Made by a program: the position numbers and the translations under genes
Shown here: in pieces, positions 1 through 64,000 of the stretch
Layout of the letters: every line of letters begins with the position of its first letter
Numbering within the stretch: position 1 is the first letter of the stretch
Origin: Sphingomonas jatrophae
GTDB taxonomy: Bacteria; Pseudomonadota; Alphaproteobacteria; Sphingomonadales; Sphingomonadaceae
Length of the DNA: 64,000 nucleotides
Assembly: GCF_900113315.1 (NCBI RefSeq)
Contig: NZ_FOZG01000001.1
Coordinates: 1,302,001 to 1,366,000 of the forward strand
Reading direction: 5' to 3'
The notes under the pieces: generated by a model
Database searches by the model: none
What the model was told of the DNA's origin: nothing
Seen by the model: the letters and a program-made list of their open reading frames with translations, nothing else

Positions 1-103
1 CAGGGGCGCCGTCGACCACCGTCATCAGCACCAGATCGACCGCCACCGAGGGGCGTTCGAAGGCGTTCGGATCATAGTCGGCGAGGAAGGCTGCGTCGTC
101 CAT
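1..103 (-). CDS. Nudix hydrolase family protein, N-terminal fragment (cut by window edge)
   Basis: Only the first 34 codons are inside the window; the ATG is the complement of 101-103. The peptide begins MDDAAFLADYD, followed by FERPSVAVDLVLMTV, the first strand typical of Nudix proteins of the ADP-ribose pyrophosphatase/NrtR type, in which a Nudix-like domain senses or hydrolyses ADP-ribose compounds. The diagnostic Nudix box and any C-terminal winged helix lie outside the window, so enzyme versus regulator cannot be decided. It is divergent from a nicotinamidase-like gene; that pairing fits NAD turnover and is an inference. Confidence 0.6.
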   Translation of the reverse strand, partial: MDDAAFLADYDPNAFERPSVAVDLVLMTVVDGAP

Positions 104-111
104 CTGCCACC

Positions 112-138
112 TTATGTTCGTTATGCACTTTACTTATG
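112..138. promoter_or_regulatory. Three direct TTATG repeats in the Nudix/nicotinamidase divergent region
   Basis: TTATG occurs at 112-116, 121-125 and 134-138. Around the second and third copies, GCAC and GTGC form a small inverted repeat. The cluster sits just upstream of the Nudix start codon and about 45 nt before the nicotinamidase start, so it may be an operator or promoter element for one or both genes. It does not match a consensus I can name. Confidence 0.25.
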
Positions 139-180
139 TGCGAGTCGCGACTAAGTCAAGCGCAGCAAGCAAGGAGCAGG

Positions 181-768
181 ATGATGCGCAGCTTCGTGAT
201 CGTGGTGGATGCCCAGGGCGATTTCGTGCGGGCCGATGGCGCGCTGTCGGTTGCAGGCGCGGATGCGCTGGTCGGGCCGATGAACGCGTGGCTGGCGGCG
301 CTGACGCCCGAGGAGACGGCGGGCGTGCTGTTCACCTTCGACACGCATGAGGAGGAGATCTACCGCGGCTCCAAAGAAGCGGAGCAGTTCCGCCTTCACT
401 GCGTGCGCGGCACGGCCGGGTGGAACACGGTGCTCGATCCCGGTGCGATCGACGCGCGTATCCCGCTCTACCGGCTGGAAAAGGGCGTGTTCGACATGTG
501 GGAAGAGGCGGACGTCTGCATCGAGCCGATGCGGGGCGGCGCCGCCACGCCGCGCGACCGCTTCTTCGAGACGCTCAAGACCGAGGGCGTCACCCACGTG
601 ACGGTGATCGGGGTCGCTGCCGATTATTGCGTGCGCTGGGCGATCCAGGGGCTGGTCGATCGCGGTTTCGCGGTGACGGTGCCGGGCGAGCTCACCCGCG
701 GCATTGCGCGGCAGATGCCGCAGGTGCTGGGCGAGGATTTTGCGGGCAAGCCGGTGGCGCTCGCCTGA
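181..768 (+). CDS. Cysteine hydrolase of the isochorismatase/nicotinamidase family
   Basis: The protein has the layout of nicotinamidase-type cysteine hydrolases, which convert nicotinamide to nicotinate and ammonia for NAD salvage in the cytoplasm. Visible catalytic elements are the N-terminal VDAQGDF (Asp), LEKGVFD (Lys) and VAADYCV (nucleophilic Cys, preceded by the cis-peptide region). Length of about 195 aa suits the family. An AAGGAG site at 171-176 supports the ATG at 181 or the adjacent one at 184; the longer frame from 136 adds residues without homology-like character. The gene ends 3 nt before the convergent fusion gene. The divergent Nudix gene strengthens an NAD role, but isochorismatase-like hydrolases with other substrates cannot be excluded. 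Confidence 0.8.
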   Translation: MMRSFVIVVDAQGDFVRADGALSVAGADALVGPMNAWLAALTPEETAGVLFTFDTHEEEIYRGSKEAEQFRLHCVRGTAGWNTVLDPGAIDARIPLYRLEKGVFDMWEEADVCIEPMRGGAATPRDRFFETLKTEGVTHVTVIGVAADYCVRWAIQGLVDRGFAVTVPGELTRGIARQMPQVLGEDFAGKPVALA

Positions 769-771
769 TCG

Positions 772-2937
772 TCACGCCGCCCGTGCGAACCGGCCGCGAA
801 CGCGCTGGGCGAAGCCGTGGATCTGGTCGTCCAGCCGAGCGGCCGTGGCGCCCCGCTCACTTCCAAGCGCCGCGTAGCGCGGGCGTGGCGCGCGCCAGCC
901 GAGCGCCTCGCCCGCGACCGGGATGACGAGCGCCGGGTTGAGATCGCACGCCCGCGCCACGCGCAACGCGAACTCGGCCCAGCTGACCGCGTCGCTGCCG
1001 GCGATGTGCCAGATGCCCTCTGCCCCGTCGATCAGCAGGTCGAGCCCGGTATCGACCAGCGCCGGCACGAAGGTGGGCGTGACGACATGATCGGCTGCCG
1101 CGACGAACCGCTGCCCGCGGGACAGCGTGTCGGCCAGGCTCCACGCGAAATTGTGCGGATCGTCGGCGGAGAAGAAGGCTGCGGTGCGCGCCACCAGCAC
1201 GCCCGGCAGCCCGGCGCAGCCCGCCTCCAGCGCCGCCTTGCTGCGGCCATAGGCGCTGAGCGGCCGCGGCGCATCGGACTCGACATAGGGCCGGGCCTGC
1301 GCGCCATCGAAGACGAGGTCGCTGGAAAAGCCGAGGCAGGCGATCCCACGATCCGCGCAGGCCTGCGCCAGCGCGACCGCGCCGGTGGCGTTGACGCGCA
1401 TGCACGCCGCCTCCTCCGCCTCCGCATCGTCGACGCGCACCCAGCCCGTCGCATTCACCACGCCCCAGGGGCGCAGCCGGTCGAGCGTTCCGGCGATCGT
1501 GTCGGGCCGCTCCAGATCGATCGTGTCACGGGCGGTCACGACATGGCGGATGCCGCGGGCGGCGCAGGCGCGCGCGAACGCCTGGCCCAGCGTGCCCGTC
1601 GCGCCGCAGATCAGCAGCACGCGCTCATCCTGCGTCTGCACCGCCGGCGCCACGCCCGATGGCCGCGTCAGCGTGCGGTGGAGCAGGCGTTCGGGCCGGT
1701 GCCACCAGCCCGTCTCCGACGCGACGGGATGGCGCGGACCGCCTGTCGGCAAGGCACGCCACAGAGAGGCCAGCGCCGTCGGCCGAGGCGCACCGCCCGA
1801 AATGTCGAACACGCCCGTTTCATAGATGCCGGGCGCCGTCAGCAGCGTGTTCCAGCCCTGGCTGCCGAGCAGCGCCCAGGCGGTGACCGCCTCGATCTGC
1901 CCGCCCGATGCGCGGAAGGCGAGCGCCGTATCCCACGCCTCCGCCGCCCAGCGGAGCTGTTCCTCGCGGGTGCAGCCATTGTGGACCTCGGTGATCGCCA
2001 GCGGCACGCCGTAGCGCTGCCACGCCTCGCCGAGCGCACCGGCCAGCCCCGGCGGCGGCGGATCGAGCACGCGCACCGCCTCCGTATCGGCATAGGCCAT
2101 GCGTTCATTCCCGCCATGCGTGTGCTGGGGGTAACGCTGGAGCCGATGGTCGAGGAAGCGATCGCTGGTGAGGTAATGGTTCACGCCGACCACGTCGGGC
2201 GGGCATGGATCGTCGGCGATGGCGCGGAGCCGATCGCCCAGCCCTGCCCGCGCGATCCGTTCCCACAGCGGATGGTGCGGCGTAATGCGGCCGAACAGCA
2301 GATCCCAGCCGGCCCAGCGGCGCAGATTGTCGAACCCCGCCTGCTCCGCCATCCGCGTCGTCGCATAGGTGCGGCCGAGATCGTCCGTCTGGATCAGCCG
2401 CGCCGAGGAATTGACCCGGCGGATCGCCTGCATCGCCGCGCGGGTGCCGTCCACCTGATTGACCAGCGCGAGCCAGAACGACGCCTCGTCGCGGGCGTGC
2501 GGATACCAGTGGCCGTAGAGGCAGGAGAAGCGCGCGGTGGTGAGCGGTTCGTTGACGGGCGTCCAATCCTCGATCCAGGGATAGCGTTCCGCCACCATCG
2601 CGGCGTGTCGGCCGAGACCCGGCGCGAAGCCGTCGTCCAGCAGATCGGTGTGGCGCGGCCCGCTGCCGTGATGGACCAGACCCGCAATCGGCCGCATGCC
2701 AAGCTGGCGGAGGCGGCCCAGCCGCTCGTCATACCAGTGCCACTGCGGTGGGCCGTTGTCGGGGGAGACCCGCTCCCAAAGCACCGGATAGCGGATCGCC
2801 GTGATGCCGAGACCGGCGAACAGATCGAGGTCGCCAAGCCGATCCTGATGGCCGCTCAGCCGCGTCTGATCGAGATAGGCATCGCCGGACCGGTTAACCG
2901 TACATTCCGGCCCGCCCCAGAGCTGCAACGGCTGCAT
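772..2937 (-). CDS. Fusion protein: GH1-like glycosidase domain plus RmlD-like sugar-nucleotide reductase domain
   Basis: A protein of about 721 aa with two parts. Residues 1 to about 400 resemble family 1 glycoside hydrolases: WTPVNEP carries the acid/base Glu near residue 130 and ITEVHNG carries the nucleophile Glu near 317. Residues from about 440 form an RmlD/dTDP-4-dehydrorhamnose-reductase-like domain, with the Rossmann motif GATGTLG at 445-451 and the YxxxK pair YGRSK at 563-567. No signal peptide is seen, so it probably acts in the cytoplasm. ATG 2937 is chosen because GGGGAGG lies 6 nt upstream; an upstream TTG at 2958 lacks support. The promoter is a perfect EcfG site. It is divergent from another glycan fusion gene, which suggests joint work on a surface saccharide; the substrates are unknown. 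Confidence 0.8.
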   Translation of the reverse strand: MQPLQLWGGPECTVNRSGDAYLDQTRLSGHQDRLGDLDLFAGLGITAIRYPVLWERVSPDNGPPQWHWYDERLGRLRQLGMRPIAGLVHHGSGPRHTDLLDDGFAPGLGRHAAMVAERYPWIEDWTPVNEPLTTARFSCLYGHWYPHARDEASFWLALVNQVDGTRAAMQAIRRVNSSARLIQTDDLGRTYATTRMAEQAGFDNLRRWAGWDLLFGRITPHHPLWERIARAGLGDRLRAIADDPCPPDVVGVNHYLTSDRFLDHRLQRYPQHTHGGNERMAYADTEAVRVLDPPPPGLAGALGEAWQRYGVPLAITEVHNGCTREEQLRWAAEAWDTALAFRASGGQIEAVTAWALLGSQGWNTLLTAPGIYETGVFDISGGAPRPTALASLWRALPTGGPRHPVASETGWWHRPERLLHRTLTRPSGVAPAVQTQDERVLLICGATGTLGQAFARACAARGIRHVVTARDTIDLERPDTIAGTLDRLRPWGVVNATGWVRVDDAEAEEAACMRVNATGAVALAQACADRGIACLGFSSDLVFDGAQARPYVESDAPRPLSAYGRSKAALEAGCAGLPGVLVARTAAFFSADDPHNFAWSLADTLSRGQRFVAAADHVVTPTFVPALVDTGLDLLIDGAEGIWHIAGSDAVSWAEFALRVARACDLNPALVIPVAGEALGWRAPRPRYAALGSERGATAARLDDQIHGFAQRVRGRFARAA

Positions 2938-2957
2938 AGGCGCCTCCCCGCCCCTCA

Positions 2958-2982
2958 AACGACCATTGCGAGTCGTCGTTCC
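2958..2982 (-). promoter_or_regulatory. EcfG-type general stress promoter for the GH1/RmlD fusion gene
   Basis: On the minus strand the sequence reads GGAAC (complement of 2978-2982), 16 nt, then CGTT (complement of 2958-2961). This is an exact match to the alphaproteobacterial EcfG consensus GGAAC-N16/17-CGTT. It places a likely transcript start about 13 nt before ATG 2937, leaving just room for the GGGGAGG ribosome binding site. Confidence 0.65.
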
Positions 2983-2997
2983 ATGAATCTGACTGAT

Positions 2998-3021
2998 CTA
3001 AGTTTGTTTTCAACAACTTAG
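2998..3021. promoter_or_regulatory. Operator-like palindrome between two divergent fusion genes
   Basis: CTAAGTTTGTT and AACAACTTAG form an inverted repeat (one extra T in the left arm) around TTC. It lies between the minus-strand EcfG -35 element (2978-2982) and a plus-strand GGAAC (3023-3027), so a bound protein could affect both promoters. No candidate regulator gene is adjacent. Confidence 0.4.
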
Positions 3022-3022
3022 C

Positions 3023-3047
3023 GGAACACATGCGCGATGGCCCGGTT
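3023..3047 (+). promoter_or_regulatory. Near-consensus EcfG-type promoter for the glycosyltransferase/UGM fusion gene
   Basis: GGAAC at 3023-3027 is followed after 16 nt by GGTT at 3044-3047, one base off the CGTT -10 element of EcfG promoters. It lies 35 nt before the GTG start of the downstream gene. The -10 mismatch makes it weaker evidence than the site on the other strand. Confidence 0.4.
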
Positions 3048-3081
3048 TTCCCGGCGTAGACAATGTCAGGAGGGGTAGCGC

Positions 3082-5445
3082 GTGACCACCAAGGGGCCGA
3101 CCACAGCCGAGGGGCGCAGCGTTCGTTACCACAATATTGCGCCTTCAACACTCATCTGTTTCAGCCATTTGCGATGGTCGTTCGTTTTCCAGCGTCCCCA
3201 GCACCTGATGACCCGCTTCGCCGCCAGCCGCCGCGTGCTGTTCTGGGAGGAGCCGGAGTACCGCGCCGGTGCGGGCGAGCCGCAGTTGCGCCGGCATGTC
3301 GATCCGGACAGCGGCGTCGTCGTGCTGACGCCCGAACTGGATGAATCGCTGCGCGGCCGGGAAGAGGCGGCGCTCACCGCCTTGCTGGATAGCGAGCTGG
3401 CGGGCACGCAGGGGCCGCTGATCCGCTGGTATTACACGCCGATGATGCTCCCCTTCTCGGACCATCTCGCCGCCGACTGCATCGTCTATGACTGCATGGA
3501 CGAGCTGTCCGCCTTCCGCGGTGCGCCGCCCGAGCTCCTGACCCGCGAGCAGCAGCTGATCGAGCGGGCGGACATCGTCTTCACCGGCGGCACCAGCCTC
3601 TACGAGGCGAAACGCACGCGCCACTCCAACGTCCACGCTTTCCCCTCCAGCATCGACGCGGCGCATTTCGCGCGGGCACGCGGCGCGGTGGACGAACCCG
3701 GCGACCAGGCGGCGCTGCCGCACCCGCGGCTGGGCTTTGCCGGCGTGATCGACGAGCGGATGAACCTCGATCTGCTCGCCGCCTTGGCCGATGCGCGGCC
3801 CGACTGGTCGATCGTGGTGATCGGCCCCGTCGTGAAGATCGCCGAGAGCGATCTGCCGCGCCGCGCCAACCTCCACTATCCCGGTTCGAAATCCTATTCG
3901 GCGCTACCCGATTACATGGCCGGGTGGGATGTCGCGCTGATGCCGTTTGCAATCAACGAGGCGACCCGTTTCATCAGCCCGACCAAGACGCCCGAATATC
4001 TCGCCGCCGGCCTGCCCGTCGTCTCCACCCCGATCGTCGACGTCGTGCGGCACTATGGCGACCTGCAGGCGGTGGAGATCGCCGATACGGCCGAGGCCTT
4101 CATCGCCGCCTGCGAGCGGGCGCTGGCCCTGCGCGCGGGCGACACGGCCTGGCGCGACGCTGCCGATGCGCAGCTCGCGCGCGGATCGTGGAGCAGCACC
4201 GCACTCAGCATGGATGCGCTCGTCCGCACCGAGATCGCCGCGCGCACACGGCACGAGCCGGTCGTTTCGCCGACCGGCTGGCCGCCCGTGCGCGATCGCT
4301 ATGACGTGATGATCGTCGGCGCGGGCTTTGCCGGCGCGGTGATGGCGGAGCGGCTGGCGGCGGACGGCGGCAAGCGCGTGCTGGTGGTCGATCGCCGTCC
4401 GCACGTTGCCGGCAACGCCTTCGACCACAAGGATGAGGCGGGCATCCTGATCCACCAATATGGCCCGCACATCTTCCACACCAATTCGGCCGACATCTTC
4501 GAGTATCTGTCGCGCTTCACCGAATGGCGCCCTTATGAGCACCGCGTGCTGGCCGACGTGGATGGCCAATTGGTGCCGATGCCGATCAACCGCACCACGC
4601 TGAACCTGCTCTACGGGCTCGACCTCAAGACCGAGGAGGAGGCCGCGGCCTTCCTGGCCTCCCGCGCCGAACCGGTGGAGCCGGTCCGCACCTCGGCCGA
4701 CGTCGTCATCTCGGCGGTCGGCCGCGAACTCTACGAGACCTTCTTCCAGGGCTATACCCGCAAGCAGTGGGGCATGGATCCGTCCGAGCTCGACAAGTCG
4801 GTCACGGCCCGCGTGCCGACGCGCACCAATGTCGACGACCGCTACTTCACCGACAAGTTCCAGGCGATGCCGGCCGAAGGCTTCACCCGGATGTTCGAGC
4901 GGATGCTTGATCATCCCAATATCGATTTGCTGCTCGGCGTCGATTATGCCGATGTGCGCGAGGCCTATCCGCACGATCATCTCGTCTTCACCGGCCCGAT
5001 CGACGAATATTTCGGCCATCGATACGGCAAGCTGCCCTACCGCTCGCTCCGCTTCGAGCATCGCACGCTCGATGCCGAGCAGCATCAGCCGGTCGCGGTG
5101 GTCAACTACCCGAACGAGGCCGTGCCCTATACGCGCGTGACCGAATACAAGCATCTGACCGGCCAGGTCGCCGAGCGGACCAGCCTGACGTTCGAATATC
5201 CGAGCGCCACGGGCGATCCTTATTACCCGATCCCGCGTGACGAGAACCAGGCGCTCTACAAGCGCTACGAGGCGCTGGCGCTGGCCGAGCCGAACGTCAG
5301 CTTCGTCGGTCGACTGGCGACCTATCGCTATTACAATATGGATCAGGTCGTCGGTCAGGCACTGGCTACCTATCGCCGGCTGTCCGCCACCTTGGCGGAG
5401 CGTGCCGCCGAGCGCGCCTCCGTTCTCGCCAGCCCCGCGACGTGA
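3082..5445 (+). CDS. Fusion protein: glycosyltransferase domain plus UDP-galactopyranose mutase
   Basis: A 787-aa protein. The first 400 residues look like a GT-B glycosyltransferase: it begins with FSHLRWSFVFQRPQHLM, and the nucleotide-sugar-binding half carries RFISPTKTPEYLAAGLPVV near residues 296-314. From about residue 406 it is a UDP-galactopyranose mutase: FAD-binding GAGFAG at 413-418, then GPHIFHTN and the conserved C-terminal EYKHLTGQ and YYNMDQV segments. The mutase makes UDP-galactofuranose from UDP-galactopyranose, which the fused transferase could use at once. The GTG start at 3082 has AGGAGGGG 6 nt upstream. No membrane segment is evident. It is divergent from the GH1/RmlD fusion. 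Product and acceptor glycan are unknown. Confidence 0.85.
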   Translation: MTTKGPTTAEGRSVRYHNIAPSTLICFSHLRWSFVFQRPQHLMTRFAASRRVLFWEEPEYRAGAGEPQLRRHVDPDSGVVVLTPELDESLRGREEAALTALLDSELAGTQGPLIRWYYTPMMLPFSDHLAADCIVYDCMDELSAFRGAPPELLTREQQLIERADIVFTGGTSLYEAKRTRHSNVHAFPSSIDAAHFARARGAVDEPGDQAALPHPRLGFAGVIDERMNLDLLAALADARPDWSIVVIGPVVKIAESDLPRRANLHYPGSKSYSALPDYMAGWDVALMPFAINEATRFISPTKTPEYLAAGLPVVSTPIVDVVRHYGDLQAVEIADTAEAFIAACERALALRAGDTAWRDAADAQLARGSWSSTALSMDALVRTEIAARTRHEPVVSPTGWPPVRDRYDVMIVGAGFAGAVMAERLAADGGKRVLVVDRRPHVAGNAFDHKDEAGILIHQYGPHIFHTNSADIFEYLSRFTEWRPYEHRVLADVDGQLVPMPINRTTLNLLYGLDLKTEEEAAAFLASRAEPVEPVRTSADVVISAVGRELYETFFQGYTRKQWGMDPSELDKSVTARVPTRTNVDDRYFTDKFQAMPAEGFTRMFERMLDHPNIDLLLGVDYADVREAYPHDHLVFTGPIDEYFGHRYGKLPYRSLRFEHRTLDAEQHQPVAVVNYPNEAVPYTRVTEYKHLTGQVAERTSLTFEYPSATGDPYYPIPRDENQALYKRYEALALAEPNVSFVGRLATYRYYNMDQVVGQALATYRRLSATLAERAAERASVLASPAT

Positions 5446-5496
5446 GCACAAGCGGGCGGGCGGCACATCGCCCCGCCCGCCTGCATCGAGAGCGGA

Positions 5497-6282
5497 TCAG
5501 GCGATCGTCGGCACGATCCCGCCCTCCATCCGCACCGCCGCGCCGTTGGTGATCGCGCCGAGCGGGCTGGCGAGCAGCGCGACCTGCGCGGCGATCTCGT
5601 CCGCCTCGATCAGGCGGCGGATCAGCGACAGCGGGCGCATCGTGGTGAAGAATTCGGTCTCCCGCTCCGCCTCCGGCGCATCCTTGTTGTCGACGACCGA
5701 GCGGATGAACTCGACGATCCCCTCCGAGCGGGTCGGGCCGGGCAGGATCGAATTGACCGTCACGCCCGTGCCGCGCGTCTGCTCGGCCAGACCGCGCGCG
5801 ATGGCGAGCTGCGCCGTCTTGGTCATGCCGTAGTGGATCATCTCACCCGGAATGACGAGCGCACTCTCGCTGGCGACGAACAGGATGCGGCCCCAGCCCT
5901 GCGCCAGCATCTGCGGGAAATAGTGCCGCGCCAGCCGCGCGCCGCTGACCACGTTCACCTCGAACAGATGGTGCCAATCCGCATCGCTGATCTCGGTGAA
6001 CGGCTTGGCTTCGTAGATGCCGAGATTGTTGACTAGGATGTCGGTTTGCGGAACCGCGGCGATCAGCGTGGCGGCACCCTCGGCCGTGGCGGGGTCCGCC
6101 AGCACGGGCGTCACGCGGCCCACCTTGCCGATGCGCGCCGCCGCCTCGTCCAGCTTGGTCTGGCTGCGGCCGCAGATCGTGACCGCGACGCCCTCCGCCG
6201 CCAGCCGCTCGGCGATGGCCAGGCCGATGCCCGCCGTCGATCCGGTCACCAGCGCGGTCTTGCCGCTGAGTTGCAGGTCCAT
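5497..6282 (-). CDS. Short-chain dehydrogenase/reductase (SDR) family oxidoreductase
   Basis: A classical SDR of 261 aa that would oxidise or reduce a hydroxyl/carbonyl substrate with NAD(P)H in the cytoplasm. It has the cofactor motif TGSTAGIG near residue 14, NNLG in place of the usual NNAG, and a catalytic set ending in YGMTK with Ser in FVASES. AAGGAG lies 7 nt before ATG 6282. It is divergent from a LysR-type regulator 104 bp away, the usual arrangement for a regulator controlling its neighbour. The substrate cannot be read from the sequence. Confidence 0.85.
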   Translation of the reverse strand: MDLQLSGKTALVTGSTAGIGLAIAERLAAEGVAVTICGRSQTKLDEAAARIGKVGRVTPVLADPATAEGAATLIAAVPQTDILVNNLGIYEAKPFTEISDADWHHLFEVNVVSGARLARHYFPQMLAQGWGRILFVASESALVIPGEMIHYGMTKTAQLAIARGLAEQTRGTGVTVNSILPGPTRSEGIVEFIRSVVDNKDAPEAERETEFFTTMRPLSLIRRLIEADEIAAQVALLASPLGAITNGAAVRMEGGIVPTIA

Positions 6283-6386
6283 CGCGTCACTCCTTCATGT
6301 CGGTTGCACGAAGAGTAAGACGCCGGGCCATTGCTGATTAGACCGCGCCGTCGCATGACAGAAGTGCAGCGGAATCACGGATCGGC

Positions 6387-7280
6387 ATGGACAATCGCCT
6401 GGGCGAGATGATGATCTTCCTGGCCGTGGCGCAGCATGGCAGCTTCGCCGCCGCGGCGAAGGCGCTGCGCATCACCCCGTCGGCCGTCAGCCGCGCGATG
6501 GCCCGGCTGGAGGCGCGGCTGGGCGTGCAGCTTGCCACGCGGACCACGCGCGCGCTGGCGCTCACCGCCGAGGGGCTGTCCTACCGGGAGCGGATCGCCG
6601 GGCTGATGGACGAGATCGACGCGGTGGAGCGCAGCTTCGAGCGCGATCGCACGCCGCGCGGCATGCTGCGCGTCAACGCATCGGTGCCGTTCGGCACGCA
6701 ATGCCTGCTGCCGATCCTGCCTGCCTATCTGCGCGCGCACCCGGCCGTGACGGTCGATCTCACCCTGTCCGATGCGCTGGTCGAGCTGGTGGAGGAACGC
6801 GCCGACATCGCCATCCGCATCGGCCCTCTGCGCGATACCAGCGCGAAGGCCCGCAAGCTCGGCCGCAGCACGATGGCGGTCGTCGCCAGCCCCGACTATC
6901 TCCGGCGCTGCGGCACGCCAAAGCATCCCGCGGATCTCGACCGGCACACCTGCCTGCGCTTCAATTTCCGCCGCTCGATCGACAGCTGGCCCTTCCGCAT
7001 CGACGGGGCTGTCGTGCAGCGGACGATGGGGGGCCCGTTTCTCGGCAATTCGGGCGAGACGGTGCGGCTAATGGCCGTGGCAGGGGGCGGCATTGCGCGG
7101 CTCGGCCGGTTCCATGTCGCGGCCGATCTGGCCGCGGGGCGGCTCGTCGAGATCCTCGCCAGCCATAATCCCGGCGACGGCGAGCATATTCACGCGCTGT
7201 TCGTGCCACACGACCGCCTGGCGCTGCGTGTGCGCTCCTTCGTCGATTTCCTTGTCGAGACGCTGGAGCTGCCCGGCTGA
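6387..7280 (+). CDS. LysR-family transcriptional regulator
   Basis: A 297-aa protein with an N-terminal winged helix-turn-helix (GSFAAAAKALRITPSAVSR, about residues 18-36) and a C-terminal periplasmic-binding-protein-like effector domain starting near residue 90. Both features and the length are standard for LysR regulators. It is divergent from the SDR gene at 5497-6282, its most likely target, and convergent with the quinone oxidoreductase, whose stop lies 9 nt away. The effector is not predictable. No clear ribosome binding site precedes the ATG. Confidence 0.9.
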   Translation: MDNRLGEMMIFLAVAQHGSFAAAAKALRITPSAVSRAMARLEARLGVQLATRTTRALALTAEGLSYRERIAGLMDEIDAVERSFERDRTPRGMLRVNASVPFGTQCLLPILPAYLRAHPAVTVDLTLSDALVELVEERADIAIRIGPLRDTSAKARKLGRSTMAVVASPDYLRRCGTPKHPADLDRHTCLRFNFRRSIDSWPFRIDGAVVQRTMGGPFLGNSGETVRLMAVAGGGIARLGRFHVAADLAAGRLVEILASHNPGDGEHIHALFVPHDRLALRVRSFVDFLVETLELPG

Positions 7281-7288
7281 CGCCCGGC

Positions 7289-8290
7289 TCAGCCGACCGT
7301 CAGCACGACCTTGCCGACATGCGTGCCTTCCTCCAGCCGGGCATGCGCCGCCGCCGCCTCGGCCAGCGGGAAGGTGGTGTCGATCACCGGCTTCAACCGC
7401 CCTTCGCGCACATGCGGCCAGACGGTCCGGCACAGCTCGTCCGCCACCAGCGACTTGAACTCGACGCTTCTGCCCCGGAGCGTCGATCCGGTGAGGGTCA
7501 GGCGACGGCGCATCACGTCGAAGATGCGGAACTCGGCCATGTTGCCACGCTGCGACGCGATCGACACGTGGCGCCCCTCATCCGCGAGACAGGCAAGGTT
7601 GCGCGGGAAGTAATCGCCGCCGATCATATCCAGCACCGCCGCGACGCCGCGCCCGCCGGTGATGCGTTTCACCTCCTCGACGAAATCCTGTTCGCGGTAG
7701 TTGATCGCATGCGCCGCCCCGATCTCCAGCGCCCGCGCCGCCTTCGCGTCCGACCCGACGGTGACGATCACCTCCAGCCCGAACAGACCGCCGAGCAGGA
7801 TCGCCATCGTGCCGATGCCGCTGGTGCCGCCATGCACCAGCACCGTGTCGCCCTCGACCGCATAGGCACGTTCGAACAGGTTGGTCCACACGGTGAACAG
7901 CGTCTCGGGGATCGCCGCGGCTTCCACCATCGTGATCGCATCAGGCACGGGCAGGCACTGGCCGGCGGGCACCACCGCATATTCGGCATAGGCGCCGCCC
8001 GCGACCAGTGCGCAGACCGGCTGCCCGATCAGCGCGCTCTCCGCGCCCTCGCCTAGCGCCACCACCTCGCCCGCCAGTTCCAGCCCGAGGATGGAGGTGG
8101 TGCCGGGGGGCGGCGGATAATGGCCCTGCCGCTGCATCAGGTCGGGCCGGTTGACGCCCGCCGCGGCGACGCGGACCAGCAGTTCGCGCGGGCCCGGCCG
8201 CGGCACCGGCCGCTCGACGGGCACCAGCACCTCGGGACCGCCCGGGCATGCCGGATCGATCGCAAGCATCGTCTCGGGAAGCCCGCCCAT
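7289..8290 (-). CDS. NAD(P)H quinone oxidoreductase, PIG3-type medium-chain dehydrogenase
   Basis: A 333-aa zinc-less member of the medium-chain dehydrogenase/reductase superfamily. It has the N-terminal GVNRPDLMQRQG segment of PIG3-like quinone oxidoreductases, the GGTSGIG nucleotide-binding turn near residue 160, and no zinc-binding cysteine cluster. Such enzymes reduce quinones or related carbonyls with NADPH in the cytoplasm. AGGGGG precedes ATG 8290 by 8 nt; a second Met at residue 8 (MLAIDP) is an alternative start. It is divergent from the small DUF1192 gene, and I see no operon partner. Confidence 0.85.
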   Translation of the reverse strand: MGGLPETMLAIDPACPGGPEVLVPVERPVPRPGPRELLVRVAAAGVNRPDLMQRQGHYPPPPGTTSILGLELAGEVVALGEGAESALIGQPVCALVAGGAYAEYAVVPAGQCLPVPDAITMVEAAAIPETLFTVWTNLFERAYAVEGDTVLVHGGTSGIGTMAILLGGLFGLEVIVTVGSDAKAARALEIGAAHAINYREQDFVEEVKRITGGRGVAAVLDMIGGDYFPRNLACLADEGRHVSIASQRGNMAEFRIFDVMRRRLTLTGSTLRGRSVEFKSLVADELCRTVWPHVREGRLKPVIDTTFPLAEAAAAHARLEEGTHVGKVVLTVG

Positions 8291-8367
8291 TTTCGTCTCG
8301 CCCCCTCGCGGATTGGTCCGCGAGCGGGCTTATTGACACATGGTGCAATGCGGTCAACGATCCGCCC

Positions 8368-8565
8368 ATGGACCCGCAAGAGATTTTCGCGAAACGGGCC
8401 GACGATCCCTTGGCCGCGCTCGCCGCCCAGGATCTCGATCCCTTCTCCGTGGATGAGCTTCAGGCGCGCATCGTTCTGCTGGAGGCCGAAATTGTGCGCG
8501 TGCGGCGCAAGCTTGAAAGCGCCGTTAACCACCGGGCAAGCGCCGACGCGTTATTCAACCGATGA
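8368..8565 (+). CDS. DUF1192-family small protein
   Basis: A 65-aa acidic protein with the pattern of DUF1192: a short N-terminal part, then SVDELQARIVLLEAEI, a predicted coiled-coil helix, and an ADALF ending. Its function is unknown; it occurs widely in alphaproteobacteria. ATG 8368 is chosen because upstream codons of the same frame read across the promoter region of the divergent oxidoreductase. It lies 131 nt upstream of clpA on the same strand. Confidence 0.75.
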   Translation: MDPQEIFAKRADDPLAALAAQDLDPFSVDELQARIVLLEAEIVRVRRKLESAVNHRASADALFNR

Positions 8566-8618
8566 GAGCGGCCGCGCCGGAGCGGACGGACCGCCAGATG
8601 CTCCGGCCAGCGACCGAC

Positions 8619-8653
8619 CTTGAGGAACGGTTCGCGACTTCCAACATTGGAAG
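8619..8653 (+). promoter_or_regulatory. Candidate stress promoter and palindrome upstream of clpA
   Basis: CTTGAG (8619-8624) followed 16 nt later by CCAACATT resembles a sigma-32 heat-shock promoter. The overlapping GGAAC-N16-CATT is one base from an EcfG site. A perfect 7-bp inverted repeat, CTTCCAA-CA-TTGGAAG (8638-8653), covers the putative -10 region. Either sigma factor fits a protease gene; the evidence does not separate them. Confidence 0.35.
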
Positions 8654-8696
8654 AAACGGGCCGCCTTCCCCGGCGACGCCCCTGGAGTAGAGCCTT

Positions 8697-11012
8697 ATGC
8701 CTTCCTTCGCCCGCGAGCTCGAACAGACGCTGCACAATGCGCTGACGGCCGCTTCCAGCCGCCGCCACGAATATGCGACGCTCGAACATCTGCTGCTCGC
8801 GCTGATCGACGATGATCATGCCGCCAAGGTGATGGCTGCCTGCGGCGTCGATCTTGGCGAGATCAAGGCGGCGGTGGTCCATTATCTCGACAGTGAGCTC
8901 GATGCGCTCAAGGTCGACGTGCAGACCGATCCGTCGCCCACCTCCGGTTTCCAGCGCGTCGTCCAGCGCGCCATCCTCCACGTCCAGTCCTCCGGCCGGG
9001 AGGAGGTGACGGGCGCCAACGTGCTCGTCGCCCTCTTCTCCGAGCGCGAGAGCTACGCCGTTTTCTTCCTGCAGCAGCAGGACATGAGCCGCCTCGATGC
9101 GGTCAGCTTCATCAGCCATGGCGTCGGCAAGGCCGGCCAGCCCACGGAGGCGCGCGACGTGAAGGGCGAAGAAGAAAAGGCCGCGGCGAAGCCCGGTGAC
9201 AAGAAGGGCGAAAGCGCGCTCAAGCAGTTCACCGTAAACCTCAACGACAAGGCCAAGGAGGGCAAGGTCGATCCGCTGATCGGCCGCACCGCCGAGGTTG
9301 ATCGGACCATCCAGATCCTGTGCCGCCGGTCCAAGAACAATCCGCTCTATGTGGGCGATCCGGGCGTCGGCAAGACCGCGATCGCCGAGGGCCTCGCGCG
9401 CAAGATCGTCGAGGGCGAGGTGCCGGAGGTGCTGCTGCCGGCCGTGATCTACTCGCTCGACATGGGCGCGCTGCTTGCCGGCACGCGCTACCGCGGCGAT
9501 TTCGAGGAGCGGCTGAAGCAGGTCGTGACCGAGCTTGAGAAGATGCCGCACGCGGTGCTCTTCATCGACGAGATCCACACCGTGATCGGCGCCGGTGCCA
9601 CCAGCGGCGGCGCGATGGATGCGTCCAACCTGCTCAAGCCGGCGCTTTCGGGCGGTTCGATCCGCTGCATCGGCTCGACCACCTACAAGGAGTTCCGCAA
9701 CCACTTCGAAAAGGATCGCGCGCTGCTGCGCCGGTTCCAGAAGATCGACGTGAACGAGCCGACGGTCGAGGATACGATCAAGATCATCACGGGCCTGCGC
9801 TCGGCGTTCGAGCAGCATCACTCGGTCAAGTATACGCCCGAGGCGATCAAGGCGGCGGTCGAATTGTCCGCACGCTACATCAATGATCGCAAGCTGCCGG
9901 ACAAGGCGATCGACGTGATCGACGAATCCGGCGCGATGCAGATGCTGGTCGTGCCGTCCAAGCGGAAGAAGGTGATCACCGCCAAGGAGATCGAGGCCGT
10001 GATCGCGACGATGGCGCGCATCCCGCCGAAGTCGGTCTCCACCGACGACACCAAGGCGCTCGCCACGCTCGAGACCGATCTCAAGCGGGTCGTGTTCGGG
10101 CAGGACAAGGCGATCGAGCTGCTGTCCTCGGCAATCAAGCTCAGCCGTGCGGGCCTGCGCGATCCGGACAAGCCGATCGGCAATTATCTGTTCTCTGGTC
10201 CGACAGGCGTCGGCAAGACGGAGGTTGCGCGCCAGCTGGCCAACATCATGGGCATTCCGCTCCAGCGGTTCGACATGTCCGAATATATGGAGCGCCACTC
10301 GGTCAGCCGGCTGATCGGTGCGCCCCCGGGCTATGTCGGCTTCGATCAGGGCGGCCTGCTGACCGATGCGGTCGATCAGCACCCGCACAGCGTGCTGCTG
10401 CTCGACGAGATCGAGAAGGCGCATCCGGACCTGTTCAACATCCTGTTGCAGGTGATGGACAATGGCCGCCTCACCGATCAGCACGGCAAGTCGGTGGATT
10501 TCCGCAACGTCATCCTGATCATGACGACGAATGCGGGCGCATCCGACATGGCGCGCGAATCGCTCGGCTTCGGCAACCTCACCCGCGAGGGCGAGGATGA
10601 GGAGGCGGTGAAGAAGATGTTCACGCCCGAGTTCCGCAACCGTCTCGATGCGGTCGTGCCCTTCGGCTACCTGCCGACCGAGGTGATCAACCGCGTCGTC
10701 GAGAAGTTCATCCTCCAGCTCGAACTGCAGCTGGCAGACCGCGAGGTGCACATCTCGCTCGACGATGAGGCGAAGGCGTGGCTGACCGAGCGGGGCTATG
10801 ACAAGCTCTATGGCGCGCGGCCGATGGGCCGCCTGATCCAGGAGAAGGTCAAGCAGCCGCTGGCGGAGGAGCTGCTGTTCGGCAAGCTCGTCCACGGCGG
10901 CGAGGTGAAGGTCCACGTCAAGGACGACACGCTCGCCTTCGAGATCGTCTCGGCGGCGCCGCGCAAGCCCAAGAAGGGCGGCAAGCCCAAGGCGGAGGCG
11001 GCGGGCGCCTGA
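8697..11012 (+). CDS. clpA: ATP-dependent Clp protease ATP-binding subunit ClpA
   Basis: A 771-aa class I Hsp100 ATPase. The N-terminal Clp repeat domain (starting FARELEQTLHNAL, with two copies to about residue 145) is followed by an acidic Lys/Glu/Ala-rich linker and two AAA modules: Walker A GDPGVGKT near residue 220 and GPTGVGKT near 500, each with a Walker B (LFIDEIHT, LLLDEIEKAHPD). It lacks the middle coiled-coil of ClpB, so ClpA is the better call. ClpA unfolds substrates and feeds them to ClpP. The usual upstream clpS adaptor gene is not next to it here. A strong terminator follows the stop codon. Confidence 0.95.
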   Translation: MPSFARELEQTLHNALTAASSRRHEYATLEHLLLALIDDDHAAKVMAACGVDLGEIKAAVVHYLDSELDALKVDVQTDPSPTSGFQRVVQRAILHVQSSGREEVTGANVLVALFSERESYAVFFLQQQDMSRLDAVSFISHGVGKAGQPTEARDVKGEEEKAAAKPGDKKGESALKQFTVNLNDKAKEGKVDPLIGRTAEVDRTIQILCRRSKNNPLYVGDPGVGKTAIAEGLARKIVEGEVPEVLLPAVIYSLDMGALLAGTRYRGDFEERLKQVVTELEKMPHAVLFIDEIHTVIGAGATSGGAMDASNLLKPALSGGSIRCIGSTTYKEFRNHFEKDRALLRRFQKIDVNEPTVEDTIKIITGLRSAFEQHHSVKYTPEAIKAAVELSARYINDRKLPDKAIDVIDESGAMQMLVVPSKRKKVITAKEIEAVIATMARIPPKSVSTDDTKALATLETDLKRVVFGQDKAIELLSSAIKLSRAGLRDPDKPIGNYLFSGPTGVGKTEVARQLANIMGIPLQRFDMSEYMERHSVSRLIGAPPGYVGFDQGGLLTDAVDQHPHSVLLLDEIEKAHPDLFNILLQVMDNGRLTDQHGKSVDFRNVILIMTTNAGASDMARESLGFGNLTREGEDEEAVKKMFTPEFRNRLDAVVPFGYLPTEVINRVVEKFILQLELQLADREVHISLDDEAKAWLTERGYDKLYGARPMGRLIQEKVKQPLAEELLFGKLVHGGEVKVHVKDDTLAFEIVSAAPRKPKKGGKPKAEAAGA

Positions 11013-11038
11013 GCCTTCGCGCAAGACAGACGGATGGA

Positions 11039-11069
11039 GGGCGGATGCGGCGACGCGTCCGCCCTTTTT
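11039..11069 (+). terminator. Rho-independent terminator of clpA
   Basis: An 11-bp stem (11039-11049 with 11054-11064, one G-T pair) closes a GCGA tetraloop and is followed by five T residues. It starts 27 nt after the clpA stop. The rest of the interval to 11207 holds nothing else I recognise. Confidence 0.9.
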
Positions 11070-11207
11070 CGTCGCGGCGGACTGGTGCCGCGCTTCGGCC
11101 GTGCCGCCCTTGGAACAACTCCGCCGCCACGTGTTGTTGACCGGCATGGTTGACCCTGCAACGATCGCCTGCCTAGGCCAGACCATGGCCGCTGCGATCC
11201 CCACGAC

Positions 11208-12662
11208 ATGACCGACGGCCTGCCCGAGCCCGGCCGCAATTGCTGGCGGGTCGAAGATGCCAGCCGCGCGGCGGTGATCGTCGATGCCGCCAACTATTTT
11301 CATCATGCGCGTGCCGCCATGCTGAAGGCCGAGCGGCGGATCATGCTGATCGGCTGGGATTTCGACGCCCGCATCACGCTGGAGCAGTCGCCGGGCGATG
11401 GCGGCCCGCCGCAGGTCGGCGATTTCCTGCTGTGGCTGGTGCGGCGCAAGCCTGCGCTCAACGTCCACATCCTGCGCTGGGATCTCGGCGCGCTGAAATC
11501 CCTGTTCCGCGGCATGAACCTGCCGCTGACGTTGCGCATGCTGCTCCACCGCCGCATCTCCGCGCGGCTCGACCGCCATCACCCGACCGGCGGATCGCAC
11601 CACCAGAAGATCGTCGTGATCGACGACTGCCTCGCCTTTTGCGGCGGCATCGACATGACCGCGGAGCGGTGGGACACGCGCGAACATCGCGACGACGATC
11701 CGAATCGGATCACGCCCTCGGGATCGCCGTGCAAGCCATGGCACGACGCCACCACCGCGGTCGAAGGGCCTGCCGCGGCAGCGCTGGGCAAGCTCGGCCG
11801 TGAACGTTGGCAGCGGGCGGGCGGCAAGGCGCTATCTCCCATCACCGCACGGCATGACTGCTGGCCCGACGATCTGCAGCCCGATTTCACGAAGGTGCGC
11901 GTCGCCATCGCCCGCTCTGCGCCCAAGATGCCGCGCGAGCCCGAGATTGTGGAGGTCGAGCGCCTTTTCCTCGATCACGTCGCCCGCGCCCGCCGCATGC
12001 TCTATGCCGAGAGCCAGTATTTCGCCTCGCGCCGCATCGCCGAGGCGATCGCGCGGCGGCTGGACGAGCCGGACGGGCCCGAGATCGTGCTGGTCAACCC
12101 GGTCACCGCGCAGGGCTGGCTGGAGCCGCTGGCGATGGACACGGCGCGCGCCCGGCTGGTGGAGGCGCTGCGCCGGCGCGACAAGCATGGCCGCTTCCGC
12201 CTCTACCACCCGTTCACCGCAGGCGGCGAGCCGATCTACGTCCACGCCAAGGTGATGATCGTCGACGATCAGGTGCTGCGCGTCGGCTCGTCCAACCTCA
12301 ACAACCGCTCGCTCCGGCTCGACACCGAATGCGACGTGACGATCGATGCCGCCCTGCCCGGCAACGAGGATGCGCCCGCCCGCATCTCCGCGATCCGCGA
12401 CGATCTGCTGGCCGAGCATCTCGCCGTCTCTCCCGAGGCGATCGCGGAGACGGTCGCGCGCACCGGATCGCTCATCGCCACGGTCGAAGCGCTCCGCGGA
12501 CCCGGCCGTTCGCTGCGCCCGTTCGAGCAGCCCGATCTCAGCGCCGTCGAGAAGTGGCTGGCCGATCACGAGGTGCTCGATCCCGAAGGCCCGGACGAGA
12601 TGTTCGAGCCGCTGAGCAAACGCGGCCTGTTCCGCGGCCGCCTGCACCTGCGGAAGCGCTGA
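11208..12662 (+). CDS. Phospholipase D-superfamily protein (cardiolipin synthase-like)
   Basis: A 484-aa protein with two HKD motifs, the signature of the phospholipase D superfamily: GGSHHQKIVVIDD near residue 125-137 and YVHAKVMIVDD near 345-355. Each gives HxKx4D. The spacing and length fit bacterial PLD/cardiolipin-synthase-like enzymes that cleave or transfer phosphatidyl groups through a phospho-histidine intermediate. There is no N-terminal signal peptide or pair of membrane helices of the classical ClsA type, so it may be soluble or peripheral. The S9 peptidase gene begins 27 nt downstream. ATG 11208 lacks a clear ribosome binding site. Confidence 0.85.
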   Translation: MTDGLPEPGRNCWRVEDASRAAVIVDAANYFHHARAAMLKAERRIMLIGWDFDARITLEQSPGDGGPPQVGDFLLWLVRRKPALNVHILRWDLGALKSLFRGMNLPLTLRMLLHRRISARLDRHHPTGGSHHQKIVVIDDCLAFCGGIDMTAERWDTREHRDDDPNRITPSGSPCKPWHDATTAVEGPAAAALGKLGRERWQRAGGKALSPITARHDCWPDDLQPDFTKVRVAIARSAPKMPREPEIVEVERLFLDHVARARRMLYAESQYFASRRIAEAIARRLDEPDGPEIVLVNPVTAQGWLEPLAMDTARARLVEALRRRDKHGRFRLYHPFTAGGEPIYVHAKVMIVDDQVLRVGSSNLNNRSLRLDTECDVTIDAALPGNEDAPARISAIRDDLLAEHLAVSPEAIAETVARTGSLIATVEALRGPGRSLRPFEQPDLSAVEKWLADHEVLDPEGPDEMFEPLSKRGLFRGRLHLRKR

Positions 12663-12689
12663 GCGACTTAGCCCCTTGCCGCCGGCAAC

Positions 12690-14747
12690 ATGCCGTTCAT
12701 AAACAGCGTCATGATCCGACCTTTCCTCCTCGCCGCCGCCCTCCTCTCCGCCACCAGCCTGCGCGCCGCCGATGCGGATGGGCCCAGCCGCACCTTCACC
12801 GGCGCCGACCTGTTCGGGCTGGAGATGGCGAGCGATCCGCGCATCGCGCCCGACGGCAAGCGCATCGCCTATGTGCGCCGCACCAACGACATCATGCGCG
12901 ATCGGGCGCGGCCGACCATCTGGCTGGTCGACGCCGCCACCGGCGCACAGACGCCGCTCGTCGCCGAGACGGACGCCTCCAGCCCGCGCTGGTCGCCCGA
13001 TGGCACGCGCATCGCCTACATCGCGTCGCCTGGCAGCGGAACGCCGCAGTTGTTCGTGCTGTGGCTTGGGACCGGCCGCTCGGCGCAGATCACTGCCCTG
13101 CCCGGCACGCCGACCTCGATCGAATGGTCGCCCGACGGCACGCGCATCGCCTACACGGTCAACATCGACGAGGATGCGCCGACGCTCGGCAAGGCGCCGA
13201 AGAAGCCCGATGGCGCGCAGTGGGCCAAGCCGCTGGAGACGATCACCGCCGTCACCTACCGCGCGGATGGCGAAGGCTATCTGACGCCCGGCTTCAGCCA
13301 CGTCTTCGTCGTCTCGGCCGACGGCGGCGCGCCGCGCCAGCTGACCTTCGGCCGCTTCCACGACAATGGCCCGCTCAGCTGGACGCCGGACGGCCGCCAG
13401 GTCCTGTTCTCCGCGGTGCGCCGCCCGGATTGGGAGATCGAGTCCGCCGACAGCGAGGTGTTCGCCGTCGATACGACCAGTGCCGCACTGACCCAGCTGA
13501 CCAAGCGCGAGGGGCCGGACGATGAGCCCGCCGTCTCGCCGGACGGCCGCCTGATCGCCTATGTCGGCTATGACGACAAGCGGCTCGGCTATCAGAACCG
13601 CACGCTGTACGTGATGAACCGCGACGGCACGAACCCGCGTGCGCTCACCGCCGCGCTCGACCGCAGCGTCGAGCAGCCGGTCTGGGCGCGCGACAGCCGC
13701 GCGCTTTACGTCTCCTATGAGGACCGCGCGGAGAAGAAGGTGGCGCGCGTCGGCCTCGACGGCCGCATCACGACAGTCGCGACGGGTCTCGCCGGCGGGC
13801 AGCTCGACCGGCCCTATACGGGCGGCGACTTCTCGGTCGCGCGTGACGGCACGGTTGCGCTCACCACGGCCGGCCCGCTGCGGCCCGCCGATCTCGGCGT
13901 GGCGCGCGGCGGCAGGGCGGTGCGGCTGACACGGCTGAACGAGGATCTGCTGGCCGCCAAGGCGCTGGCGGAGCCGGTGAAGCTGCCCGTTACGGCGCCC
14001 GACGGGCGCGCGGTGGATGCGTGGCTGATGCTGCCGCCCGGTGCCGCCCCGGACGCCAAGCTGCCGCTGATCCTCGAGATCCATGGCGGCCCCTTCGCCG
14101 CCTACGGTCCGTACTTCTCGACCGACGACCAGCTCTATGCCGCCGCGGGTTATGCCGTGCTCTACGTCAATCCGCGCGGCTCCACCTCCTATGGGGCGGA
14201 ATTCGCCAATCTCATCCACCACAAATATCCGGGTGACGATTATGCCGACCTGATGGCAGCGGTGGATGCGGCGATCGCGGCCGGGCGGGTCGATCCGAAC
14301 AATTTGTTCGTCACCGGCGGCTCGGGCGGCGGCGCGCTGACCGCATGGATCGTGGGCAAGACGACCCGGTTCAAGGCCGCGGCGACGCAGAAGCCCGTGA
14401 TCGATTGGGCCAGCTTCGCGCTGACGGCCGACAATCCCTCCTTCTTCGCGCGCTACTGGTTCGGCGCGATGCCGTGGGAGGATCCGCAGGCCTATTGGGC
14501 GCGCTCGCCGCTCAGCCTCGTCGGCAACGTCAAGACGCCGACGCTCGTCGTCGTCGGCTCGGAAGATTATCGCACCCCCGTCTCCGAGGCGGAGCAATAT
14601 TATTCGGCGCTGAAACTGCGCGGCGTGGACACCGCCTTCGTCAAGGTGCCCGGCGCCAGCCACGGCGGCATCGCCGCGCGGCCGAGCCAGTCGGCGGCGA
14701 AGGCGTCGGCGATCCTCGCCTGGTTCGACAAATATCGCGGGCGCTGA
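12690..14747 (+). CDS. Exported S9-family prolyl oligopeptidase/acylaminoacyl-peptidase
   Basis: A 685-aa serine peptidase. It has a signal peptide (IRPFLLAAALLSATSL, cleavage near LRA-AD), then a beta-propeller built of repeated SPDGxxIAY-type blades, then an alpha/beta-hydrolase domain with HGGP oxyanion segment, nucleophile elbow GGSGGG near residue 540, Asp in GSEDYR and His in ASHG. S9C enzymes cleave peptides or acylated N-terminal residues, here in the periplasm. A Met 7 codons in (12711) gives a more conventional signal peptide and may be the true start. It may be cotranscribed with the phospholipase D-like gene upstream. Confidence 0.88.
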   Translation: MPFINSVMIRPFLLAAALLSATSLRAADADGPSRTFTGADLFGLEMASDPRIAPDGKRIAYVRRTNDIMRDRARPTIWLVDAATGAQTPLVAETDASSPRWSPDGTRIAYIASPGSGTPQLFVLWLGTGRSAQITALPGTPTSIEWSPDGTRIAYTVNIDEDAPTLGKAPKKPDGAQWAKPLETITAVTYRADGEGYLTPGFSHVFVVSADGGAPRQLTFGRFHDNGPLSWTPDGRQVLFSAVRRPDWEIESADSEVFAVDTTSAALTQLTKREGPDDEPAVSPDGRLIAYVGYDDKRLGYQNRTLYVMNRDGTNPRALTAALDRSVEQPVWARDSRALYVSYEDRAEKKVARVGLDGRITTVATGLAGGQLDRPYTGGDFSVARDGTVALTTAGPLRPADLGVARGGRAVRLTRLNEDLLAAKALAEPVKLPVTAPDGRAVDAWLMLPPGAAPDAKLPLILEIHGGPFAAYGPYFSTDDQLYAAAGYAVLYVNPRGSTSYGAEFANLIHHKYPGDDYADLMAAVDAAIAAGRVDPNNLFVTGGSGGGALTAWIVGKTTRFKAAATQKPVIDWASFALTADNPSFFARYWFGAMPWEDPQAYWARSPLSLVGNVKTPTLVVVGSEDYRTPVSEAEQYYSALKLRGVDTAFVKVPGASHGGIAARPSQSAAKASAILAWFDKYRGR

Positions 14748-14763
14748 GCGCGCCCACGATGCC

Positions 14764-14844
14764 GTCATCCCAGCGAAAGCTGGGATCTCGAATTTTTGCA
14801 GCGGATAGCTGCCTCACGAGATCCCCAGCTTTCGCTGGGGTGAC
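14764..14844. repeat. Intergenic palindromic repeat (GTCATCCCAGC family)
   Basis: Left arm 14764-14790 and right arm 14817-14844 are near-perfect inverted copies around a 26-nt spacer. The unit begins GTCATCCCAGCGAAAGCTGG. It lies between two convergent genes, so the RNA from either side folds into a long hairpin and can act as a terminator. The form is that of a dispersed genomic repeat of sphingomonads; two other repeat families appear at 54694-54864 and 57937-58016. Confidence 0.7.
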
Positions 14845-14854
14845 GTGACCCTCA

Positions 14855-17155
14855 TCAATCGTAGCTCTTGGTCCCTCGCGCGGTCAGCTGGCCGGGCGCG
14901 ATGAAGCCGATCTGCTCGATCCGCAGCGCATCCTGCTTCAGGCGCGCGGCCATCTGCTCATATTCGCGCTCCATCTCGGGCGTCACGCTCGCGCGCGTTT
15001 CCTCCAGCGCCGCCTCGAAGTCGGCCATTGACACCGAACGCGTGTCGAGCGACCGGCGAAGTGCGGTGAGACCCGCGCGGCGGGTGAGGTCCTCCAGATC
15101 CGCGCCGGTGAAGCGATCCGTCCGCTCCGCCAGCGAGTCGAGGTCCACATCCCCGGCGAGCGGCATCGCCTCGGTGTGGATGCCGAGGATGCGCCGCCGC
15201 CCGCCGGTATCGGGCACGGAGACATAGACCAGCTCGTCGAACCGGCCCGGCCGCAGCAGCGCGGGATCGATCAGGTTCGGCCGGTTGGTCGCCCCGACGA
15301 CGACGACGGACTGCAATTCCTCCAGCCCGTCCATCTCGGCGAGGATGGTGTTCACCACCCTCTCCGTCACCTGCGGCTCGCCCATGCCGCCGCCGCGGGC
15401 GGGCACGAGGCTGTCCAGTTCGTCGATGAAGATCACCGTCGGCGCCACCTGCCGCGCGCGGGCAAACAGGCGGGCGATCTGCTGCTCGCTCTCGCCATAC
15501 CATTTGGAGAGCAGGTCGCTCGACTTGGTGGCGATGAAATTGGCCTGCGCCTCGCGCGCCACCGCCTTTGCCAGCAGCGTCTTGCCCGTGCCCGGCGGCC
15601 CATAGAGCAGGAAGCCCTTGGCCGGGCGGATGCCGAGACGGCGGAACGCGTCGGGGTCCTTCAGCGGCAGCTCGACGCCCTCGCGCAGCCGTTCGCGCGC
15701 ATCGTCCAGCCCGCCGACATCGTCCCAGCCGACATTCGGCTTCTGCACCATCACCTCGCGCATGGCGGACGGCTGCACGCGCTTGATCGCCTCCTGGAAA
15801 TCCTCACGCGTGACCGACAGCGTGTCGAGTACCTCGGGCGGGATCGTGGTGGAGGTGAGATCGAGCTTCGGCATGATCCGCCGCACCGCCTCGATCGCCG
15901 CCTCGCGCGTCAGCGCCGCCATGTCCGCGCCGACGAAGCCGTAGGTCTGCCGCGCCAGTTCATCCAAGTCGACCCGGTCGCCGAGCGGCATGCCGCGGGT
16001 GTGGATGCCGAGGATCTCGCGCCGGCCGCGCTCGTCCGGCACGCCGATCACGATCTCGCGGTCGAACCGGCCCGGCCGGCGAAGCGCTTCGTCGATCGCC
16101 TCGGGCCGATTGGTCGCGGCGATGACGACGAGGTTGGCGCGGCTTTCCAACCCGTCCATCAGCGTCAGCAACTGTGCAACGAGGCGCTTCTCCGCCTCGC
16201 CGGTCACCTGGCCGCGCTTGGGTGCGATGGAGTCGATCTCGTCGATGAAGACGATGGACGGGGCGGATTTGGTCGCCTCCTCGAACACCTCGCGGAGGTG
16301 CTTTTCGCTCTCGCCATAAGCGGAGCCCATGATCTCGGGGCCGGCGATGTGGAAGAAGCTGGCATGGCTCTCGTTCGCCACCGCCTTGGCGAGACGCGTC
16401 TTGCCGGTGCCGGGCGGGCCGTGGAGCAGCACGCCCTTGGGCGGATCGACGCCCAGCCGCTCGAACAGCTGCGGATAGCGGAGCGGCAGCTCGACCATCT
16501 CGCGGATCTGGTCGATCGTGTTCCCCAGGCCGCCAATGTCGTCATAGGTGACATCGGCCCGCCGTTCGCCCTGCGGCTCGGTATATTCCGAGCGCAGTTC
16601 CACCTCGGTATTCTCGTCGATATGGACGATGCCGCGAGGGCTCGTGGAGACAACCGTCAGGCGGATCTCCTGCAGCGCGAAGGCCGGCGCGTTGAGCATC
16701 TGCCGCAGCTGCGGCGGGATATTGTCCTGCTGCACGCGCTGCTGCCCGGTCGTCGCGACCACGTCGCCCGCGGTCAGCGGCCGCATGCCGAAGCTGCGCT
16801 TCAGCGCCTCGCCTGAGCCTTGCAGCCGCAGGTTCTGCTGCGCCGGGGCGAACACCACGCGCTGCGCCGGCTGCGACTGCGCTTTCCGCACCTCGACGAA
16901 ATCGCCCGAGCCGACACCCGCATTGGCGCGCTGGAGGCCATCGAGGCGGAGGATATCGAGCCCCTCATCTTCCGAATAGGGCAGCACCGCACGCGCGGGC
17001 GTCGCACGCTTGCCGACGATTTCTACGACATCGCCCTCGGACAAACCGAGCGCGTTCATGGTCGTCCGGCTCAGCCTGGCAAGGCCGCGTCCGCTATCGT
17101 CGGGGCGGGCATTGGCCACCTGCAATTTGCGCCCTGCGCCATCGGCCTCCGCCAT
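14855..17155 (-). CDS. Cdc48/p97-type AAA ATPase
   Basis: A 766-aa protein with the full Cdc48/VCP layout: an N-terminal double-psi barrel (residues about 8-95), then two AAA modules with Walker A GPPGTGKT near residues 245 and 518, Walker B FIDEIDSIAPKR and FIDELDSLVP, and second-region-of-homology arginines. Such ATPases extract or unfold proteins and are typical of archaea and eukaryotes; a minority of bacteria, including sphingomonads, carry one. AAGGGG lies 6 nt before ATG 17155. No proteasome genes are in the window. A minus-strand terminator sits about 90 nt upstream of the start, so its own promoter should lie between 17156 and 17241 unless readthrough is regulated. Confidence 0.92.
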   Translation of the reverse strand: MAEADGAGRKLQVANARPDDSGRGLARLSRTTMNALGLSEGDVVEIVGKRATPARAVLPYSEDEGLDILRLDGLQRANAGVGSGDFVEVRKAQSQPAQRVVFAPAQQNLRLQGSGEALKRSFGMRPLTAGDVVATTGQQRVQQDNIPPQLRQMLNAPAFALQEIRLTVVSTSPRGIVHIDENTEVELRSEYTEPQGERRADVTYDDIGGLGNTIDQIREMVELPLRYPQLFERLGVDPPKGVLLHGPPGTGKTRLAKAVANESHASFFHIAGPEIMGSAYGESEKHLREVFEEATKSAPSIVFIDEIDSIAPKRGQVTGEAEKRLVAQLLTLMDGLESRANLVVIAATNRPEAIDEALRRPGRFDREIVIGVPDERGRREILGIHTRGMPLGDRVDLDELARQTYGFVGADMAALTREAAIEAVRRIMPKLDLTSTTIPPEVLDTLSVTREDFQEAIKRVQPSAMREVMVQKPNVGWDDVGGLDDARERLREGVELPLKDPDAFRRLGIRPAKGFLLYGPPGTGKTLLAKAVAREAQANFIATKSSDLLSKWYGESEQQIARLFARARQVAPTVIFIDELDSLVPARGGGMGEPQVTERVVNTILAEMDGLEELQSVVVVGATNRPNLIDPALLRPGRFDELVYVSVPDTGGRRRILGIHTEAMPLAGDVDLDSLAERTDRFTGADLEDLTRRAGLTALRRSLDTRSVSMADFEAALEETRASVTPEMEREYEQMAARLKQDALRIEQIGFIAPGQLTARGTKSYD

Positions 17156-17241
17156 TCGTCACCCCTTTTCAATGTCGTGCGATGCGGCGGAGATAAGACG
17201 GCACTTGGCCGTTTCGATCCCCCAGGCGGTGTGGCGGGCGC

Positions 17242-17274
17242 AAAAAAAGGCCGGCTGCCTTGCGGCGCCGGCCT
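17242..17274 (-). terminator. Orphan rho-independent terminator upstream of the Cdc48 gene
   Basis: On the minus strand an AGGCCGGC...GCCGGCCT stem (17248-17255 with 17267-17274), extended inwards by GCC/GGC, is followed by seven T residues (complement of 17242-17248). No annotated minus-strand gene ends here; the nearest upstream gene, the LysR regulator at 17458, is on the plus strand. It therefore ends a short untranslated transcript or works as a leader attenuator for the Cdc48 gene. Confidence 0.75.
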
Positions 17275-17330
17275 GAAGTCTAGGAGAGGATGCCTAAAAG
17301 GCACGTGCGTTGTGCAGTGCAGCGGCGCGT
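17242..17330 (-). ncRNA. Candidate small RNA ending at the orphan terminator
   Basis: The minus-strand RNA would carry a small hairpin (complement of 17291-17303, UGCCU/AGGCA), then an unpaired UCCUCUCCUA (complement of 17281-17290) that could pair with ribosome binding sites, then the terminator. This layout resembles alphaproteobacterial riboregulators with CU-rich anti-Shine-Dalgarno loops. The 5' end given is a guess; I could not find a convincing promoter. The rest of the 302-bp gap up to 17457 is rich in TTGCA/TGCAA words, probably sites for the LysR protein. Confidence 0.3.
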
Positions 17331-17457
17331 GTTGCAAGTGCGAACTACATGTGTCTCGCTTGCAAAAACTGCATCCGTTTGATTTGGGTTGCACTGCTGT
17401 CCTTAAGCAACGATCGCATACTGCAATGCACAATGAAGAGCCTGCCCGGAGCTGCCG

Positions 17458-18327
17458 ATGCGCCGCCTGCCCCCGCTGACTGCCGTCGAGGCGTTCGTCC
17501 AGGTCGCCCGCCTCGGTTCGGTCAAGGCGGCCGCGGAGGAGCTTGCGCTGTCCTCGCCCGCGCTTAGCCGGCGCATCCAGGCGCTCGAGCGCTTCGTCGG
17601 CCGCCCGCTCTTCGAACGGCGCCACCAGGCGATGGCGCTGAACCCCGCGGGGGAAGCGCTGCTCGCCCGCCTCGCCCCTGCTCTGGGACAACTTGCGGAG
17701 GCGATGGAGGCAGCGACGGCGGAAGGCGACGTGCTGCGCCTGAAACTCGCCGTCCCGCCGCTGTTCGCATCGCAGCGCCTGATCGGCCGCCTGCCTGAAC
17801 TGCGCCAGCGCTATCCCGAACTGCATATCGACATGGATACGTCGGCCCATCCGCTCAGCCGCCTCGGCGAGGGGCTCGATGCCGCGATCGTGCTCGCCCG
17901 CGATGTGGAGCCGCCGCTTTATGGCCGCCTGATCCAGCGCGGCCTTGTCGTGCCGATCGTTGCGCGCAGCGTGGCGGAGCGCACGCATGCCGGCTTCGAC
18001 GCGCTGTCTAGCCTTACCGTGCTGCTGCACCGCGACATGCCGCAGACGTTCGATCTGTGGCGCGAGGCAGTGGGGGCGCCGGGCGTGGAGCCTGCCGCGG
18101 TCGATTATTTCGATTCCGGGCAGCTGATGCTGGAGGCAGCGGCGCAGGGTCTGGGCGTCGCCTTCATGCTCGATCTGCATCTGGAGCTGGCGCAGGACGA
18201 TCGTCTGGTCCGCCTGTTCGATGTGCCGGTGGAATCGAACTATGCTTACTGGTTCGCCTGCCGGCGCGGCGCGCTCGCATCGCGGGCGGTGCGCCTGTTC
18301 CACGACTGGCTGTTCGCTGCCGAATAA
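17458..18327 (+). CDS. LysR-family transcriptional regulator (GcvA-like)
   Basis: A 289-aa LysR protein starting with RRLPPLTAVEAFVQVARLGS, the N-terminal form seen in GcvA-like members. The winged helix covers about residues 5-65 (helix-turn-helix AAEELALSSPALSRRI), followed by the effector-binding domain. The region upstream is full of TTGCA/TGCAA words (17310-17430), likely autoregulatory sites. It is convergent with the cyclophilin gene. The target is not clear; the nearest genes have no metabolic link. Confidence 0.88.
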   Translation: MRRLPPLTAVEAFVQVARLGSVKAAAEELALSSPALSRRIQALERFVGRPLFERRHQAMALNPAGEALLARLAPALGQLAEAMEAATAEGDVLRLKLAVPPLFASQRLIGRLPELRQRYPELHIDMDTSAHPLSRLGEGLDAAIVLARDVEPPLYGRLIQRGLVVPIVARSVAERTHAGFDALSSLTVLLHRDMPQTFDLWREAVGAPGVEPAAVDYFDSGQLMLEAAAQGLGVAFMLDLHLELAQDDRLVRLFDVPVESNYAYWFACRRGALASRAVRLFHDWLFAAE

Positions 18328-18328
18328 G

Positions 18329-18353
18329 CTCCCCCGGCACGCGGCCGGGGGAG
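18329..18353. terminator. Hairpin between the convergent LysR and cyclophilin genes
   Basis: CTCCCCCGGC (18329-18338) pairs perfectly with GCCGGGGGAG (18344-18353) around a 5-nt loop. It lacks a T tract on either strand, so it is at best a weak or rho-assisted terminator for both genes. Confidence 0.45.
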
Positions 18354-18363
18354 GATCGCAGTC

Positions 18364-18819
18364 TTAAGCGACGGTCGCCTTGACGATCTTGCCGGGCGTG
18401 CGCGGCGGCTCACCCTTGGGCAGCGCGTCGACATATTCCATGCCGCTCTCCACCTGGCCCCAGACGGTGTACTGGTTGTCGAGGAAGCGCGCATCGTCGA
18501 AGCAGATGAAGAACTGGCTGTTGGCGCTGTTCGGATCGCTGGTCCGCGCCATCGAGCAGGTGCCGCGCACGTGCGGCTCGCGGCTGAACTCGGCCTTGAT
18601 GTCCGGCTTGTCGCTGCCACCCATGCCGGTGCCGCTGGGATCGCCGCCCTGCGCCATGAAGCCGCCGATCACGCGGTGGAACACCACGCCGTCATAGAAA
18701 CCTTCACGCGCCAGTTCGGTGATGCGCTCGACGTGGCCGGGGGCCAGATCGGGGCGCAGGCGGATGACGACGTCGCCGCCGCTGTCGAGGGAAAAGGTGA
18801 GCGTCGTCGCATCGGCCAT
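18364..18819 (-). CDS. Peptidyl-prolyl cis-trans isomerase, cyclophilin type
   Basis: A 151-aa single-domain cyclophilin, which speeds prolyl bond isomerisation during protein folding. Family residues are visible: YDGVVFHRVIGGFMAQGGDP (active-site Arg in FHRV, and the Q of AQGGD), then SMAR, NSANSQFFIC and an aromatic Trp in VWGQV. No signal peptide is present, so it is the cytoplasmic form (PpiB-like). AAGGAG precedes ATG 18819 by 9 nt. It is downstream of the MFS gene on the other side of a 77-nt gap with the same orientation. Confidence 0.9.
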   Translation of the reverse strand: MADATTLTFSLDSGGDVVIRLRPDLAPGHVERITELAREGFYDGVVFHRVIGGFMAQGGDPSGTGMGGSDKPDIKAEFSREPHVRGTCSMARTSDPNSANSQFFICFDDARFLDNQYTVWGQVESGMEYVDALPKGEPPRTPGKIVKATVA

Positions 18820-18896
18820 CGGGTAAAACTCCTTGCTGGTCGCCGGCAGTTAGGGTGTGGGAGCCGCCGGTGCCAGCCCCTTCCGCGAGACGCCGC

Positions 18897-20492
18897 TCAG
18901 TCGAGCCGCTTGCCCGCCGTCTCTGGCAGGCCGAAAAAGGTGACCACCAGCGCCATGGCCACCACCGCGATCGTGTACCAGAGCCCGGAGAAGGGATCGC
19001 CCGTCTTCACCACGATGAACTGGCTGATGAACGGCAGGAACCCGCCGAAATAGCCCGTGCCGAGATGATAGGGCACCGACATCGATGTGTAGCGGATGCG
19101 CGCCGGGAACAGCTCCACCAGCAGCGCCGCAACCGGGCCGTAGGTCATGCCGGAGAGGAAGCCGATCACCACGATCAGCGCCACCATCGCCACCGCCGCG
19201 CCGAAGCCCGGCCGCACCTTGTCGATCGGATAGCCGGCGCCCTTCAACGCCGCATCCAGCGCCGCCGGATCCCGCGCGTCCACCGCCGTGCCGCCGATGG
19301 TGACGACCGGCGCGGCGCCCGCCGCCCCCGCCGTCTTGGTATAGGCGACGCCCTTGCGCGCCAGCGCGTCGAGCAGCGCGCCACACGGGCTCGCCTGTGT
19401 CTGCGCAAACGGGTTGTAGGCGCATCCGCTGCCCGCGACCACCACGGGCGCACGCGCCTGCGCCTGCGCCAAAGCCGGGTTGGCCACCGCCGCCAGCCCG
19501 TGGAACAGCGGGAACATCAGCACGAGGGTCAGCGCATAGCCGATCAGGATCGGCTTGCGCCGCCCGATCCGGTCGGACAGCCGCCCGAACAGGATGAACC
19601 AGCCGAGGCTGAATACCGCCGCCGCGCCGACTGTCAGCCGCGCGACCGTGTCGTCCACCCGCAGCGCGTTCTGGAGGAAGTACATCACCTGGAACTGCGC
19701 GGTGTACCAGATCACCGTCAGCCCCGCGGCGATGCCGAACAGCGCCACCAGCATCAGCCGCACGTTGCTCGCCGAACGGAAGCTTTCGCCCAGCGGGTTG
19801 CGCGCAATCTCGCCCGCTTCCTTCATCGCCTTGAAGACGGGGCTTTCGCTCAGCTTCATGCGGATCCACAGCGAGATGCCGAGCAGCACGACCGAGAACA
19901 GGAAGGGCAGCCGCCAGCCCCACGCCGCCCACGCCTCGCGGCCGACCAGCCCCTCCGCGAACAGCACCACCATCAGGCTCAGGAGGAACCCCCCGATCAC
20001 GCCCGCCTGGATGAAGCTGGTGTAGAAACCGCGCTTCTCCGCCGGCGCATGTTCGGCGACATAGATGGCCGCGCCGCCATATTCGCCGCCCAGCGCCAAG
20101 CCCTGCATCACGCGCAGCAGCACCAGCAGCACCGGCGCCGCCATCCCGATCGTGGCGTAGGAGGGTACGAGACCGACCCCCGCCGTCGCCACGCCCATCA
20201 GCGCGATGGTGGCGAGGAAGGTGTATTTGCGGCCCAGCCGATCGCCGAAATGCCCGAACAGGGCCGCCCCCAGCGGACGCACGCCGAAACCGACGCCGAA
20301 GGAAGCGAGCGCCAGCAGAAACTGCGCGGTCTCGCTGCTCGCCGGGAAGAATTGCCGGCCGATGATCGTCGCCAGCGTGCCGTAGATGAAGAAGTCGTAC
20401 CACTCGAACACGGTGCCGAGGGTGGAGGCGACGATCACCAGCCGATCGCGCCTGAAATCGAGCGTCCCGTCGCCCGCCCCGCCGTCCGCCAT
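18897..20492 (-). CDS. Major facilitator superfamily transporter, metabolite:H+ symporter type
   Basis: A 531-aa inner-membrane transporter. The N-terminal ASTLGTVFEWYDFFIYG and the GDRLGRK loop between helices 2 and 3 are typical of the metabolite:proton symporter branch (KgtP, ProP, ShiA relatives), and GRLSDRIGRR repeats the motif in the second half. About 80 extra residues lie between helices 9 and 10, with two cysteines, forming an extracytoplasmic insert. ATG 20492 has GGGGGAG 4 nt upstream; a longer frame to 20786 overlaps the GFA gene and is rejected. The substrate, probably a small organic acid, is not readable. Confidence 0.88.
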   Translation of the reverse strand: MADGGAGDGTLDFRRDRLVIVASTLGTVFEWYDFFIYGTLATIIGRQFFPASSETAQFLLALASFGVGFGVRPLGAALFGHFGDRLGRKYTFLATIALMGVATAGVGLVPSYATIGMAAPVLLVLLRVMQGLALGGEYGGAAIYVAEHAPAEKRGFYTSFIQAGVIGGFLLSLMVVLFAEGLVGREAWAAWGWRLPFLFSVVLLGISLWIRMKLSESPVFKAMKEAGEIARNPLGESFRSASNVRLMLVALFGIAAGLTVIWYTAQFQVMYFLQNALRVDDTVARLTVGAAAVFSLGWFILFGRLSDRIGRRKPILIGYALTLVLMFPLFHGLAAVANPALAQAQARAPVVVAGSGCAYNPFAQTQASPCGALLDALARKGVAYTKTAGAAGAAPVVTIGGTAVDARDPAALDAALKGAGYPIDKVRPGFGAAVAMVALIVVIGFLSGMTYGPVAALLVELFPARIRYTSMSVPYHLGTGYFGGFLPFISQFIVVKTGDPFSGLWYTIAVVAMALVVTFFGLPETAGKRLD

Positions 20493-20580
20493 CCTGCTCC
20501 CCCGCCGCTTGCGCTGTGTCCGTCCCGTCAATGCGGGCAGCGCGGCGGCGACGCAATGCGTCTCGGCCAAGCAGGCCGGG

Positions 20581-20943
20581 TCAGCCGATCGCGCCGGGAT
20601 GATCCTTCCCGTTGAACGGCACGATGGTCGGCCGCAGATCATGCCCCTCGTCGAGGCAGCGATAATTGACGCTGTAGGACGTGGGATGCGATCGCGGCCG
20701 GTAGAAGCTCTTGATCCCGCATTGCGAGCAGAAGATGTGCCGCGCCTTGCCGCTGCCGAAGCGGTAGGTGGTGGTGTCCCGCACACCGTCGGTCAGGCGG
20801 AACTTCTTCTCGTCGACGATCAGGTGCAGATAGCCCGTCATCGAACAGATCGAACAATCGCAGTCCAGCAGCTCCACCTCGGGCGCGGACAGCGACACCT
20901 GAAACCGGACAAGGCCGCAGTGGCAGCCGCCTTCGATCAGCAT
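20581..20943 (-). CDS. GFA-domain (CENP-V/GFA) family protein
   Basis: A 120-aa protein with the cysteine pattern of the GFA/CENP-V fold: GCHCG near residue 7, DCDCSIC near 28, and FCSQCG near 71, which bind two zinc ions. The founding member is the glutathione-dependent formaldehyde-activating enzyme, but most members of this size have no proven activity. It starts 9 nt after the stop of the upstream L,D-transpeptidase-type gene with no good ribosome binding site of its own, so the two are probably translated together. Confidence 0.85.
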   Translation of the reverse strand: MLIEGGCHCGLVRFQVSLSAPEVELLDCDCSICSMTGYLHLIVDEKKFRLTDGVRDTTTYRFGSGKARHIFCSQCGIKSFYRPRSHPTSYSVNYRCLDEGHDLRPTIVPFNGKDHPGAIG

Positions 20944-20952
20944 GCCGCGCGA

Positions 20953-21597
20953 TCAGGCCTTCGCCGCATAGATCATCCGGCCTTCGCCGAGCCGGCCGAG
21001 CACGAGCTCCAGCTCGCTCTCCGACACCGCGAAGCACCCCTCGGAGCGGCCGAGCTTGCCATGATCGCGCACCATCTCGGGCCCGACATACCAGGCGGCA
21101 TGGACGACCACGGCGCGCTGCAGCGCATTGTCGTTCGTTTCATCCAGCCCATCCAGCCGGCGCGAGCGGCCATGCTTGCCGACGTAGAGCGCGCCCGTGC
21201 GATAGGCGCCCTCGGACGATGCGGCGGAGCCGACATCGTTGGAGAAGCGCCGCACCCAACCGCTATGATCGGGATCGGAGCCGCGGCCATGCGCCACCAG
21301 CAGGGTGGTGGTGCGACCGTTCATCATATCGACCAGATGGAAGCGCGGATCACGCGACGCGCGGGCGAAATCGGCGATGGCGATCAGGTCGCGATTGGGG
21401 ATCTCATGCGCATGCGCCTGGAGCGCAGCGCGCGCCCGCGCCAGCAGCGCCGGGCGGACCGCCGGCTGGTCCGCCGCAGACTTCAACACCAGCGGCGTTT
21501 CCGCGAAAGCGGAGCCCGCCACCAGACCGGCCGCACCCAGCGTGCCAAGCCCAAGAAACCCGCGACGCGAAACCGCGCCGTTCGTCCGATCGCCCAA
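20953..21597 (-). CDS. Exported murein L,D-transpeptidase catalytic-domain protein (YkuD-like)
   Basis: A 214-aa protein with a twin-arginine-type signal (SRRGFLGLGTLGAAGL, cleavage near AFA-ET). The catalytic part carries VVHAAWYVG and GRSEGCFAV, the His and Cys segments of the PF13645-type L,D-transpeptidase fold that handles peptidoglycan stem peptides in the periplasm. The first start of the frame is TTG at 21597 with GAGGG upstream; no ATG is available before the Tat motif. It lies 9 nt upstream of the GFA gene and 124 nt downstream of a second L,D-transpeptidase gene. Confidence 0.8.
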   Translation of the reverse strand: MGDRTNGAVSRRGFLGLGTLGAAGLVAGSAFAETPLVLKSAADQPAVRPALLARARAALQAHAHEIPNRDLIAIADFARASRDPRFHLVDMMNGRTTTLLVAHGRGSDPDHSGWVRRFSNDVGSAASSEGAYRTGALYVGKHGRSRRLDGLDETNDNALQRAVVVHAAWYVGPEMVRDHGKLGRSEGCFAVSESELELVLGRLGEGRMIYAAKA

Positions 21598-21721
21598 AAT
21601 CCCGCCCTCGCAAGCCTTTGCCCGGAGCGGAATTTACCAGACGAGATTTAACGAGTCCCGGCTGGTTCCTGATGTGCTGCTCAGCCCATCGGCCAAGCAG
21701 CACATGTCGTCGTTACGCGTC

Positions 21722-22975
21722 CTAGTTCGATGCCATCTGCACCCGAGCGCCGGGCAGGTTGGCCTTGGCCGTCTGGATCTCCTTGTCGAGCCGCTGCGCC
21801 AGTTGCGCGTCGCGACCATAGGGATCCTTCAGCATCTTCACGCCGCCTGCATCCGCCTCCGCGGTGAAGTAGACGAGGTAGACCGGCCACTGGTCCGCCA
21901 GCCGCACCGTCTTGGTGTCCTGCGAGCCGTAAGCGTCCTCGAACGCCATCCGGCTCTCGTCCCGCTGCATCAGCTCGAGTGCAAGCTGGTCGATGTCCTG
22001 CACGCGGATGCAGCCGTGGCTCAGCGCGCGCTCCTGCCGGGCGAACAGCGCCTTGGCCGGCGTGTCATGCAGGTAAATTGCGTGCGGGTTCGGCATGTCG
22101 ATCTTGACCTTGCCGAGCGAGTTGCGCGGCCCCGGCGGCTGACGGTAGCGCACGCCACTCGCCGTCCGCACCGCCTGGTAGCCGCGGCCGAGACCCTGCT
22201 TGGCGATCGACTCCGGCACGTTCCACCACGGATTGACCACGATCGAGGACGCCGTGAGCGACAGCTGCGGCGTCGGCGTCTTGGGCGATCCGACCACCAC
22301 CGTGTAGCTCGCCACCTGCGATCCCTGCTCCACCACCTTCAGGTCGTAGCTGGGAACGTTGACGTAGAGATATTTGTCGCCGAGCGTGCGCGGCATCCAG
22401 CGCCACCGCTCCATGTTCGCGCGCAGCCTGTCGCGCTCCACCGGGTCCTTCGCGTCGGCGAGCGCGGTGCGCAGCGCGGCATATTGCTCATTCTGCGGCA
22501 GCAGCCCTTCCAGCCACGCGCGGACATTGCCCTTGGCAACGGCACTCGCCAGTTCGGCGGGCAGCTTGGAGGCCTCGTAGGGCGAGCGTTCGATATGCCA
22601 GTCGAACGCGGCCTTGTCGGCCACGCGACCCGAATAATAGTCGCGCGCCAGCGACAGCGCGGCGGCGTTGGCGACGCTGTCCAGCGCCGCAGGATCTTCC
22701 GCCGCCATGGCGCGACGCAGGGCAGCGCGGTTGTAGACCTCGGGATCCAGCCCTTCCCGCTCGGACGCATCGATCGCCGCCAGCAGATCGCGCGCCGCCT
22801 CGGGCGACCATGCCCCCGGCAGCGGCGCCAGCGTGGCGGACACCACCGCAGGCTCGGCCTGCGAGAAGGCCGGGGTGGCCACGTTCATCAATGCGGCAAA
22901 CGCCCCGCTCGCCAGCGCGACGGCCAGCGCGGTGCGGCGGCGGATCGGGTTGGAGGGAAGGACGGGCTGGTCCAT
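21722..22975 (-). CDS. L,D-transpeptidase family protein (YcbB/LdtD-like)
   Basis: A 417-aa periplasmic enzyme: signal sequence in the first 40 residues (RRRTALAVALASGAFAAL), a helical N-terminal region, then the YkuD catalytic domain with NPWWNVP and the active-site SHGCIRV (Cys near residue 323). The layout matches the YcbB group, which forms 3-3 crosslinks in peptidoglycan. No peptidoglycan-binding repeat is obvious in the shortened N-terminal half. It is transcribed with the smaller L,D-transpeptidase-type gene downstream. The 269-bp gap upstream to the tRNA holds no gene. Confidence 0.88.
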   Translation of the reverse strand: MDQPVLPSNPIRRRTALAVALASGAFAALMNVATPAFSQAEPAVVSATLAPLPGAWSPEAARDLLAAIDASEREGLDPEVYNRAALRRAMAAEDPAALDSVANAAALSLARDYYSGRVADKAAFDWHIERSPYEASKLPAELASAVAKGNVRAWLEGLLPQNEQYAALRTALADAKDPVERDRLRANMERWRWMPRTLGDKYLYVNVPSYDLKVVEQGSQVASYTVVVGSPKTPTPQLSLTASSIVVNPWWNVPESIAKQGLGRGYQAVRTASGVRYRQPPGPRNSLGKVKIDMPNPHAIYLHDTPAKALFARQERALSHGCIRVQDIDQLALELMQRDESRMAFEDAYGSQDTKTVRLADQWPVYLVYFTAEADAGGVKMLKDPYGRDAQLAQRLDKEIQTAKANLPGARVQMASN

Positions 22976-23244
22976 GGCGCGACGCTCCGGCTACGTGATG
23001 TTTACGATCTGCCGCTAAAAACGCCGCGGGATTCTGCCCGATCCCAATCTGTCAATAAATATAATGCAGGAACCGGAGCGCGACTGGATCGTGCCAGCGT
23101 GCGACGAGAACGTTTCGTCTCAGCAACGTCAAGATGAAGCGATCCGCGCGTGCGATGAGGCCCACACGCGGCGCATCTGGTAGTCCTGAAAGATGCGGTT
23201 GCATCGCCTCTGCGCGGCAGCTAAGGGGAGCGCCCGGCGGGTGC

Positions 23245-23320
23245 GGGGCTGTAGCTCAGATGGGAGAGCGCTGCAATCGCACTGCAGAGGTCAGGGGTTC
23301 GATTCCCCTCAGCTCCACCA
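23245..23320 (+). tRNA. tRNA-Ala (anticodon CGC)
   Basis: A complete 76-nt cloverleaf with encoded CCA. Acceptor GGGGCTG pairs with CAGCTCC and includes the G3:U70 pair that identifies alanine tRNA. D stem GCTC/GAGC, anticodon stem CTGCA/TGCAG with loop ATCGCAC (anticodon CGC, reads GCG), T arm AGGGG-TTCGATT-CCCCT. A possible promoter, TTGCAT-N17-TAAGGG, lies upstream at about 23200-23228. Confidence 0.97.
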
Positions 23321-23393
23321 GCCCCGCCGGTTCCTGACACAAGTGCAAGCGCGTAGCGGATCGCCGTTGCGGTGATCCTCCGCGTTCGCGCGC

Positions 23394-23651
23394 CTAGCCG
23401 CCGCGCCTTTGCACGCGGCCGGCAGCGCCAGCCTCTGGGACATCGCAGCGATCCGAGATGATCCGCAGCCCCGGCACGTAGAGGCCCAGCCCCTCGCCCG
23501 GCAGCAAGGCGGGCGCCGCTACGAACACCGTCTGGAGAAGCCCGGCCGCCAGCACCGCCGCCGCGGAGATTCCCGCCACATCGCGCACATGGTCGTGGAG
23601 CGATCCAGCGATGGCGCAGTCATCCCCTTGGTCGAATGCCGCTTCGTCCAT
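23394..23651 (-). CDS. Small hypothetical protein with one hydrophobic segment
   Basis: An 85-aa frame starting MDEAAFDQGDD, with GAGGGG 6 nt before ATG 23651. It has one hydrophobic stretch (ISAAAVLAAGLLQTVFVAA) and no recognised domain. It follows the winged-helix gene on the same strand after 62 nt and could be the last gene of that small cluster. The ribosome binding site is the main support; it may be a chance frame in GC-rich DNA. Confidence 0.4.
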   Translation of the reverse strand: MDEAAFDQGDDCAIAGSLHDHVRDVAGISAAAVLAAGLLQTVFVAAPALLPGEGLGLYVPGLRIISDRCDVPEAGAAGRVQRRGG

Positions 23652-23713
23652 CGCCTGCCCCTCTACTGCGCTGCACAACGGACAGGCGTCCGCAGGGTCG
23701 CAGTTAAGCGGCG

Positions 23714-24154
23714 TTAAGCAAGAACGTCGCTGCCGAGCATGGAAAGCCAGCGGATCATCTGCCGGCTGCCATGTTCCGACAGGCCGAGGAAGACGCGCCG
23801 CCCATCACCCGGATCGCGCGTGCGCTCCAGCAATCCGGCTTGCTCCAGCAGCGCGATGTGGCGGAGCGCCGTCGTTGCCGGGGCTGCCGCGCCGATGCAG
23901 GCGGCGCTGACGGATTGCACCCGCCCCGCGCTGGTGCGGACAAACGTGTCGAGCAGGATGTCCCACGCGGGGTCGGCGAACAGCCCCTCGCCGAACAGTC
24001 GGTCGCGCTGCCGCCGCGCGTCGTAGACGGCGCGCGCCACCTCCACCGCCTGCATGCGCGAAAGCGTCGGGCGCGCAGCGCCGTCCGCGCCGTCGCTGCG
24101 CCGGTCCGCGTCGCTTGCCTGCGCGAAGCCGCCCGGCCGGGCGTTCCTCGGCAT
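23714..24154 (-). CDS. Winged-helix DNA-binding protein (MarR-like)
   Basis: About 146 aa. The C-terminal 90 residues read as a winged helix: DPAWDILLDTF, then SVSAACIGAAAPATTALRHI (helix-turn-helix with recognition helix), then LLERTRDPGDGRRVFLGLSE (wing). This is close to the MarR group. The N-terminus is low in complexity and the true start is uncertain: 24184 overlaps the upstream gene by 26 nt, 24154 follows its stop by 4 nt, and 24055 would give only the domain. It is probably cotranscribed with the membrane protein gene upstream. Confidence 0.72.
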   Translation of the reverse strand: MPRNARPGGFAQASDADRRSDGADGAARPTLSRMQAVEVARAVYDARRQRDRLFGEGLFADPAWDILLDTFVRTSAGRVQSVSAACIGAAAPATTALRHIALLEQAGLLERTRDPGDGRRVFLGLSEHGSRQMIRWLSMLGSDVLA

Positions 24155-24158
24155 CGGC

Positions 24159-24596
24159 CTATCGCCATGGTGCATCAACGCCATGGCGCTGCGCCCTTGT
24201 TCGATGCCGCAGCACCGCGACGACGATCACCGCCATGAAGGGATAGGTCAGCACCACGTTCAGCCAGCCATAGCTGTGCTGGGCGATGCTCCCCGGGTCG
24301 ATCGCCTTGGCGATGTGGCCGGCGATGGGCGCCAGCTTCAGGCCCGCGGTGCAGCTTGGCCAATATCGGTTGGCACGCAGCGCCAGCGCCAGAAGCCCGC
24401 CGAAGCTTAGAATGTCGATCGCGAAGATGTCCCACTCGACCTCCCGAAAGCTGGTGTCCGGATCGGATGCGGCCGCGAGGCCGAGGGCCGATGCCAAGAC
24501 GAGGATGACGCCGGCAAATTGCTCCGGCCGTCCGCCACGGGTGATCGTGACGGCCAGGACGAGCGCGACGCAGTTCCAGTAGATGATCACGAGCAT
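24159..24596 (-). CDS. Hypothetical integral membrane protein
   Basis: A 145-aa protein with four predicted membrane helices: near residues 1-19 (LVIIYWNCVALVLAVTI), 26-43, 62-84 and 114-131. No family is recognised. It sits directly upstream of the winged-helix gene, with which it shares strand and essentially no gap, so the regulator may respond to, or control, this membrane protein. The 198-bp gap upstream, to the LuxR-type gene end at 24795, holds nothing I recognise. Confidence 0.6.
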   Translation of the reverse strand: MLVIIYWNCVALVLAVTITRGGRPEQFAGVILVLASALGLAAASDPDTSFREVEWDIFAIDILSFGGLLALALRANRYWPSCTAGLKLAPIAGHIAKAIDPGSIAQHSYGWLNVVLTYPFMAVIVVAVLRHRTRAQRHGVDAPWR

Positions 24597-24794
24597 GCGA
24601 CCGCCTCATCGGCGGTGCGGCCGCCCGTCAGTCGGCGCAGCAGCCCTCGCTGGCAGCCAATCCCTGCGAGGCTCTGTTCGCCCCGTTCGGAACATGTCTC
24701 TGAAAATGAAATTCGGCAGCCATGCGGCCTCCTTCGCGGCAGCGCGTGCGCCGCGTTTCCTTGCGGGACGCCACTGCGCCCGGCCACGGCCGGA

Positions 24795-25319
24795 TCACAG
24801 GGCGAGACGATAGAGCTCCGCGACCAAAGCCAGCACGGCACTGAACCCGACTGCCCAGGCAAGCGTCAGCCACAGCACCCGTTCGGGCGTGAGCTGGACG
24901 ATCCTGCCCGGAAAAGCCTCCGGCGCGTCCGCACTAACCTGTTTTACTGTTTCGCTTGTGTTGATCGTATTTTCTGTATTTAACGCATTCGCTGGCTTTG
25001 CTGCTGTTTGCAGTTCTGCCGGCGGCTCGTCTGGTGCCGCCGTTATGGATTGATCTGCAACCACTGCCGGTGCGGGGTGTACATCTACAGGGGTGTGGCG
25101 CTCGGCTTCGATCAGCATTCGCGCTGCCCGCACGGTGCCGGTGACACCCAGTTTGCGCGCAGCTTCCTGCTGGTAATTCTGGACTGTCCGGTATCCGATC
25201 CCCAGCGAAAGCGCGATTTCCTTCGCCGTCAGCCCCTCGGCCGCCGCTAGCAGGCAGGTACGTTCGCGGGGTGTAAGGGAGCTGATCTTGTCGGGTGCTG
25301 ATCCCACCGACTCATCCAT
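24795..25319 (-). CDS. LuxR-type HTH regulator with C-terminal membrane anchor
   Basis: A 174-aa protein. Residues about 14-70 are a LuxR/GerE helix-turn-helix: LTPRERTCLLAAAEGLTAKE and YRTVQNYQQEAARKLG. There is no receiver or sensor domain in front. A Pro/Ala/Thr-rich linker (about 75-145) leads to one hydrophobic helix at the C-terminus (LWLTLAWAVGFSAVLALVAE). So the DNA-binding domain appears tethered to the inner membrane. Its start codon touches a perfect palindrome at 25320-25334, and it is divergent from a hybrid histidine kinase, suggesting local signalling and autoregulation. Confidence 0.8.
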   Translation of the reverse strand: MDESVGSAPDKISSLTPRERTCLLAAAEGLTAKEIALSLGIGYRTVQNYQQEAARKLGVTGTVRAARMLIEAERHTPVDVHPAPAVVADQSITAAPDEPPAELQTAAKPANALNTENTINTSETVKQVSADAPEAFPGRIVQLTPERVLWLTLAWAVGFSAVLALVAELYRLAL

Positions 25320-25356
25320 GGTCTGTTGCAGACCCCCGCATTAAGCCGGGCTTAAT
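25320..25356. promoter_or_regulatory. Two perfect palindromes between the HTH regulator and the histidine kinase
   Basis: GGTCTG-TTG-CAGACC (25320-25334) lies immediately upstream of the regulator's start codon, and ATTAAGCC-G-GGCTTAAT (25340-25356) 5 nt further out. Both are exact inverted repeats and lie in the shared control region of the two divergent genes. The second could also be a transcript hairpin. Confidence 0.5.
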
Positions 25357-25473
25357 CTTCGGCCGAAGCACAGACATGTTCATTTCAGGCGAGGATTCGC
25401 TTGACCGGGCCTCTGCCCGTCACCGGAGCCGTAACGGCGGGAAACCGGGCTGGTATCGCGCGTTGGCGATGAT

Positions 25474-27858
25474 GTGACCTCGTTCTTGCCCTCCGCGCCG
25501 GCTGCAGATGATGCCGCATCAGCTCGCGCCGCCGCTCCGGATGTCGCCCGCAGCGTGCTGGATTGGATGGATACGGGCTATTGCCTGCTCGAGATGATCC
25601 GCGATGCGGACGGGCACCCGATCGACTATCGCTTTGTCGATCTCAACCCCGCCTTCGTCCGTCACACCGGCCTGCAGGACGCCCTCGGCTGCCGCATTCG
25701 GGAGCTTCGCCCCGATCATGAGCAGCACTGGTTCGACATCTATGATGCTGTTGCACGTACCGGCGAGCCGGTGCGCTTCCGCAACGTCGCCGCCGCGCTC
25801 GGCCGCACGTTCGAAGTCTCCGCTTTCCGCGTCGGCGGCGAAGGATCGCGCGAGGTCGTCGCCCTGTTCAGCGACGTCACCGCGCAGGAGGCGGCGGAGG
25901 CGAATGCGCAGGCGAGCGAGCGGACGCTGGCGGCCGAGCGCAACCGTCTGCGCACGCTGGTGGATCATCTTCCCGTCGGCGTCAGCTTCATCGCACCGGA
26001 CGGGCAGACCGCGCTGTCCAACCCCGCCTTCCGCACCTTCTTCCCCGGCGAAGTCGCGAGCAATGCAGACCTGGAGCGCACCGGAGCCGCCCACCAAGCC
26101 TATCCGCCCGCGCCGGTCGCCCAACTTGCCGAGAGTGCGCTGGCCGGGGAGCCCACGCTCGAACAGCGCATCTGCCTGCACCCGCCCGGTGGCGAGCCGC
26201 GCTGGACGCGGATCAGCGGCATACCGGTGGAGGAGGACGGCCATGTCGCCGGCGCGATCCTGACCGTGCTCGACGTGGACGAGCAGGTCCGTGCCAGCGA
26301 TGCCCTGCAACGCCAGGCCGAAGGCCTCGAGAGCGAGGTCGCGCGCCGCACCGCGGATCGCGACCGCATCTGGCGGCTGGCGCGCGACCTGATGCTCGTC
26401 GCCCGGCTGGACGGCACGGTCAATGCGATCAACCCGGCCTGGTCGGCACTGCTCGGCTGGCATGAGGATCGGCTGATCGGGACAAACCTGCTCGATCTCG
26501 TCCACCCCGAGGATCTCGATGTCACGATCCGCGAGGTGCAGGCGCTCGGCGCCGGGCGCAGCGTTCTGGCGTTCGAAAATCGGTGCCGGGCGGCAGACGG
26601 CAGCTACCGCGTGCTTGCATGGACGGCGGTGCCCGCAGACGGGCTGATCCACGCCGTCGCCCGTGACGTCACCGATCTGCGCGCGCGTGCCCTCGCCCTC
26701 CATCAGGCGGAGGAACAGCTCCGCCAGGCGCAGAAGATGGAGGCGGTCGGCCAGCTCACCGGCGGCGTCGCGCATGATTTCAACAACATGCTGACGATCA
26801 TCCGCTCGTCCACCGATCTGCTGCGCCGGCCCGATCTGCCCGAGGCCCGCCGCCGCCGCTATATCGATGCGATCGCCGAGACGAGCGATCGCGCCGCCAA
26901 GCTGACCGGCCAGCTGCTCGCCTTCGCCCGGCGGCAGGCGCTCAAGCCCGAAGTCTTCGACATGGGCGATCGGGTCGCAGCGATGGACGACATGCTCCGC
27001 TCGATCGTTGGGCCGCGGGTGCGGATCGTCACCGATCTCGCCTGCGGCGGCTGCTTCGTCGAGGCGGATCGCAGCCAGTTCGAAACCGCGCTGATCAACA
27101 TGGCGGCCAATGCGCGCGATGCCATGGACGGCGACGGCGAGCTACACATCTCGGTTCGCGCGCTCGATCACAAGCCCATGATCCGCGGCCATGCCTCGAC
27201 CGGTGGGCGCTTCGTCGCGCTCTCCGTCACCGACAGCGGCAGCGGCATCGCGCCGGAGCGCATCGCGCAGGTGTTCGAACCCTTCTTCACCACCAAGGAG
27301 GTCGGCCGTGGCACGGGTCTCGGCCTCAGCCAGGTCTATGGCTTTGCCAAACAGTCCGGCGGTGATGTCGATGTGGCGAGCACGCCCGGACAGGGTGCAT
27401 GCTTCACCCTCTATCTGCCGAACGTCGATGCGGCGTTGGTGCCTGCGCGAATGGCGCCGCGCGCCACGGCTACGACGCCCGGCGGCGGACGCCGCGTGCT
27501 GGTGGTGGAGGACAATCTCGACGTCGGCACCTTCTCCACCCAGATCCTCCAGGATCTCGGCTACGAAACGCGCTGGGCAGCCAATGCAAAGGAAGCCCTC
27601 GCGCTGCTCGGCGGCGGGCTGACCGTGGATGCGGTTTTCTCCGACGTCGTCATGCCGGGGATGAGCGGCGTCGAACTCGGCGAGGAGATTCGCCGCCGCT
27701 GGCCCGATCTGCCGGTGATCCTGACCAGCGGCTACAGCCATGTCCTGGCCGAGGAAGGCCGTCACGGCTTCGAACTGCTGCAGAAGCCCTATGCGATCGA
27801 GGAGCTGTCGCGCCTGCTCGCCCGCATGGTGCCGCTCGAGGGCCAGCCGGACGGCTGA
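25474..27858 (+). CDS. Hybrid sensor histidine kinase (PAS-PAS-PAS-HisKA-HATPase-REC)
   Basis: A 794-aa soluble-looking kinase without membrane segments. Three PAS-type modules (about 28-150, 165-275, 300-410) precede the dimerisation/phosphoacceptor domain with [11 protein letters not shown] (His near residue 432), the ATP-binding N box [11 protein letters not shown], the G1/G2 boxes DSGSGIAP and GRGTGLGLS, and a C-terminal receiver with VVEDN, phosphoacceptor Asp in FSDVVMPG (near 722) and Lys in LQKPY. The first and only start of the frame is GTG 25474. The signal may be light, redox or a ligand; the first PAS lacks the flavin-binding NCRFLQ motif, so it is not a standard LOV domain. Confidence 0.88.
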
Positions 27859-27859
27859 C

Positions 27860-29173
27860 CTATTTGCGGCCGATCACGCTCAGCGCCGCCGTCGTCATCG
27901 CCTCCACCGCGGTCGAGATCACCCGTTCGGCATCGGGCGCCCAGAAGGGGCTGTGCAGCGAGGGCAGCTGCGTCGGATCGCCCTTCACCGCATCCCATTT
28001 CGCCTGCGGCACGCCGCCCACCCAGAAGAGCAGGCTCTGCACCTTGGGATCGGCCAGCGCATATTGGCTGAAATCCTCGCTCGCGGTGACGGACGGCGTC
28101 TGCCGCACTCGCTCCGCGCCGAAACGCTGCGTCAGCGCGCCGATCACCTGACCGGTCAGCGGCTCGCTATTCACCGTCACGTCCGCGCCGCGGCCGTTCA
28201 GCGTGACGGTGGGCAGCAGCGCAGCAGGCAGCCCCGCCGCCTCGGCCTCCGCCTTGGCGATGCGGCGGATACCGTCGAGCAGGTGGCGCCGCACGCCCGG
28301 ATCGAACGCCCGCACCGTCAGCTGCAGCTTCGCCTCCGCCGGCACGATGTTGTGCTTGGTGCCGGCATGGAAGCTCCCGACCGTCACGATGGCGACTTCG
28401 TGCGGATCCACCTCGCGGCTGACCAGCGTCTGGAGCGTCGTGACGATCCGCGCCGCGATGACGATGGGGTCGACCGTCGTCTGCGGCATCGCGCCATGCC
28501 CGCCACGCCCCTTCACGACGATGTCGACCGAGTCGCTCGATGCCATCGCCGGCCCGCTATTATAGCCGATCACGCCCGCGGGCAGCGCCGCCGAATCATG
28601 GAAGGCGATCACCGCCTCGGGCTTCGGGAAACGGGTGTAGAGCCCGTCCTTCAGCATCGCTGCCGCACCGCCGACAATCTCCTCCGCCGGCTGGCCGATC
28701 ATCACCAGCGTGCCCGACCAGCGATCCTTCATCGCCGCCAGCCGCCGCGCGGTGCCGATCCACGCGGTCATGTGCGTGTCGTGGCCGCAGGCGTGCATGA
28801 CGGGCGTCGGCTGGCCCTCACGCGTCTTGCCCACCGCCTTGCTGGCGAAGGGCAGCCCGGTCTGCTCCTCCACCGGCAGCGCATCCATGTCGGCGCGCAG
28901 CAGCACCGTAGGCCCCGGTCCGTTGCGCATCACCGCGACGACGCCCGTGCCGCCCACCCCTTCCGTCATCTCGAAGCCGAGCTTGCGCGCCTCGGCGGCC
29001 AGCGTCGCCGCGCTCTTATGCTCCTCGAACGACAGTTCGGGGTTGGCGTGCAGCGTGCGGTAGATGCCCATCAGGCCGGGCATGTCGGCGGCGACCGCCT
29101 GGGTCAGCGGGTCGGCGGCGACGGGCGCGGCCATCAGGCCGGCGACAAGAGCGAGAAAAGGGAGGCGTTGCAT
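27860..29173 (-). CDS. Exported M20-family amidohydrolase
   Basis: A 437-aa metal-dependent amidohydrolase with a signal peptide (RLPFLALVAGLMAAPVAA). M20D features are clear: LHANPELSFEEHKS, LLRADMDALPV, HACGHDTHM (metal His and Asp), a Glu in PAEEI, a dimerisation region with GRGGHGAMPQ, and ASEDFS near the end. Such enzymes hydrolyse N-acyl or amide bonds of small substrates, here in the periplasm. ATG 29173 is chosen to begin the signal peptide. It ends 1 nt from the convergent kinase gene. The substrate is unknown. Confidence 0.88.
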   Translation of the reverse strand: MQRLPFLALVAGLMAAPVAADPLTQAVAADMPGLMGIYRTLHANPELSFEEHKSAATLAAEARKLGFEMTEGVGGTGVVAVMRNGPGPTVLLRADMDALPVEEQTGLPFASKAVGKTREGQPTPVMHACGHDTHMTAWIGTARRLAAMKDRWSGTLVMIGQPAEEIVGGAAAMLKDGLYTRFPKPEAVIAFHDSAALPAGVIGYNSGPAMASSDSVDIVVKGRGGHGAMPQTTVDPIVIAARIVTTLQTLVSREVDPHEVAIVTVGSFHAGTKHNIVPAEAKLQLTVRAFDPGVRRHLLDGIRRIAKAEAEAAGLPAALLPTVTLNGRGADVTVNSEPLTGQVIGALTQRFGAERVRQTPSVTASEDFSQYALADPKVQSLLFWVGGVPQAKWDAVKGDPTQLPSLHSPFWAPDAERVISTAVEAMTTAALSVIGRK

Positions 29174-29213
29174 GCCCGGCAGCACAGCAGCCTGGCGGCT
29201 GCCGCGCAAGCCG

Positions 29214-29453
29214 TCATGCGGCGGCGAGCCGATAGCAGGGCTGCGCCGGGATCGGACGCCGCGGCGCCTCGCGCTTCAGGCCAGGCTGCGCCCGCTGGAG
29301 CGCCCGCGGCCGCAGCTCGTCCATGCGAACCGCCATCGGCTGGAAACGGGGGCCGCACGGCTGCGAACGGGCGATCTTCAGATCCGCGGCGGACAGGTCC
29401 ACCGCGGCTGCCTGCCCGGCAAATGCCAGCGCGATCATCATCCAGCCTGCCAT
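29214..29453 (-). CDS. Small exported hypothetical protein
   Basis: A 79-aa frame with a clear signal peptide (AGWMMIALAFAGQAAA) followed by a basic, Pro/Arg-rich tail with two cysteines (SQPCGPRF and AQPCYRL) and no known domain. AAGGGG lies about 7 nt before the ATG. It lies between the M20 gene and the DUF4893 gene on the same strand, with gaps of 40 and 65 nt, in a run of six co-directional genes. The signal peptide and ribosome binding site support a real gene. Confidence 0.6.
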   Translation of the reverse strand: MAGWMMIALAFAGQAAAVDLSAADLKIARSQPCGPRFQPMAVRMDELRPRALQRAQPGLKREAPRRPIPAQPCYRLAAA

Positions 29454-29518
29454 GGCCGAACCCCTTTTCCCAGATCCCCGCTTAGGCTTTTACCTGAGCG
29501 CGGCGGATCGGAAAAGGC

Positions 29519-30112
29519 TCAAGAGGCGGGCACCAGCTCGATCACATCCAGCATCGATTCCCAGCGTGGCTGCGGCAGCACCAGCCGCCAGCGCTGCGGC
29601 CCGATCCGCTCGAGCGCGCCGATCATGTCGCGCTGCGCATCCCGCCCATATTGCTGCGCGCGGCCCTCATCGCCCAGCATCATCGTGCCGAGGAACACGA
29701 GCCGCCCATCGCGATTGGGGAAGAGGAAGCCGACCGGCCGTTGCGGCCCGTTGAGCCGGGCGAAGCTCATCAGGTCGCCTTCCAGCGCGATGCGGCAGGC
29801 GAAGGGAGGATAAGCGGCGAATTCGGTGAGGCCACCCGGCTTGGCGCCGAGCTTGGTCGTGCGGCAGCGATACTCGCCGGGGGGCGGCGGCGGCCCGCCG
29901 CGGCCGGCATCGGGCTGGAGCAGCAGCCCCTCCGCCGCAATCTCCCCGCCCTTCCCCGCCGCCCGCGCCTGCGCCAGCGCCGCGGTCCAGTCGCTCCGCC
30001 AGCTGCGCAGCCGCGCCCGGTCGTCCGCCGTCGCCAGCGTGCGCCAGTCGGCCACTGCCGCACGGGCACCAGCGGGCAGCAGCGCCAGCGCGCAGAGTAT
30101 GAGGGTTCGCAT
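29519..30112 (-). CDS. DUF4893-family exported protein
   Basis: About 197 aa with a signal peptide (RTLILCALALLPAGARA). The mature part matches the DUF4893 pattern of sphingomonads: DWRTLATADDRARLRSWR, then an acidic LLLQPD segment, PPGEYRCR and KLGA, FACRI, and a C-terminal WRLVLPQP strand. Function is unknown; it is predicted to be periplasmic. ATG 30112 is preferred since the longer frame to 30175 runs into the dehydrogenase gene. It lies 40 nt downstream of that gene. Confidence 0.75.
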   Translation of the reverse strand: MRTLILCALALLPAGARAAVADWRTLATADDRARLRSWRSDWTAALAQARAAGKGGEIAAEGLLLQPDAGRGGPPPPPGEYRCRTTKLGAKPGGLTEFAAYPPFACRIALEGDLMSFARLNGPQRPVGFLFPNRDGRLVFLGTMMLGDEGRAQQYGRDAQRDMIGALERIGPQRWRLVLPQPRWESMLDVIELVPAS

Positions 30113-30152
30113 GTCGATCAGGCGACGCGCGGGGGAGCGCTTTCGTTCCGCC

Positions 30153-30938
30153 TCACGCCGCCGTCCAGCCGCCATCCATCGAAAGGTTCGCCCCCGTGAT
30201 CGACGCCGCGCCGTCGGAGCAGAGATAGAGCGCCAGGCTCGCCACCTGCTCCACGGTCACGAACTCCTTGGTCGGCTGGCCTGCCAGCAGGACGTCGTTC
30301 ATCACCTGCTCGCGCGTCAGGCCCCGCGCCTTCATCGTATCGGGGATCTGCTTCTCCACCAGCGGCGTCCAGACATAGCCGGGCGAGATGCAGTTCGCCG
30401 TCACGCCGAACGTCGCCGCCTCCAGCGCCACCGTCTTGGTCAGCCCGGCGATGCCGTGCTTGGCCGCCACATAAGCGGACTTGAACGGCGATGCGGTGAG
30501 CGAGTGGGCGGACGCGGTGTTGATGATCCGCCCCCATTTGCGCGCCTTCATTCCCGGCAGCGCGGCGCGGATCGTGTGGAAGGCGGAGGTGAGATTGATC
30601 GCGATGATCGCGTCCCACTTGTCGAGCGGGAACTCCTCGACGGGCGCGACATGCTGGATGCCGGCATTGTTGATCAGGATGTCGACCGAGCCGAACTCCT
30701 TGGCGCAATCCGCCACCATCGCTGCGATCTCGTCCGGCCTGGTCATGTCCGCCGCCGAATAGCTCGCCCCCGCCCCGCTTGCGGCGGCCAGCGCCTGCCG
30801 CTCGCTCTCGATCGCGGCGGCGTCGCCGAAGCCGTTGATCGTCACGTTCGCGCCCTCGGCCGCCAGCGCCTTGGCATAAGCGAGGCCGATGCCGGAAGTG
30901 GAGCCGGTGACGAGCGCGGTCTTGCCCTTGAGGAACAT
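30153..30938 (-). CDS. 3-hydroxybutyrate dehydrogenase (SDR family)
   Basis: A 261-aa SDR closely resembling D-3-hydroxybutyrate dehydrogenases: LKGKTALVTGSTSGIGLAYA at the N-terminus, NNAGIQHVAPVEEFP, the catalytic Ser-Tyr-Lys with AYVAAKHG, and ISPGYVWTPLVEKQIPD, a segment typical of BdhA. It would oxidise 3-hydroxybutyrate to acetoacetate with NAD, a step in polyhydroxybutyrate or ketone body use. The patatin-like gene ends 17 nt upstream on the same strand, a pairing that suggests lipid or polymer turnover. ATG 30938 is set by the family's usual N-terminus. Confidence 0.88.
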   Translation of the reverse strand: MFLKGKTALVTGSTSGIGLAYAKALAAEGANVTINGFGDAAAIESERQALAAASGAGASYSAADMTRPDEIAAMVADCAKEFGSVDILINNAGIQHVAPVEEFPLDKWDAIIAINLTSAFHTIRAALPGMKARKWGRIINTASAHSLTASPFKSAYVAAKHGIAGLTKTVALEAATFGVTANCISPGYVWTPLVEKQIPDTMKARGLTREQVMNDVLLAGQPTKEFVTVEQVASLALYLCSDGAASITGANLSMDGGWTAA

Positions 30939-30955
30939 GGGATAACTCCGTTGGA

Positions 30956-32083
30956 TCAGCGGGTGAGATCGAAGGCGGCGGTCTTTCCGTCGAGGATGTT
31001 CTGCGCGACCAGTTCGGACCGCGTCATCGTCCGCGCGACCGCCTCGCGGCCCGATGCCCAATGTTCGGCCATCGTCCGCGCGGAAAACTCATAGTCGCGC
31101 GCGCCGCCTTCCCAGGCGTTGGCGCGGTAGATCAGCTGGACGAGGTTGACGCTATATTCGCGCGCCTGCTCCGCGAGCGCCGCCACGTCGGGGTCGTCGC
31201 ACATGTCCGGCGGCAGCTTGGCCAGCACGCGGCGGATCGCCTGCCGCTCGCGCCGCAGCTTCAGCAGCTGGTCGGACACCTGCCGCGTGCGGCTGGAAAA
31301 CTGCACTTCCTTCGCGCGCGCTAGCACGTCCACCATCGTCCGGGGCTTCGGCGCTGCCGCAGAGAACAGGTCGACCTGGAAGACGAGCATGTCGCCGTCC
31401 TGCGTCTCCAGCACATGGCCGAGCGGCGTGTTGGAGACGAGCCCGCCATCCCACCACAATTTGCCGTCAATCTCGACCGGCGGCAGGCCCGGCGGCAGCG
31501 CGCCGGACGCCATGATGTGCCGCGCATCCAGCCGCTCGCGGCGATTGTCGAAATAATGGAAGTTGCCGCTCTCCAGCTCGACCGCGCCGACCGACAGCCG
31601 CATCGGGCCCTCGTTCAGCAGATCCCAGTCGATCAGCGCGTCGAGCGTCTGCCGCATCGGCGTGCTGTCGTAGAAGGAGAGCGCCTCGATCGTCCCCGGC
31701 AGCGCCACGGTCGGCGGCCACATGCGGGGCTTGAAGAAGCCGGGCACGCCGAACGTCGCGACGAAGCCGGCGGACCACAGATGCAGCCATTCGCGCGCAT
31801 CGTCCGTCTGCCAGATGGGGAAGCTCGGCAACGCGCCGGTCAGCGTATCCCAGAAGGCGCGCAGGCGTGCGACGCGCCGCCCGGGCGGGTTGCCCGCGAT
31901 GATCGCGGCATTGGCCGCGCCTATCGAGATGCCAGCGACCCAGTCCACCTCGATCCCACCGGCAGACAGCGCCTCATAGACGCCCGCCTGATAGGCGCCG
32001 AGCGCGCCGCCGCCCTGCAGCACCAGCGCGACATGATCGGGCAGCGGCAGCGCCGCCGGCCGGCGGGGATCGGCGTCAGCCAT
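30956..32083 (-). CDS. Patatin-like phospholipase with C-terminal DUF3734 region
   Basis: A 375-aa protein with the patatin catalytic core: oxyanion loop QGGGALGAYQAG near residues 23-34, nucleophile GISIGA with Ser 53, and the catalytic Asp in WWDGGLVSNTP. The last 120 residues fit the DUF3734 extension found after bacterial patatin domains. No signal peptide. Such proteins hydrolyse acyl esters of lipids; some act on poly-3-hydroxybutyrate granules, and the 3-hydroxybutyrate dehydrogenase gene directly downstream makes that attractive here, as inference only. Confidence 0.88.
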   Translation of the reverse strand: MADADPRRPAALPLPDHVALVLQGGGALGAYQAGVYEALSAGGIEVDWVAGISIGAANAAIIAGNPPGRRVARLRAFWDTLTGALPSFPIWQTDDAREWLHLWSAGFVATFGVPGFFKPRMWPPTVALPGTIEALSFYDSTPMRQTLDALIDWDLLNEGPMRLSVGAVELESGNFHYFDNRRERLDARHIMASGALPPGLPPVEIDGKLWWDGGLVSNTPLGHVLETQDGDMLVFQVDLFSAAAPKPRTMVDVLARAKEVQFSSRTRQVSDQLLKLRRERQAIRRVLAKLPPDMCDDPDVAALAEQAREYSVNLVQLIYRANAWEGGARDYEFSARTMAEHWASGREAVARTMTRSELVAQNILDGKTAAFDLTR

Positions 32084-32112
32084 GGCTTAGCGCTCTCCCC
32101 GCACGGACCACA

Positions 32113-34716
<2,604 letters not shown>

Positions 34717-34851
34717 TTCGGGCGGATCTCCGGGATCGATTATTGCCGCCACGGCTAGCCTCTGCCCGCACCCCCCGCAAGCGACATGCATGTCACTTTG
34801 CAACCTCCCGCGCGGCTCCGCATTCAGCGGGTGATAGGGAGCCCTGCCACC

Positions 34852-35751
34852 ATGCGCCTCGACGATCTTGGACCCAGCGACAACGTCCGCGACCAGCGCG
34901 GCATGAGCTTCGGTGGCGGCGGCGGCGGCGGGTTCGGCGGCGGCGGGCTCGGCCTGATCCTCAGCTTGGTCGGCTCGCGCTTCGGCATCGTCGGCATCCT
35001 CGTCGTGCTGGCGGGCGCGTGGTTCATGGGCGCGCTGGGCGGGGGCGGCGGCAGCCAGCGTGCGGTCTCGCCACAGGGTCAGCAGGGCCGCAGCGCCGCG
35101 CAGGCCTGCTCGGTTGATGCCGCCAGCGCCTTCTCCTGCCGCGTCCTCGCCTCGACGGAGCAGACGTGGGGCCAGGTCTTTTCGCGCCAGGGCTCGCAAT
35201 ATGTCGCGCCCACGCTGGTCTTCTATGCCGGGCGCGGCCAGTCGGGCTGCGGCGCCGCGCAGTCGGCGATGGGCCCGTTCTACTGCCCGAGCGACAATGG
35301 CGTCTATCTCGACACGGACTTCTTCAACGAGCTTCAGCAGCGCTTCGGCGCGGCGGGTGACTTCGCGCAGGCCTATGTCATCGCGCATGAGGTCGGCCAC
35401 CATGTCCAGACGATCACCGGCATTTCGGACAAGGTCCGCGCGGCGCAGCAGCAGGGCTCCGAGGCGGACAGCAACGCCCTCCAGGTGAAGATGGAGCTGC
35501 AGGCGGATTGCTATGCCGGCGTCTGGGCCGGGCTCAACCGCAACCGGCTGGAGCCGGGCGACGTCGAGGAGGGCATGCGTGCGGCGCAGGCGATCGGCGA
35601 CGACACGCTCCAGAAGGCCGCCGGCCGCCGCCCCGTGCCGGAAAGCTTCACCCACGGCACCTCGGCGCAGCGTCAGGCATGGCTCCGCCGCGGGCTGGAG
35701 ACGGCCGACCCCGGCCAGTGCGACACCTTCGCGGCGAATGCCCGCGCCTGA
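34852..35751 (+). CDS. Neutral zinc metallopeptidase, YpfJ family
   Basis: A 299-aa membrane-anchored protein. A short cytoplasmic N-terminus with a Gly-rich tract is followed by one membrane helix (RFGIVGILVVLAGAWFMG) and an extracytoplasmic domain with the zinc site IAHEVGHHVQ (near residue 179) and QADCYAGVWA. Cysteines in this domain may form disulfides. This is the layout of the YpfJ/KPN_02809 family, putative metallopeptidases of unknown substrate. AGGGAG lies 10 nt before ATG 34852. It is divergent from the M1 aminopeptidase. Confidence 0.88.
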   Translation: MRLDDLGPSDNVRDQRGMSFGGGGGGGFGGGGLGLILSLVGSRFGIVGILVVLAGAWFMGALGGGGGSQRAVSPQGQQGRSAAQACSVDAASAFSCRVLASTEQTWGQVFSRQGSQYVAPTLVFYAGRGQSGCGAAQSAMGPFYCPSDNGVYLDTDFFNELQQRFGAAGDFAQAYVIAHEVGHHVQTITGISDKVRAAQQQGSEADSNALQVKMELQADCYAGVWAGLNRNRLEPGDVEEGMRAAQAIGDDTLQKAAGRRPVPESFTHGTSAQRQAWLRRGLETADPGQCDTFAANARA

Positions 35752-35903
35752 TCGGGCGCGCGCGTTCCGATCGGCAGGCGGCGCCACTCGGCTGCTGTGC
35801 CAGTTAGTCCCGCTGCGGCGGACCACCCCATCTGAGGTGATGATACCGGCTTGTCGACCCCTCTATCCGGCCGCAAGAAGGCCTGAGACGACCGGGGCAC
35901 GAC

Positions 35904-36512
35904 ATGCAAATCGCAATTTTGACCTTCGACGGCTTCAACGAACTCGACTCGTTCGTCGCGGCTGCGATCCTCAATCGCGTGCCCGGCCTCAGCGCGCAGA
36001 TCGTCGCGCCCTCGCCGGAGATCGTGTCGATGAGCGGTGTCGCGGTGCGTGCGCAGCAGCCGCTCGACTTCGCCGCGCAAGCCGACGCAGTGATCGTCGG
36101 CAGCGGCATCCGCACGCGCGAGATCGCGGCTGACGCCGCTCTGCTGAACCGCCTGCGCCTCGATCCCGCGCGCCAGATCATCGGCGCGCAATGTTCGGGC
36201 ACCTTGCTGCTGGCCAAGCTCGGCCTGATCGGTGACCTGCCCGCCTGCACCGACCTGACGACGAAGCCCTGGGTGGTGGAGGCGGGCGTGCGCGTGATCG
36301 ACGCTCCCTTCATCGCGCACGGCAACGTCGCCACCGCAGGCGGTTGCCTCGCCTCCATCTATCTCGCGGCGTGGACGATCACGCGGCTGGCGGGCGAGGA
36401 TGCCGCGGCCGCCGCACTTCATTATGTCGCCCCGGTCGGGGAGAAAGCAGCTTGGGTGGACCGGGCGATGGCGGTGATCGCCCCGCACTTGGCCCAGCCC
36501 GCTTTCGCCTGA
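35904..36512 (+). CDS. DJ-1/PfpI family protein
   Basis: A 202-aa class I glutamine amidotransferase-like protein: QIAILTFDGFNELD at the N-terminus and the nucleophile elbow GAQCSGTLLLAKLG near residue 97 with the reactive Cys. Members act as deglycases, isonitrile hydratases, chaperones or regulators; no extra DNA-binding domain follows here, which rules out the AraC-fused type. No signal peptide. It stands alone, convergent with the SWFGD/DUF2171 gene. The 152-bp gap upstream shows nothing recognisable. Confidence 0.8.
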   Translation: MQIAILTFDGFNELDSFVAAAILNRVPGLSAQIVAPSPEIVSMSGVAVRAQQPLDFAAQADAVIVGSGIRTREIAADAALLNRLRLDPARQIIGAQCSGTLLLAKLGLIGDLPACTDLTTKPWVVEAGVRVIDAPFIAHGNVATAGGCLASIYLAAWTITRLAGEDAAAAALHYVAPVGEKAAWVDRAMAVIAPHLAQPAFA

Positions 36513-36515
36513 ACG

Positions 36516-36548
36516 AAAAAGAGGAGCCCGACGCTGCCGCCGGGCTCC
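36516..36548 (-). terminator. Rho-independent terminator of the SWFGD/DUF2171 gene
   Basis: GGAGCCCG (36523-36530) and CGGGCTCC (36541-36548) form an 8-bp stem; on the minus strand the stem is followed by a U-rich run (complement of 36516-36520). It may also stop the convergent DJ-1 gene. Confidence 0.75.
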
Positions 36549-36577
36549 CCCTTCAGTCCGTTGCTTCGAGCGGCGCC

Positions 36578-37603
36578 TTAGTAGGTGCCGGAGAAGCTCC
36601 GGTTCAGATCGGTGCGGTTGTTGTCGCCCGAGCGATCGGAGTTCGAGCGATCGTTCGATCCGAACGCGCTGTTCCGCTCCTCGTCGCGCCAGTGGCTCTT
36701 GGCCTCGTCCGCCGTCTTGCTGATCGTCACCTTGTCGTCGACCGACTGGATCCACGAACAGGGGATTGAGTGATGGTGGCCGTGCGCATCGGTATCCTGC
36801 TTGGTCAGGATGATGCGATCGCCGCGGACCTTGTCGACGGTGCCGACATGCTGGCCGTCCGAACCGACGACATCCTGATGCTCCTGCACCTTGCCGAGCG
36901 ACTGGCGCTGCGTCTGGCGGGTCTGACGCCAGGAGCCGAACTCGCTCTCGAATTTTGACTGATTCTCGCGCCGGTAATCGTCATAGTCGCGGTCGAGATC
37001 GGCCATCTGCCGGTCACGCCAGGAGCGATAATGCGAGTCACCACCGAAGCTTGACGAGCCGCGGTCATTGCCGGTGCTGCCATAGCTCTGCTGCGAACCG
37101 AAGCCGCCGCTGCCCGCGCCATAGCTGCCGCGGTCGGAATAGCTCTGGCTGCGATCGTCGCGATTGCCGCCATAGGAGCGATCGCGCCCCTGCTCGTAGC
37201 CGCGATCCGCCTGGCCATAACGGCCGCGATCGCTGTCGAAGCTGCCATAGGACGACTGCCCGTAGGAGGACTGGCCGTAACGGCTGCGGTCATAGTCTGA
37301 ATTGCCGTAGCCGCTCTGGCCGTAATGGCGCTGATAGTCGCGCTCGGCATTGCGCTCGTCCCAGCGGCGGCGGCGCTCGGCCTCCTCGTCGCCGAACCAG
37401 CTTCGCACTTCGTCGCCCGCGCGATCGAAGAAGCCGCGATCGTCATAGTCATAGCCCTGCGGCTGACGGCCATAACCGCCACGGTCGCGGTCGTAACCGC
37501 CGCGATACTCATCCTGCCGGCCGTAGGATTGGTCGCGACCATAATCGCGCGCGCCATATCCCTGATCGCGGCCGTAGCGGCGATCATTACGCTCGTAGCC
37601 CAT
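36578..37603 (-). CDS. Low-complexity SWFGD/DUF2171 protein, probably stress-related
   Basis: A 341-aa hydrophilic protein in three parts. Residues 1-55 and about 90-185 are Tyr/Gly/Arg/Asp/Ser-rich low-complexity repeats (YGRDQ, YGQSS). Between them is DEVRSWFGDEEAERRRRWDE, the SWFGD motif known from alphaproteobacterial stress proteins. Residues about 235-300 form a DUF2171/PRC-barrel-like domain (VGSDGQHVGTVDKVRGDRII ending near DDKVTI). There is no signal peptide. The start has AGGAGG 8 nt upstream, inside a palindrome (37605-37616). A near-consensus EcfG promoter is 80 nt upstream. A role in desiccation or osmotic stress is inferred. Confidence 0.75.
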   Translation of the reverse strand: MGYERNDRRYGRDQGYGARDYGRDQSYGRQDEYRGGYDRDRGGYGRQPQGYDYDDRGFFDRAGDEVRSWFGDEEAERRRRWDERNAERDYQRHYGQSGYGNSDYDRSRYGQSSYGQSSYGSFDSDRGRYGQADRGYEQGRDRSYGGNRDDRSQSYSDRGSYGAGSGGFGSQQSYGSTGNDRGSSSFGGDSHYRSWRDRQMADLDRDYDDYRRENQSKFESEFGSWRQTRQTQRQSLGKVQEHQDVVGSDGQHVGTVDKVRGDRIILTKQDTDAHGHHHSIPCSWIQSVDDKVTISKTADEAKSHWRDEERNSAFGSNDRSNSDRSGDNNRTDLNRSFSGTY

Positions 37604-37604
37604 G

Positions 37605-37616
37605 GGAGGAACCTCC
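37605..37616 (-). promoter_or_regulatory. Palindromic ribosome binding site of the SWFGD/DUF2171 gene
   Basis: The Shine-Dalgarno AGGAGG falls in the perfect palindrome GGAGGAACCTCC, which can fold as GGAG-GUUC-CUCC in the mRNA and hide the ribosome binding site. It is short, so the structure would be only marginally stable. Confidence 0.35.
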
Positions 37617-37683
37617 TGCCTTCATGATCTGGAAGGCCGCACCGGCGGCAAGGGGGCAACCGCTCGGTGCGACCTTTGACAAG

Positions 37684-37708
37684 AATGACTTGATTGAGGT
37701 GAAGTTCC
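37684..37708 (-). promoter_or_regulatory. Near-consensus EcfG-type promoter for the SWFGD/DUF2171 gene
   Basis: On the minus strand GGAAC (complement of 37704-37708), 16 nt, then CATT (complement of 37684-37687): one base from the EcfG consensus. It lies about 80 nt upstream of the start codon. Confidence 0.35.
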
Positions 37709-37760
37709 CCGCAGCGCCCGGCTCGGGCTCACCCGGCCAACCACTCACCGCAGCCGATGC

Positions 37761-38345
37761 TCACGTCATCGGCGGCACCGCACCGGCAAAGGCCAGCAGC
37801 GCGGCGGCGGCGCTTTCGCGTGCGGCAGTGCGCGGCAGGCCGAGGGCCGCGGCCAGCGTCTCGCCCAGCAAAGCGTCGCCGAGCGCCGTCAGCACCAGCG
37901 TCAGCGTCACGCCCGCAGTCGGCCGTCCCTCGTGCGGCCCGGTCTCCTCCACCAGCCCGCGGATCGCATCCACCACCGGATCGAGCGCGCTCCGGTCGCC
38001 ATTCAGGATCATCCACGCGGCGAGCTGCCCGCCGCCCTCGCGCCCGAAGGCATCGAAAGTGAGGTCGACGATCAGCCGCGGGTCCGCCTCTCCGGCCCGC
38101 GCGCGCAGCACCGCCTCCGCAATCCCGCGGGTGATGCGCGTCGCCAGATGCTGCGCCAGCGCCCGCTGCAATCCGGCGGCCGATCCGAAATGATGCAGCA
38201 GGTTGGCGTGCCCCTTGCCGATCCGCGCGCCGACCGCCTTCAGCGTCACCGCCTGCGGCCCTTCCTCCACCAGCAGCGCACGCGCCGCCTCCAGCGCGGC
38301 ATCGCGCAGAGCCTCGGGCGCCATTCGGGTGCGAGTTATTGACAT
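37761..38345 (-). CDS. TetR-family transcriptional regulator
   Basis: A 194-aa TetR protein. The helix-turn-helix covers about residues 12-58, with TLKAVGARIGKGHANLLHHF as the turn and recognition helix; the rest is a helical ligand-binding domain. It is divergent from the metal-dependent hydrolase gene, whose promoter shares a palindrome (38336-38357) with it. ATG 38345 lies inside this palindrome; the second Met, at 38324, would place the operator wholly upstream and is a good alternative start. The ligand is unknown, perhaps a fatty or aromatic acid, as for many TetR proteins. Confidence 0.88.
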   Translation of the reverse strand: MSITRTRMAPEALRDAALEAARALLVEEGPQAVTLKAVGARIGKGHANLLHHFGSAAGLQRALAQHLATRITRGIAEAVLRARAGEADPRLIVDLTFDAFGREGGGQLAAWMILNGDRSALDPVVDAIRGLVEETGPHEGRPTAGVTLTLVLTALGDALLGETLAAALGLPRTAARESAAAALLAFAGAVPPMT

Positions 38346-38357
38346 TTGTGTCAGTAA
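38336..38357. promoter_or_regulatory. TetR operator between the regulator and the divergent hydrolase
   Basis: TTATTGACA (38336-38344) and TGTCAGTAA (38349-38357) form an inverted repeat with 8 of 9 bases matched and a 4-nt spacer, the size and form of a TetR-family operator. It overlaps the regulator's first ATG and lies 30 nt before the hydrolase start. Confidence 0.65.
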
Positions 38358-38386
38358 TAGCCAGTTTGCCTGCGAGGAGAAACGCC

Positions 38387-39223
38387 ATGCGCCGCACCCC
38401 GCCCGACCTCAAGATCACCCCGCGCGACCGCCGCTTCGGCCGCACCGCGCGCAGCACCCGCTGGTGGCTGGGCGGCGATCCCGTCGCGACCGCATTCTAC
38501 AATGCGCTGTCGGTCACCTTCCCTGAGGGAGAGGCGTGGTTCGTCGAATCCGTCCGCGCCTTCCGCGACGGCGCACCGCCCGCGCTTGCCGCCGAGATCG
38601 CGGCATTCGTCCGGCAGGAGGTGCTGCACACGCGCGAACATGTCGCCTTCAACCGCCAGGTGGCGGCCGCCGGCTATGACGTCACCGCGCTCGAAGCCGC
38701 GGTCGACAAGCGGCTGGCCTTCATCCGGGCCAAGCCGGCCATCGCCAATCTTGCGGGCACGATGGCGCTCGAGCATTTCACCGCCATCCTCGCCCACGCC
38801 TTGCTCGCCGATCCGCGCCATCTGGCGGAGGCCGATCCGGAAGCGGCGGCGATGTGGCATTGGCATGCCGTGGAGGAGATCGAGCACAAGGGTGTCGCTT
38901 TCGACACCTGGATGCACGCGACGCGCGACTGGAGCGCGTGGCGCCGCTGGCAGGTGCGTTCGCTCGTCATGCTGCTCGTCACGCGCCACTTCCTGCTCGA
39001 TCGCACCCGCGGCGTGCTGGAACTGTTGCGGCAGGATGGGCTCACCGGCCCGCGCATCTGGGCGCGCGCCGCGTGGTTCGCCTTCGGCAAGCCGGGCATG
39101 GTCCGCAAGATCCTGCCCGCCTGGGCCACTTACTTCCGCCCGGGCTTCCACCCCTGGCACCAGGACGACCGCGCCCTGATCGAGCGGGCGGAGCAGCCGG
39201 GCGGCGTGCTGGCGGCGGCCTGA
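38387..39223 (+). CDS. Metal-dependent hydrolase family protein (PF10118 type)
   Basis: A 278-aa protein of the predicted metal-dependent hydrolase family. Conserved His/Glu clusters suggest a di-metal site in a helical bundle: FVRQEVLHTREHVAFNRQ, MALEHFTAILAH and WHWHAVEEIEHKGVAFD. There is no signal peptide. Activity has not been established for the family. GAGGAG at 38374-38379 lies 7 nt before ATG 38387, fixing the start. It is divergent from the TetR gene and likely its regulatory target. Confidence 0.82.
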   Translation: MRRTPPDLKITPRDRRFGRTARSTRWWLGGDPVATAFYNALSVTFPEGEAWFVESVRAFRDGAPPALAAEIAAFVRQEVLHTREHVAFNRQVAAAGYDVTALEAAVDKRLAFIRAKPAIANLAGTMALEHFTAILAHALLADPRHLAEADPEAAAMWHWHAVEEIEHKGVAFDTWMHATRDWSAWRRWQVRSLVMLLVTRHFLLDRTRGVLELLRQDGLTGPRIWARAAWFAFGKPGMVRKILPAWATYFRPGFHPWHQDDRALIERAEQPGGVLAAA

Positions 39224-39242
39224 CCGCCGCCTGGCTTGCGTC

Positions 39243-39785
39243 TCACGCCGCCAGCGGTCGCGCCTCTTCCTCGTCCGCCAGCACCAGGGTGGACACGATC
39301 GTTGGGCTCGGCCGCCCGCGCGCGGCGCTCCCACATGCGGCGATGCGGCCGGTCGGACAGAAGCCCAGCTTGGCCAGCACGCGTCCCGACGCCGCATTGT
39401 CGATGAAGTGGCCCGCCATCAGCCGCTTGTGGCCGAGCGCTCGCGCCATCTCGACCACCGCGCGTCCCGCCTCGGTGGCATAGCCGCGGCCCCACCGATC
39501 CTGCGCGATCCAATAGCCGAGCGCGACCGAGCCGTCCGTCTCCCGATGCAGCCCCGCCCCGCCGACCAGACGTGGCGCCCCCTCGCCCCGCTCGAACAGC
39601 AGCAGCGACGGCAGGCACGGCTCGACGGGTCGGGCAAGGAACGCCTCCGCATCCGCCAGCGCATAGGGCCAGGGTGCGCGCGCCAGCTTGGTCACCACCG
39701 CCTCGTCGGCGATGGCGGCGTGCAGCGCCGGCGCGTCCTCGCGCCAGCCGGGCCGCAGCATGAGCCGTGCGGTGCGTGCGAACAT
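39243..39785 (-). CDS. GNAT-family N-acetyltransferase
   Basis: A 180-aa acetyltransferase of the RimJ/RimL type: TARLMLRPGWREDAPAL at the start, GYWIAQDRWGRGYATEAGRA (acetyl-CoA binding region with the RGYATE signature) and NAASGRVLAKLGF near the end. It transfers acetyl groups to an amine of a protein or small molecule in the cytoplasm. GAGGAG lies 6 nt before ATG 39785. It is convergent with the hydrolase gene and lies downstream of rpmA, separated by a strong terminator array. Confidence 0.87.
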   Translation of the reverse strand: MFARTARLMLRPGWREDAPALHAAIADEAVVTKLARAPWPYALADAEAFLARPVEPCLPSLLLFERGEGAPRLVGGAGLHRETDGSVALGYWIAQDRWGRGYATEAGRAVVEMARALGHKRLMAGHFIDNAASGRVLAKLGFCPTGRIAACGSAARGRPSPTIVSTLVLADEEEARPLAA

Positions 39786-39857
39786 GGTCGTCTCCTCGCC
39801 TCGCATCTATCCCGCGGACATGACCGCAGGACGACAATGCATGTCAGGGAGACAACA

Positions 39858-39934
39858 AAAAGGGAGCCGGGGCGACCCGTCTCCCTGATGGAGCCTGCCG
39901 TAGCAGGCCCTCGGGTCGCCCGTGGGGCGACCCG
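39858..39934 (-). terminator. Three-hairpin terminator array downstream of rpmA
   Basis: Reading on the minus strand after rpmA: hairpin 1, GGGTCGCCC-CAC-GGGCGACCC (39914-39934); hairpin 2, GCCTGC-TACG-GCAGGC with a UNCG-like tetraloop (39894-39909); hairpin 3, GGGAG...CTCCC with an inner CGGG/CCCG stem (39863-39886) followed by five U residues (complement of 39858-39862). Hairpin 3 is a full rho-independent terminator. The middle GGGCGACCC could also pair with a GGGTCGCCC inside hairpin 3, giving an alternative fold. Confidence 0.8.
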
Positions 39935-39951
39935 CTTGCGCGTTCGCCCGA

Positions 39952-40221
39952 TTACTCGGCGGCGAGTGCCACCGCGTCGACGCTCACATACTTTCGGCCG
40001 AGCTTGCCCTCGTGGAAGCGCACGCGGCCGTCCGACGTCGCGAACAGTGTGTGGTCCTTGCCCATGCCGACGTTCACGCCGGGATAGACCTTGGTGCCAC
40101 GCTGGCGAATGATGATGTTGCCGCCGATCACTTCCTGACCGCCGAACTTCTTGACGCCGAGGCGCCGGCCCGCGGAGTCGCGGCCATTGCGGGACGAGCC
40201 GCCTGCCTTCTTATGTGCCAT
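39952..40221 (-). CDS. rpmA: 50S ribosomal protein L27
   Basis: An 89-aa protein beginning [20 protein letters not shown], the invariant L27 N-terminus that reaches the peptidyl-transferase centre, followed by [16 protein letters not shown]. It starts 14 nt after the rplU stop, forming the usual rplU-rpmA operon. Length is normal, and there is no N-terminal extension of the kind removed by a protease in Firmicutes. Confidence 0.98.
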
Positions 40222-40235
40222 GGTTCGCTACTCCC

Positions 40236-40586
40236 TTACGCGGCCGCTTCGGCCGGCGCGGCCGTTGCGGTGCGATCCTCGGCCTTGTGGTCGCCGATCG
40301 CGGTGATCCTGAGAATGGTGTGACGCTGACGATGGCCGTTGCGACGACGATAATTGTGCCGGCGGCGCTTCTTGAAGACGATGACCTTGTCACCCTTCGC
40401 CTGCGCGATGATTTCGGCCGTGACGGTCAGGCCCGCCACGTCCTTCAACTCGGCGCCCTCGCCCGCAAGCAGAACGTCGTCCAGCGTGATCGAGCTGCCA
40501 GCCTCGCCGGCCAGCTTCTCGACGACGATCTTGTCTCCCGCGGCAACGCGATACTGCTTGCCGCCCGTGCGCACGATTGCGAACAT
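40236..40586 (-). CDS. rplU: 50S ribosomal protein L21
   Basis: A 116-aa protein starting [17 protein letters not shown] and carrying the [14 protein letters not shown] signature of L21, which binds 23S rRNA. The last 15 residues are an Ala/Glu-rich extension, common in alphaproteobacteria. ATG 40586 is chosen from the family's N-terminus; a Met three codons earlier (MRAMFAIV) is possible. It is the first gene of the rplU-rpmA operon, with a candidate promoter at 40664-40692. Confidence 0.97.
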
Positions 40587-40663
40587 GGCCCTCATCACTT
40601 CCGAATCTGTGATCCACGGCAATAGGGAAGCGGCCACGGCCACTCCCCGCGCGGAAGGCCGGT

Positions 40664-40692
40664 TCGCTAACCCGGAGTCTCCGGGCTGTCAA
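40664..40692 (-). promoter_or_regulatory. Candidate rplU-rpmA promoter with a palindromic spacer
   Basis: On the minus strand TTGACA (complement of 40687-40692), a 17-nt spacer and TAGCGA (complement of 40664-40669). Inside the spacer is a perfect palindrome CCCGGAG-A-CTCCGGG (complement of 40671-40685). The -35 element is exact; the -10 match is poor. Confidence 0.45.
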
Positions 40693-40714
40693 GGGAATGT
40701 AACCGGATCACCCT

Positions 40715-42031
40715 TCACGCCAGTTCGGGCAGCCCGGTCGCCGCGCGGCTGGCATAGCGCGTCTCGTCCAGCAGCCCTTGCCGCTTGGCGACGATCGTCG
40801 CCACCAGCGCCTGCCCCGCCACGTTCACCGCGGTGCGGCCCATGTCGATGATCGGATCGATCGCCAGCAGCAGCCCCGCCCCTTCGAGCGGCAGGCCGAG
40901 CGTGGAGAGCGTCAGCGTCAGCATCACCGTCGCACCCGTCAGCCCCGCCGTCGCCGCCGATCCGAGCACCGAGACGAGCACCACCAGCAGATAGTCGGAC
41001 GCCCCCATCGGCAAACCGTAGAATTGCGCGACGAACAAGGCCGCGACCGCCGGATAGACCGCGGCGCACCCGTCCATCTTGGTCGTGGCGCCGAGCGGGA
41101 TGGCGAAGGCGGCATAGCTTTGCGGCACGCCCAGGTTTGCCGTCGTCACCGCCTCCGTCACCGGCATCGTGCCGATGGAGGAGCGCGATACGAAGCCGAG
41201 CTGGATCGCCGGCCACGCGCCCGCAAAGAAGGCGGCGGGCGACAGGCCGTTCAGCCGCAGCAGCAGCGGATAGACGACGAACAGCACCAGCCCCAGACCG
41301 AGATAGACGGCAAAGGCGAACTGACCGAGCGGCGCCAGCCCCGCCCAGCCATATTTGACGATCGCCGTTCCCAGCAGCCCGGCCGTGCCGATCGGGGTCA
41401 GCCGGATCACCCACCACAGGATGCGCCTGACGATGGCGAGCAGCGCCTCGTTCACCGCAAGGAACGGCGCCGCCGCCTCCCCCACGCGCACCGCGGCGAT
41501 GCCGATCGCCAGCGACACGACGAGGATCTGCAGCACGTTGAAGCCGAGCGCGGTGGTCGCGCCGCCGTCCGCCAGCTTGGTCGACGCCTCGATGCCGAGG
41601 AAGTTGGCGGGCACCAGCCCTTTCAGGAAGTCGAGCCACGTGCCCTGCGTCGTCGGCACGTGCGCCGCCGTCGCCGCGATCCCCGCATGGCGCCCCGGCT
41701 CCAGCACGGTCCCCAGCGTCAGGCCGATGCTGACCGCGATCAACGCAGTGATGCCGAACCAGAGCAGGGTGCGCCAGACGAGGCCCGCCGCATTCTCCAG
41801 CTGCCGCAGCCTCGCCACGGAGGCGACGATGGCGGTGAAGACGAGTGGCGGCACCAACGCCTTGAGCAGCTGCACGAACAATTGTCCGACCAGCTCCAGC
41901 GCCCGCGCCAGCCCCGCGCCCTGATCGCCCAAGGCCCGCGCGAGAAAGCCGAGTGCGAGGCCCAGCAACACGCCCGCCAGCACGGCAAGGGCGAAACCAT
42001 GGGCACGGGGCGGTCGGGCGGCAGCGGTCAT
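40715..42031 (-). CDS. Dicarboxylate/amino acid:cation symporter (DAACS family)
   Basis: A 438-aa inner-membrane transporter of the GltP/DctA family. It shows the re-entrant loop SRSSIGTMPVT, the substrate/cation segment GATTKMDG and the DPIIDMGRTAVNV motif of helix 8, plus about eight hydrophobic helices from residue 12. Members import glutamate, aspartate or C4-dicarboxylates with protons or sodium. The usual serine-rich SSSS motif is reduced to SRSS. It follows the phasin-like gene on the same strand after 69 nt. Exact substrate is not decidable. Confidence 0.9.
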   Translation of the reverse strand: MTAAARPPRAHGFALAVLAGVLLGLALGFLARALGDQGAGLARALELVGQLFVQLLKALVPPLVFTAIVASVARLRQLENAAGLVWRTLLWFGITALIAVSIGLTLGTVLEPGRHAGIAATAAHVPTTQGTWLDFLKGLVPANFLGIEASTKLADGGATTALGFNVLQILVVSLAIGIAAVRVGEAAAPFLAVNEALLAIVRRILWWVIRLTPIGTAGLLGTAIVKYGWAGLAPLGQFAFAVYLGLGLVLFVVYPLLLRLNGLSPAAFFAGAWPAIQLGFVSRSSIGTMPVTEAVTTANLGVPQSYAAFAIPLGATTKMDGCAAVYPAVAALFVAQFYGLPMGASDYLLVVLVSVLGSAATAGLTGATVMLTLTLSTLGLPLEGAGLLLAIDPIIDMGRTAVNVAGQALVATIVAKRQGLLDETRYASRAATGLPELA

Positions 42032-42100
42032 GCAGCGGACATGGGGGCGGGGTCGCGGTGCGCCAAACGAGCTTGTCTTGGCACGGGCGAAGCCTTGGCT

Positions 42101-42523
42101 TCAGCCGCGCAGCCGCCGCGCATTCGCGGTCACCCGGCGGCGCGCAGGCGCCAGGGCCCGCTCGCCGATGTGCGCGGCGCGCGCCTGCCCTGCCGCCATC
42201 CTCGACAGCAGGGCCCCCGCCTGCCGCAGCGTCGGCGGGCGCCCGGCAGCCGCCATGCCGCAGATCGTCGCCCAGACGCGCAGCGAATCGGCGTGCAGCC
42301 GCGCCAGATCGAGCGCCATCGCCGCCTGCGCCTCCCCCATCGCGACCAGCTTTTCCGGCATCATGCGGTTCAGCTCGCGCCAGTCGCCGTTCAGCGGATC
42401 GGCCAGCGCCCTGCCGATCTTCAGCGTGCGCGCGGCGATCACCTCGCCCGATGCGGCCATCGTCTCGGCCAGCGACACGCTGCCCGTCCATGCCGCCGCC
42501 ATATTCTCCCATGCGCGCATCAT
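42101..42523 (-). CDS. Phasin-like protein (polyhydroxyalkanoate granule association)
   Basis: A 140-aa, mostly helical protein resembling phasin-type proteins: a Trp/Ala-rich start (RAWENMAAAW), WRELNRMMPEKLVAMGEAQ in the middle, and an Arg-rich C-terminus. Phasins coat polyhydroxyalkanoate granules. GAGGAGG lies 6 nt before ATG 42523. It is divergent from priA and upstream of the symporter. A granule role would fit the 3-hydroxybutyrate dehydrogenase and patatin genes 10 kb away; family assignment is by overall character, not a strict motif. Confidence 0.65.
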   Translation of the reverse strand: MMRAWENMAAAWTGSVSLAETMAASGEVIAARTLKIGRALADPLNGDWRELNRMMPEKLVAMGEAQAAMALDLARLHADSLRVWATICGMAAAGRPPTLRQAGALLSRMAAGQARAAHIGERALAPARRRVTANARRLRG

Positions 42524-42596
42524 GCCCGGCCTCCTCGCTGCATCGCAGCATGAACCCGCCCAACGCGCAAGGTTCGCTTTCTGTCCGTCGACTCCT

Positions 42597-44780
42597 ATGT
42601 GTCGCGGCGTGAACCAGCGTGCCCGCGTCCTCCTGCTCAACGCCGCCCTCGGCCCCCTCGATTACCGGGTGGATCGGGACAGGCCGGTCGTGCCCGGATC
42701 AATCGTGCTGGCACCGCTCGGCCCCCGCCAGCTCGCCGGCGTGGTGTGGGAGCCGGAGACGCTGCCCTCCGACGCGGAGGTGGGCGACAACCGCCTGCGC
42801 CCCCTCGCGCACGTCTATGATCTGCCGCCGATCCAAGCGCCGCTGCGCCGCCTGATCGAGTGGACCGCCGACTATTATCTAGCGCCCCCCGCCGCAGTGC
42901 TGCGCATGGCGCTCGCCTCCGCCAGCGCGCTTGATGGGGCGCGCAGCGTCATCGAATATCGCGCGACCGGCCATGTGCCCGACCGGCTGACCCCGCAGCG
43001 CGCGCAGGCGCTGAAGCGGATCGGCGAGCGGCAGGGGCTGGTGCGCGAGCTGGCGGCGGTGGCCGACGTGTCCGACGCGGTGATCCGCGGGCTGGTCAAG
43101 GCCGGTGCCATCACCGCGGTCGAGGTGTCGATCGACGATCGCTATCCCCTGCCCGATCCGGACCACGCGCCGCCGGCGCTGTCGGACGACCAGCAGGCCG
43201 CCGCCGACACGCTGCGAGAGGCGGTGCGGGGTGGCGGTGCGAACCCCACGCTGCTCGACGGCGTCACCGGATCCGGCAAGACCGAAGTCTATTTCGAAGC
43301 GGTGGCCGAGGCGCTGCGGGCGGACAAGCAGGTGCTCGTCCTCCTCCCCGAAATCGCGCTGACCGAGCCTTTCCTCAAGCGGTTCGAGGCGCGCTTCGGC
43401 TGTCTGCCGGTCGCCTGGCACTCGGATCTGCGCTCCTCCCAGCGCCGCCGCGCATGGCGCGCGATCGCGTCGGGCGAGGCGAAGGTGACGGTCGGTGCGC
43501 GCTCGGCCCTGTTCCTGCCCTATGCCAAACTCGGCCTGATCGTCGTCGACGAGGCGCACGAGACGAGCTTCAAGCAGGAGGATGGCGTCCATTACCACGC
43601 GCGCGACGTGGCGGTGATGCGCGGCCAGTTCGAGCAGGTGCCCGTCATCCTCGCCTCCGCCACCCCGGCGATCGAGACGCGCGTGATGGTCGAGCAGGGC
43701 CGCTATGCCGAGCTGAAGCTGCCCGGCCGTTACGGCCCCGCGCAGCTGCCTGACATCGCCGCGGTCGACATGCTCCGGTCACCCCCGCCGCGCGGCCGCT
43801 GGCTGGCGCCGCCGGTGGTCGAGGCGCTCGAGGAGACGCTCGCGCGCGGCGAACAGTCGCTCCTGTTCCTCAACCGGCGCGGCTATGCCCCGCTGACGCT
43901 CTGCCGCCACTGCGGTCACCGCTTCCAATGTCCGAACTGCACCGCCTGGATGGTCGAGCACCGCCTGATGGCGCGCCTCGCCTGCCACCATTGCGGCCAC
44001 GTGACGCCCCCGCCCAGGCTCTGCCCCGAATGCCACGAGCCCGACATGCTCGTCGCCTGCGGCCCCGGCGTTGAGCGGATCGCCGACGAGGTCGCCACGC
44101 TCTTTCCCGACGCACGCGTCGCGCAGGTCACCTCCGACACGATCTGGTCGCCGGCCAAGGCGGCCGAGTTCGTCCACCGCATGGAGGCGCACGAGATCGA
44201 CATCGTCGTCGGCACGCAGCTGGTGACCAAGGGCTATCACTTCCCCAACCTGACGCTGGTGGGCGTCGTCGATGCCGATCTCGGCCTCGCCGGCGGAGAC
44301 CTGCGCGCGGCGGAGCGCAGCTTCCAGCAGATCGCGCAGGTCGCCGGCCGTGCGGGCCGTGGCGCCAAGCCCGGCCGCGTGCTGGTGCAGACGCGCGAGC
44401 CGCTCGCCCCCGTTATCCGCGCGCTAGTAGAGGGCGACGCGGAGGGCTTCTACGCCGCCGAGACGGAGAGCCGGCGCGAGGCGGGCGCCCCGCCGTTCGG
44501 CCGCTATGCCGCGATCATCGTCTCGTCCGAGGTGCAGGAGGATGCGGTCAGCGCCGCGCGCGCCATCGGCCGGGCGGCGCCGTCTGTCGAGGGCATGGCG
44601 GTCTACGGCCCCGCCCCCGCACCGCTCGCCATGCTGCGCGGCCGCCACCGCCAGCGCCTGCTGGTCCACGCCCGCCGCTCGCTCGACGTGCAGGATGCCA
44701 TTCGCGACTGGCTAGGGCCCCTCCAGCTGCCGAAAAGCGTGCGCGTGGCGGTGGACGTCGATCCCTACAGCTTCGTCTGA
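42597..44780 (+). CDS. priA: Primosomal replication protein N' (helicase PriA)
   Basis: A 727-aa SF2 helicase that restarts stalled replication forks. The N-terminal 3'-DNA-binding domain (ARVLLLNAALGPLDYRV) is followed by Walker A GVTGSGKTEVYFE near residue 225, Walker B VVDEAHETSF, LFLNRRGYAP, four zinc-binding CxxC pairs (CRHCGH, CPNC, CHHCGH, CPEC) and QVAGRAGRG. ATG 42597 gives a short leader; GTG 42609 is an alternative with the same reading. The open frame continues upstream to 42030 across the phasin gene and is not credible. A ureohydrolase gene follows after 49 nt. Confidence 0.95.
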   Translation: MCRGVNQRARVLLLNAALGPLDYRVDRDRPVVPGSIVLAPLGPRQLAGVVWEPETLPSDAEVGDNRLRPLAHVYDLPPIQAPLRRLIEWTADYYLAPPAAVLRMALASASALDGARSVIEYRATGHVPDRLTPQRAQALKRIGERQGLVRELAAVADVSDAVIRGLVKAGAITAVEVSIDDRYPLPDPDHAPPALSDDQQAAADTLREAVRGGGANPTLLDGVTGSGKTEVYFEAVAEALRADKQVLVLLPEIALTEPFLKRFEARFGCLPVAWHSDLRSSQRRRAWRAIASGEAKVTVGARSALFLPYAKLGLIVVDEAHETSFKQEDGVHYHARDVAVMRGQFEQVPVILASATPAIETRVMVEQGRYAELKLPGRYGPAQLPDIAAVDMLRSPPPRGRWLAPPVVEALEETLARGEQSLLFLNRRGYAPLTLCRHCGHRFQCPNCTAWMVEHRLMARLACHHCGHVTPPPRLCPECHEPDMLVACGPGVERIADEVATLFPDARVAQVTSDTIWSPAKAAEFVHRMEAHEIDIVVGTQLVTKGYHFPNLTLVGVVDADLGLAGGDLRAAERSFQQIAQVAGRAGRGAKPGRVLVQTREPLAPVIRALVEGDAEGFYAAETESRREAGAPPFGRYAAIIVSSEVQEDAVSAARAIGRAAPSVEGMAVYGPAPAPLAMLRGRHRQRLLVHARRSLDVQDAIRDWLGPLQLPKSVRVAVDVDPYSFV

Positions 44781-44829
44781 GCATTAGGCGGGCGGGAACC
44801 CTCGCCTGACCCCAAGCGTCCCGCCGCGC

Positions 44830-45735
44830 ATGACCTTTGCCAAGCTGCCCGCCGCCTCGCTCGACGATCTCACCGGCGCCAAGGTGGTGATCTACGGCGC
44901 GGCGGAGGCATCCCCCTATGCGTCCGAGCCGCGCAGCCATTCGCACGATGCGCCCGCCGTGCTTCGCGAGGTGTCGGAGGGCTTTGCCGGCCAGCTCTGG
45001 CATTACGACTTCGACACCGATCGCACCCTCTTCCCCGATCCGCAGGACCGCCGCGGCTGCGTCGATGCCGGCGACGTGCCGACCGATCCCGCCGACGCCG
45101 AGGGCAACCGCGCGCGCATCACCGCCGCCACCGCCGCGATCCTGAAGGCCGGCGCGGTGCCGATCCTGCTCGGCGGCGACGATTCGGTGCCCATCCCCTT
45201 TCTCGCCGGCTTCGAAGGGCATGGCCCCATCCACATTCTCCAGGTCGATGCGCACGTCGACTGGGCGGACGTGATCGAGGGCAATCCCTACGGCTATGGC
45301 TCGCCGATGCGGCGCGCGTCCGAATATCCGTGGGTGGCCGGCATGGTGCAGGTCGGCGCGCGGGGGCTCGGCAGCGGCGACAAGGGCCAGCATGATGATG
45401 CCCGCGCCTGGGGCAGCCACATCGTCACCGCCTATCAGCTTCATGCCGAGAGCGTGGAGGCGGCGCTCGCGCACATTCCGGAGGGCGCCACCGTCGTCGT
45501 CAGCCTCGACTGCGACGGCATCGATCCCGCCGTGCTGCCCGCGGTCAACATGCCGACACCCGGCGGCGTCACCTATGAGGACATGATCCGCCTGCTCCGC
45601 GGCATCGCGGACCGCGGCCGCCTCGGCGGACTCGCGCTGGTCGAGTACACGCCGCAGCACGACGACCCACGCCGCCTCTCCGGCATGGTCGCCGCGCGCA
45701 TCGCCGCGGCCGCCATGGCGCTCGCGCTCGATTGA
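44830..45735 (+). CDS. Ureohydrolase family protein (agmatinase/arginase-like)
   Basis: A 301-aa protein with the ureohydrolase fold, whose members cleave guanidino compounds to urea with a di-manganese site. Metal motifs are VDAHVDWAD and SLDCDGIDPA as in the family, but the first motif reads LLGGDDS where agmatinases and arginases have GGDHS, so one metal-binding His is Asp. Either this subfamily uses Asp or the activity differs. No other polyamine or arginine gene is adjacent. It follows priA by 49 nt on the same strand. Confidence 0.82.
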   Translation: MTFAKLPAASLDDLTGAKVVIYGAAEASPYASEPRSHSHDAPAVLREVSEGFAGQLWHYDFDTDRTLFPDPQDRRGCVDAGDVPTDPADAEGNRARITAATAAILKAGAVPILLGGDDSVPIPFLAGFEGHGPIHILQVDAHVDWADVIEGNPYGYGSPMRRASEYPWVAGMVQVGARGLGSGDKGQHDDARAWGSHIVTAYQLHAESVEAALAHIPEGATVVVSLDCDGIDPAVLPAVNMPTPGGVTYEDMIRLLRGIADRGRLGGLALVEYTPQHDDPRRLSGMVAARIAAAAMALALD

Positions 45736-45806
45736 GGAAGCCCGTTTCCCCGCCTGCCCGCATCGGTTAGCGATGCCTTGGGGAAATAGGCAGGGGGGCA
45801 GGCCTG

Positions 45807-47327
45807 ATGATCTGGTTGCGGCGGGCGCTGGCGGCGCTCGCGCTGGTGGCAGCACCGGCAACGGCAGCGGAGCCGTGGCGCGAGGCGTCGAGCGCGCATT
45901 TCGTCATCTATTCGCAGGAAAGCGAGGCCGATCTGCGGCAATATGCCGAGCGGCTCGAGCGGTTCGACAAGGCGCTGCGCCTGCTCCAGAAAATGGCGGA
46001 CGAGCCGGTCGGCCCCGCCAACCGGCTGACCGTGTTCGTCGCCGCGAACAGCGCGGCGGTGCAGCGGCTGCTGGGCGCGCCCGACAGCAACGTCGCGGGC
46101 TTCTACCGCGGCCGGGCCGGCGCCTCCATCGCCGTCACCTCGCGTGAGAAGACCGGCAGCGATCGCGCGCTAAGCCCGCAGATCGTGCTGCTGCATGAAT
46201 ATGCGCACTATTTCATGTTGCGGAACTTCCCTGCCGCCTACCCTGCCTGGTTCCGGGAGGGGTTTGCCGAATTCTATTCCACGGCCCGCTTCCAGCCGGA
46301 TGGAAGCCTCATCGTCGGCGCACCAGCCAATCACCGCGTCTACGAACTGGCAGCCGCGCGCGACACGCTCAGCCTTGACCGCCTGCTCGGGGATCAGGGG
46401 GGCAAGCAGGCCGCGTCCATGCCCGAAGTCTATGGTTATGGCTGGCTGCTGACGCACTATCTCAACTTTTCCGACAAGCGGAAGGGCCTGGCAGAGCTGC
46501 GCGCCTATCTGGAGGCGATCAACCGCGGCACCCCCGCTCTGGCCGCAGCAAAGACCGCATTCGGCGATCTCGATCAGCTGAAGCGTGAGGTGCAGGCCTA
46601 TCTCGGCAAGCGCACAATGTTGGTGGCGACGATCGGCGCCGATCGGTTGCCTGTCGGCCCGGTCGCCGTCCGGACGCTTCGACCCGGCGAGCAGGCGATG
46701 CTGCCCGTCGCGATCCGCTCGCGCCTCGGCGTCGATGAGAAGAAGGCGAAGGCGGTGGCCGTGGATGCGCGCAAGGTCGCAGGCAAGTTTCCGGACGACG
46801 CCTATGTTCAGACCGCGCTTGCGGAAGCGGAGTTCGACACCGGCGCGTTCGACAATGCCGATGCCGCCGCCAACCGCGTCCTTGCCGTCGATCCGAAAGC
46901 CGGCCGGGCGCTCCTCTACAAGGCGCGTGTGCTGCTGGCGCGGGCGGAGGCCGCGAAGGGGGACGACAAGACCGCGCTGGTCAAGTCGGCCCGCAGCTAT
47001 GTGATGCGCGCGAACCGGCTCGATCCCGACGATCCCGAGCCGCTGATCCTGTTCTACACCAGCTACCGGACGGCGGAGGCGAAACCGACGCAGAATGCGG
47101 TGGATGGCCTCCTCGTCGCGCATCGCCTCGGCGCGGAGGACGAATCGCTCCGGCTGCTGCTCGCCCACCAGCTGGCCGAGGAGAAGCGCGCGGCCGAAGT
47201 GCGCATCCTGCTGGCGCCTGTCGCCTACGATCCGCATGGCGGCAAATCGGCGGTCGCCGCACAGCAGCTTCTCGCCACTTTGCCGCCGATTGCGGCGGAA
47301 AGCCCGGCTCCCGTTTCAGCCATGTGA
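45807..47327 (+). CDS. Exported HExxH (gluzincin-like) protein with TPR-like C-terminus
   Basis: A 506-aa protein with a signal peptide (RRALAALALVAAPATA). Residues 25-200 resemble DUF1570-type peptidase domains: SSAHFVIYSQ at the start, LLHEYAHYFMLRN (HExxH near residue 129) and WFREGFAEFYST 20 residues on, giving a third metal ligand. The last 200 residues are helical with tetratricopeptide-like repeats (AYVQTALAEAEFDTGAFDNA). It is probably a periplasmic zinc peptidase or scaffold; substrate unknown. It ends 127 nt before the ATP synthase operon. Confidence 0.75.
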   Translation: MIWLRRALAALALVAAPATAAEPWREASSAHFVIYSQESEADLRQYAERLERFDKALRLLQKMADEPVGPANRLTVFVAANSAAVQRLLGAPDSNVAGFYRGRAGASIAVTSREKTGSDRALSPQIVLLHEYAHYFMLRNFPAAYPAWFREGFAEFYSTARFQPDGSLIVGAPANHRVYELAAARDTLSLDRLLGDQGGKQAASMPEVYGYGWLLTHYLNFSDKRKGLAELRAYLEAINRGTPALAAAKTAFGDLDQLKREVQAYLGKRTMLVATIGADRLPVGPVAVRTLRPGEQAMLPVAIRSRLGVDEKKAKAVAVDARKVAGKFPDDAYVQTALAEAEFDTGAFDNADAAANRVLAVDPKAGRALLYKARVLLARAEAAKGDDKTALVKSARSYVMRANRLDPDDPEPLILFYTSYRTAEAKPTQNAVDGLLVAHRLGAEDESLRLLLAHQLAEEKRAAEVRILLAPVAYDPHGGKSAVAAQQLLATLPPIAAESPAPVSAM

Positions 47328-47454
47328 CACGACGCGGAAGGCCGGGTTGCACGCTCAAGGATCGCCTGCTAACCGGCCGCCACCCACGCTTGGGCGCTGA
47401 TCCGGCGCCCCTCTTCCGCATGGGTAACGAATCGGCAACGGGGACGGCGCACGC

Positions 47455-48024
47455 GTGGAGAGTTCCGGCGGTAATGTTGGCGGCGGCATCCAGGCCAGCC
47501 TTGGTGGGCGCTATGCGCTGGCATTGTTCGAGCTTGCCCGCGATGAGCGGCAGCTGGAAGCCGTCGGGGCGAGCCTCGCGACGCTGAAGCGCGCGCTCAC
47601 GGAATCGGACGATCTCCGCACGGTGACGACGAACCCGCTGCTGCCGCGCGCCGATGCCGGCCGCGCCATCGCCGCGGCGGCGGGGGAGCTGGGGCTCGAT
47701 CCCACCACCACCAAGTTCCTCGGCGTGCTCGCGGCCAATCGCCGCCTGATCCAGCTGCCGGCGATCATCCGCGCGTTCGAGCGGCTGGCCGCGCGCCACC
47801 GCGGCGAGACGACGGCGGAGGTCATCTCCGCCCACCCGCTCGCCGACGATCAGATCGCCGAGCTGCGGGACCGGCTCCGCCAGCAGACCAAGACCGACGT
47901 CGCGATCGACCTCCAGGTCGATCCCTCCATTCTCGGTGGACTGATCGTCCGCCTCGGGTCGCGCCAGATCGACGGCTCGATCCGCACCAAGTTGAACACG
48001 CTCGCGCACGCGATGAAAGGCTAA
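47455..48024 (+). CDS. atpH: F1F0 ATP synthase subunit delta
   Basis: A 189-aa protein with the delta-subunit pattern: GGRYALALFELARDE in the N-terminal helical bundle and the C-terminal segment SILGGLIVRLGSRQIDGSIR. Delta links the F1 head to the peripheral stalk. The start is GTG 47455. It is the first gene of the operon atpH-A-G-D-(small gene)-C; the F0 genes are elsewhere, as usual in alphaproteobacteria. The 127-bp leader has only a weak promoter-like TTGCAC-N17-TAACCG. Confidence 0.95.
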   Translation: MESSGGNVGGGIQASLGGRYALALFELARDERQLEAVGASLATLKRALTESDDLRTVTTNPLLPRADAGRAIAAAAGELGLDPTTTKFLGVLAANRRLIQLPAIIRAFERLAARHRGETTAEVISAHPLADDQIAELRDRLRQQTKTDVAIDLQVDPSILGGLIVRLGSRQIDGSIRTKLNTLAHAMKG

Positions 48025-49563
<1,539 letters not shown>

Positions 49564-49570
49564 AAGGAAT

Positions 49571-49602
49571 ATCGCCGCCCCGGTGACCATCGGGGCGGCG
49601 AT
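49571..49602 (+). other. Strong intra-operon hairpin between atpA and atpG
   Basis: ATCGCCGCCCCG (49571-49582) pairs perfectly with CGGGGCGGCGAT (49591-49602) around 8 nt. No U tract follows; instead AAGGGGA, the atpG ribosome binding site, begins 2 nt later. It may protect or process the message and set subunit ratios rather than end transcription. Confidence 0.7.
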
Positions 49603-49617
49603 CAAGGGGAAGATCGA

Positions 49618-50502
49618 GTGGCCAGCCTCAAAGCCCTCAAGGACCGGCGCAACTCGGTCCGCTCTACGCAGAAGATCACCAAGGCGATGAAGATGGTCGC
49701 CGCGGCCAAGCTGCGCCGTGCGCAGGCCGCGGCCGAGGCGGGCCGTCCCTATGCCGAGAAGCTGGCGCAGGTGATGGCGAGCCTCGCCTCCAAGGTGCAG
49801 GTCGGCCCCGGCGCGTCGCCGCTGATCGCGGGCACCGGCTCCGACAAGCGCCACCTGCTGGTCGTCGCCACCTCCGAGCGCGGCCTCGCCGGCGCGTTCA
49901 ACACCAACATCGTCCGCGCCGCGCGCAAGGCTGCCGATCAGCTGATCGCCGAGGGCAAGGACGTGCGCTTCTACCTGATCGGCAAGAAGGGCCGCGCGGT
50001 CATCTCGCGCCTCTATCCGGGCAAGATCGTCCACCAGGTCGATCAGAGCCACATCAAGAATGTCGGCTTCATCGACGCGCTCGAAGTCTCCCGCGATCTG
50101 ATCGCGCGCTACGAGGCTGGCGAATATGACGTGGCGCACCTGTTCTTCGCCCGCTTCCGCTCGGCGCTGGTGCAGGAGCCGACGCAGCTTCAGCTGATCC
50201 CCGTGCCGCTCGCCCCCGCGGTCGAGACGCAGGCGTCGGGCACCAGCGCGGTGGTCGAATATGAACCCGACGAGGAGACGATCCTCGCCGAGCTGCTGCC
50301 GCGCAACATCGCGATCCAGCTGTTCCGCGCGATGCTCGAAAATGCCGCGTCCGAGCAGGGCAGCCGCATGACCGCGATGGACAATGCGACGCGCAACGCC
50401 GGCGATCTGATCAACCGGCTCAGCATCCAGTATAACCGCAGCCGCCAGGCGGCGATCACGACCGAGCTGATCGAGATCATCGCGGGCGCGGAAGCGCTGT
50501 AA
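49618..50502 (+). CDS. atpG: F1F0 ATP synthase subunit gamma
   Basis: A 294-aa protein: [20 protein letters not shown] at the start and [20 protein letters not shown] near the end, the two long coiled-coil helices forming the central rotor shaft. GTG 49618 has AAGGGGA upstream. It is third in the operon. Confidence 0.97.
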
Positions 50503-50555
50503 GCGAGACCGAAGACAAAAGGCGCAGAAGCGCTCTAAAGACACGAACGAGGACC

Positions 50556-50578
50556 GTCATACCCGTCGCCGGGATGAC
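50556..50578 (+). other. Small hairpin upstream of atpD
   Basis: GTCAT-a-CCCG and CGGG-ATGAC fold around TCGC, 24 nt before the atpD start. The arms look like a short relative of the GTCATCCC-type repeats found elsewhere in the window. Confidence 0.4.
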
Positions 50579-50583
50579 GCTAA

Positions 50584-52058
<1,475 letters not shown>

Positions 52059-52059
<1 letters not shown>

Positions 52060-52247
52060 TGGCCGAGGCCGCCGCTGCGCTGGCGGAAGCGGTTAACGAC
52101 GTCTGCCCCTGGTCGGGTGATCCGATCTCGGCAGACGCGCTGACCCGCTACCGGGGCGCGGTGGTCGGCTTCTGCAATCCCGGTTGCCGGGACAAGTTCG
52201 ACGCGGCGGTCACGGCGTTCGACCGTGCCATTGCGGACAGAGGATAG
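52059..52247 (+). CDS. Small YHS/TRASH-like protein inside the ATP synthase operon
   Basis: A 62-aa protein. The core reads CPWSGDPI, then VVGFCNPGCRDKFDAA, matching the metal-binding YHS/TRASH-like pattern C-x3-G...GFC-x2-C-x3-F (three cysteines). Such domains bind metals or act as small metal chaperones/sensors; no function is proven for this one. Its ATG overlaps the atpD stop (TGATG) and its stop is 2 nt before the atpC start, so it is a true operon member rather than a chance frame. Confidence 0.78.
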
Positions 52248-52249
52248 AC

Positions 52250-52513
52250 ATGGCGCTGAACTTCACCCTCGTGACCCCCGAGAAGCAGCTCCGCTCCGAG
52301 CAGGTCCACATGGTCGTCGTGCCCGGCACCGAGGGCGACTTCGGCGTGCTCGAGGGGCATGCGCCGCTCATGGCGGTGATCCGCTCGGGCGAGTTGCAGG
52401 TCTTCTCCGGCCCGGCGACGGTCGTCGCGCGCATCCATGTCGAAGGCGGCTTTGCCGAAGTGAACGAGCAGGGCCTGACCGTGCTGGCCGAGGCCGCGCG
52501 AGAGGTCGCCTGA
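52250..52513 (+). CDS. atpC: F1F0 ATP synthase subunit epsilon (short form)
   Basis: An 87-aa protein starting ALNFTLVTPEKQL, with VVPGTEGDFGVLEGHAPLM, the beta-sandwich domain that contacts the rotor ring. The C-terminal two-helix domain, present in the 130-140-aa epsilon of many bacteria and able to inhibit ATP hydrolysis, is absent. A short epsilon is in keeping with alphaproteobacteria, where a separate zeta protein does the inhibiting. ATG 52250 is 2 nt after the stop of the YHS-like gene. Confidence 0.95.
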   Translation: MALNFTLVTPEKQLRSEQVHMVVVPGTEGDFGVLEGHAPLMAVIRSGELQVFSGPATVVARIHVEGGFAEVNEQGLTVLAEAAREVA

Positions 52514-52528
52514 CGGCGCGCAGGCCCG

Positions 52529-52987
52529 CTAGGGCCTGCGTCGATAGCTCCAGCTGAGCCTGTTTGTCCCGTCCGCGCGCGAGATTTCCGCGCGCAGACG
52601 ATCTCCCTCCTGCCAATAATGGACGCGCTGCGGGAAATCGTTGCCCGCATTGACGAAGGTCAGCCCCGGCCCGGGCGCATCCGGCACCTGAGCGAACATC
52701 GTTCGCGCGCCCGCCCGCGGCGCCGCCCAGAAGGCCATCTTCGCGCGCTCACCGGTTGGAGTGACGGGCGAAAGCTCGATCTGCATCGTCTCCCACGTCT
52801 GCAGCTTCGCCCCAGCCCCGCTGATGGCGCTGCCCAGCATCATGCCGGCACGCGGGCTGGTCCAGCATTCCTCGGTCCAGTCGGCCCCGTCCTCCGCCAC
52901 CCAGCACCCGGCGAGCCAAGCCGGCAGCACGGCGGCCGCCTTCGCGGGCGTGGCCATGACGATTAATGCGGCGACGACGGCTGACAT
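52529..52987 (-). CDS. DUF6265-family exported protein
   Basis: About 152 aa. A signal peptide (SAVVAALIVMATPAKAAA) precedes a small beta-rich domain with the DUF6265 pattern: LPAWLAGCWVAED, EECWTSPRAG, GMMLGS, and NAGNDFPQRVHYW near the end. Function is unknown; predicted periplasmic. GGGGAGAG lies about 6 nt before the second of two adjacent ATGs (52987), which is preferred. It is convergent with atpC, 15 nt away, and divergent from cpaF. Confidence 0.78.
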   Translation of the reverse strand: MSAVVAALIVMATPAKAAAVLPAWLAGCWVAEDGADWTEECWTSPRAGMMLGSAISGAGAKLQTWETMQIELSPVTPTGERAKMAFWAAPRAGARTMFAQVPDAPGPGLTFVNAGNDFPQRVHYWQEGDRLRAEISRADGTNRLSWSYRRRP

Positions 52988-53158
52988 CATGATCTCTCCC
53001 CGAAACGACACACGGACAGCCTATTCCGCCGAAGCGCCGGCACAAGCCGACATGCGTATCCCCCACGCTCCCGTGGTTAGGAGATTGTAAAAGTCTCGCC
53101 GCTAAGCCCGGTCGCCAGTCTTCCGCACCATGCGGAACAGGGTTCGGGATCGACGGGC

Positions 53159-54661
53159 ATGAGCGCATTCGGGCGTCGCGGCGGGCTTAACAGCGGATCG
53201 GGTGGACGCCCGGCCTTCGGCGTTGCGCGCCCGATGCAGGGCGGCGGCAGCGCGCCCGAGGGCGGCACGCAATTTCCGCCGCTGGAGCCGAGCTCCCTCT
53301 CGTCCGACCTCCCCGCCGGCCCCCACGCCGACGCGATGGCCCGCCTGACCGAGCGGCAGGCTGCCAGCGGCGAGGCGGGTCGCTCCGTCGTCGAGGGGTT
53401 CGAGGCGTCGGTCCACAAGATCAAGGAACAGGTGCTGCCGCGCCTGCTCGAACGCGTCGATCCCGAGGCGGCCGCCACGCTCAGCAAGGACGAGCTGGCC
53501 GAGGAATTCCGCCCGATCATCGGCGAGGTGCTGGCCGAGCTGAAGATCACGCTCAACCGGCGCGAGCAGTTCGCGCTGGAAAAGGTGCTGGTCGACGAGC
53601 TGCTCGGCCTCGGGCCGCTCGAGGAGCTGCTCAACGATCCGCTGATCACCGACATCATGGTGAACGGCCCCGAGCAGACCTACATCGAAAAAAAGGGCAA
53701 GCTCGAAATCGCGGCGATCCAGTTCCGCGACGAGGAGCATCTGTTTCAGATCGCGCAGCGCATCGTCAGCAAGGTCGGCCGCCGCGTCGACCAGACGACG
53801 CCGCTGGCCGACGCACGTCTCTCCGACGGCAGCCGCGTCAACGTCATCGTGCCGCCCTTGTCGCTGCGCGGCACCGCCATCTCGATCCGTAAGTTCTCGG
53901 CCAAGCCGATCACGCTCGACATCATGGCGGGCTATGGCTCGATGAGCCCCAAGATGGCGACGGCGCTGAAGATCGCCGGGGCCAGCCGCTTCAACATCGT
54001 CATTTCGGGCGGCACCGGCTCGGGCAAGACGACGATGCTGAACGCCCTGTCCAAGATGATCGACCCGGGCGAGCGCGTCATCACCATCGAGGACGCGGCC
54101 GAGCTTCGCCTCCAGCAGCCGCACTGGCTGCCGCTGGAAACGCGCCCGCCGAACCTTGAGGGTCAGGGCGCGATCACCATCCGCGATCTCGTCGTCAACG
54201 CGCTGCGTATGCGTCCGGATCGCATCATCCTGGGCGAGATCCGCGGGCCCGAATGTTTCGACATGCTGGCCGCCATGAACACCGGCCACGACGGCTCCAT
54301 GTGTACGCTCCACTCCAACAGCCCGCGCGAGGCGCTGGCGCGTATGGAGAACATGGTGATGATGTCGGACATCAAGGTGCCCAAGGAGGCGATCAGCCGC
54401 CAGATCGCCGACTCGGTCGATCTCATCATCCAGGTGAAGCGCCTGCGCGACGGTTCGCGCCGCGTCACCAACATCACCGAGGTGATCGGGATGGAGGGGC
54501 CGGTGATCGTCACGCAGGAGCTCTTCAAGTTCGAATATCTCGACGAGGATGCCGACGGCCGCATCAAGGGCGAATATCGCGCCATGGGCCTGCGCCCCTA
54601 CACGCTGGAAAAGGCCAAGCAGTTCGGCTTCGACCAGCCGTTCCTCGAGGCGTGCCTCTGA
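53159..54661 (+). CDS. cpaF: CpaF/TadA-type secretion ATPase
   Basis: A 500-aa type II/IV secretion ATPase of the CpaF group, which powers Flp/Tad pilus assembly at the inner membrane. After a Gly/Pro-rich N-terminus come GPLEELLNDPLITDIMVNGP, the Walker A GGTGSGKTT near residue 284, the Asp box TIEDAAELRL, Walker B RIILGEIRGPE and the His box STLHSNS-like CTLHSNSPREALARME. No other cpa/tad gene is adjacent in the window, so the ATPase gene is detached from its pilus cluster. Confidence 0.92.
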   Translation: MSAFGRRGGLNSGSGGRPAFGVARPMQGGGSAPEGGTQFPPLEPSSLSSDLPAGPHADAMARLTERQAASGEAGRSVVEGFEASVHKIKEQVLPRLLERVDPEAAATLSKDELAEEFRPIIGEVLAELKITLNRREQFALEKVLVDELLGLGPLEELLNDPLITDIMVNGPEQTYIEKKGKLEIAAIQFRDEEHLFQIAQRIVSKVGRRVDQTTPLADARLSDGSRVNVIVPPLSLRGTAISIRKFSAKPITLDIMAGYGSMSPKMATALKIAGASRFNIVISGGTGSGKTTMLNALSKMIDPGERVITIEDAAELRLQQPHWLPLETRPPNLEGQGAITIRDLVVNALRMRPDRIILGEIRGPECFDMLAAMNTGHDGSMCTLHSNSPREALARMENMVMMSDIKVPKEAISRQIADSVDLIIQVKRLRDGSRRVTNITEVIGMEGPVIVTQELFKFEYLDEDADGRIKGEYRAMGLRPYTLEKAKQFGFDQPFLEACL

Positions 54662-54693
54662 GCGCCTCGTCAGGCGCCCGGACATGACCTTCC

Positions 54694-54864
54694 ACCGTCG
54701 TCCTGAACTCGTTTCAGGATCCGCCGTGCGGCATGCACCGGCGGCCGCGGGTAACGCCCCACACCGTCATCCCGAACTTGTTTCGGGATCCACCGTGCGG
54801 CGAGAGCCGGCGGCCGAAGGTCAGGCCGCCCGGTGGATGCTGAAACAAGTTCAGCATGACGAGG
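54694..54864. repeat. Cluster of intergenic palindromic repeats (CCGTCATCCTGAACTTGTTTC family)
   Basis: Two direct copies start at 54694 and 54763 (69 nt apart), each with a GTCnTCC(T/C)GAAC...GTTTC(A/G)GGATCC core followed by GCCGTGCGGC or ACCGTGCGGC. A third, inverted copy lies at 54831-54864. Each core is itself palindromic. The cluster fills the gap between cpaF and the membrane protein gene, and the reading frames through it are not real. Confidence 0.75.
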
Positions 54865-54875
54865 CTGGAACAGAA

Positions 54876-56318
54876 GTGCTTGCGCTATCCACCCGCCCGC
54901 TGCTCACCCTCGGCCTCATCCTCCTCGCACTTCCGCAGCTTCTCCTCCTCCGCTTCCTCGGCTTCGGCCTACCCGCGCAGGCGTTCGCCGCCGCCGCGCT
55001 GACCCTCGTCACCGCGGGCAGCGTCCGCGCGCTTGCGCCAGCCGCCATTCCGCTCCGCCGTCTCGCGCTGCTCGGCGCCGTCGCGCTCACGCTCTGCCTG
55101 CTCGGCGGCGAGGGGCGGCTCTTCTACGCCAACCCCGATTGGCAGGTGCGCGATGCGGTGCTGCGCGATCTCGTCACCTATCCATGGCCATGGGCCTATG
55201 CGGGGCCGGAGCCGCTCGTCCTGCGCCTGCCCTCCGCCATGTATCTGCTGCCCGCCCTCGTCGGAAAGGCGGGCGGGTTCCACGCGGCGGAGATCGCGCT
55301 GCTGATCCAGAATGCGGCTCTGCTCACCGCTTTGCTCGCGCTCGGCTCCACCCTGTTCGCCACCCGCCGCGCGCGCGAACTGGCCGCGGTGATCGCGATC
55401 GGCCTGTCGGGGATGGACCTGATCGGTGCCGCGATCGCCGGCGTGCGCCTGTCGGGCCACCTCGAATGGTGGACGATCACGCAATATTCGTCGCACCTGA
55501 CGATGCTCTTCTGGGTGCCCCAGCATGGGCTGGCGGGCTGGACCGCCGCCTTGCTCTATCTGCTCTGGCATCAGCGGCGGATCGCGCTGGTCGGGGCGCT
55601 CGCGCCGCTGCCGCTGCTGGCGTTGTGGTCACCGCTGGCGCTGATCGGCGTGCTGCCCTTCGCCGCCCATGCCGGGATCGCCACGCTGGCCCGGCGTGGG
55701 CTGCGGCCGATCGACATCGCCCTCCCCGCGCTCGCCTGCGCGGTCGCGTTGCCGGGCCTGCTCTATCTCGCCGCGGGCAGCAGCAGCGTCGGCTCGCGAC
55801 CCGCCCCCCTGCCCTTCGCCGTGTGGGCGCTGTTCGTCGGACTCGAGGTGTTGCCCTTCCTGCTCGCGCTCGGCGCGACGCGCGCGGGCATGCGCTTCGG
55901 CGGCATCACCCTCGCGCTCGTCGCCGCCACCTTGCTCGTCGTGCCCTTCATCCAGATCGGCCAGTCCGCCGACTTCGCGATGCGCGCCTCGATGCCCGCA
56001 CTGGCGATCCTGGCGGTGATGCTGGCCGATCTGCTCGCCCGTAACGGCGCCACCCGCGAGTATCGCCTGTGGCAGGGCATCGCCGCCTTCGCATTGGCGA
56101 TCGGCTTCGTCACACCGCTCAACGAGCTTCGCCGCGCACTCACCTTCCCCACCGCGCCGCCGCCCTTGTGCAGCTATCTCGGCGTCGTGCCGGGGGGTGC
56201 CGACACCTATGTCGCGCCGCTCGCCCGCCTGCCCGACTGGATCCGCCCCACAGCACCCGCGATGATCGTGCCGCACGATCCGCCGCGCTGCTGGGCGCGC
56301 GACTGGCCGACGCCCTAG
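54876..56318 (+). CDS. Polytopic membrane protein, possibly a GT-C-type glycosyltransferase
   Basis: About 480 aa with roughly ten to twelve hydrophobic helices and no soluble domain of note. An acidic stretch after the second or third helix (YANPDWQVRDAVLRDLVTYP) sits where GT-C glycosyltransferases carry their catalytic loop, but no family motif can be confirmed. GTG 54876 is chosen because the frame upstream runs through the palindromic repeat cluster; ATG 54837 lies inside the repeat. The extreme C-terminus overlaps the small opposite-strand frame by 4 nt. Confidence 0.65.
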   Translation: MLALSTRPLLTLGLILLALPQLLLLRFLGFGLPAQAFAAAALTLVTAGSVRALAPAAIPLRRLALLGAVALTLCLLGGEGRLFYANPDWQVRDAVLRDLVTYPWPWAYAGPEPLVLRLPSAMYLLPALVGKAGGFHAAEIALLIQNAALLTALLALGSTLFATRRARELAAVIAIGLSGMDLIGAAIAGVRLSGHLEWWTITQYSSHLTMLFWVPQHGLAGWTAALLYLLWHQRRIALVGALAPLPLLALWSPLALIGVLPFAAHAGIATLARRGLRPIDIALPALACAVALPGLLYLAAGSSSVGSRPAPLPFAVWALFVGLEVLPFLLALGATRAGMRFGGITLALVAATLLVVPFIQIGQSADFAMRASMPALAILAVMLADLLARNGATREYRLWQGIAAFALAIGFVTPLNELRRALTFPTAPPPLCSYLGVVPGGADTYVAPLARLPDWIRPTAPAMIVPHDPPRCWARDWPTP

Positions 56319-56509
56319 CTCTTCAGGCCGACACCCAGCGCCGTCAGCGCGACGAAGCAGGCCGCCACCACGATCCCCGACCACGGCATCCAGCCGACGC
56401 CGTGCGTCTCGCGCCGGCGCATCCGGCGGCGCTCCGCCAGGCTCGCGGCCAGCGCCACAGCGCCGCCCGCCGCCGCCACCGTCAGCCAGCCTGCTTGCAA
56501 GCGCCTCAC
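56315..56509 (-). CDS. Small two-helix membrane protein, hypothetical
   Basis: A 64-aa frame with two hydrophobic segments (LTVAAAGGAVALAASLA and WSGIVVAACFVALTALGVGL) separated by an Arg-rich loop. The start is either GTG 56509 or TTG 56500; GGGGGAG is well placed only for the latter. No family is recognised. It overlaps the convergent membrane protein gene by 4 nt and is divergent from the exported methyltransferase-like gene. Confidence 0.45.
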   Translation of the reverse strand: MRRLQAGWLTVAAAGGAVALAASLAERRRMRRRETHGVGWMPWSGIVVAACFVALTALGVGLKS

Positions 56510-56555
56510 TCCCCCGTCATCGTCGCGCGCGAACCAGATGGAGAGGACAGACGCG

Positions 56556-57347
56556 ATGCGCCACCCCCTGATCGCCGCCTTGGCCGCGACGCTGATTACC
56601 GCGACAGCCCCCGCCCCTGCCCGCACCGCCGATCCGCTCGTCACGACGCTGAGCGACGGCCGCCGTGCCGAGGCGAACCGCACGCGCGATCGCTATCGCC
56701 ATCCGATGGAGACGCTCCGCTTCTTCGGGGTCAAGCCTGGCCAGACGGTGGTCGAGTTCCAGCCCGGCGGCGGCTGGTATTCGGAGATCCTGGCTCCGCT
56801 GCAGAAGGGCCGCGGCCGCTATATCCCGCTCGTCTCCGCGGCAGGGGCGGACAAGGCCCGGACCTATTTCGCCGGCAAGGCCGACTGGTTCGGCCCGGTC
56901 GAGGTCGCCACGCTCGACGCCGCGGCAGGCACGTCGTCGCTGGCGCCCAACTCGGCCGATGTGATCCTCACCTTCCGCAACGTCCACAATCTGCTGATGG
57001 CGAACGATGCCGCCGCGGCCGGTGCCTTCCGCGCCTTCTTCGCTGCGCTGAAGCCGGGCGGCACGCTCGGCGTCGTCGACCATCGCCTGCCCGAGGAGAT
57101 GGACACCGCGCGCGAGAAATCGAGCGGCTACGTCAAGCGCTCCACCATCCTCCGCCTCGCCACGGCGGCGGGGTTCAAGCTGGCCGGCGAGTCCCGCGTC
57201 AATGCCAACCCCAAGGACACGCACGATCATCCCCAAGGCGTCTGGACGCTGCCGCCCGTCCTGCGGCTGGGTGACAAGGACCGCGCCAAATATGTCGCGA
57301 TCGGCGAAAGCGACCGCCTGACGCTCAGGTTCGTCAAGCCGCGCTGA
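56556..57347 (+). CDS. Class I SAM methyltransferase-like protein with signal peptide
   Basis: About 263 aa. The N-terminus is a signal sequence (RHPLIAALAATLITATAPA), followed by DRYRHPMETLRFFGVKPGQT and the SAM-binding glycine segment VVEFQPGGGWYSEIL, then FRNVHNL and KPGGTLGVVDHR. This is the class I methyltransferase fold. A methyltransferase outside the cytoplasm would lack its cofactor, so either the leader is a membrane anchor facing inwards or the protein has another role. GGAGAGG at 56540-56546 supports ATG 56556. secB follows after 70 nt. Confidence 0.8.
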   Translation: MRHPLIAALAATLITATAPAPARTADPLVTTLSDGRRAEANRTRDRYRHPMETLRFFGVKPGQTVVEFQPGGGWYSEILAPLQKGRGRYIPLVSAAGADKARTYFAGKADWFGPVEVATLDAAAGTSSLAPNSADVILTFRNVHNLLMANDAAAAGAFRAFFAALKPGGTLGVVDHRLPEEMDTAREKSSGYVKRSTILRLATAAGFKLAGESRVNANPKDTHDHPQGVWTLPPVLRLGDKDRAKYVAIGESDRLTLRFVKPR

Positions 57348-57417
57348 GCCCCCACGCCTTGCGGGCTCAAGGCTCCACTGCTAGCCGCGCGCCACTCCCA
57401 GCAAAGGACTGTTCTTT

Positions 57418-57927
57418 ATGGCCGATGAGCCCGCCTTCGCCCCCGATCAGGGCTTTCCGGCCAATGGCGAGGATACCAGCCCCGCCGTCGGCCTGATCAC
57501 GCAATATGTGAAGGATCTGTCGTTCGAGAATCCGAACGCGCCGATGATCTTCCAGAGCCAGGCGCAGCCGCGCATCGATGTGCAGTTCAACATCGGTTCG
57601 TCGGTGATCGGCGACGGCGTCTACGAGGTAGTGCTGAAGATCGACGCCAAGGCGAGCGTCGACGATCAGGTCGCCTTCGTGGTGGACCTGTCCTACGCCG
57701 GGCTGTTCGGCGTGCGCAACGTGCCCGAGGATCAGCTCCAGCCCTTCCTGCTGGCCGAAGCGCCGCGGCTCATCTTCCCCTTCGCCCGCCGGGTCGTCGC
57801 CGACGTGACGCGCGACGGCAATTATCCGCCGCTCATGCTGGAGCCGATCGATTTCGGCGCGCTCTACATGGCGCAGGCGCAGGACCAGTTCGGCGCGCTC
57901 CAGGGTGAGCCGGCCGGCCAGGCCTGA
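57418..57927 (+). CDS. secB: Protein-export chaperone SecB
   Basis: A 169-aa SecB: ITQYVKDLSFENPNAP at the N-terminus and FPFARRVVADVTRDGNYPPL with MLEPIDFGALYM, all family hallmarks. SecB tetramers keep precursors unfolded and hand them to SecA. A slightly long acidic leader (ADEPAFAPDQGFP) precedes the core. The gene stands alone; a palindromic repeat follows its stop. Confidence 0.96.
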   Translation: MADEPAFAPDQGFPANGEDTSPAVGLITQYVKDLSFENPNAPMIFQSQAQPRIDVQFNIGSSVIGDGVYEVVLKIDAKASVDDQVAFVVDLSYAGLFGVRNVPEDQLQPFLLAEAPRLIFPFARRVVADVTRDGNYPPLMLEPIDFGALYMAQAQDQFGALQGEPAGQA

Positions 57928-57936
57928 TCCTGTCCC

Positions 57937-58016
57937 GTTCGCGCTGAGCGTGTCGAAGGTCTGTCCTTCTCCGTGATCCAGAAGAAGACCAGTGTCGCGA
58001 CACGCTCAGCACGAAC
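57937..58016. repeat. Intergenic palindromic repeat (GTTCGnGCTGAGCGTGTCG family)
   Basis: GTTCGCGCTGAGCGTGTCG (57937-57955) and CGACACGCTCAGCACGAAC (57998-58016) are inverted copies with one mismatch; inside them GGTCT/AGACC and CTTCT/AGAAG can pair further. It lies between secB and murJ and could end secB transcription. The form is of a dispersed sphingomonad repeat. Confidence 0.7.
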
Positions 58017-58038
58017 CTCGTCCTAGGCGGATGACGGC

Positions 58039-59601
58039 ATGAACCTCGTCCGCTCGCTCGGCTCGGTCGGCGGCCTGACACTCGTCAGCCGCGTCCTCGC
58101 GCTGCTGCGCGATTCGCTCCAGGCCACCTATGTCGGCGCGGGCTTCGCATCGGACGCGTTCCTCGTCGCCTTCCGCCTGCCGAACATGTTCCGCGCGCTG
58201 TTTGCGGAAGGCGCCTTCTCCGCCGCGTTCATCCCGATGTTCAACCGGAAGTCCGCGGAAGGCGGCGGCACGCCCGCGGGCCTCGCCTTTGCCGAACAGG
58301 CACTGTCGGTGCTGTTCCCGGTGCTGGTGATCTTCACCGCCCTGCTGATGATCGCCGCCTGGCCGGTCACCTGGGCGCTGTCGGGCGGCTTCAACGATCC
58401 CAGCCCGCAGCAATTCGCCTTCGCGGTGCTGCTGTCGCGCATCACCCTGCCCTATCTGTTCCTCATCTCGCTGGTCTCGCTGCTCGGCGGCATCCTCAAC
58501 TCGCTCGATCGCTACTGGGTGAATGCCGCCGCGCCGATCCTGCTCAACATCGCGATGATCGTCGGCCTGTGGCTGTTCCATGGCTCGGACCCGTATGAGA
58601 CGGCGCGCGTGCAGGCGATCGCCGTCACCGTCGGCGGCGCGCTCCAGCTCGGCTGGCTGGTGATCGCCTGCCGCAAGGCGGGGGTGGTGCTGCGCTTGCG
58701 CCTGCCGCGCATCGACGATGACGTGCGCCAGCTGCTCCGCCTGATCGTCCCCGCCGCAGCAGGTGCGGGCGCGGTGCAGGTCAACCTGCTCGTCTCGACC
58801 GCGCTGGCCGGCCGGCTGCTCGATCCCGGCGCCATCTCCTACATCTATTACGCGGATCGGCTGAACCAGCTGCCGCTCGGCCTGATCGGCATCGGCCTCG
58901 GCACGATTCTCCTGCCCACCATCTCGCGCCTGCTCGCCCGCGGTGAGGAGCGCCAGGCGATGGAGACGCAGAACAGGGGCATCGAGCTGGCGCTCCTGCT
59001 CACTTTGCCTGCCACCGTCGCCTTCATCGTCGCGGCGGAGCCGATCGTCCGCGGCCTGTTCCAGCACGGCGCCTTTACCGCGGAGGACAGCATCCGCTGC
59101 GGCTGGGCGCTGTCCGCCTTCTCGCTCGGCCTACCCGCCTACGTGCTGGTCAAGGTGCTGACGCCCGGCTTCTACGCGCGCGAGGATACAAAGACGCCGG
59201 TCCGCTATGCGACGATGTCGATCGGCGTGAACTTCGTCGGCAATCTCATCCTGATCCCGCTGATCGGCCATGTCGGTCCGCCGCTGGCGACCGCGGTGGC
59301 CAGCCTCGTCAATGTCGCCCTGCTCTATCGCACGCTCGGCAAGCGCGGCCACTTCACCGCCGATGCCAAGCTCCGCCACCGCCTGCCCCGCCTTGCGCTT
59401 GCCGCGCTGGCGATGGGGGTCGTGCTGTGGCTGCTCGATCCGCTGGCCGATCCTTATCTCACCGGATCGCTGCCCGTCCGCTTCGCCGCACTGGCCGTGC
59501 TGGTCGGCGGCGGCGTCGCCGTCTATGTCGCTGCCTGCTTCGCCATCGGCGCGTTCCGCCTGAGCGAACTGAAGGCATTGGTGGCACGTCGCCGCGCTTG
59601 A
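58039..59601 (+). CDS. murJ: Lipid II flippase MurJ
   Basis: A 520-aa inner-membrane protein of the MurJ/MviN family with about 14 helices. Recognisable segments are [60 protein letters not shown]-like [17 protein letters not shown] and [20 protein letters not shown]. MurJ moves lipid II across the membrane for peptidoglycan synthesis. trpS follows after 32 nt and is probably cotranscribed, a pairing common in alphaproteobacteria. Confidence 0.95.
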
Positions 59602-59633
59602 CCGCGCCGCGCCCGTCCGCAACACGCGCGGGC

Positions 59634-60632
59634 ATGACCCGCATCGTCTCCGGCATCCAGCCCACCGGCCAGCTCCACCTCGGCAATTATCTCGGCGCGA
59701 TCCGCAACTGGGTGCGGATGCAGGATCAGTTCGATGGCGAGAAGCTGTTCTTCCTCGCCGATCTGCACGCCATCACCGTCCACAACGATCCCGCCGCGCT
59801 GAAGGCGAACATCCGCGAGATCGCCGCCGCGCTGTTCGCCGCGGGTGTTGATCCGGCGAAGGCGACCTTGTTCCGCCAGGCCGCCGTCCCTGCCCATGCC
59901 GAGCTGTGCTGGCTGCTCAACGGCACCGCCCGCATCGGCTGGCTGAACCGCATGACGCAGTTCAAGGAGAAATCCGGCAAGAACCGCGAGGGCGCGTCCG
60001 TCGGCTTGTTCGCCTATCCCGTCCTCCAGGCGGCCGACGTCCTGCTCTACCGCGCTACCCATGTGCCCGTGGGCGAGGATCAGAAGCAGCATCTGGAGCT
60101 GGCGCGCGACATCGCGACCAAGTTCAACACCGATTTCGCGACCGAGCTGTTCACCCTGCCCGAGCCGATCATCCCGCCCGCTGCCGCGCGCATCATGTCC
60201 CTGCGCGACGGATCGGCGAAGATGAGCAAGTCCGATCCCTCGGACATGAGCCGCGTCAACCTGTCCGACGATCCCGACGCGATCGCCGCCAAGCTGCGCA
60301 AGGCCAAGACCGATCCCGAGCCGCTGCCCGACGATCCTGCGCAGCTGGAGGGCCGGCCCGAGGCTCGCAACCTCGTCGCCATCTATGCCGCGCTGTCGGA
60401 CGAGACGCAGGCGCAGGTGCTCGCCCGCTTTGCCGGCCAGGGCTTCGGTGCGTTCAAGCCCGCGCTGGCGGAGCTTGTGGTGGAGACGCTCCGCCCGATC
60501 GGCACGCGCCTGGCTGAGCTCCGCCGCGATCCCGCCGAGCTCGATCGCCTGCTCGCGCATGGCGCCGCCCGCGCGCGGGAGATCGCCGCACCGACGCTCG
60601 CCGGCGCCTACGCGGCCCTCGGCCTGGACTGA
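59634..60632 (+). CDS. trpS: Tryptophan--tRNA ligase
   Basis: A 332-aa class I aminoacyl-tRNA synthetase: [17 protein letters not shown] with the HIGH-type motif near residue 13, [16 protein letters not shown], and KMSKSDPSD with the KMSKS loop. It charges tRNA-Trp. ATG 59634 matches the usual N-terminus [11 protein letters not shown]. It lies downstream of murJ by 32 nt. Confidence 0.96.
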
Positions 60633-60781
60633 GATTTTGCGAGCGATTCCGTACAGTTGATCCCGCCGCGGGGTCATTGAAGCGGGCGGGCGCGCATCCC
60701 ACATCGGGATCAGCCCGGCGCCCCCAATCGGGTGCGTCTTCAACCGCTTGGATAGATTGGCGGCCCGCTGCAACCGGCAGC

Positions 60782-60807
60782 GTTCGTCATCCGTTCAACG
60801 CCCGTTC
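60782..60807 (+). promoter_or_regulatory. Three GTTC words at exact 11-bp spacing (SOS-box-like or direct-repeat operator)
   Basis: GTTC occurs at 60782-60785, 60793-60796 and 60804-60807, giving GTTC-N7-GTTC-N7-GTTC. GTTC-N7-GTTC is the published LexA box of alphaproteobacteria; evenly spaced direct repeats are also typical of OmpR-family response regulators. The site is about 70-90 nt before the DUF4136 lipoprotein gene. Confidence 0.45.
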
Positions 60808-60822
60808 AGTGCACTTGGCCGA

Positions 60823-60840
60823 TAAGCCCTTCCGGGCTTA
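60823..60840 (+). other. Perfect hairpin in the leader of the DUF4136 gene
   Basis: TAAGCCC-TTCC-GGGCTTA, a 7-bp stem with a tetraloop, 34 nt before the start codon. No U tract follows, so a leader or operator role is more likely than termination. The remainder of the 241-bp gap after trpS shows nothing else. Confidence 0.4.
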
Positions 60841-60873
60841 CCATCCGGTGTCGCCCGCATGAGGTCCGCTTCC

Positions 60874-61527
60874 ATGTCGCTTAGTCGCACGATCTTCACG
60901 CTCGCCGCGCCAGCGGCGCTGCTCGCGCTGTCCGCCTGCGCCACGCCCTTCAAGGCGGATGTCGCGCGCTTCCAGCAGATGCCGCCGCCTGCCGGGCAGA
61001 GCTTCACCGTCCAGGCGGTCAACCCGCGCAACCAGGGCGGGCTCGAGTTCCAGCAATATGCCGGCATCATCAGCCAGGCGCTCGTCGCGCAGGGCTATCA
61101 GCCCGCGGCCAATCCGCGTTCGGCCACCTTCGTCGTGAACGTCGATTACGGCGTCGATAACGGCAACGAGAAGGTCGTCTCCACGCCGGGCTTCGGCGGC
61201 TATGGCGGTCCGTGGGGTTATGGCGGTTTCGGCGGCTGGGGCGGGTATCGCCGCGGCGGCTTCGGCGGCTGGGGCTGGGGCTGGAATGACCCCTTCTTCT
61301 ACGGCCCGCAGGTCGACAGCTATACCTACTATACCAGCTATCTCGACATGACGATCAACCGCACCGCGGATGGGCAGCGTCTGTTCGAGGGCAAAGCCAA
61401 GGCCCGCTCGCGCACCAACAGCCTGCCGACGCTCGTGCCGAACCTGGTCGAGGCGCTGTTCACCGGCTTCCCCGGCCGCAATGGCGAAGAGGTCCGCATC
61501 ACCGTGGCGCCCCCGCCCCGCGGCTGA
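60874..61527 (+). CDS. DUF4136-domain lipoprotein
   Basis: About 217 aa. The N-terminus is a lipoprotein signal with lipobox LSAC near residue 20, so it is anchored to a membrane by its Cys, probably the outer membrane. The mature protein has the DUF4136 fold pattern (QVNPRNQGG-like AVNPRNQGGLEF, YGVDNGNEKV, GLPTLV-like NSLPTLVPNLVEALFTGFPG), interrupted by a Gly/Trp/Tyr-rich insert (about residues 105-140, GGFGGWGGYRR). GAGG 9 nt upstream favours ATG 60874; ATG 60859 is an alternative. Function unknown. Confidence 0.82.
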   Translation: MSLSRTIFTLAAPAALLALSACATPFKADVARFQQMPPPAGQSFTVQAVNPRNQGGLEFQQYAGIISQALVAQGYQPAANPRSATFVVNVDYGVDNGNEKVVSTPGFGGYGGPWGYGGFGGWGGYRRGGFGGWGWGWNDPFFYGPQVDSYTYYTSYLDMTINRTADGQRLFEGKAKARSRTNSLPTLVPNLVEALFTGFPGRNGEEVRITVAPPPRG

Positions 61528-61549
61528 GACGACCCCGTCCGAACACAGC

Positions 61550-61581
61550 AACGCCGCCCGGTCCCGCGACCGGGCGGCGTT
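61550..61581. terminator. Bidirectional terminator between the DUF4136 gene and dnaA
   Basis: A perfect 14-bp stem, AACGCCGCCCGGTC (61550-61563) with its complement at 61568-61581, around CCGC. On the plus strand it is followed by a T-rich run (TCTGCTTT). It lies between convergent genes. Confidence 0.8.
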
Positions 61582-61610
61582 CTGCTTTGCCCGCCATGCC
61601 GGCGGGAGCC

Positions 61611-63038
61611 TTATCCCTCCAGCTGCCGGATCAGCAGCCGCACGTCCGCATCCAGTTCCGCATCGGCCGCGCGCAGCTTCTCGATCTGCTTCACCGCGTG
61701 GATCACCGTCGTATGATCGCGCCCGCCGAAACGACGGCCGATCTCGGGCAGCGAGCGCGGCGTCAGCTGCTTGGCCAGATACATCGCGATCTGCCGCGGC
61801 CGCGCCACCTCGCGCGCACGCCGCGCCGAGCTCATCTCCGCCTGGCGGATGCGATAATGGTCGGAAACCTTGCGCTGGATCTCGTCGATCGTGATCCGCC
61901 GCTGCGTCGCGCGCAGCAGGTCCGCCAGCACCTCGGCGGCGAAATCGGTATCGACGATCCGGTTCTGCAGCGTGGCATAAGCGACGACGCGGTTGAGCGC
62001 GCCTTCCAGCTCGCGCACGTTCGCGCTGATCCGGCGGGCGAGGAACATCGCCACCTCGTCGGGCACGCGCGCGTCGGGCATCTGCTCCAGCTTCTTGCAG
62101 ATGATGTTGTAGCGCAGCTCGAAGTCGGCCGGGTTCACGTCCGCGACGAGGCCCCACGACAGGCGCGAGAGGATGCGCGACTCGATCCCCTCCAGCGATT
62201 GCGGGCTGCGATCCGCGGTGATGACGAGACGGCGGCCCGCGCCGATGATCTCGTTCATCGTGTGGAAGAATTCTTCCTGCGTGCTGTCCTTGCCGGCGAT
62301 GAACTGCACATCGTCGATCATCAGCAGGTCGGCCGCGCGCAGCCGCGCCTTGAAGCTGTACGTATCCTTCGCGCGCATTGCCGCGACGAACTCGAACATG
62401 AACTTCTCGGCCGACATGTAGATCACCCGCGCGCCCGGCCGGGCGGCGAGGAAATCATGGCCGATGGCGTGCATCAGGTGCGTCTTGCCGAGCCCCGTGC
62501 CGCCATGGAGGAAGAGCGGGTTGAAGCCGATCGGCCCGTCCGCTGCCATCGCCTTGGCGGCGTTATAGGCCATCTCATTGGCCTTGCCGACGACGAAGCT
62601 GTCGAACCGGTAACGCGGATCGAGCGCGGGCGGCGCTTCCGCCGGTTCCTCCGCCACCACGGCCGCGGCCGGTGGCGCGACGGGCGCAGTCTCGAACAGT
62701 GCAGGCGCCAGCGGCGCCGTACCCGCTTCCACCGCGATGCTGCGCACCGCCGGCCAGGTTGCGCGCCACGCGGCGGCGAGGTGATCCTGATAATGGTTGG
62801 CGACCCAGCCCGCCATGAACGGCGATGCGGCCAGCAGCGTCAGCCGCCCGCTCGCCGGATCGAAGCCGCCGAGCGCCAGCGGCTTCAGCCAATGCTCGAA
62901 CGGCCGTGCGCCGATCGAGCGGCGCAGCGAATCGCACACCGCGCCCCACGCGGCCGCCAGCGCCGCCGCATCCTCGCACGGCGCCATGCCGGAGGCCGGC
63001 CCCCGGGCATCACCATCGATCTCGCCCGTTCGCGCCAC
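61611..63038 (-). CDS. dnaA: Chromosomal replication initiator protein DnaA
   Basis: A 475-aa initiator with all four domains: N-terminal interaction domain I, an Ala/Pro-rich linker (about 105-140), the AAA domain with Walker A HGGTGLGKTHLMHA and Walker B LLMIDDVQFI, and the C-terminal DNA-binding domain with the signature GGRDHTTVIHAVKQ. GTG 63038 has GAGGGA 6 nt upstream. A leader hairpin lies at 63057-63074 and a possible promoter at 63181-63209. No cluster of DnaA boxes is visible nearby. Confidence 0.98.
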   Translation of the reverse strand: MARTGEIDGDARGPASGMAPCEDAAALAAAWGAVCDSLRRSIGARPFEHWLKPLALGGFDPASGRLTLLAASPFMAGWVANHYQDHLAAAWRATWPAVRSIAVEAGTAPLAPALFETAPVAPPAAAVVAEEPAEAPPALDPRYRFDSFVVGKANEMAYNAAKAMAADGPIGFNPLFLHGGTGLGKTHLMHAIGHDFLAARPGARVIYMSAEKFMFEFVAAMRAKDTYSFKARLRAADLLMIDDVQFIAGKDSTQEEFFHTMNEIIGAGRRLVITADRSPQSLEGIESRILSRLSWGLVADVNPADFELRYNIICKKLEQMPDARVPDEVAMFLARRISANVRELEGALNRVVAYATLQNRIVDTDFAAEVLADLLRATQRRITIDEIQRKVSDHYRIRQAEMSSARRAREVARPRQIAMYLAKQLTPRSLPEIGRRFGGRDHTTVIHAVKQIEKLRAADAELDADVRLLIRQLEG

Positions 63039-63056
63039 GCAAATTCCCTCGTTCGC

Positions 63057-63074
63057 GGGTGAGCCCTCTCACCC
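63057..63074 (-). other. Hairpin in the dnaA leader
   Basis: GGGTGAG and CTCACCC form a perfect 7-bp stem with a 4-nt loop, ending 19 nt before the GTG start of dnaA and just upstream of its ribosome binding site. Confidence 0.45.
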
Positions 63075-63180
63075 CCGTTGACGACATGACTATCCGGTGC
63101 GCGGCGGCCCCCCGCCTGCGCCACTTGCTGCCCTGTTCCGCTAAGCCAGCCGGGAGATTCGCCCGGCGGCTGGGAGGCCG

Positions 63181-63209
63181 AATAAAGAGGCAGCCGCGGG
63201 TTCGATCAA
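63181..63209 (-). promoter_or_regulatory. Candidate dnaA promoter
   Basis: On the minus strand TTGATC (complement of 63204-63209), 17 nt, TTTATT (complement of 63181-63186); each box matches 4 of 6 consensus bases. The surrounding 400-bp gap (63039-63439) has AT-rich patches near 63230 and 63290 but no gene. Confidence 0.35.
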
Positions 63210-63383
63210 GCCCCGGTCGGGTCACAAAAGCTAAATATACCGCCTTGACACCCGAACCGCCCGGAAATCCGGCACCGGCCGAATTCTAATCGCAATTACA
63301 ATGGCTTGGCCCCGACCTCAGACACGAATCGCGCGATTCCCGCAGCTTCGCCGCATCGGTTCAAGACAGGCTCCGGACAAAGC

Positions 63384-63417
63384 AAAGCCCGCCGCGGAGC
63401 GATCCGCGGCGGGCTTT
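63384..63417. terminator. Terminator downstream of rpsT
   Basis: AAAGCCCGCCGCGG (63384-63397) pairs perfectly with CCGCGGCGGGCTTT (63404-63417) around AGCGAT. On the minus strand, the rpsT direction, it ends GGGCTTTGCTTT, a U-rich tail. Confidence 0.85.
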
Positions 63418-63439
63418 CCGAATGCTCGACCGGCAGGCG

Positions 63440-63703
63440 TTATGCCAGCGCGGAGACCGCCTTGGTCAGGCGCGCGAACTTCCGCGAGGCGGTGTTCTTG
63501 TGCATCACGCCCTTGGACACGCCGCGCTGGATCTCCGGCTGCGCCGCTGCCAGCGCCGCGACTGCCGCCGCCTTGTCGCCCGCGCCGATCGCCGACTCGA
63601 CCTTCTTCACGAAGGTCCGGACGCGGCTGACGCGCGCCCCGTTGATCTCGGCCCGGCGGCCGTTGCGGCGGATGCGCTTCTTGGCTTGCGGCGTGTTCGC
63701 CAT
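63440..63703 (-). CDS. rpsT: 30S ribosomal protein S20
   Basis: An 87-aa basic, helical protein: [20 protein letters not shown] at the start, [19 protein letters not shown] near the end, the standard S20 pattern. It binds 16S rRNA in the body of the small subunit. It lies between mutM and dnaA on the same strand, a conserved order in sphingomonads, and has its own strong terminator. Confidence 0.97.
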
Positions 63704-63811
63704 GCGACTGCTGGTCCCTCGACTGATCTCAAAATGAAAACGGCGCGGAGCACGCGTGGAAAGCGTGCCGCACCGGACAGACGGGCCCCCTAGCGCAAGG
63801 CAGCGCTCGGG

Positions 63812-64000
63812 TCAACGCTGGCAGGCACGGCACCAGAAGGTCGATCGCCCGCCATCCACGCGCCGCTCGACGATGCCGCGCCCGCATGGACAGGGCTCGC
63901 CCTCGCGGCCATAGACCCGGAACTGCTTGGAGAAATAGCCGAGCTGCCCATCGGGTGCGGCATAGTCGCGCAGCGTCGATCCGCCCGCATCGATCGCCGC
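63812..64000 (-). CDS. mutM: Formamidopyrimidine-DNA glycosylase, C-terminal fragment (cut by window edge)
   Basis: The last 62 codons are visible, ending TTCWCRACQR-like [10 protein letters not shown] and a TGA at 63812-63814. They form the C-terminal helix-two-turn-helix/zinc-finger end of Mut[34 protein letters not shown] and FWCRACQR, giving the four zinc cysteines. MutM removes 8-oxoguanine from DNA. The catalytic N-terminus lies beyond the window. rpsT follows downstream after 108 nt. Confidence 0.93.

Follow-up and report, generated by a model that had tools for sequence, protein, structure and literature searches.

The GTTC direct repeat that precedes a DUF4136 lipoprotein gene in Sphingomonas jatrophae is, judging by sequence comparison, very probably a binding site of FeuP, an envelope-sensing regulator, and the lipoprotein gene is very probably one of a small co-controlled set of cell-envelope genes. 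We hold with high confidence the explanation as a whole, in which a FeuP-type site at 60793-60808 serves class II activation under FeuQ signalling as part of a joint envelope regulon. The kind of motif and the kind of regulator are already known from Sinorhizobium meliloti. For Sphingomonadales, no description of FeuP with an envelope regulon was found in the literature searched, which covered a minority of subscription papers.

Layout and conservation of the site

In the window, the whole 64,000-nt stretch of DNA analysed here, GTTC words start at 60782, 60793 and 60804, so the 11-bp period given in the first-pass annotation is exact. The second and third words contain a TTCA-N7-TTCA direct repeat (60794-60797 and 60805-60808) and read as two predicted FeuP-type half-sites GTTCA on the plus strand, half-site 1 at 60793-60797, which lines up with RTTCAA in the alignment of 65 dereplicated sites, and half-site 2 at 60804-60808, 11 bp further on. 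The upstream word, GTTCG (60782-60785, plus strand), is a possible extra half-site. A predicted -10 element, GATAAG (60821-60826, plus strand), lies 12 nt past half-site 2. It has two mismatches to TATAAT, and its second base falls on the position that holds A in 95% of the 65 orthologue sites; the site was not picked up in the own-genome search by the motif pattern demanding TA at N11-13. Transcription is predicted to start near 60833.

The gene downstream (60859-61527, plus strand), read as a DUF4136 lipoprotein gene, gives a PF13590 match (E 5.3e-19) and carries a lipobox-like LSAC read by eye. Its first ATG is at 60859, but translation may really begin at the ATG at 60874, which has a Shine-Dalgarno-like TGAGG 9 nt ahead. 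Upstream, on the same strand, lies a gene for a Trp/Tyr-class tRNA synthetase (probably trpS), and dnaA lies downstream on the opposite strand. Between the convergent DUF4136 gene and dnaA, a GC-rich inverted repeat followed by a T-rich stretch (61545-61580, seen by eye) faces dnaA and is likely their terminator. A search of solved structures for DUF4136 gave one weak match (E 0.0024). A DUF4136 gene adjoins a two-component system in a Burkholderia biofilm operon (PMC5192318), a neighbourhood that is suggestive and that we kept out of the evidence. Elsewhere in the window, the N-terminal part of an open reading frame at 54549-56318 holds repeated PELVSGS-type peptides, which are perhaps translated intergenic palindromic repeats and not protein.

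Within the window, GTTC-N7-GTTC occurs four times against 0.98 +/- 1.07 expected, a count reached in 3 of 100 shuffles. In the 4.06-Mb genome there are two exact copies of the GTTC triple, and 11 copies against 5 for the reversed pattern when up to one mismatch is allowed. Taken alone, the triple is borderline against chance, and the significance of the site comes from its conservation rather than from these counts.

A DUF4136 match is present in 58 of 59 related genomes. For the comparison, 110 DUF4136 loci were assembled from the best 30 matches in the 59 related genomes and the top 80 among 180 relatives in named genome contigs; some probably come from the same genome twice (for example L028 and L115), and start codons were picked mechanically. 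At 70 of the 110 loci, TTCA-N7-TTCA lies no more than 260 nt from the start that was picked, and at 103 the relaxed form TTCA-N7-TT(C/A)A is present; of the other seven, TTAA-N7-TTCA is seen at five and neither word at L043 and L047. After light dereplication, which retained 95 of the 110 upstream regions, TTCA-N7-TTCA remained in 67 of 95 against a shuffle mean of 0.14 (1000 mononucleotide shuffles, maximum 2). In the 95 regions, 70 TTCA pairs stand 11 bp apart, and no other distance from 4 to 40 has more than 5.

An alignment of 65 dereplicated sites, drawn from 94 distinct ones, gave the consensus RTTCAA-N5-RTTCA(G/T)-N12-TA. Because sites were selected for their TTCA/TTAA halves, with A or G preferred ahead of the first half, information comes from the remaining columns only. 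Ahead of the first TTC stands A in 54% and G in 46% of the sites; the first TTCA is followed by A in 92%, and position +28 holds A in 95%. Many Sphingopyxis loci (L058, L063, L069 and others) carry TTAA in place of the second TTCA, and L026, L050, L066, L073 and L083 carry it in place of the first; these changes move the half-sites toward a CtrA-like word.

The upstream repeat (60782-60785) and the hairpin, both recorded in the first-pass annotation, fared differently from the TTCA pair. An extra GTTC at offset 11 appears in 5 of 103 orthologue sites (the window locus, L025, L029, L053 and L054), no more often than GTTC at offset 17, and all 27 regulator-operon sites examined lack it. The three-repeat form is not generally conserved; the extra repeat is not shown to matter and was rejected as an essential feature. 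A perfect 7-bp hairpin, TAAGCCC-TTCC-GGGCTTA, is indeed present 15 nt past the last GTTC (60823-60840). It overlaps the predicted -10 element and start, and its 5' arm would accordingly be missing from the predicted transcript. The 51-nt fold that holds it is unremarkable in energy (z = -1.29; matched by 18 of 200 shuffles), the stem occurs in none of the other 109 orthologue loci, and any perfect stem of at least 7 bp within 44 nt past the site was found at 4 of 88 sites. The hairpin was rejected as an RNA element and is probably incidental. The borderline counts in the window and the unconserved hairpin would suit a repeat and hairpin that arose by chance and have no function, but the conservation (67 of 95), the fixed spacing and the genome-wide excess of the motif over control make this explanation vanishingly improbable.

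The alphaproteobacterial LexA consensus is GTTC-N7-GTTC, and the window site fits it twice in tandem. On this ground the site had been proposed as a tandem LexA (SOS) operator, at which LexA would repress the lipoprotein gene until DNA damage occurs. We consider this reading highly unlikely. A lack of conservation of the 11-bp spacing, named in the first-pass annotation as refuting, was not what we found: the spacing is conserved, with TTCA as its word (67 of 95 upstream regions) and not GTTC, which forms the pair in 24 of 95. At orthologous promoters the GTTC form of both halves is not kept. The genome holds 94 GTTC-N7-GTTC words against 44 for the reversed control, 10 of which take the form GTTC-N4-TATGTTC. 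Nine of these ten were inspected, together with four other GTTC-N7-GTTC words. Four of the nine adjoin SOS-like genes, namely two imuA-like genes (matches below the cut-off of the ImuA model), a putative DNA-repair radical-SAM gene (TIGR03916) and an S24-peptidase regulator, while the neighbours of the other five are not recognisable as SOS genes. The words beside the imuA-like genes (L247, L371) are candidates for real SOS boxes of this genome. GTTC-N4-TATGTTC is absent at the window site, which reads GTTCAACGCCCGTTC, and the genes that share the window's motif are envelope genes. Conservation, the shape of the SOS-type words in this genome and the identity of the genes with the motif led us to reject the LexA operator, and control by DNA damage is not supported.

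The FeuP-type regulator and its co-occurrence with the motif

When the genome was searched with the pattern demanding TA at N11-13, two matches were obtained, one ahead of lolA and one (C6:498384) ahead of a regulator operon that encodes, in order, a small secreted protein, an OmpR-type regulator and a PhoQ-like kinase. Close matches to the regulator (E up to 1e-60) occur in 57 of the 59 related genomes, and TTCA-N7-TTCA lies upstream of the operon at 29 of 30 loci (its own and 29 relatives), L203 being the one without. The genome holds 11 matches to the OmpR-type DNA-binding domain, and among these regulator loci the FeuP-type locus alone carries RTT(C/A)A-N6-RTT(C/A)A in a scan of the first 1400 nt per locus, about 1 kb of it upstream of the regulator, with the receiver start of L161 not placed.

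The regulator shares 68% identity over 220 aa with the annotated FeuP of S. meliloti, whose gene adjoins annotated feuN and feuQ, and the kinase shares 32% identity with S. meliloti FeuQ (457 columns, E 3e-60). The small secreted protein holds the same gene position as FeuN, with which an alignment was attempted and none obtained; PepSY was matched in 11 of 13 members of its family at E up to 0.1 (0.092 for the member of this genome). Among 25 NCBIfam models listed for the regulator, PmrA came first and PhoP fifth, none reaching its cut-off. PhoQ was the best match of the kinase, and the scores of both proteins stay well short of the equivalog cut-offs for PhoP and PhoQ.

The S. meliloti counterpart extends to the DNA. 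Upstream of S. meliloti feuN we found ATTCA-N6-ATTCA-N12-TAATGA, and a start-site study of that species proposed TTCA-N7-TTCA (Motif 3), ahead of 12 genes of which five are known to be FeuP-dependent, as a candidate FeuP site (PMC3616915); the S. meliloti site is itself a candidate only. Across the class, RTTCA-N6-RTTCA stands upstream of 17 of 26 regulator loci, two of them at odd positions, the 26 including three that are the second match in their genome. The window site shows these features of a FeuP-type operator: TTCA-N7-TTCA placed 12 nt before a predicted -10 element, in a genome that encodes a FeuP orthologue whose own operon carries the site.

The regulator was counted in 115 alphaproteobacterial genomes at E up to 1e-60, a threshold that may admit some paralogues (51-57% identity in a few), and was present in 24. 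These 24 genomes gave 41 motif matches against 6 for the control, with matches in 17 genomes. The 91 genomes without the regulator gave 23 against 19, with matches in 21 (Fisher p = 2e-5 by genomes, 7e-4 by matches). The motif exceeds its control only where a FeuP-type regulator occurs.

Use of the site by another OmpR-family regulator, be it CtrA, CenR, ChvI or an unnamed paralogue, is in our estimate unlikely. The CtrA word, TTAA-N7-TTAA, has the same 11-bp direct-repeat geometry, TTAA fills the second half at many Sphingopyxis sites, and the genome offers its 11 OmpR-type domain matches. Against such a regulator, none of the ten other loci carries the repeat in its first 1400 nt (with the same proviso for L161), and the motif excess tracks the presence of a FeuP orthologue. 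CenR of Rhodobacter sphaeroides also shares the geometry; its published site is TGA-N8-TGA and CenKR is reported absent from Sphingomonadales, and on these two grounds it was rejected as the binder (PMC9275681). ChvI was rejected too, its published motifs, GCC-N8-GCC and TTGC-N3-GCAA (PMC9731502), not fitting the site by eye. The FeuP-type reading is supported by spacing, regulon, autoregulation and co-occurrence, and the first-pass suggestion of an envelope-stress regulator at a direct-repeat response-regulator site is borne out in this form.

Genes sharing the motif

Across 39 Sphingomonadaceae genomes, RTTCA-N6-RTTCA-N12-TA gave 106 matches against 3 for the reversed pattern, with at least one match in 36 of the 39. 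By downstream gene, 28 precede the regulator operon, 19 a DUF4136 gene and 59 other genes. These 59 comprise 17 LolA genes (in 16 genomes), 13 secreted TPR proteins, 7 DUF2141 proteins, 4 FeuN-like small proteins, 4 Tyr/Gly-rich lipoproteins (a cluster for which no Pfam match was found), 2 each of SIMPL, CreD and MlaC, and 8 singletons. Family names come from one representative per cluster, and the four FeuN-like small-protein sites (G024, G059, G060, G062) were assigned by similarity clustering alone. The CreD-type genes, which encode inner-membrane proteins, carry a FeuP-type site in two genomes (L329, L333). In genome G009, identical lolA upstream sites lie near both contig ends (C2:15614 and C2:2574773; L316 and L319); this duplicate, counted twice among the 17 LolA genes, is perhaps an assembly overlap.

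In the window's own genome, RTTCA-N6-RTTCA-N13-A has seven exact matches. Six precede genes for a Do-family (DegP-type) protease, LolA, a TPR protein, MlaC, the regulator operon and DUF4136, and the remaining one precedes a 142-aa protein with a hydrophobic N-terminus. The protease site (L169, G000:C5:721032-721061) reads ATTCA-N6-GTTCA and lies 92 nt before its gene. A scan allowing up to one mismatch returned 40 matches against 11 for the control; among the 30 of these that were inspected, the inexact matches mostly look like coding sequence or chance hits. One inexact match (L181) precedes a SIMPL gene, and another (L185, G000:C5:284752) precedes a gene that by eye resembles rpoH (sigma-32). 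Since CenR controls rpoH1 in Rhodobacter, FeuP might control rpoH here.

Proposed mechanism and comparison with known systems

In the mechanism we propose, envelope disturbance would lead FeuQ, the PhoQ-like kinase, to phosphorylate FeuP, and the small secreted PepSY-like protein of the same operon would restrain FeuQ. Phosphorylated FeuP would bind the two half-sites head to tail, standing in for a -35 element, and would recruit RNA polymerase, a class II activation like that of PhoP at its "architecture I" promoters (PMC3335776). DUF4136, LolA, MlaC, DegP and other products would be raised together, and the FeuP-type operon would feed back on itself. FeuN is described in a preprint as a periplasmic inhibitor of FeuQ (PMC12486126), and the gene order suggests that the sphingomonad small protein may act like it. 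The wider proposal concerns Sphingomonadales as a group reported to lack CenKR: FeuP-FeuQ would serve as their stress response for outer-membrane and lipoprotein homeostasis, with FeuQ, restrained by the PepSY-like protein, sensing damage to the envelope. The response would raise LolA for lipoprotein carriage, MlaC for lipid transport, DegP for proteolysis in the periplasm, and a DUF4136 lipoprotein with a part in the same repair. We judge this broader proposal evenly balanced between right and wrong; if true, it would put the DUF4136 family in a physiological context.

On the FeuP-type reading, an isolated repeat becomes a candidate operator whose regulator can be named and whose regulon is short, and the FeuP site is extended from S. 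meliloti to Sphingomonadales. FeuPQ would be linked to lipoprotein carriage and lipid transport, and the little-understood DUF4136 lipoprotein would be placed in a probable envelope pathway.

The closest known system is that of S. meliloti. It shares with the sphingomonads the TTCA-N7-TTCA word and its spacing (PMC3616915), the place of the repeat relative to a -10-like element at feuN, a regulator of 68% identity and the order small protein, regulator, kinase. The small proteins differ to the point that their sequences are not alignable, and so do the targets: those named for S. meliloti FeuP are ndvA and feuN, among about 14 genes in all (PMC3616915), unlike the DUF4136, LolA, secreted TPR, MlaC, DegP-type protease, DUF2141, SIMPL and CreD genes of sphingomonads. 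CenR resembles the FeuP-type system in its 11-bp direct repeat and in controlling envelope genes, MlaC and rpoH1 being part of its regulon, and differs in half-site and regulator, CenKR being reported absent from Sphingomonadales (PMC9275681). The geometry of the site equals that of PhoP promoters of architecture I in Salmonella. These are described as class II, with two directly repeated hexamers separated by five nucleotides and lying 12 nt ahead of the -10 element, and the PhoP targets include phoP itself and the lipoprotein gene slyB (PMC3335776). The GTTNA direct repeat, the 11-bp period and the end 12 nt before the -10 element are common to the PhoP box and the window site, whereas the enterobacterial half-site is GTTTA (PMC3335776) and that of the window site GTTCA. 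With equal geometry and one base of difference per half-site, the comparison suggests that PhoPQ and FeuPQ have a common promoter design.
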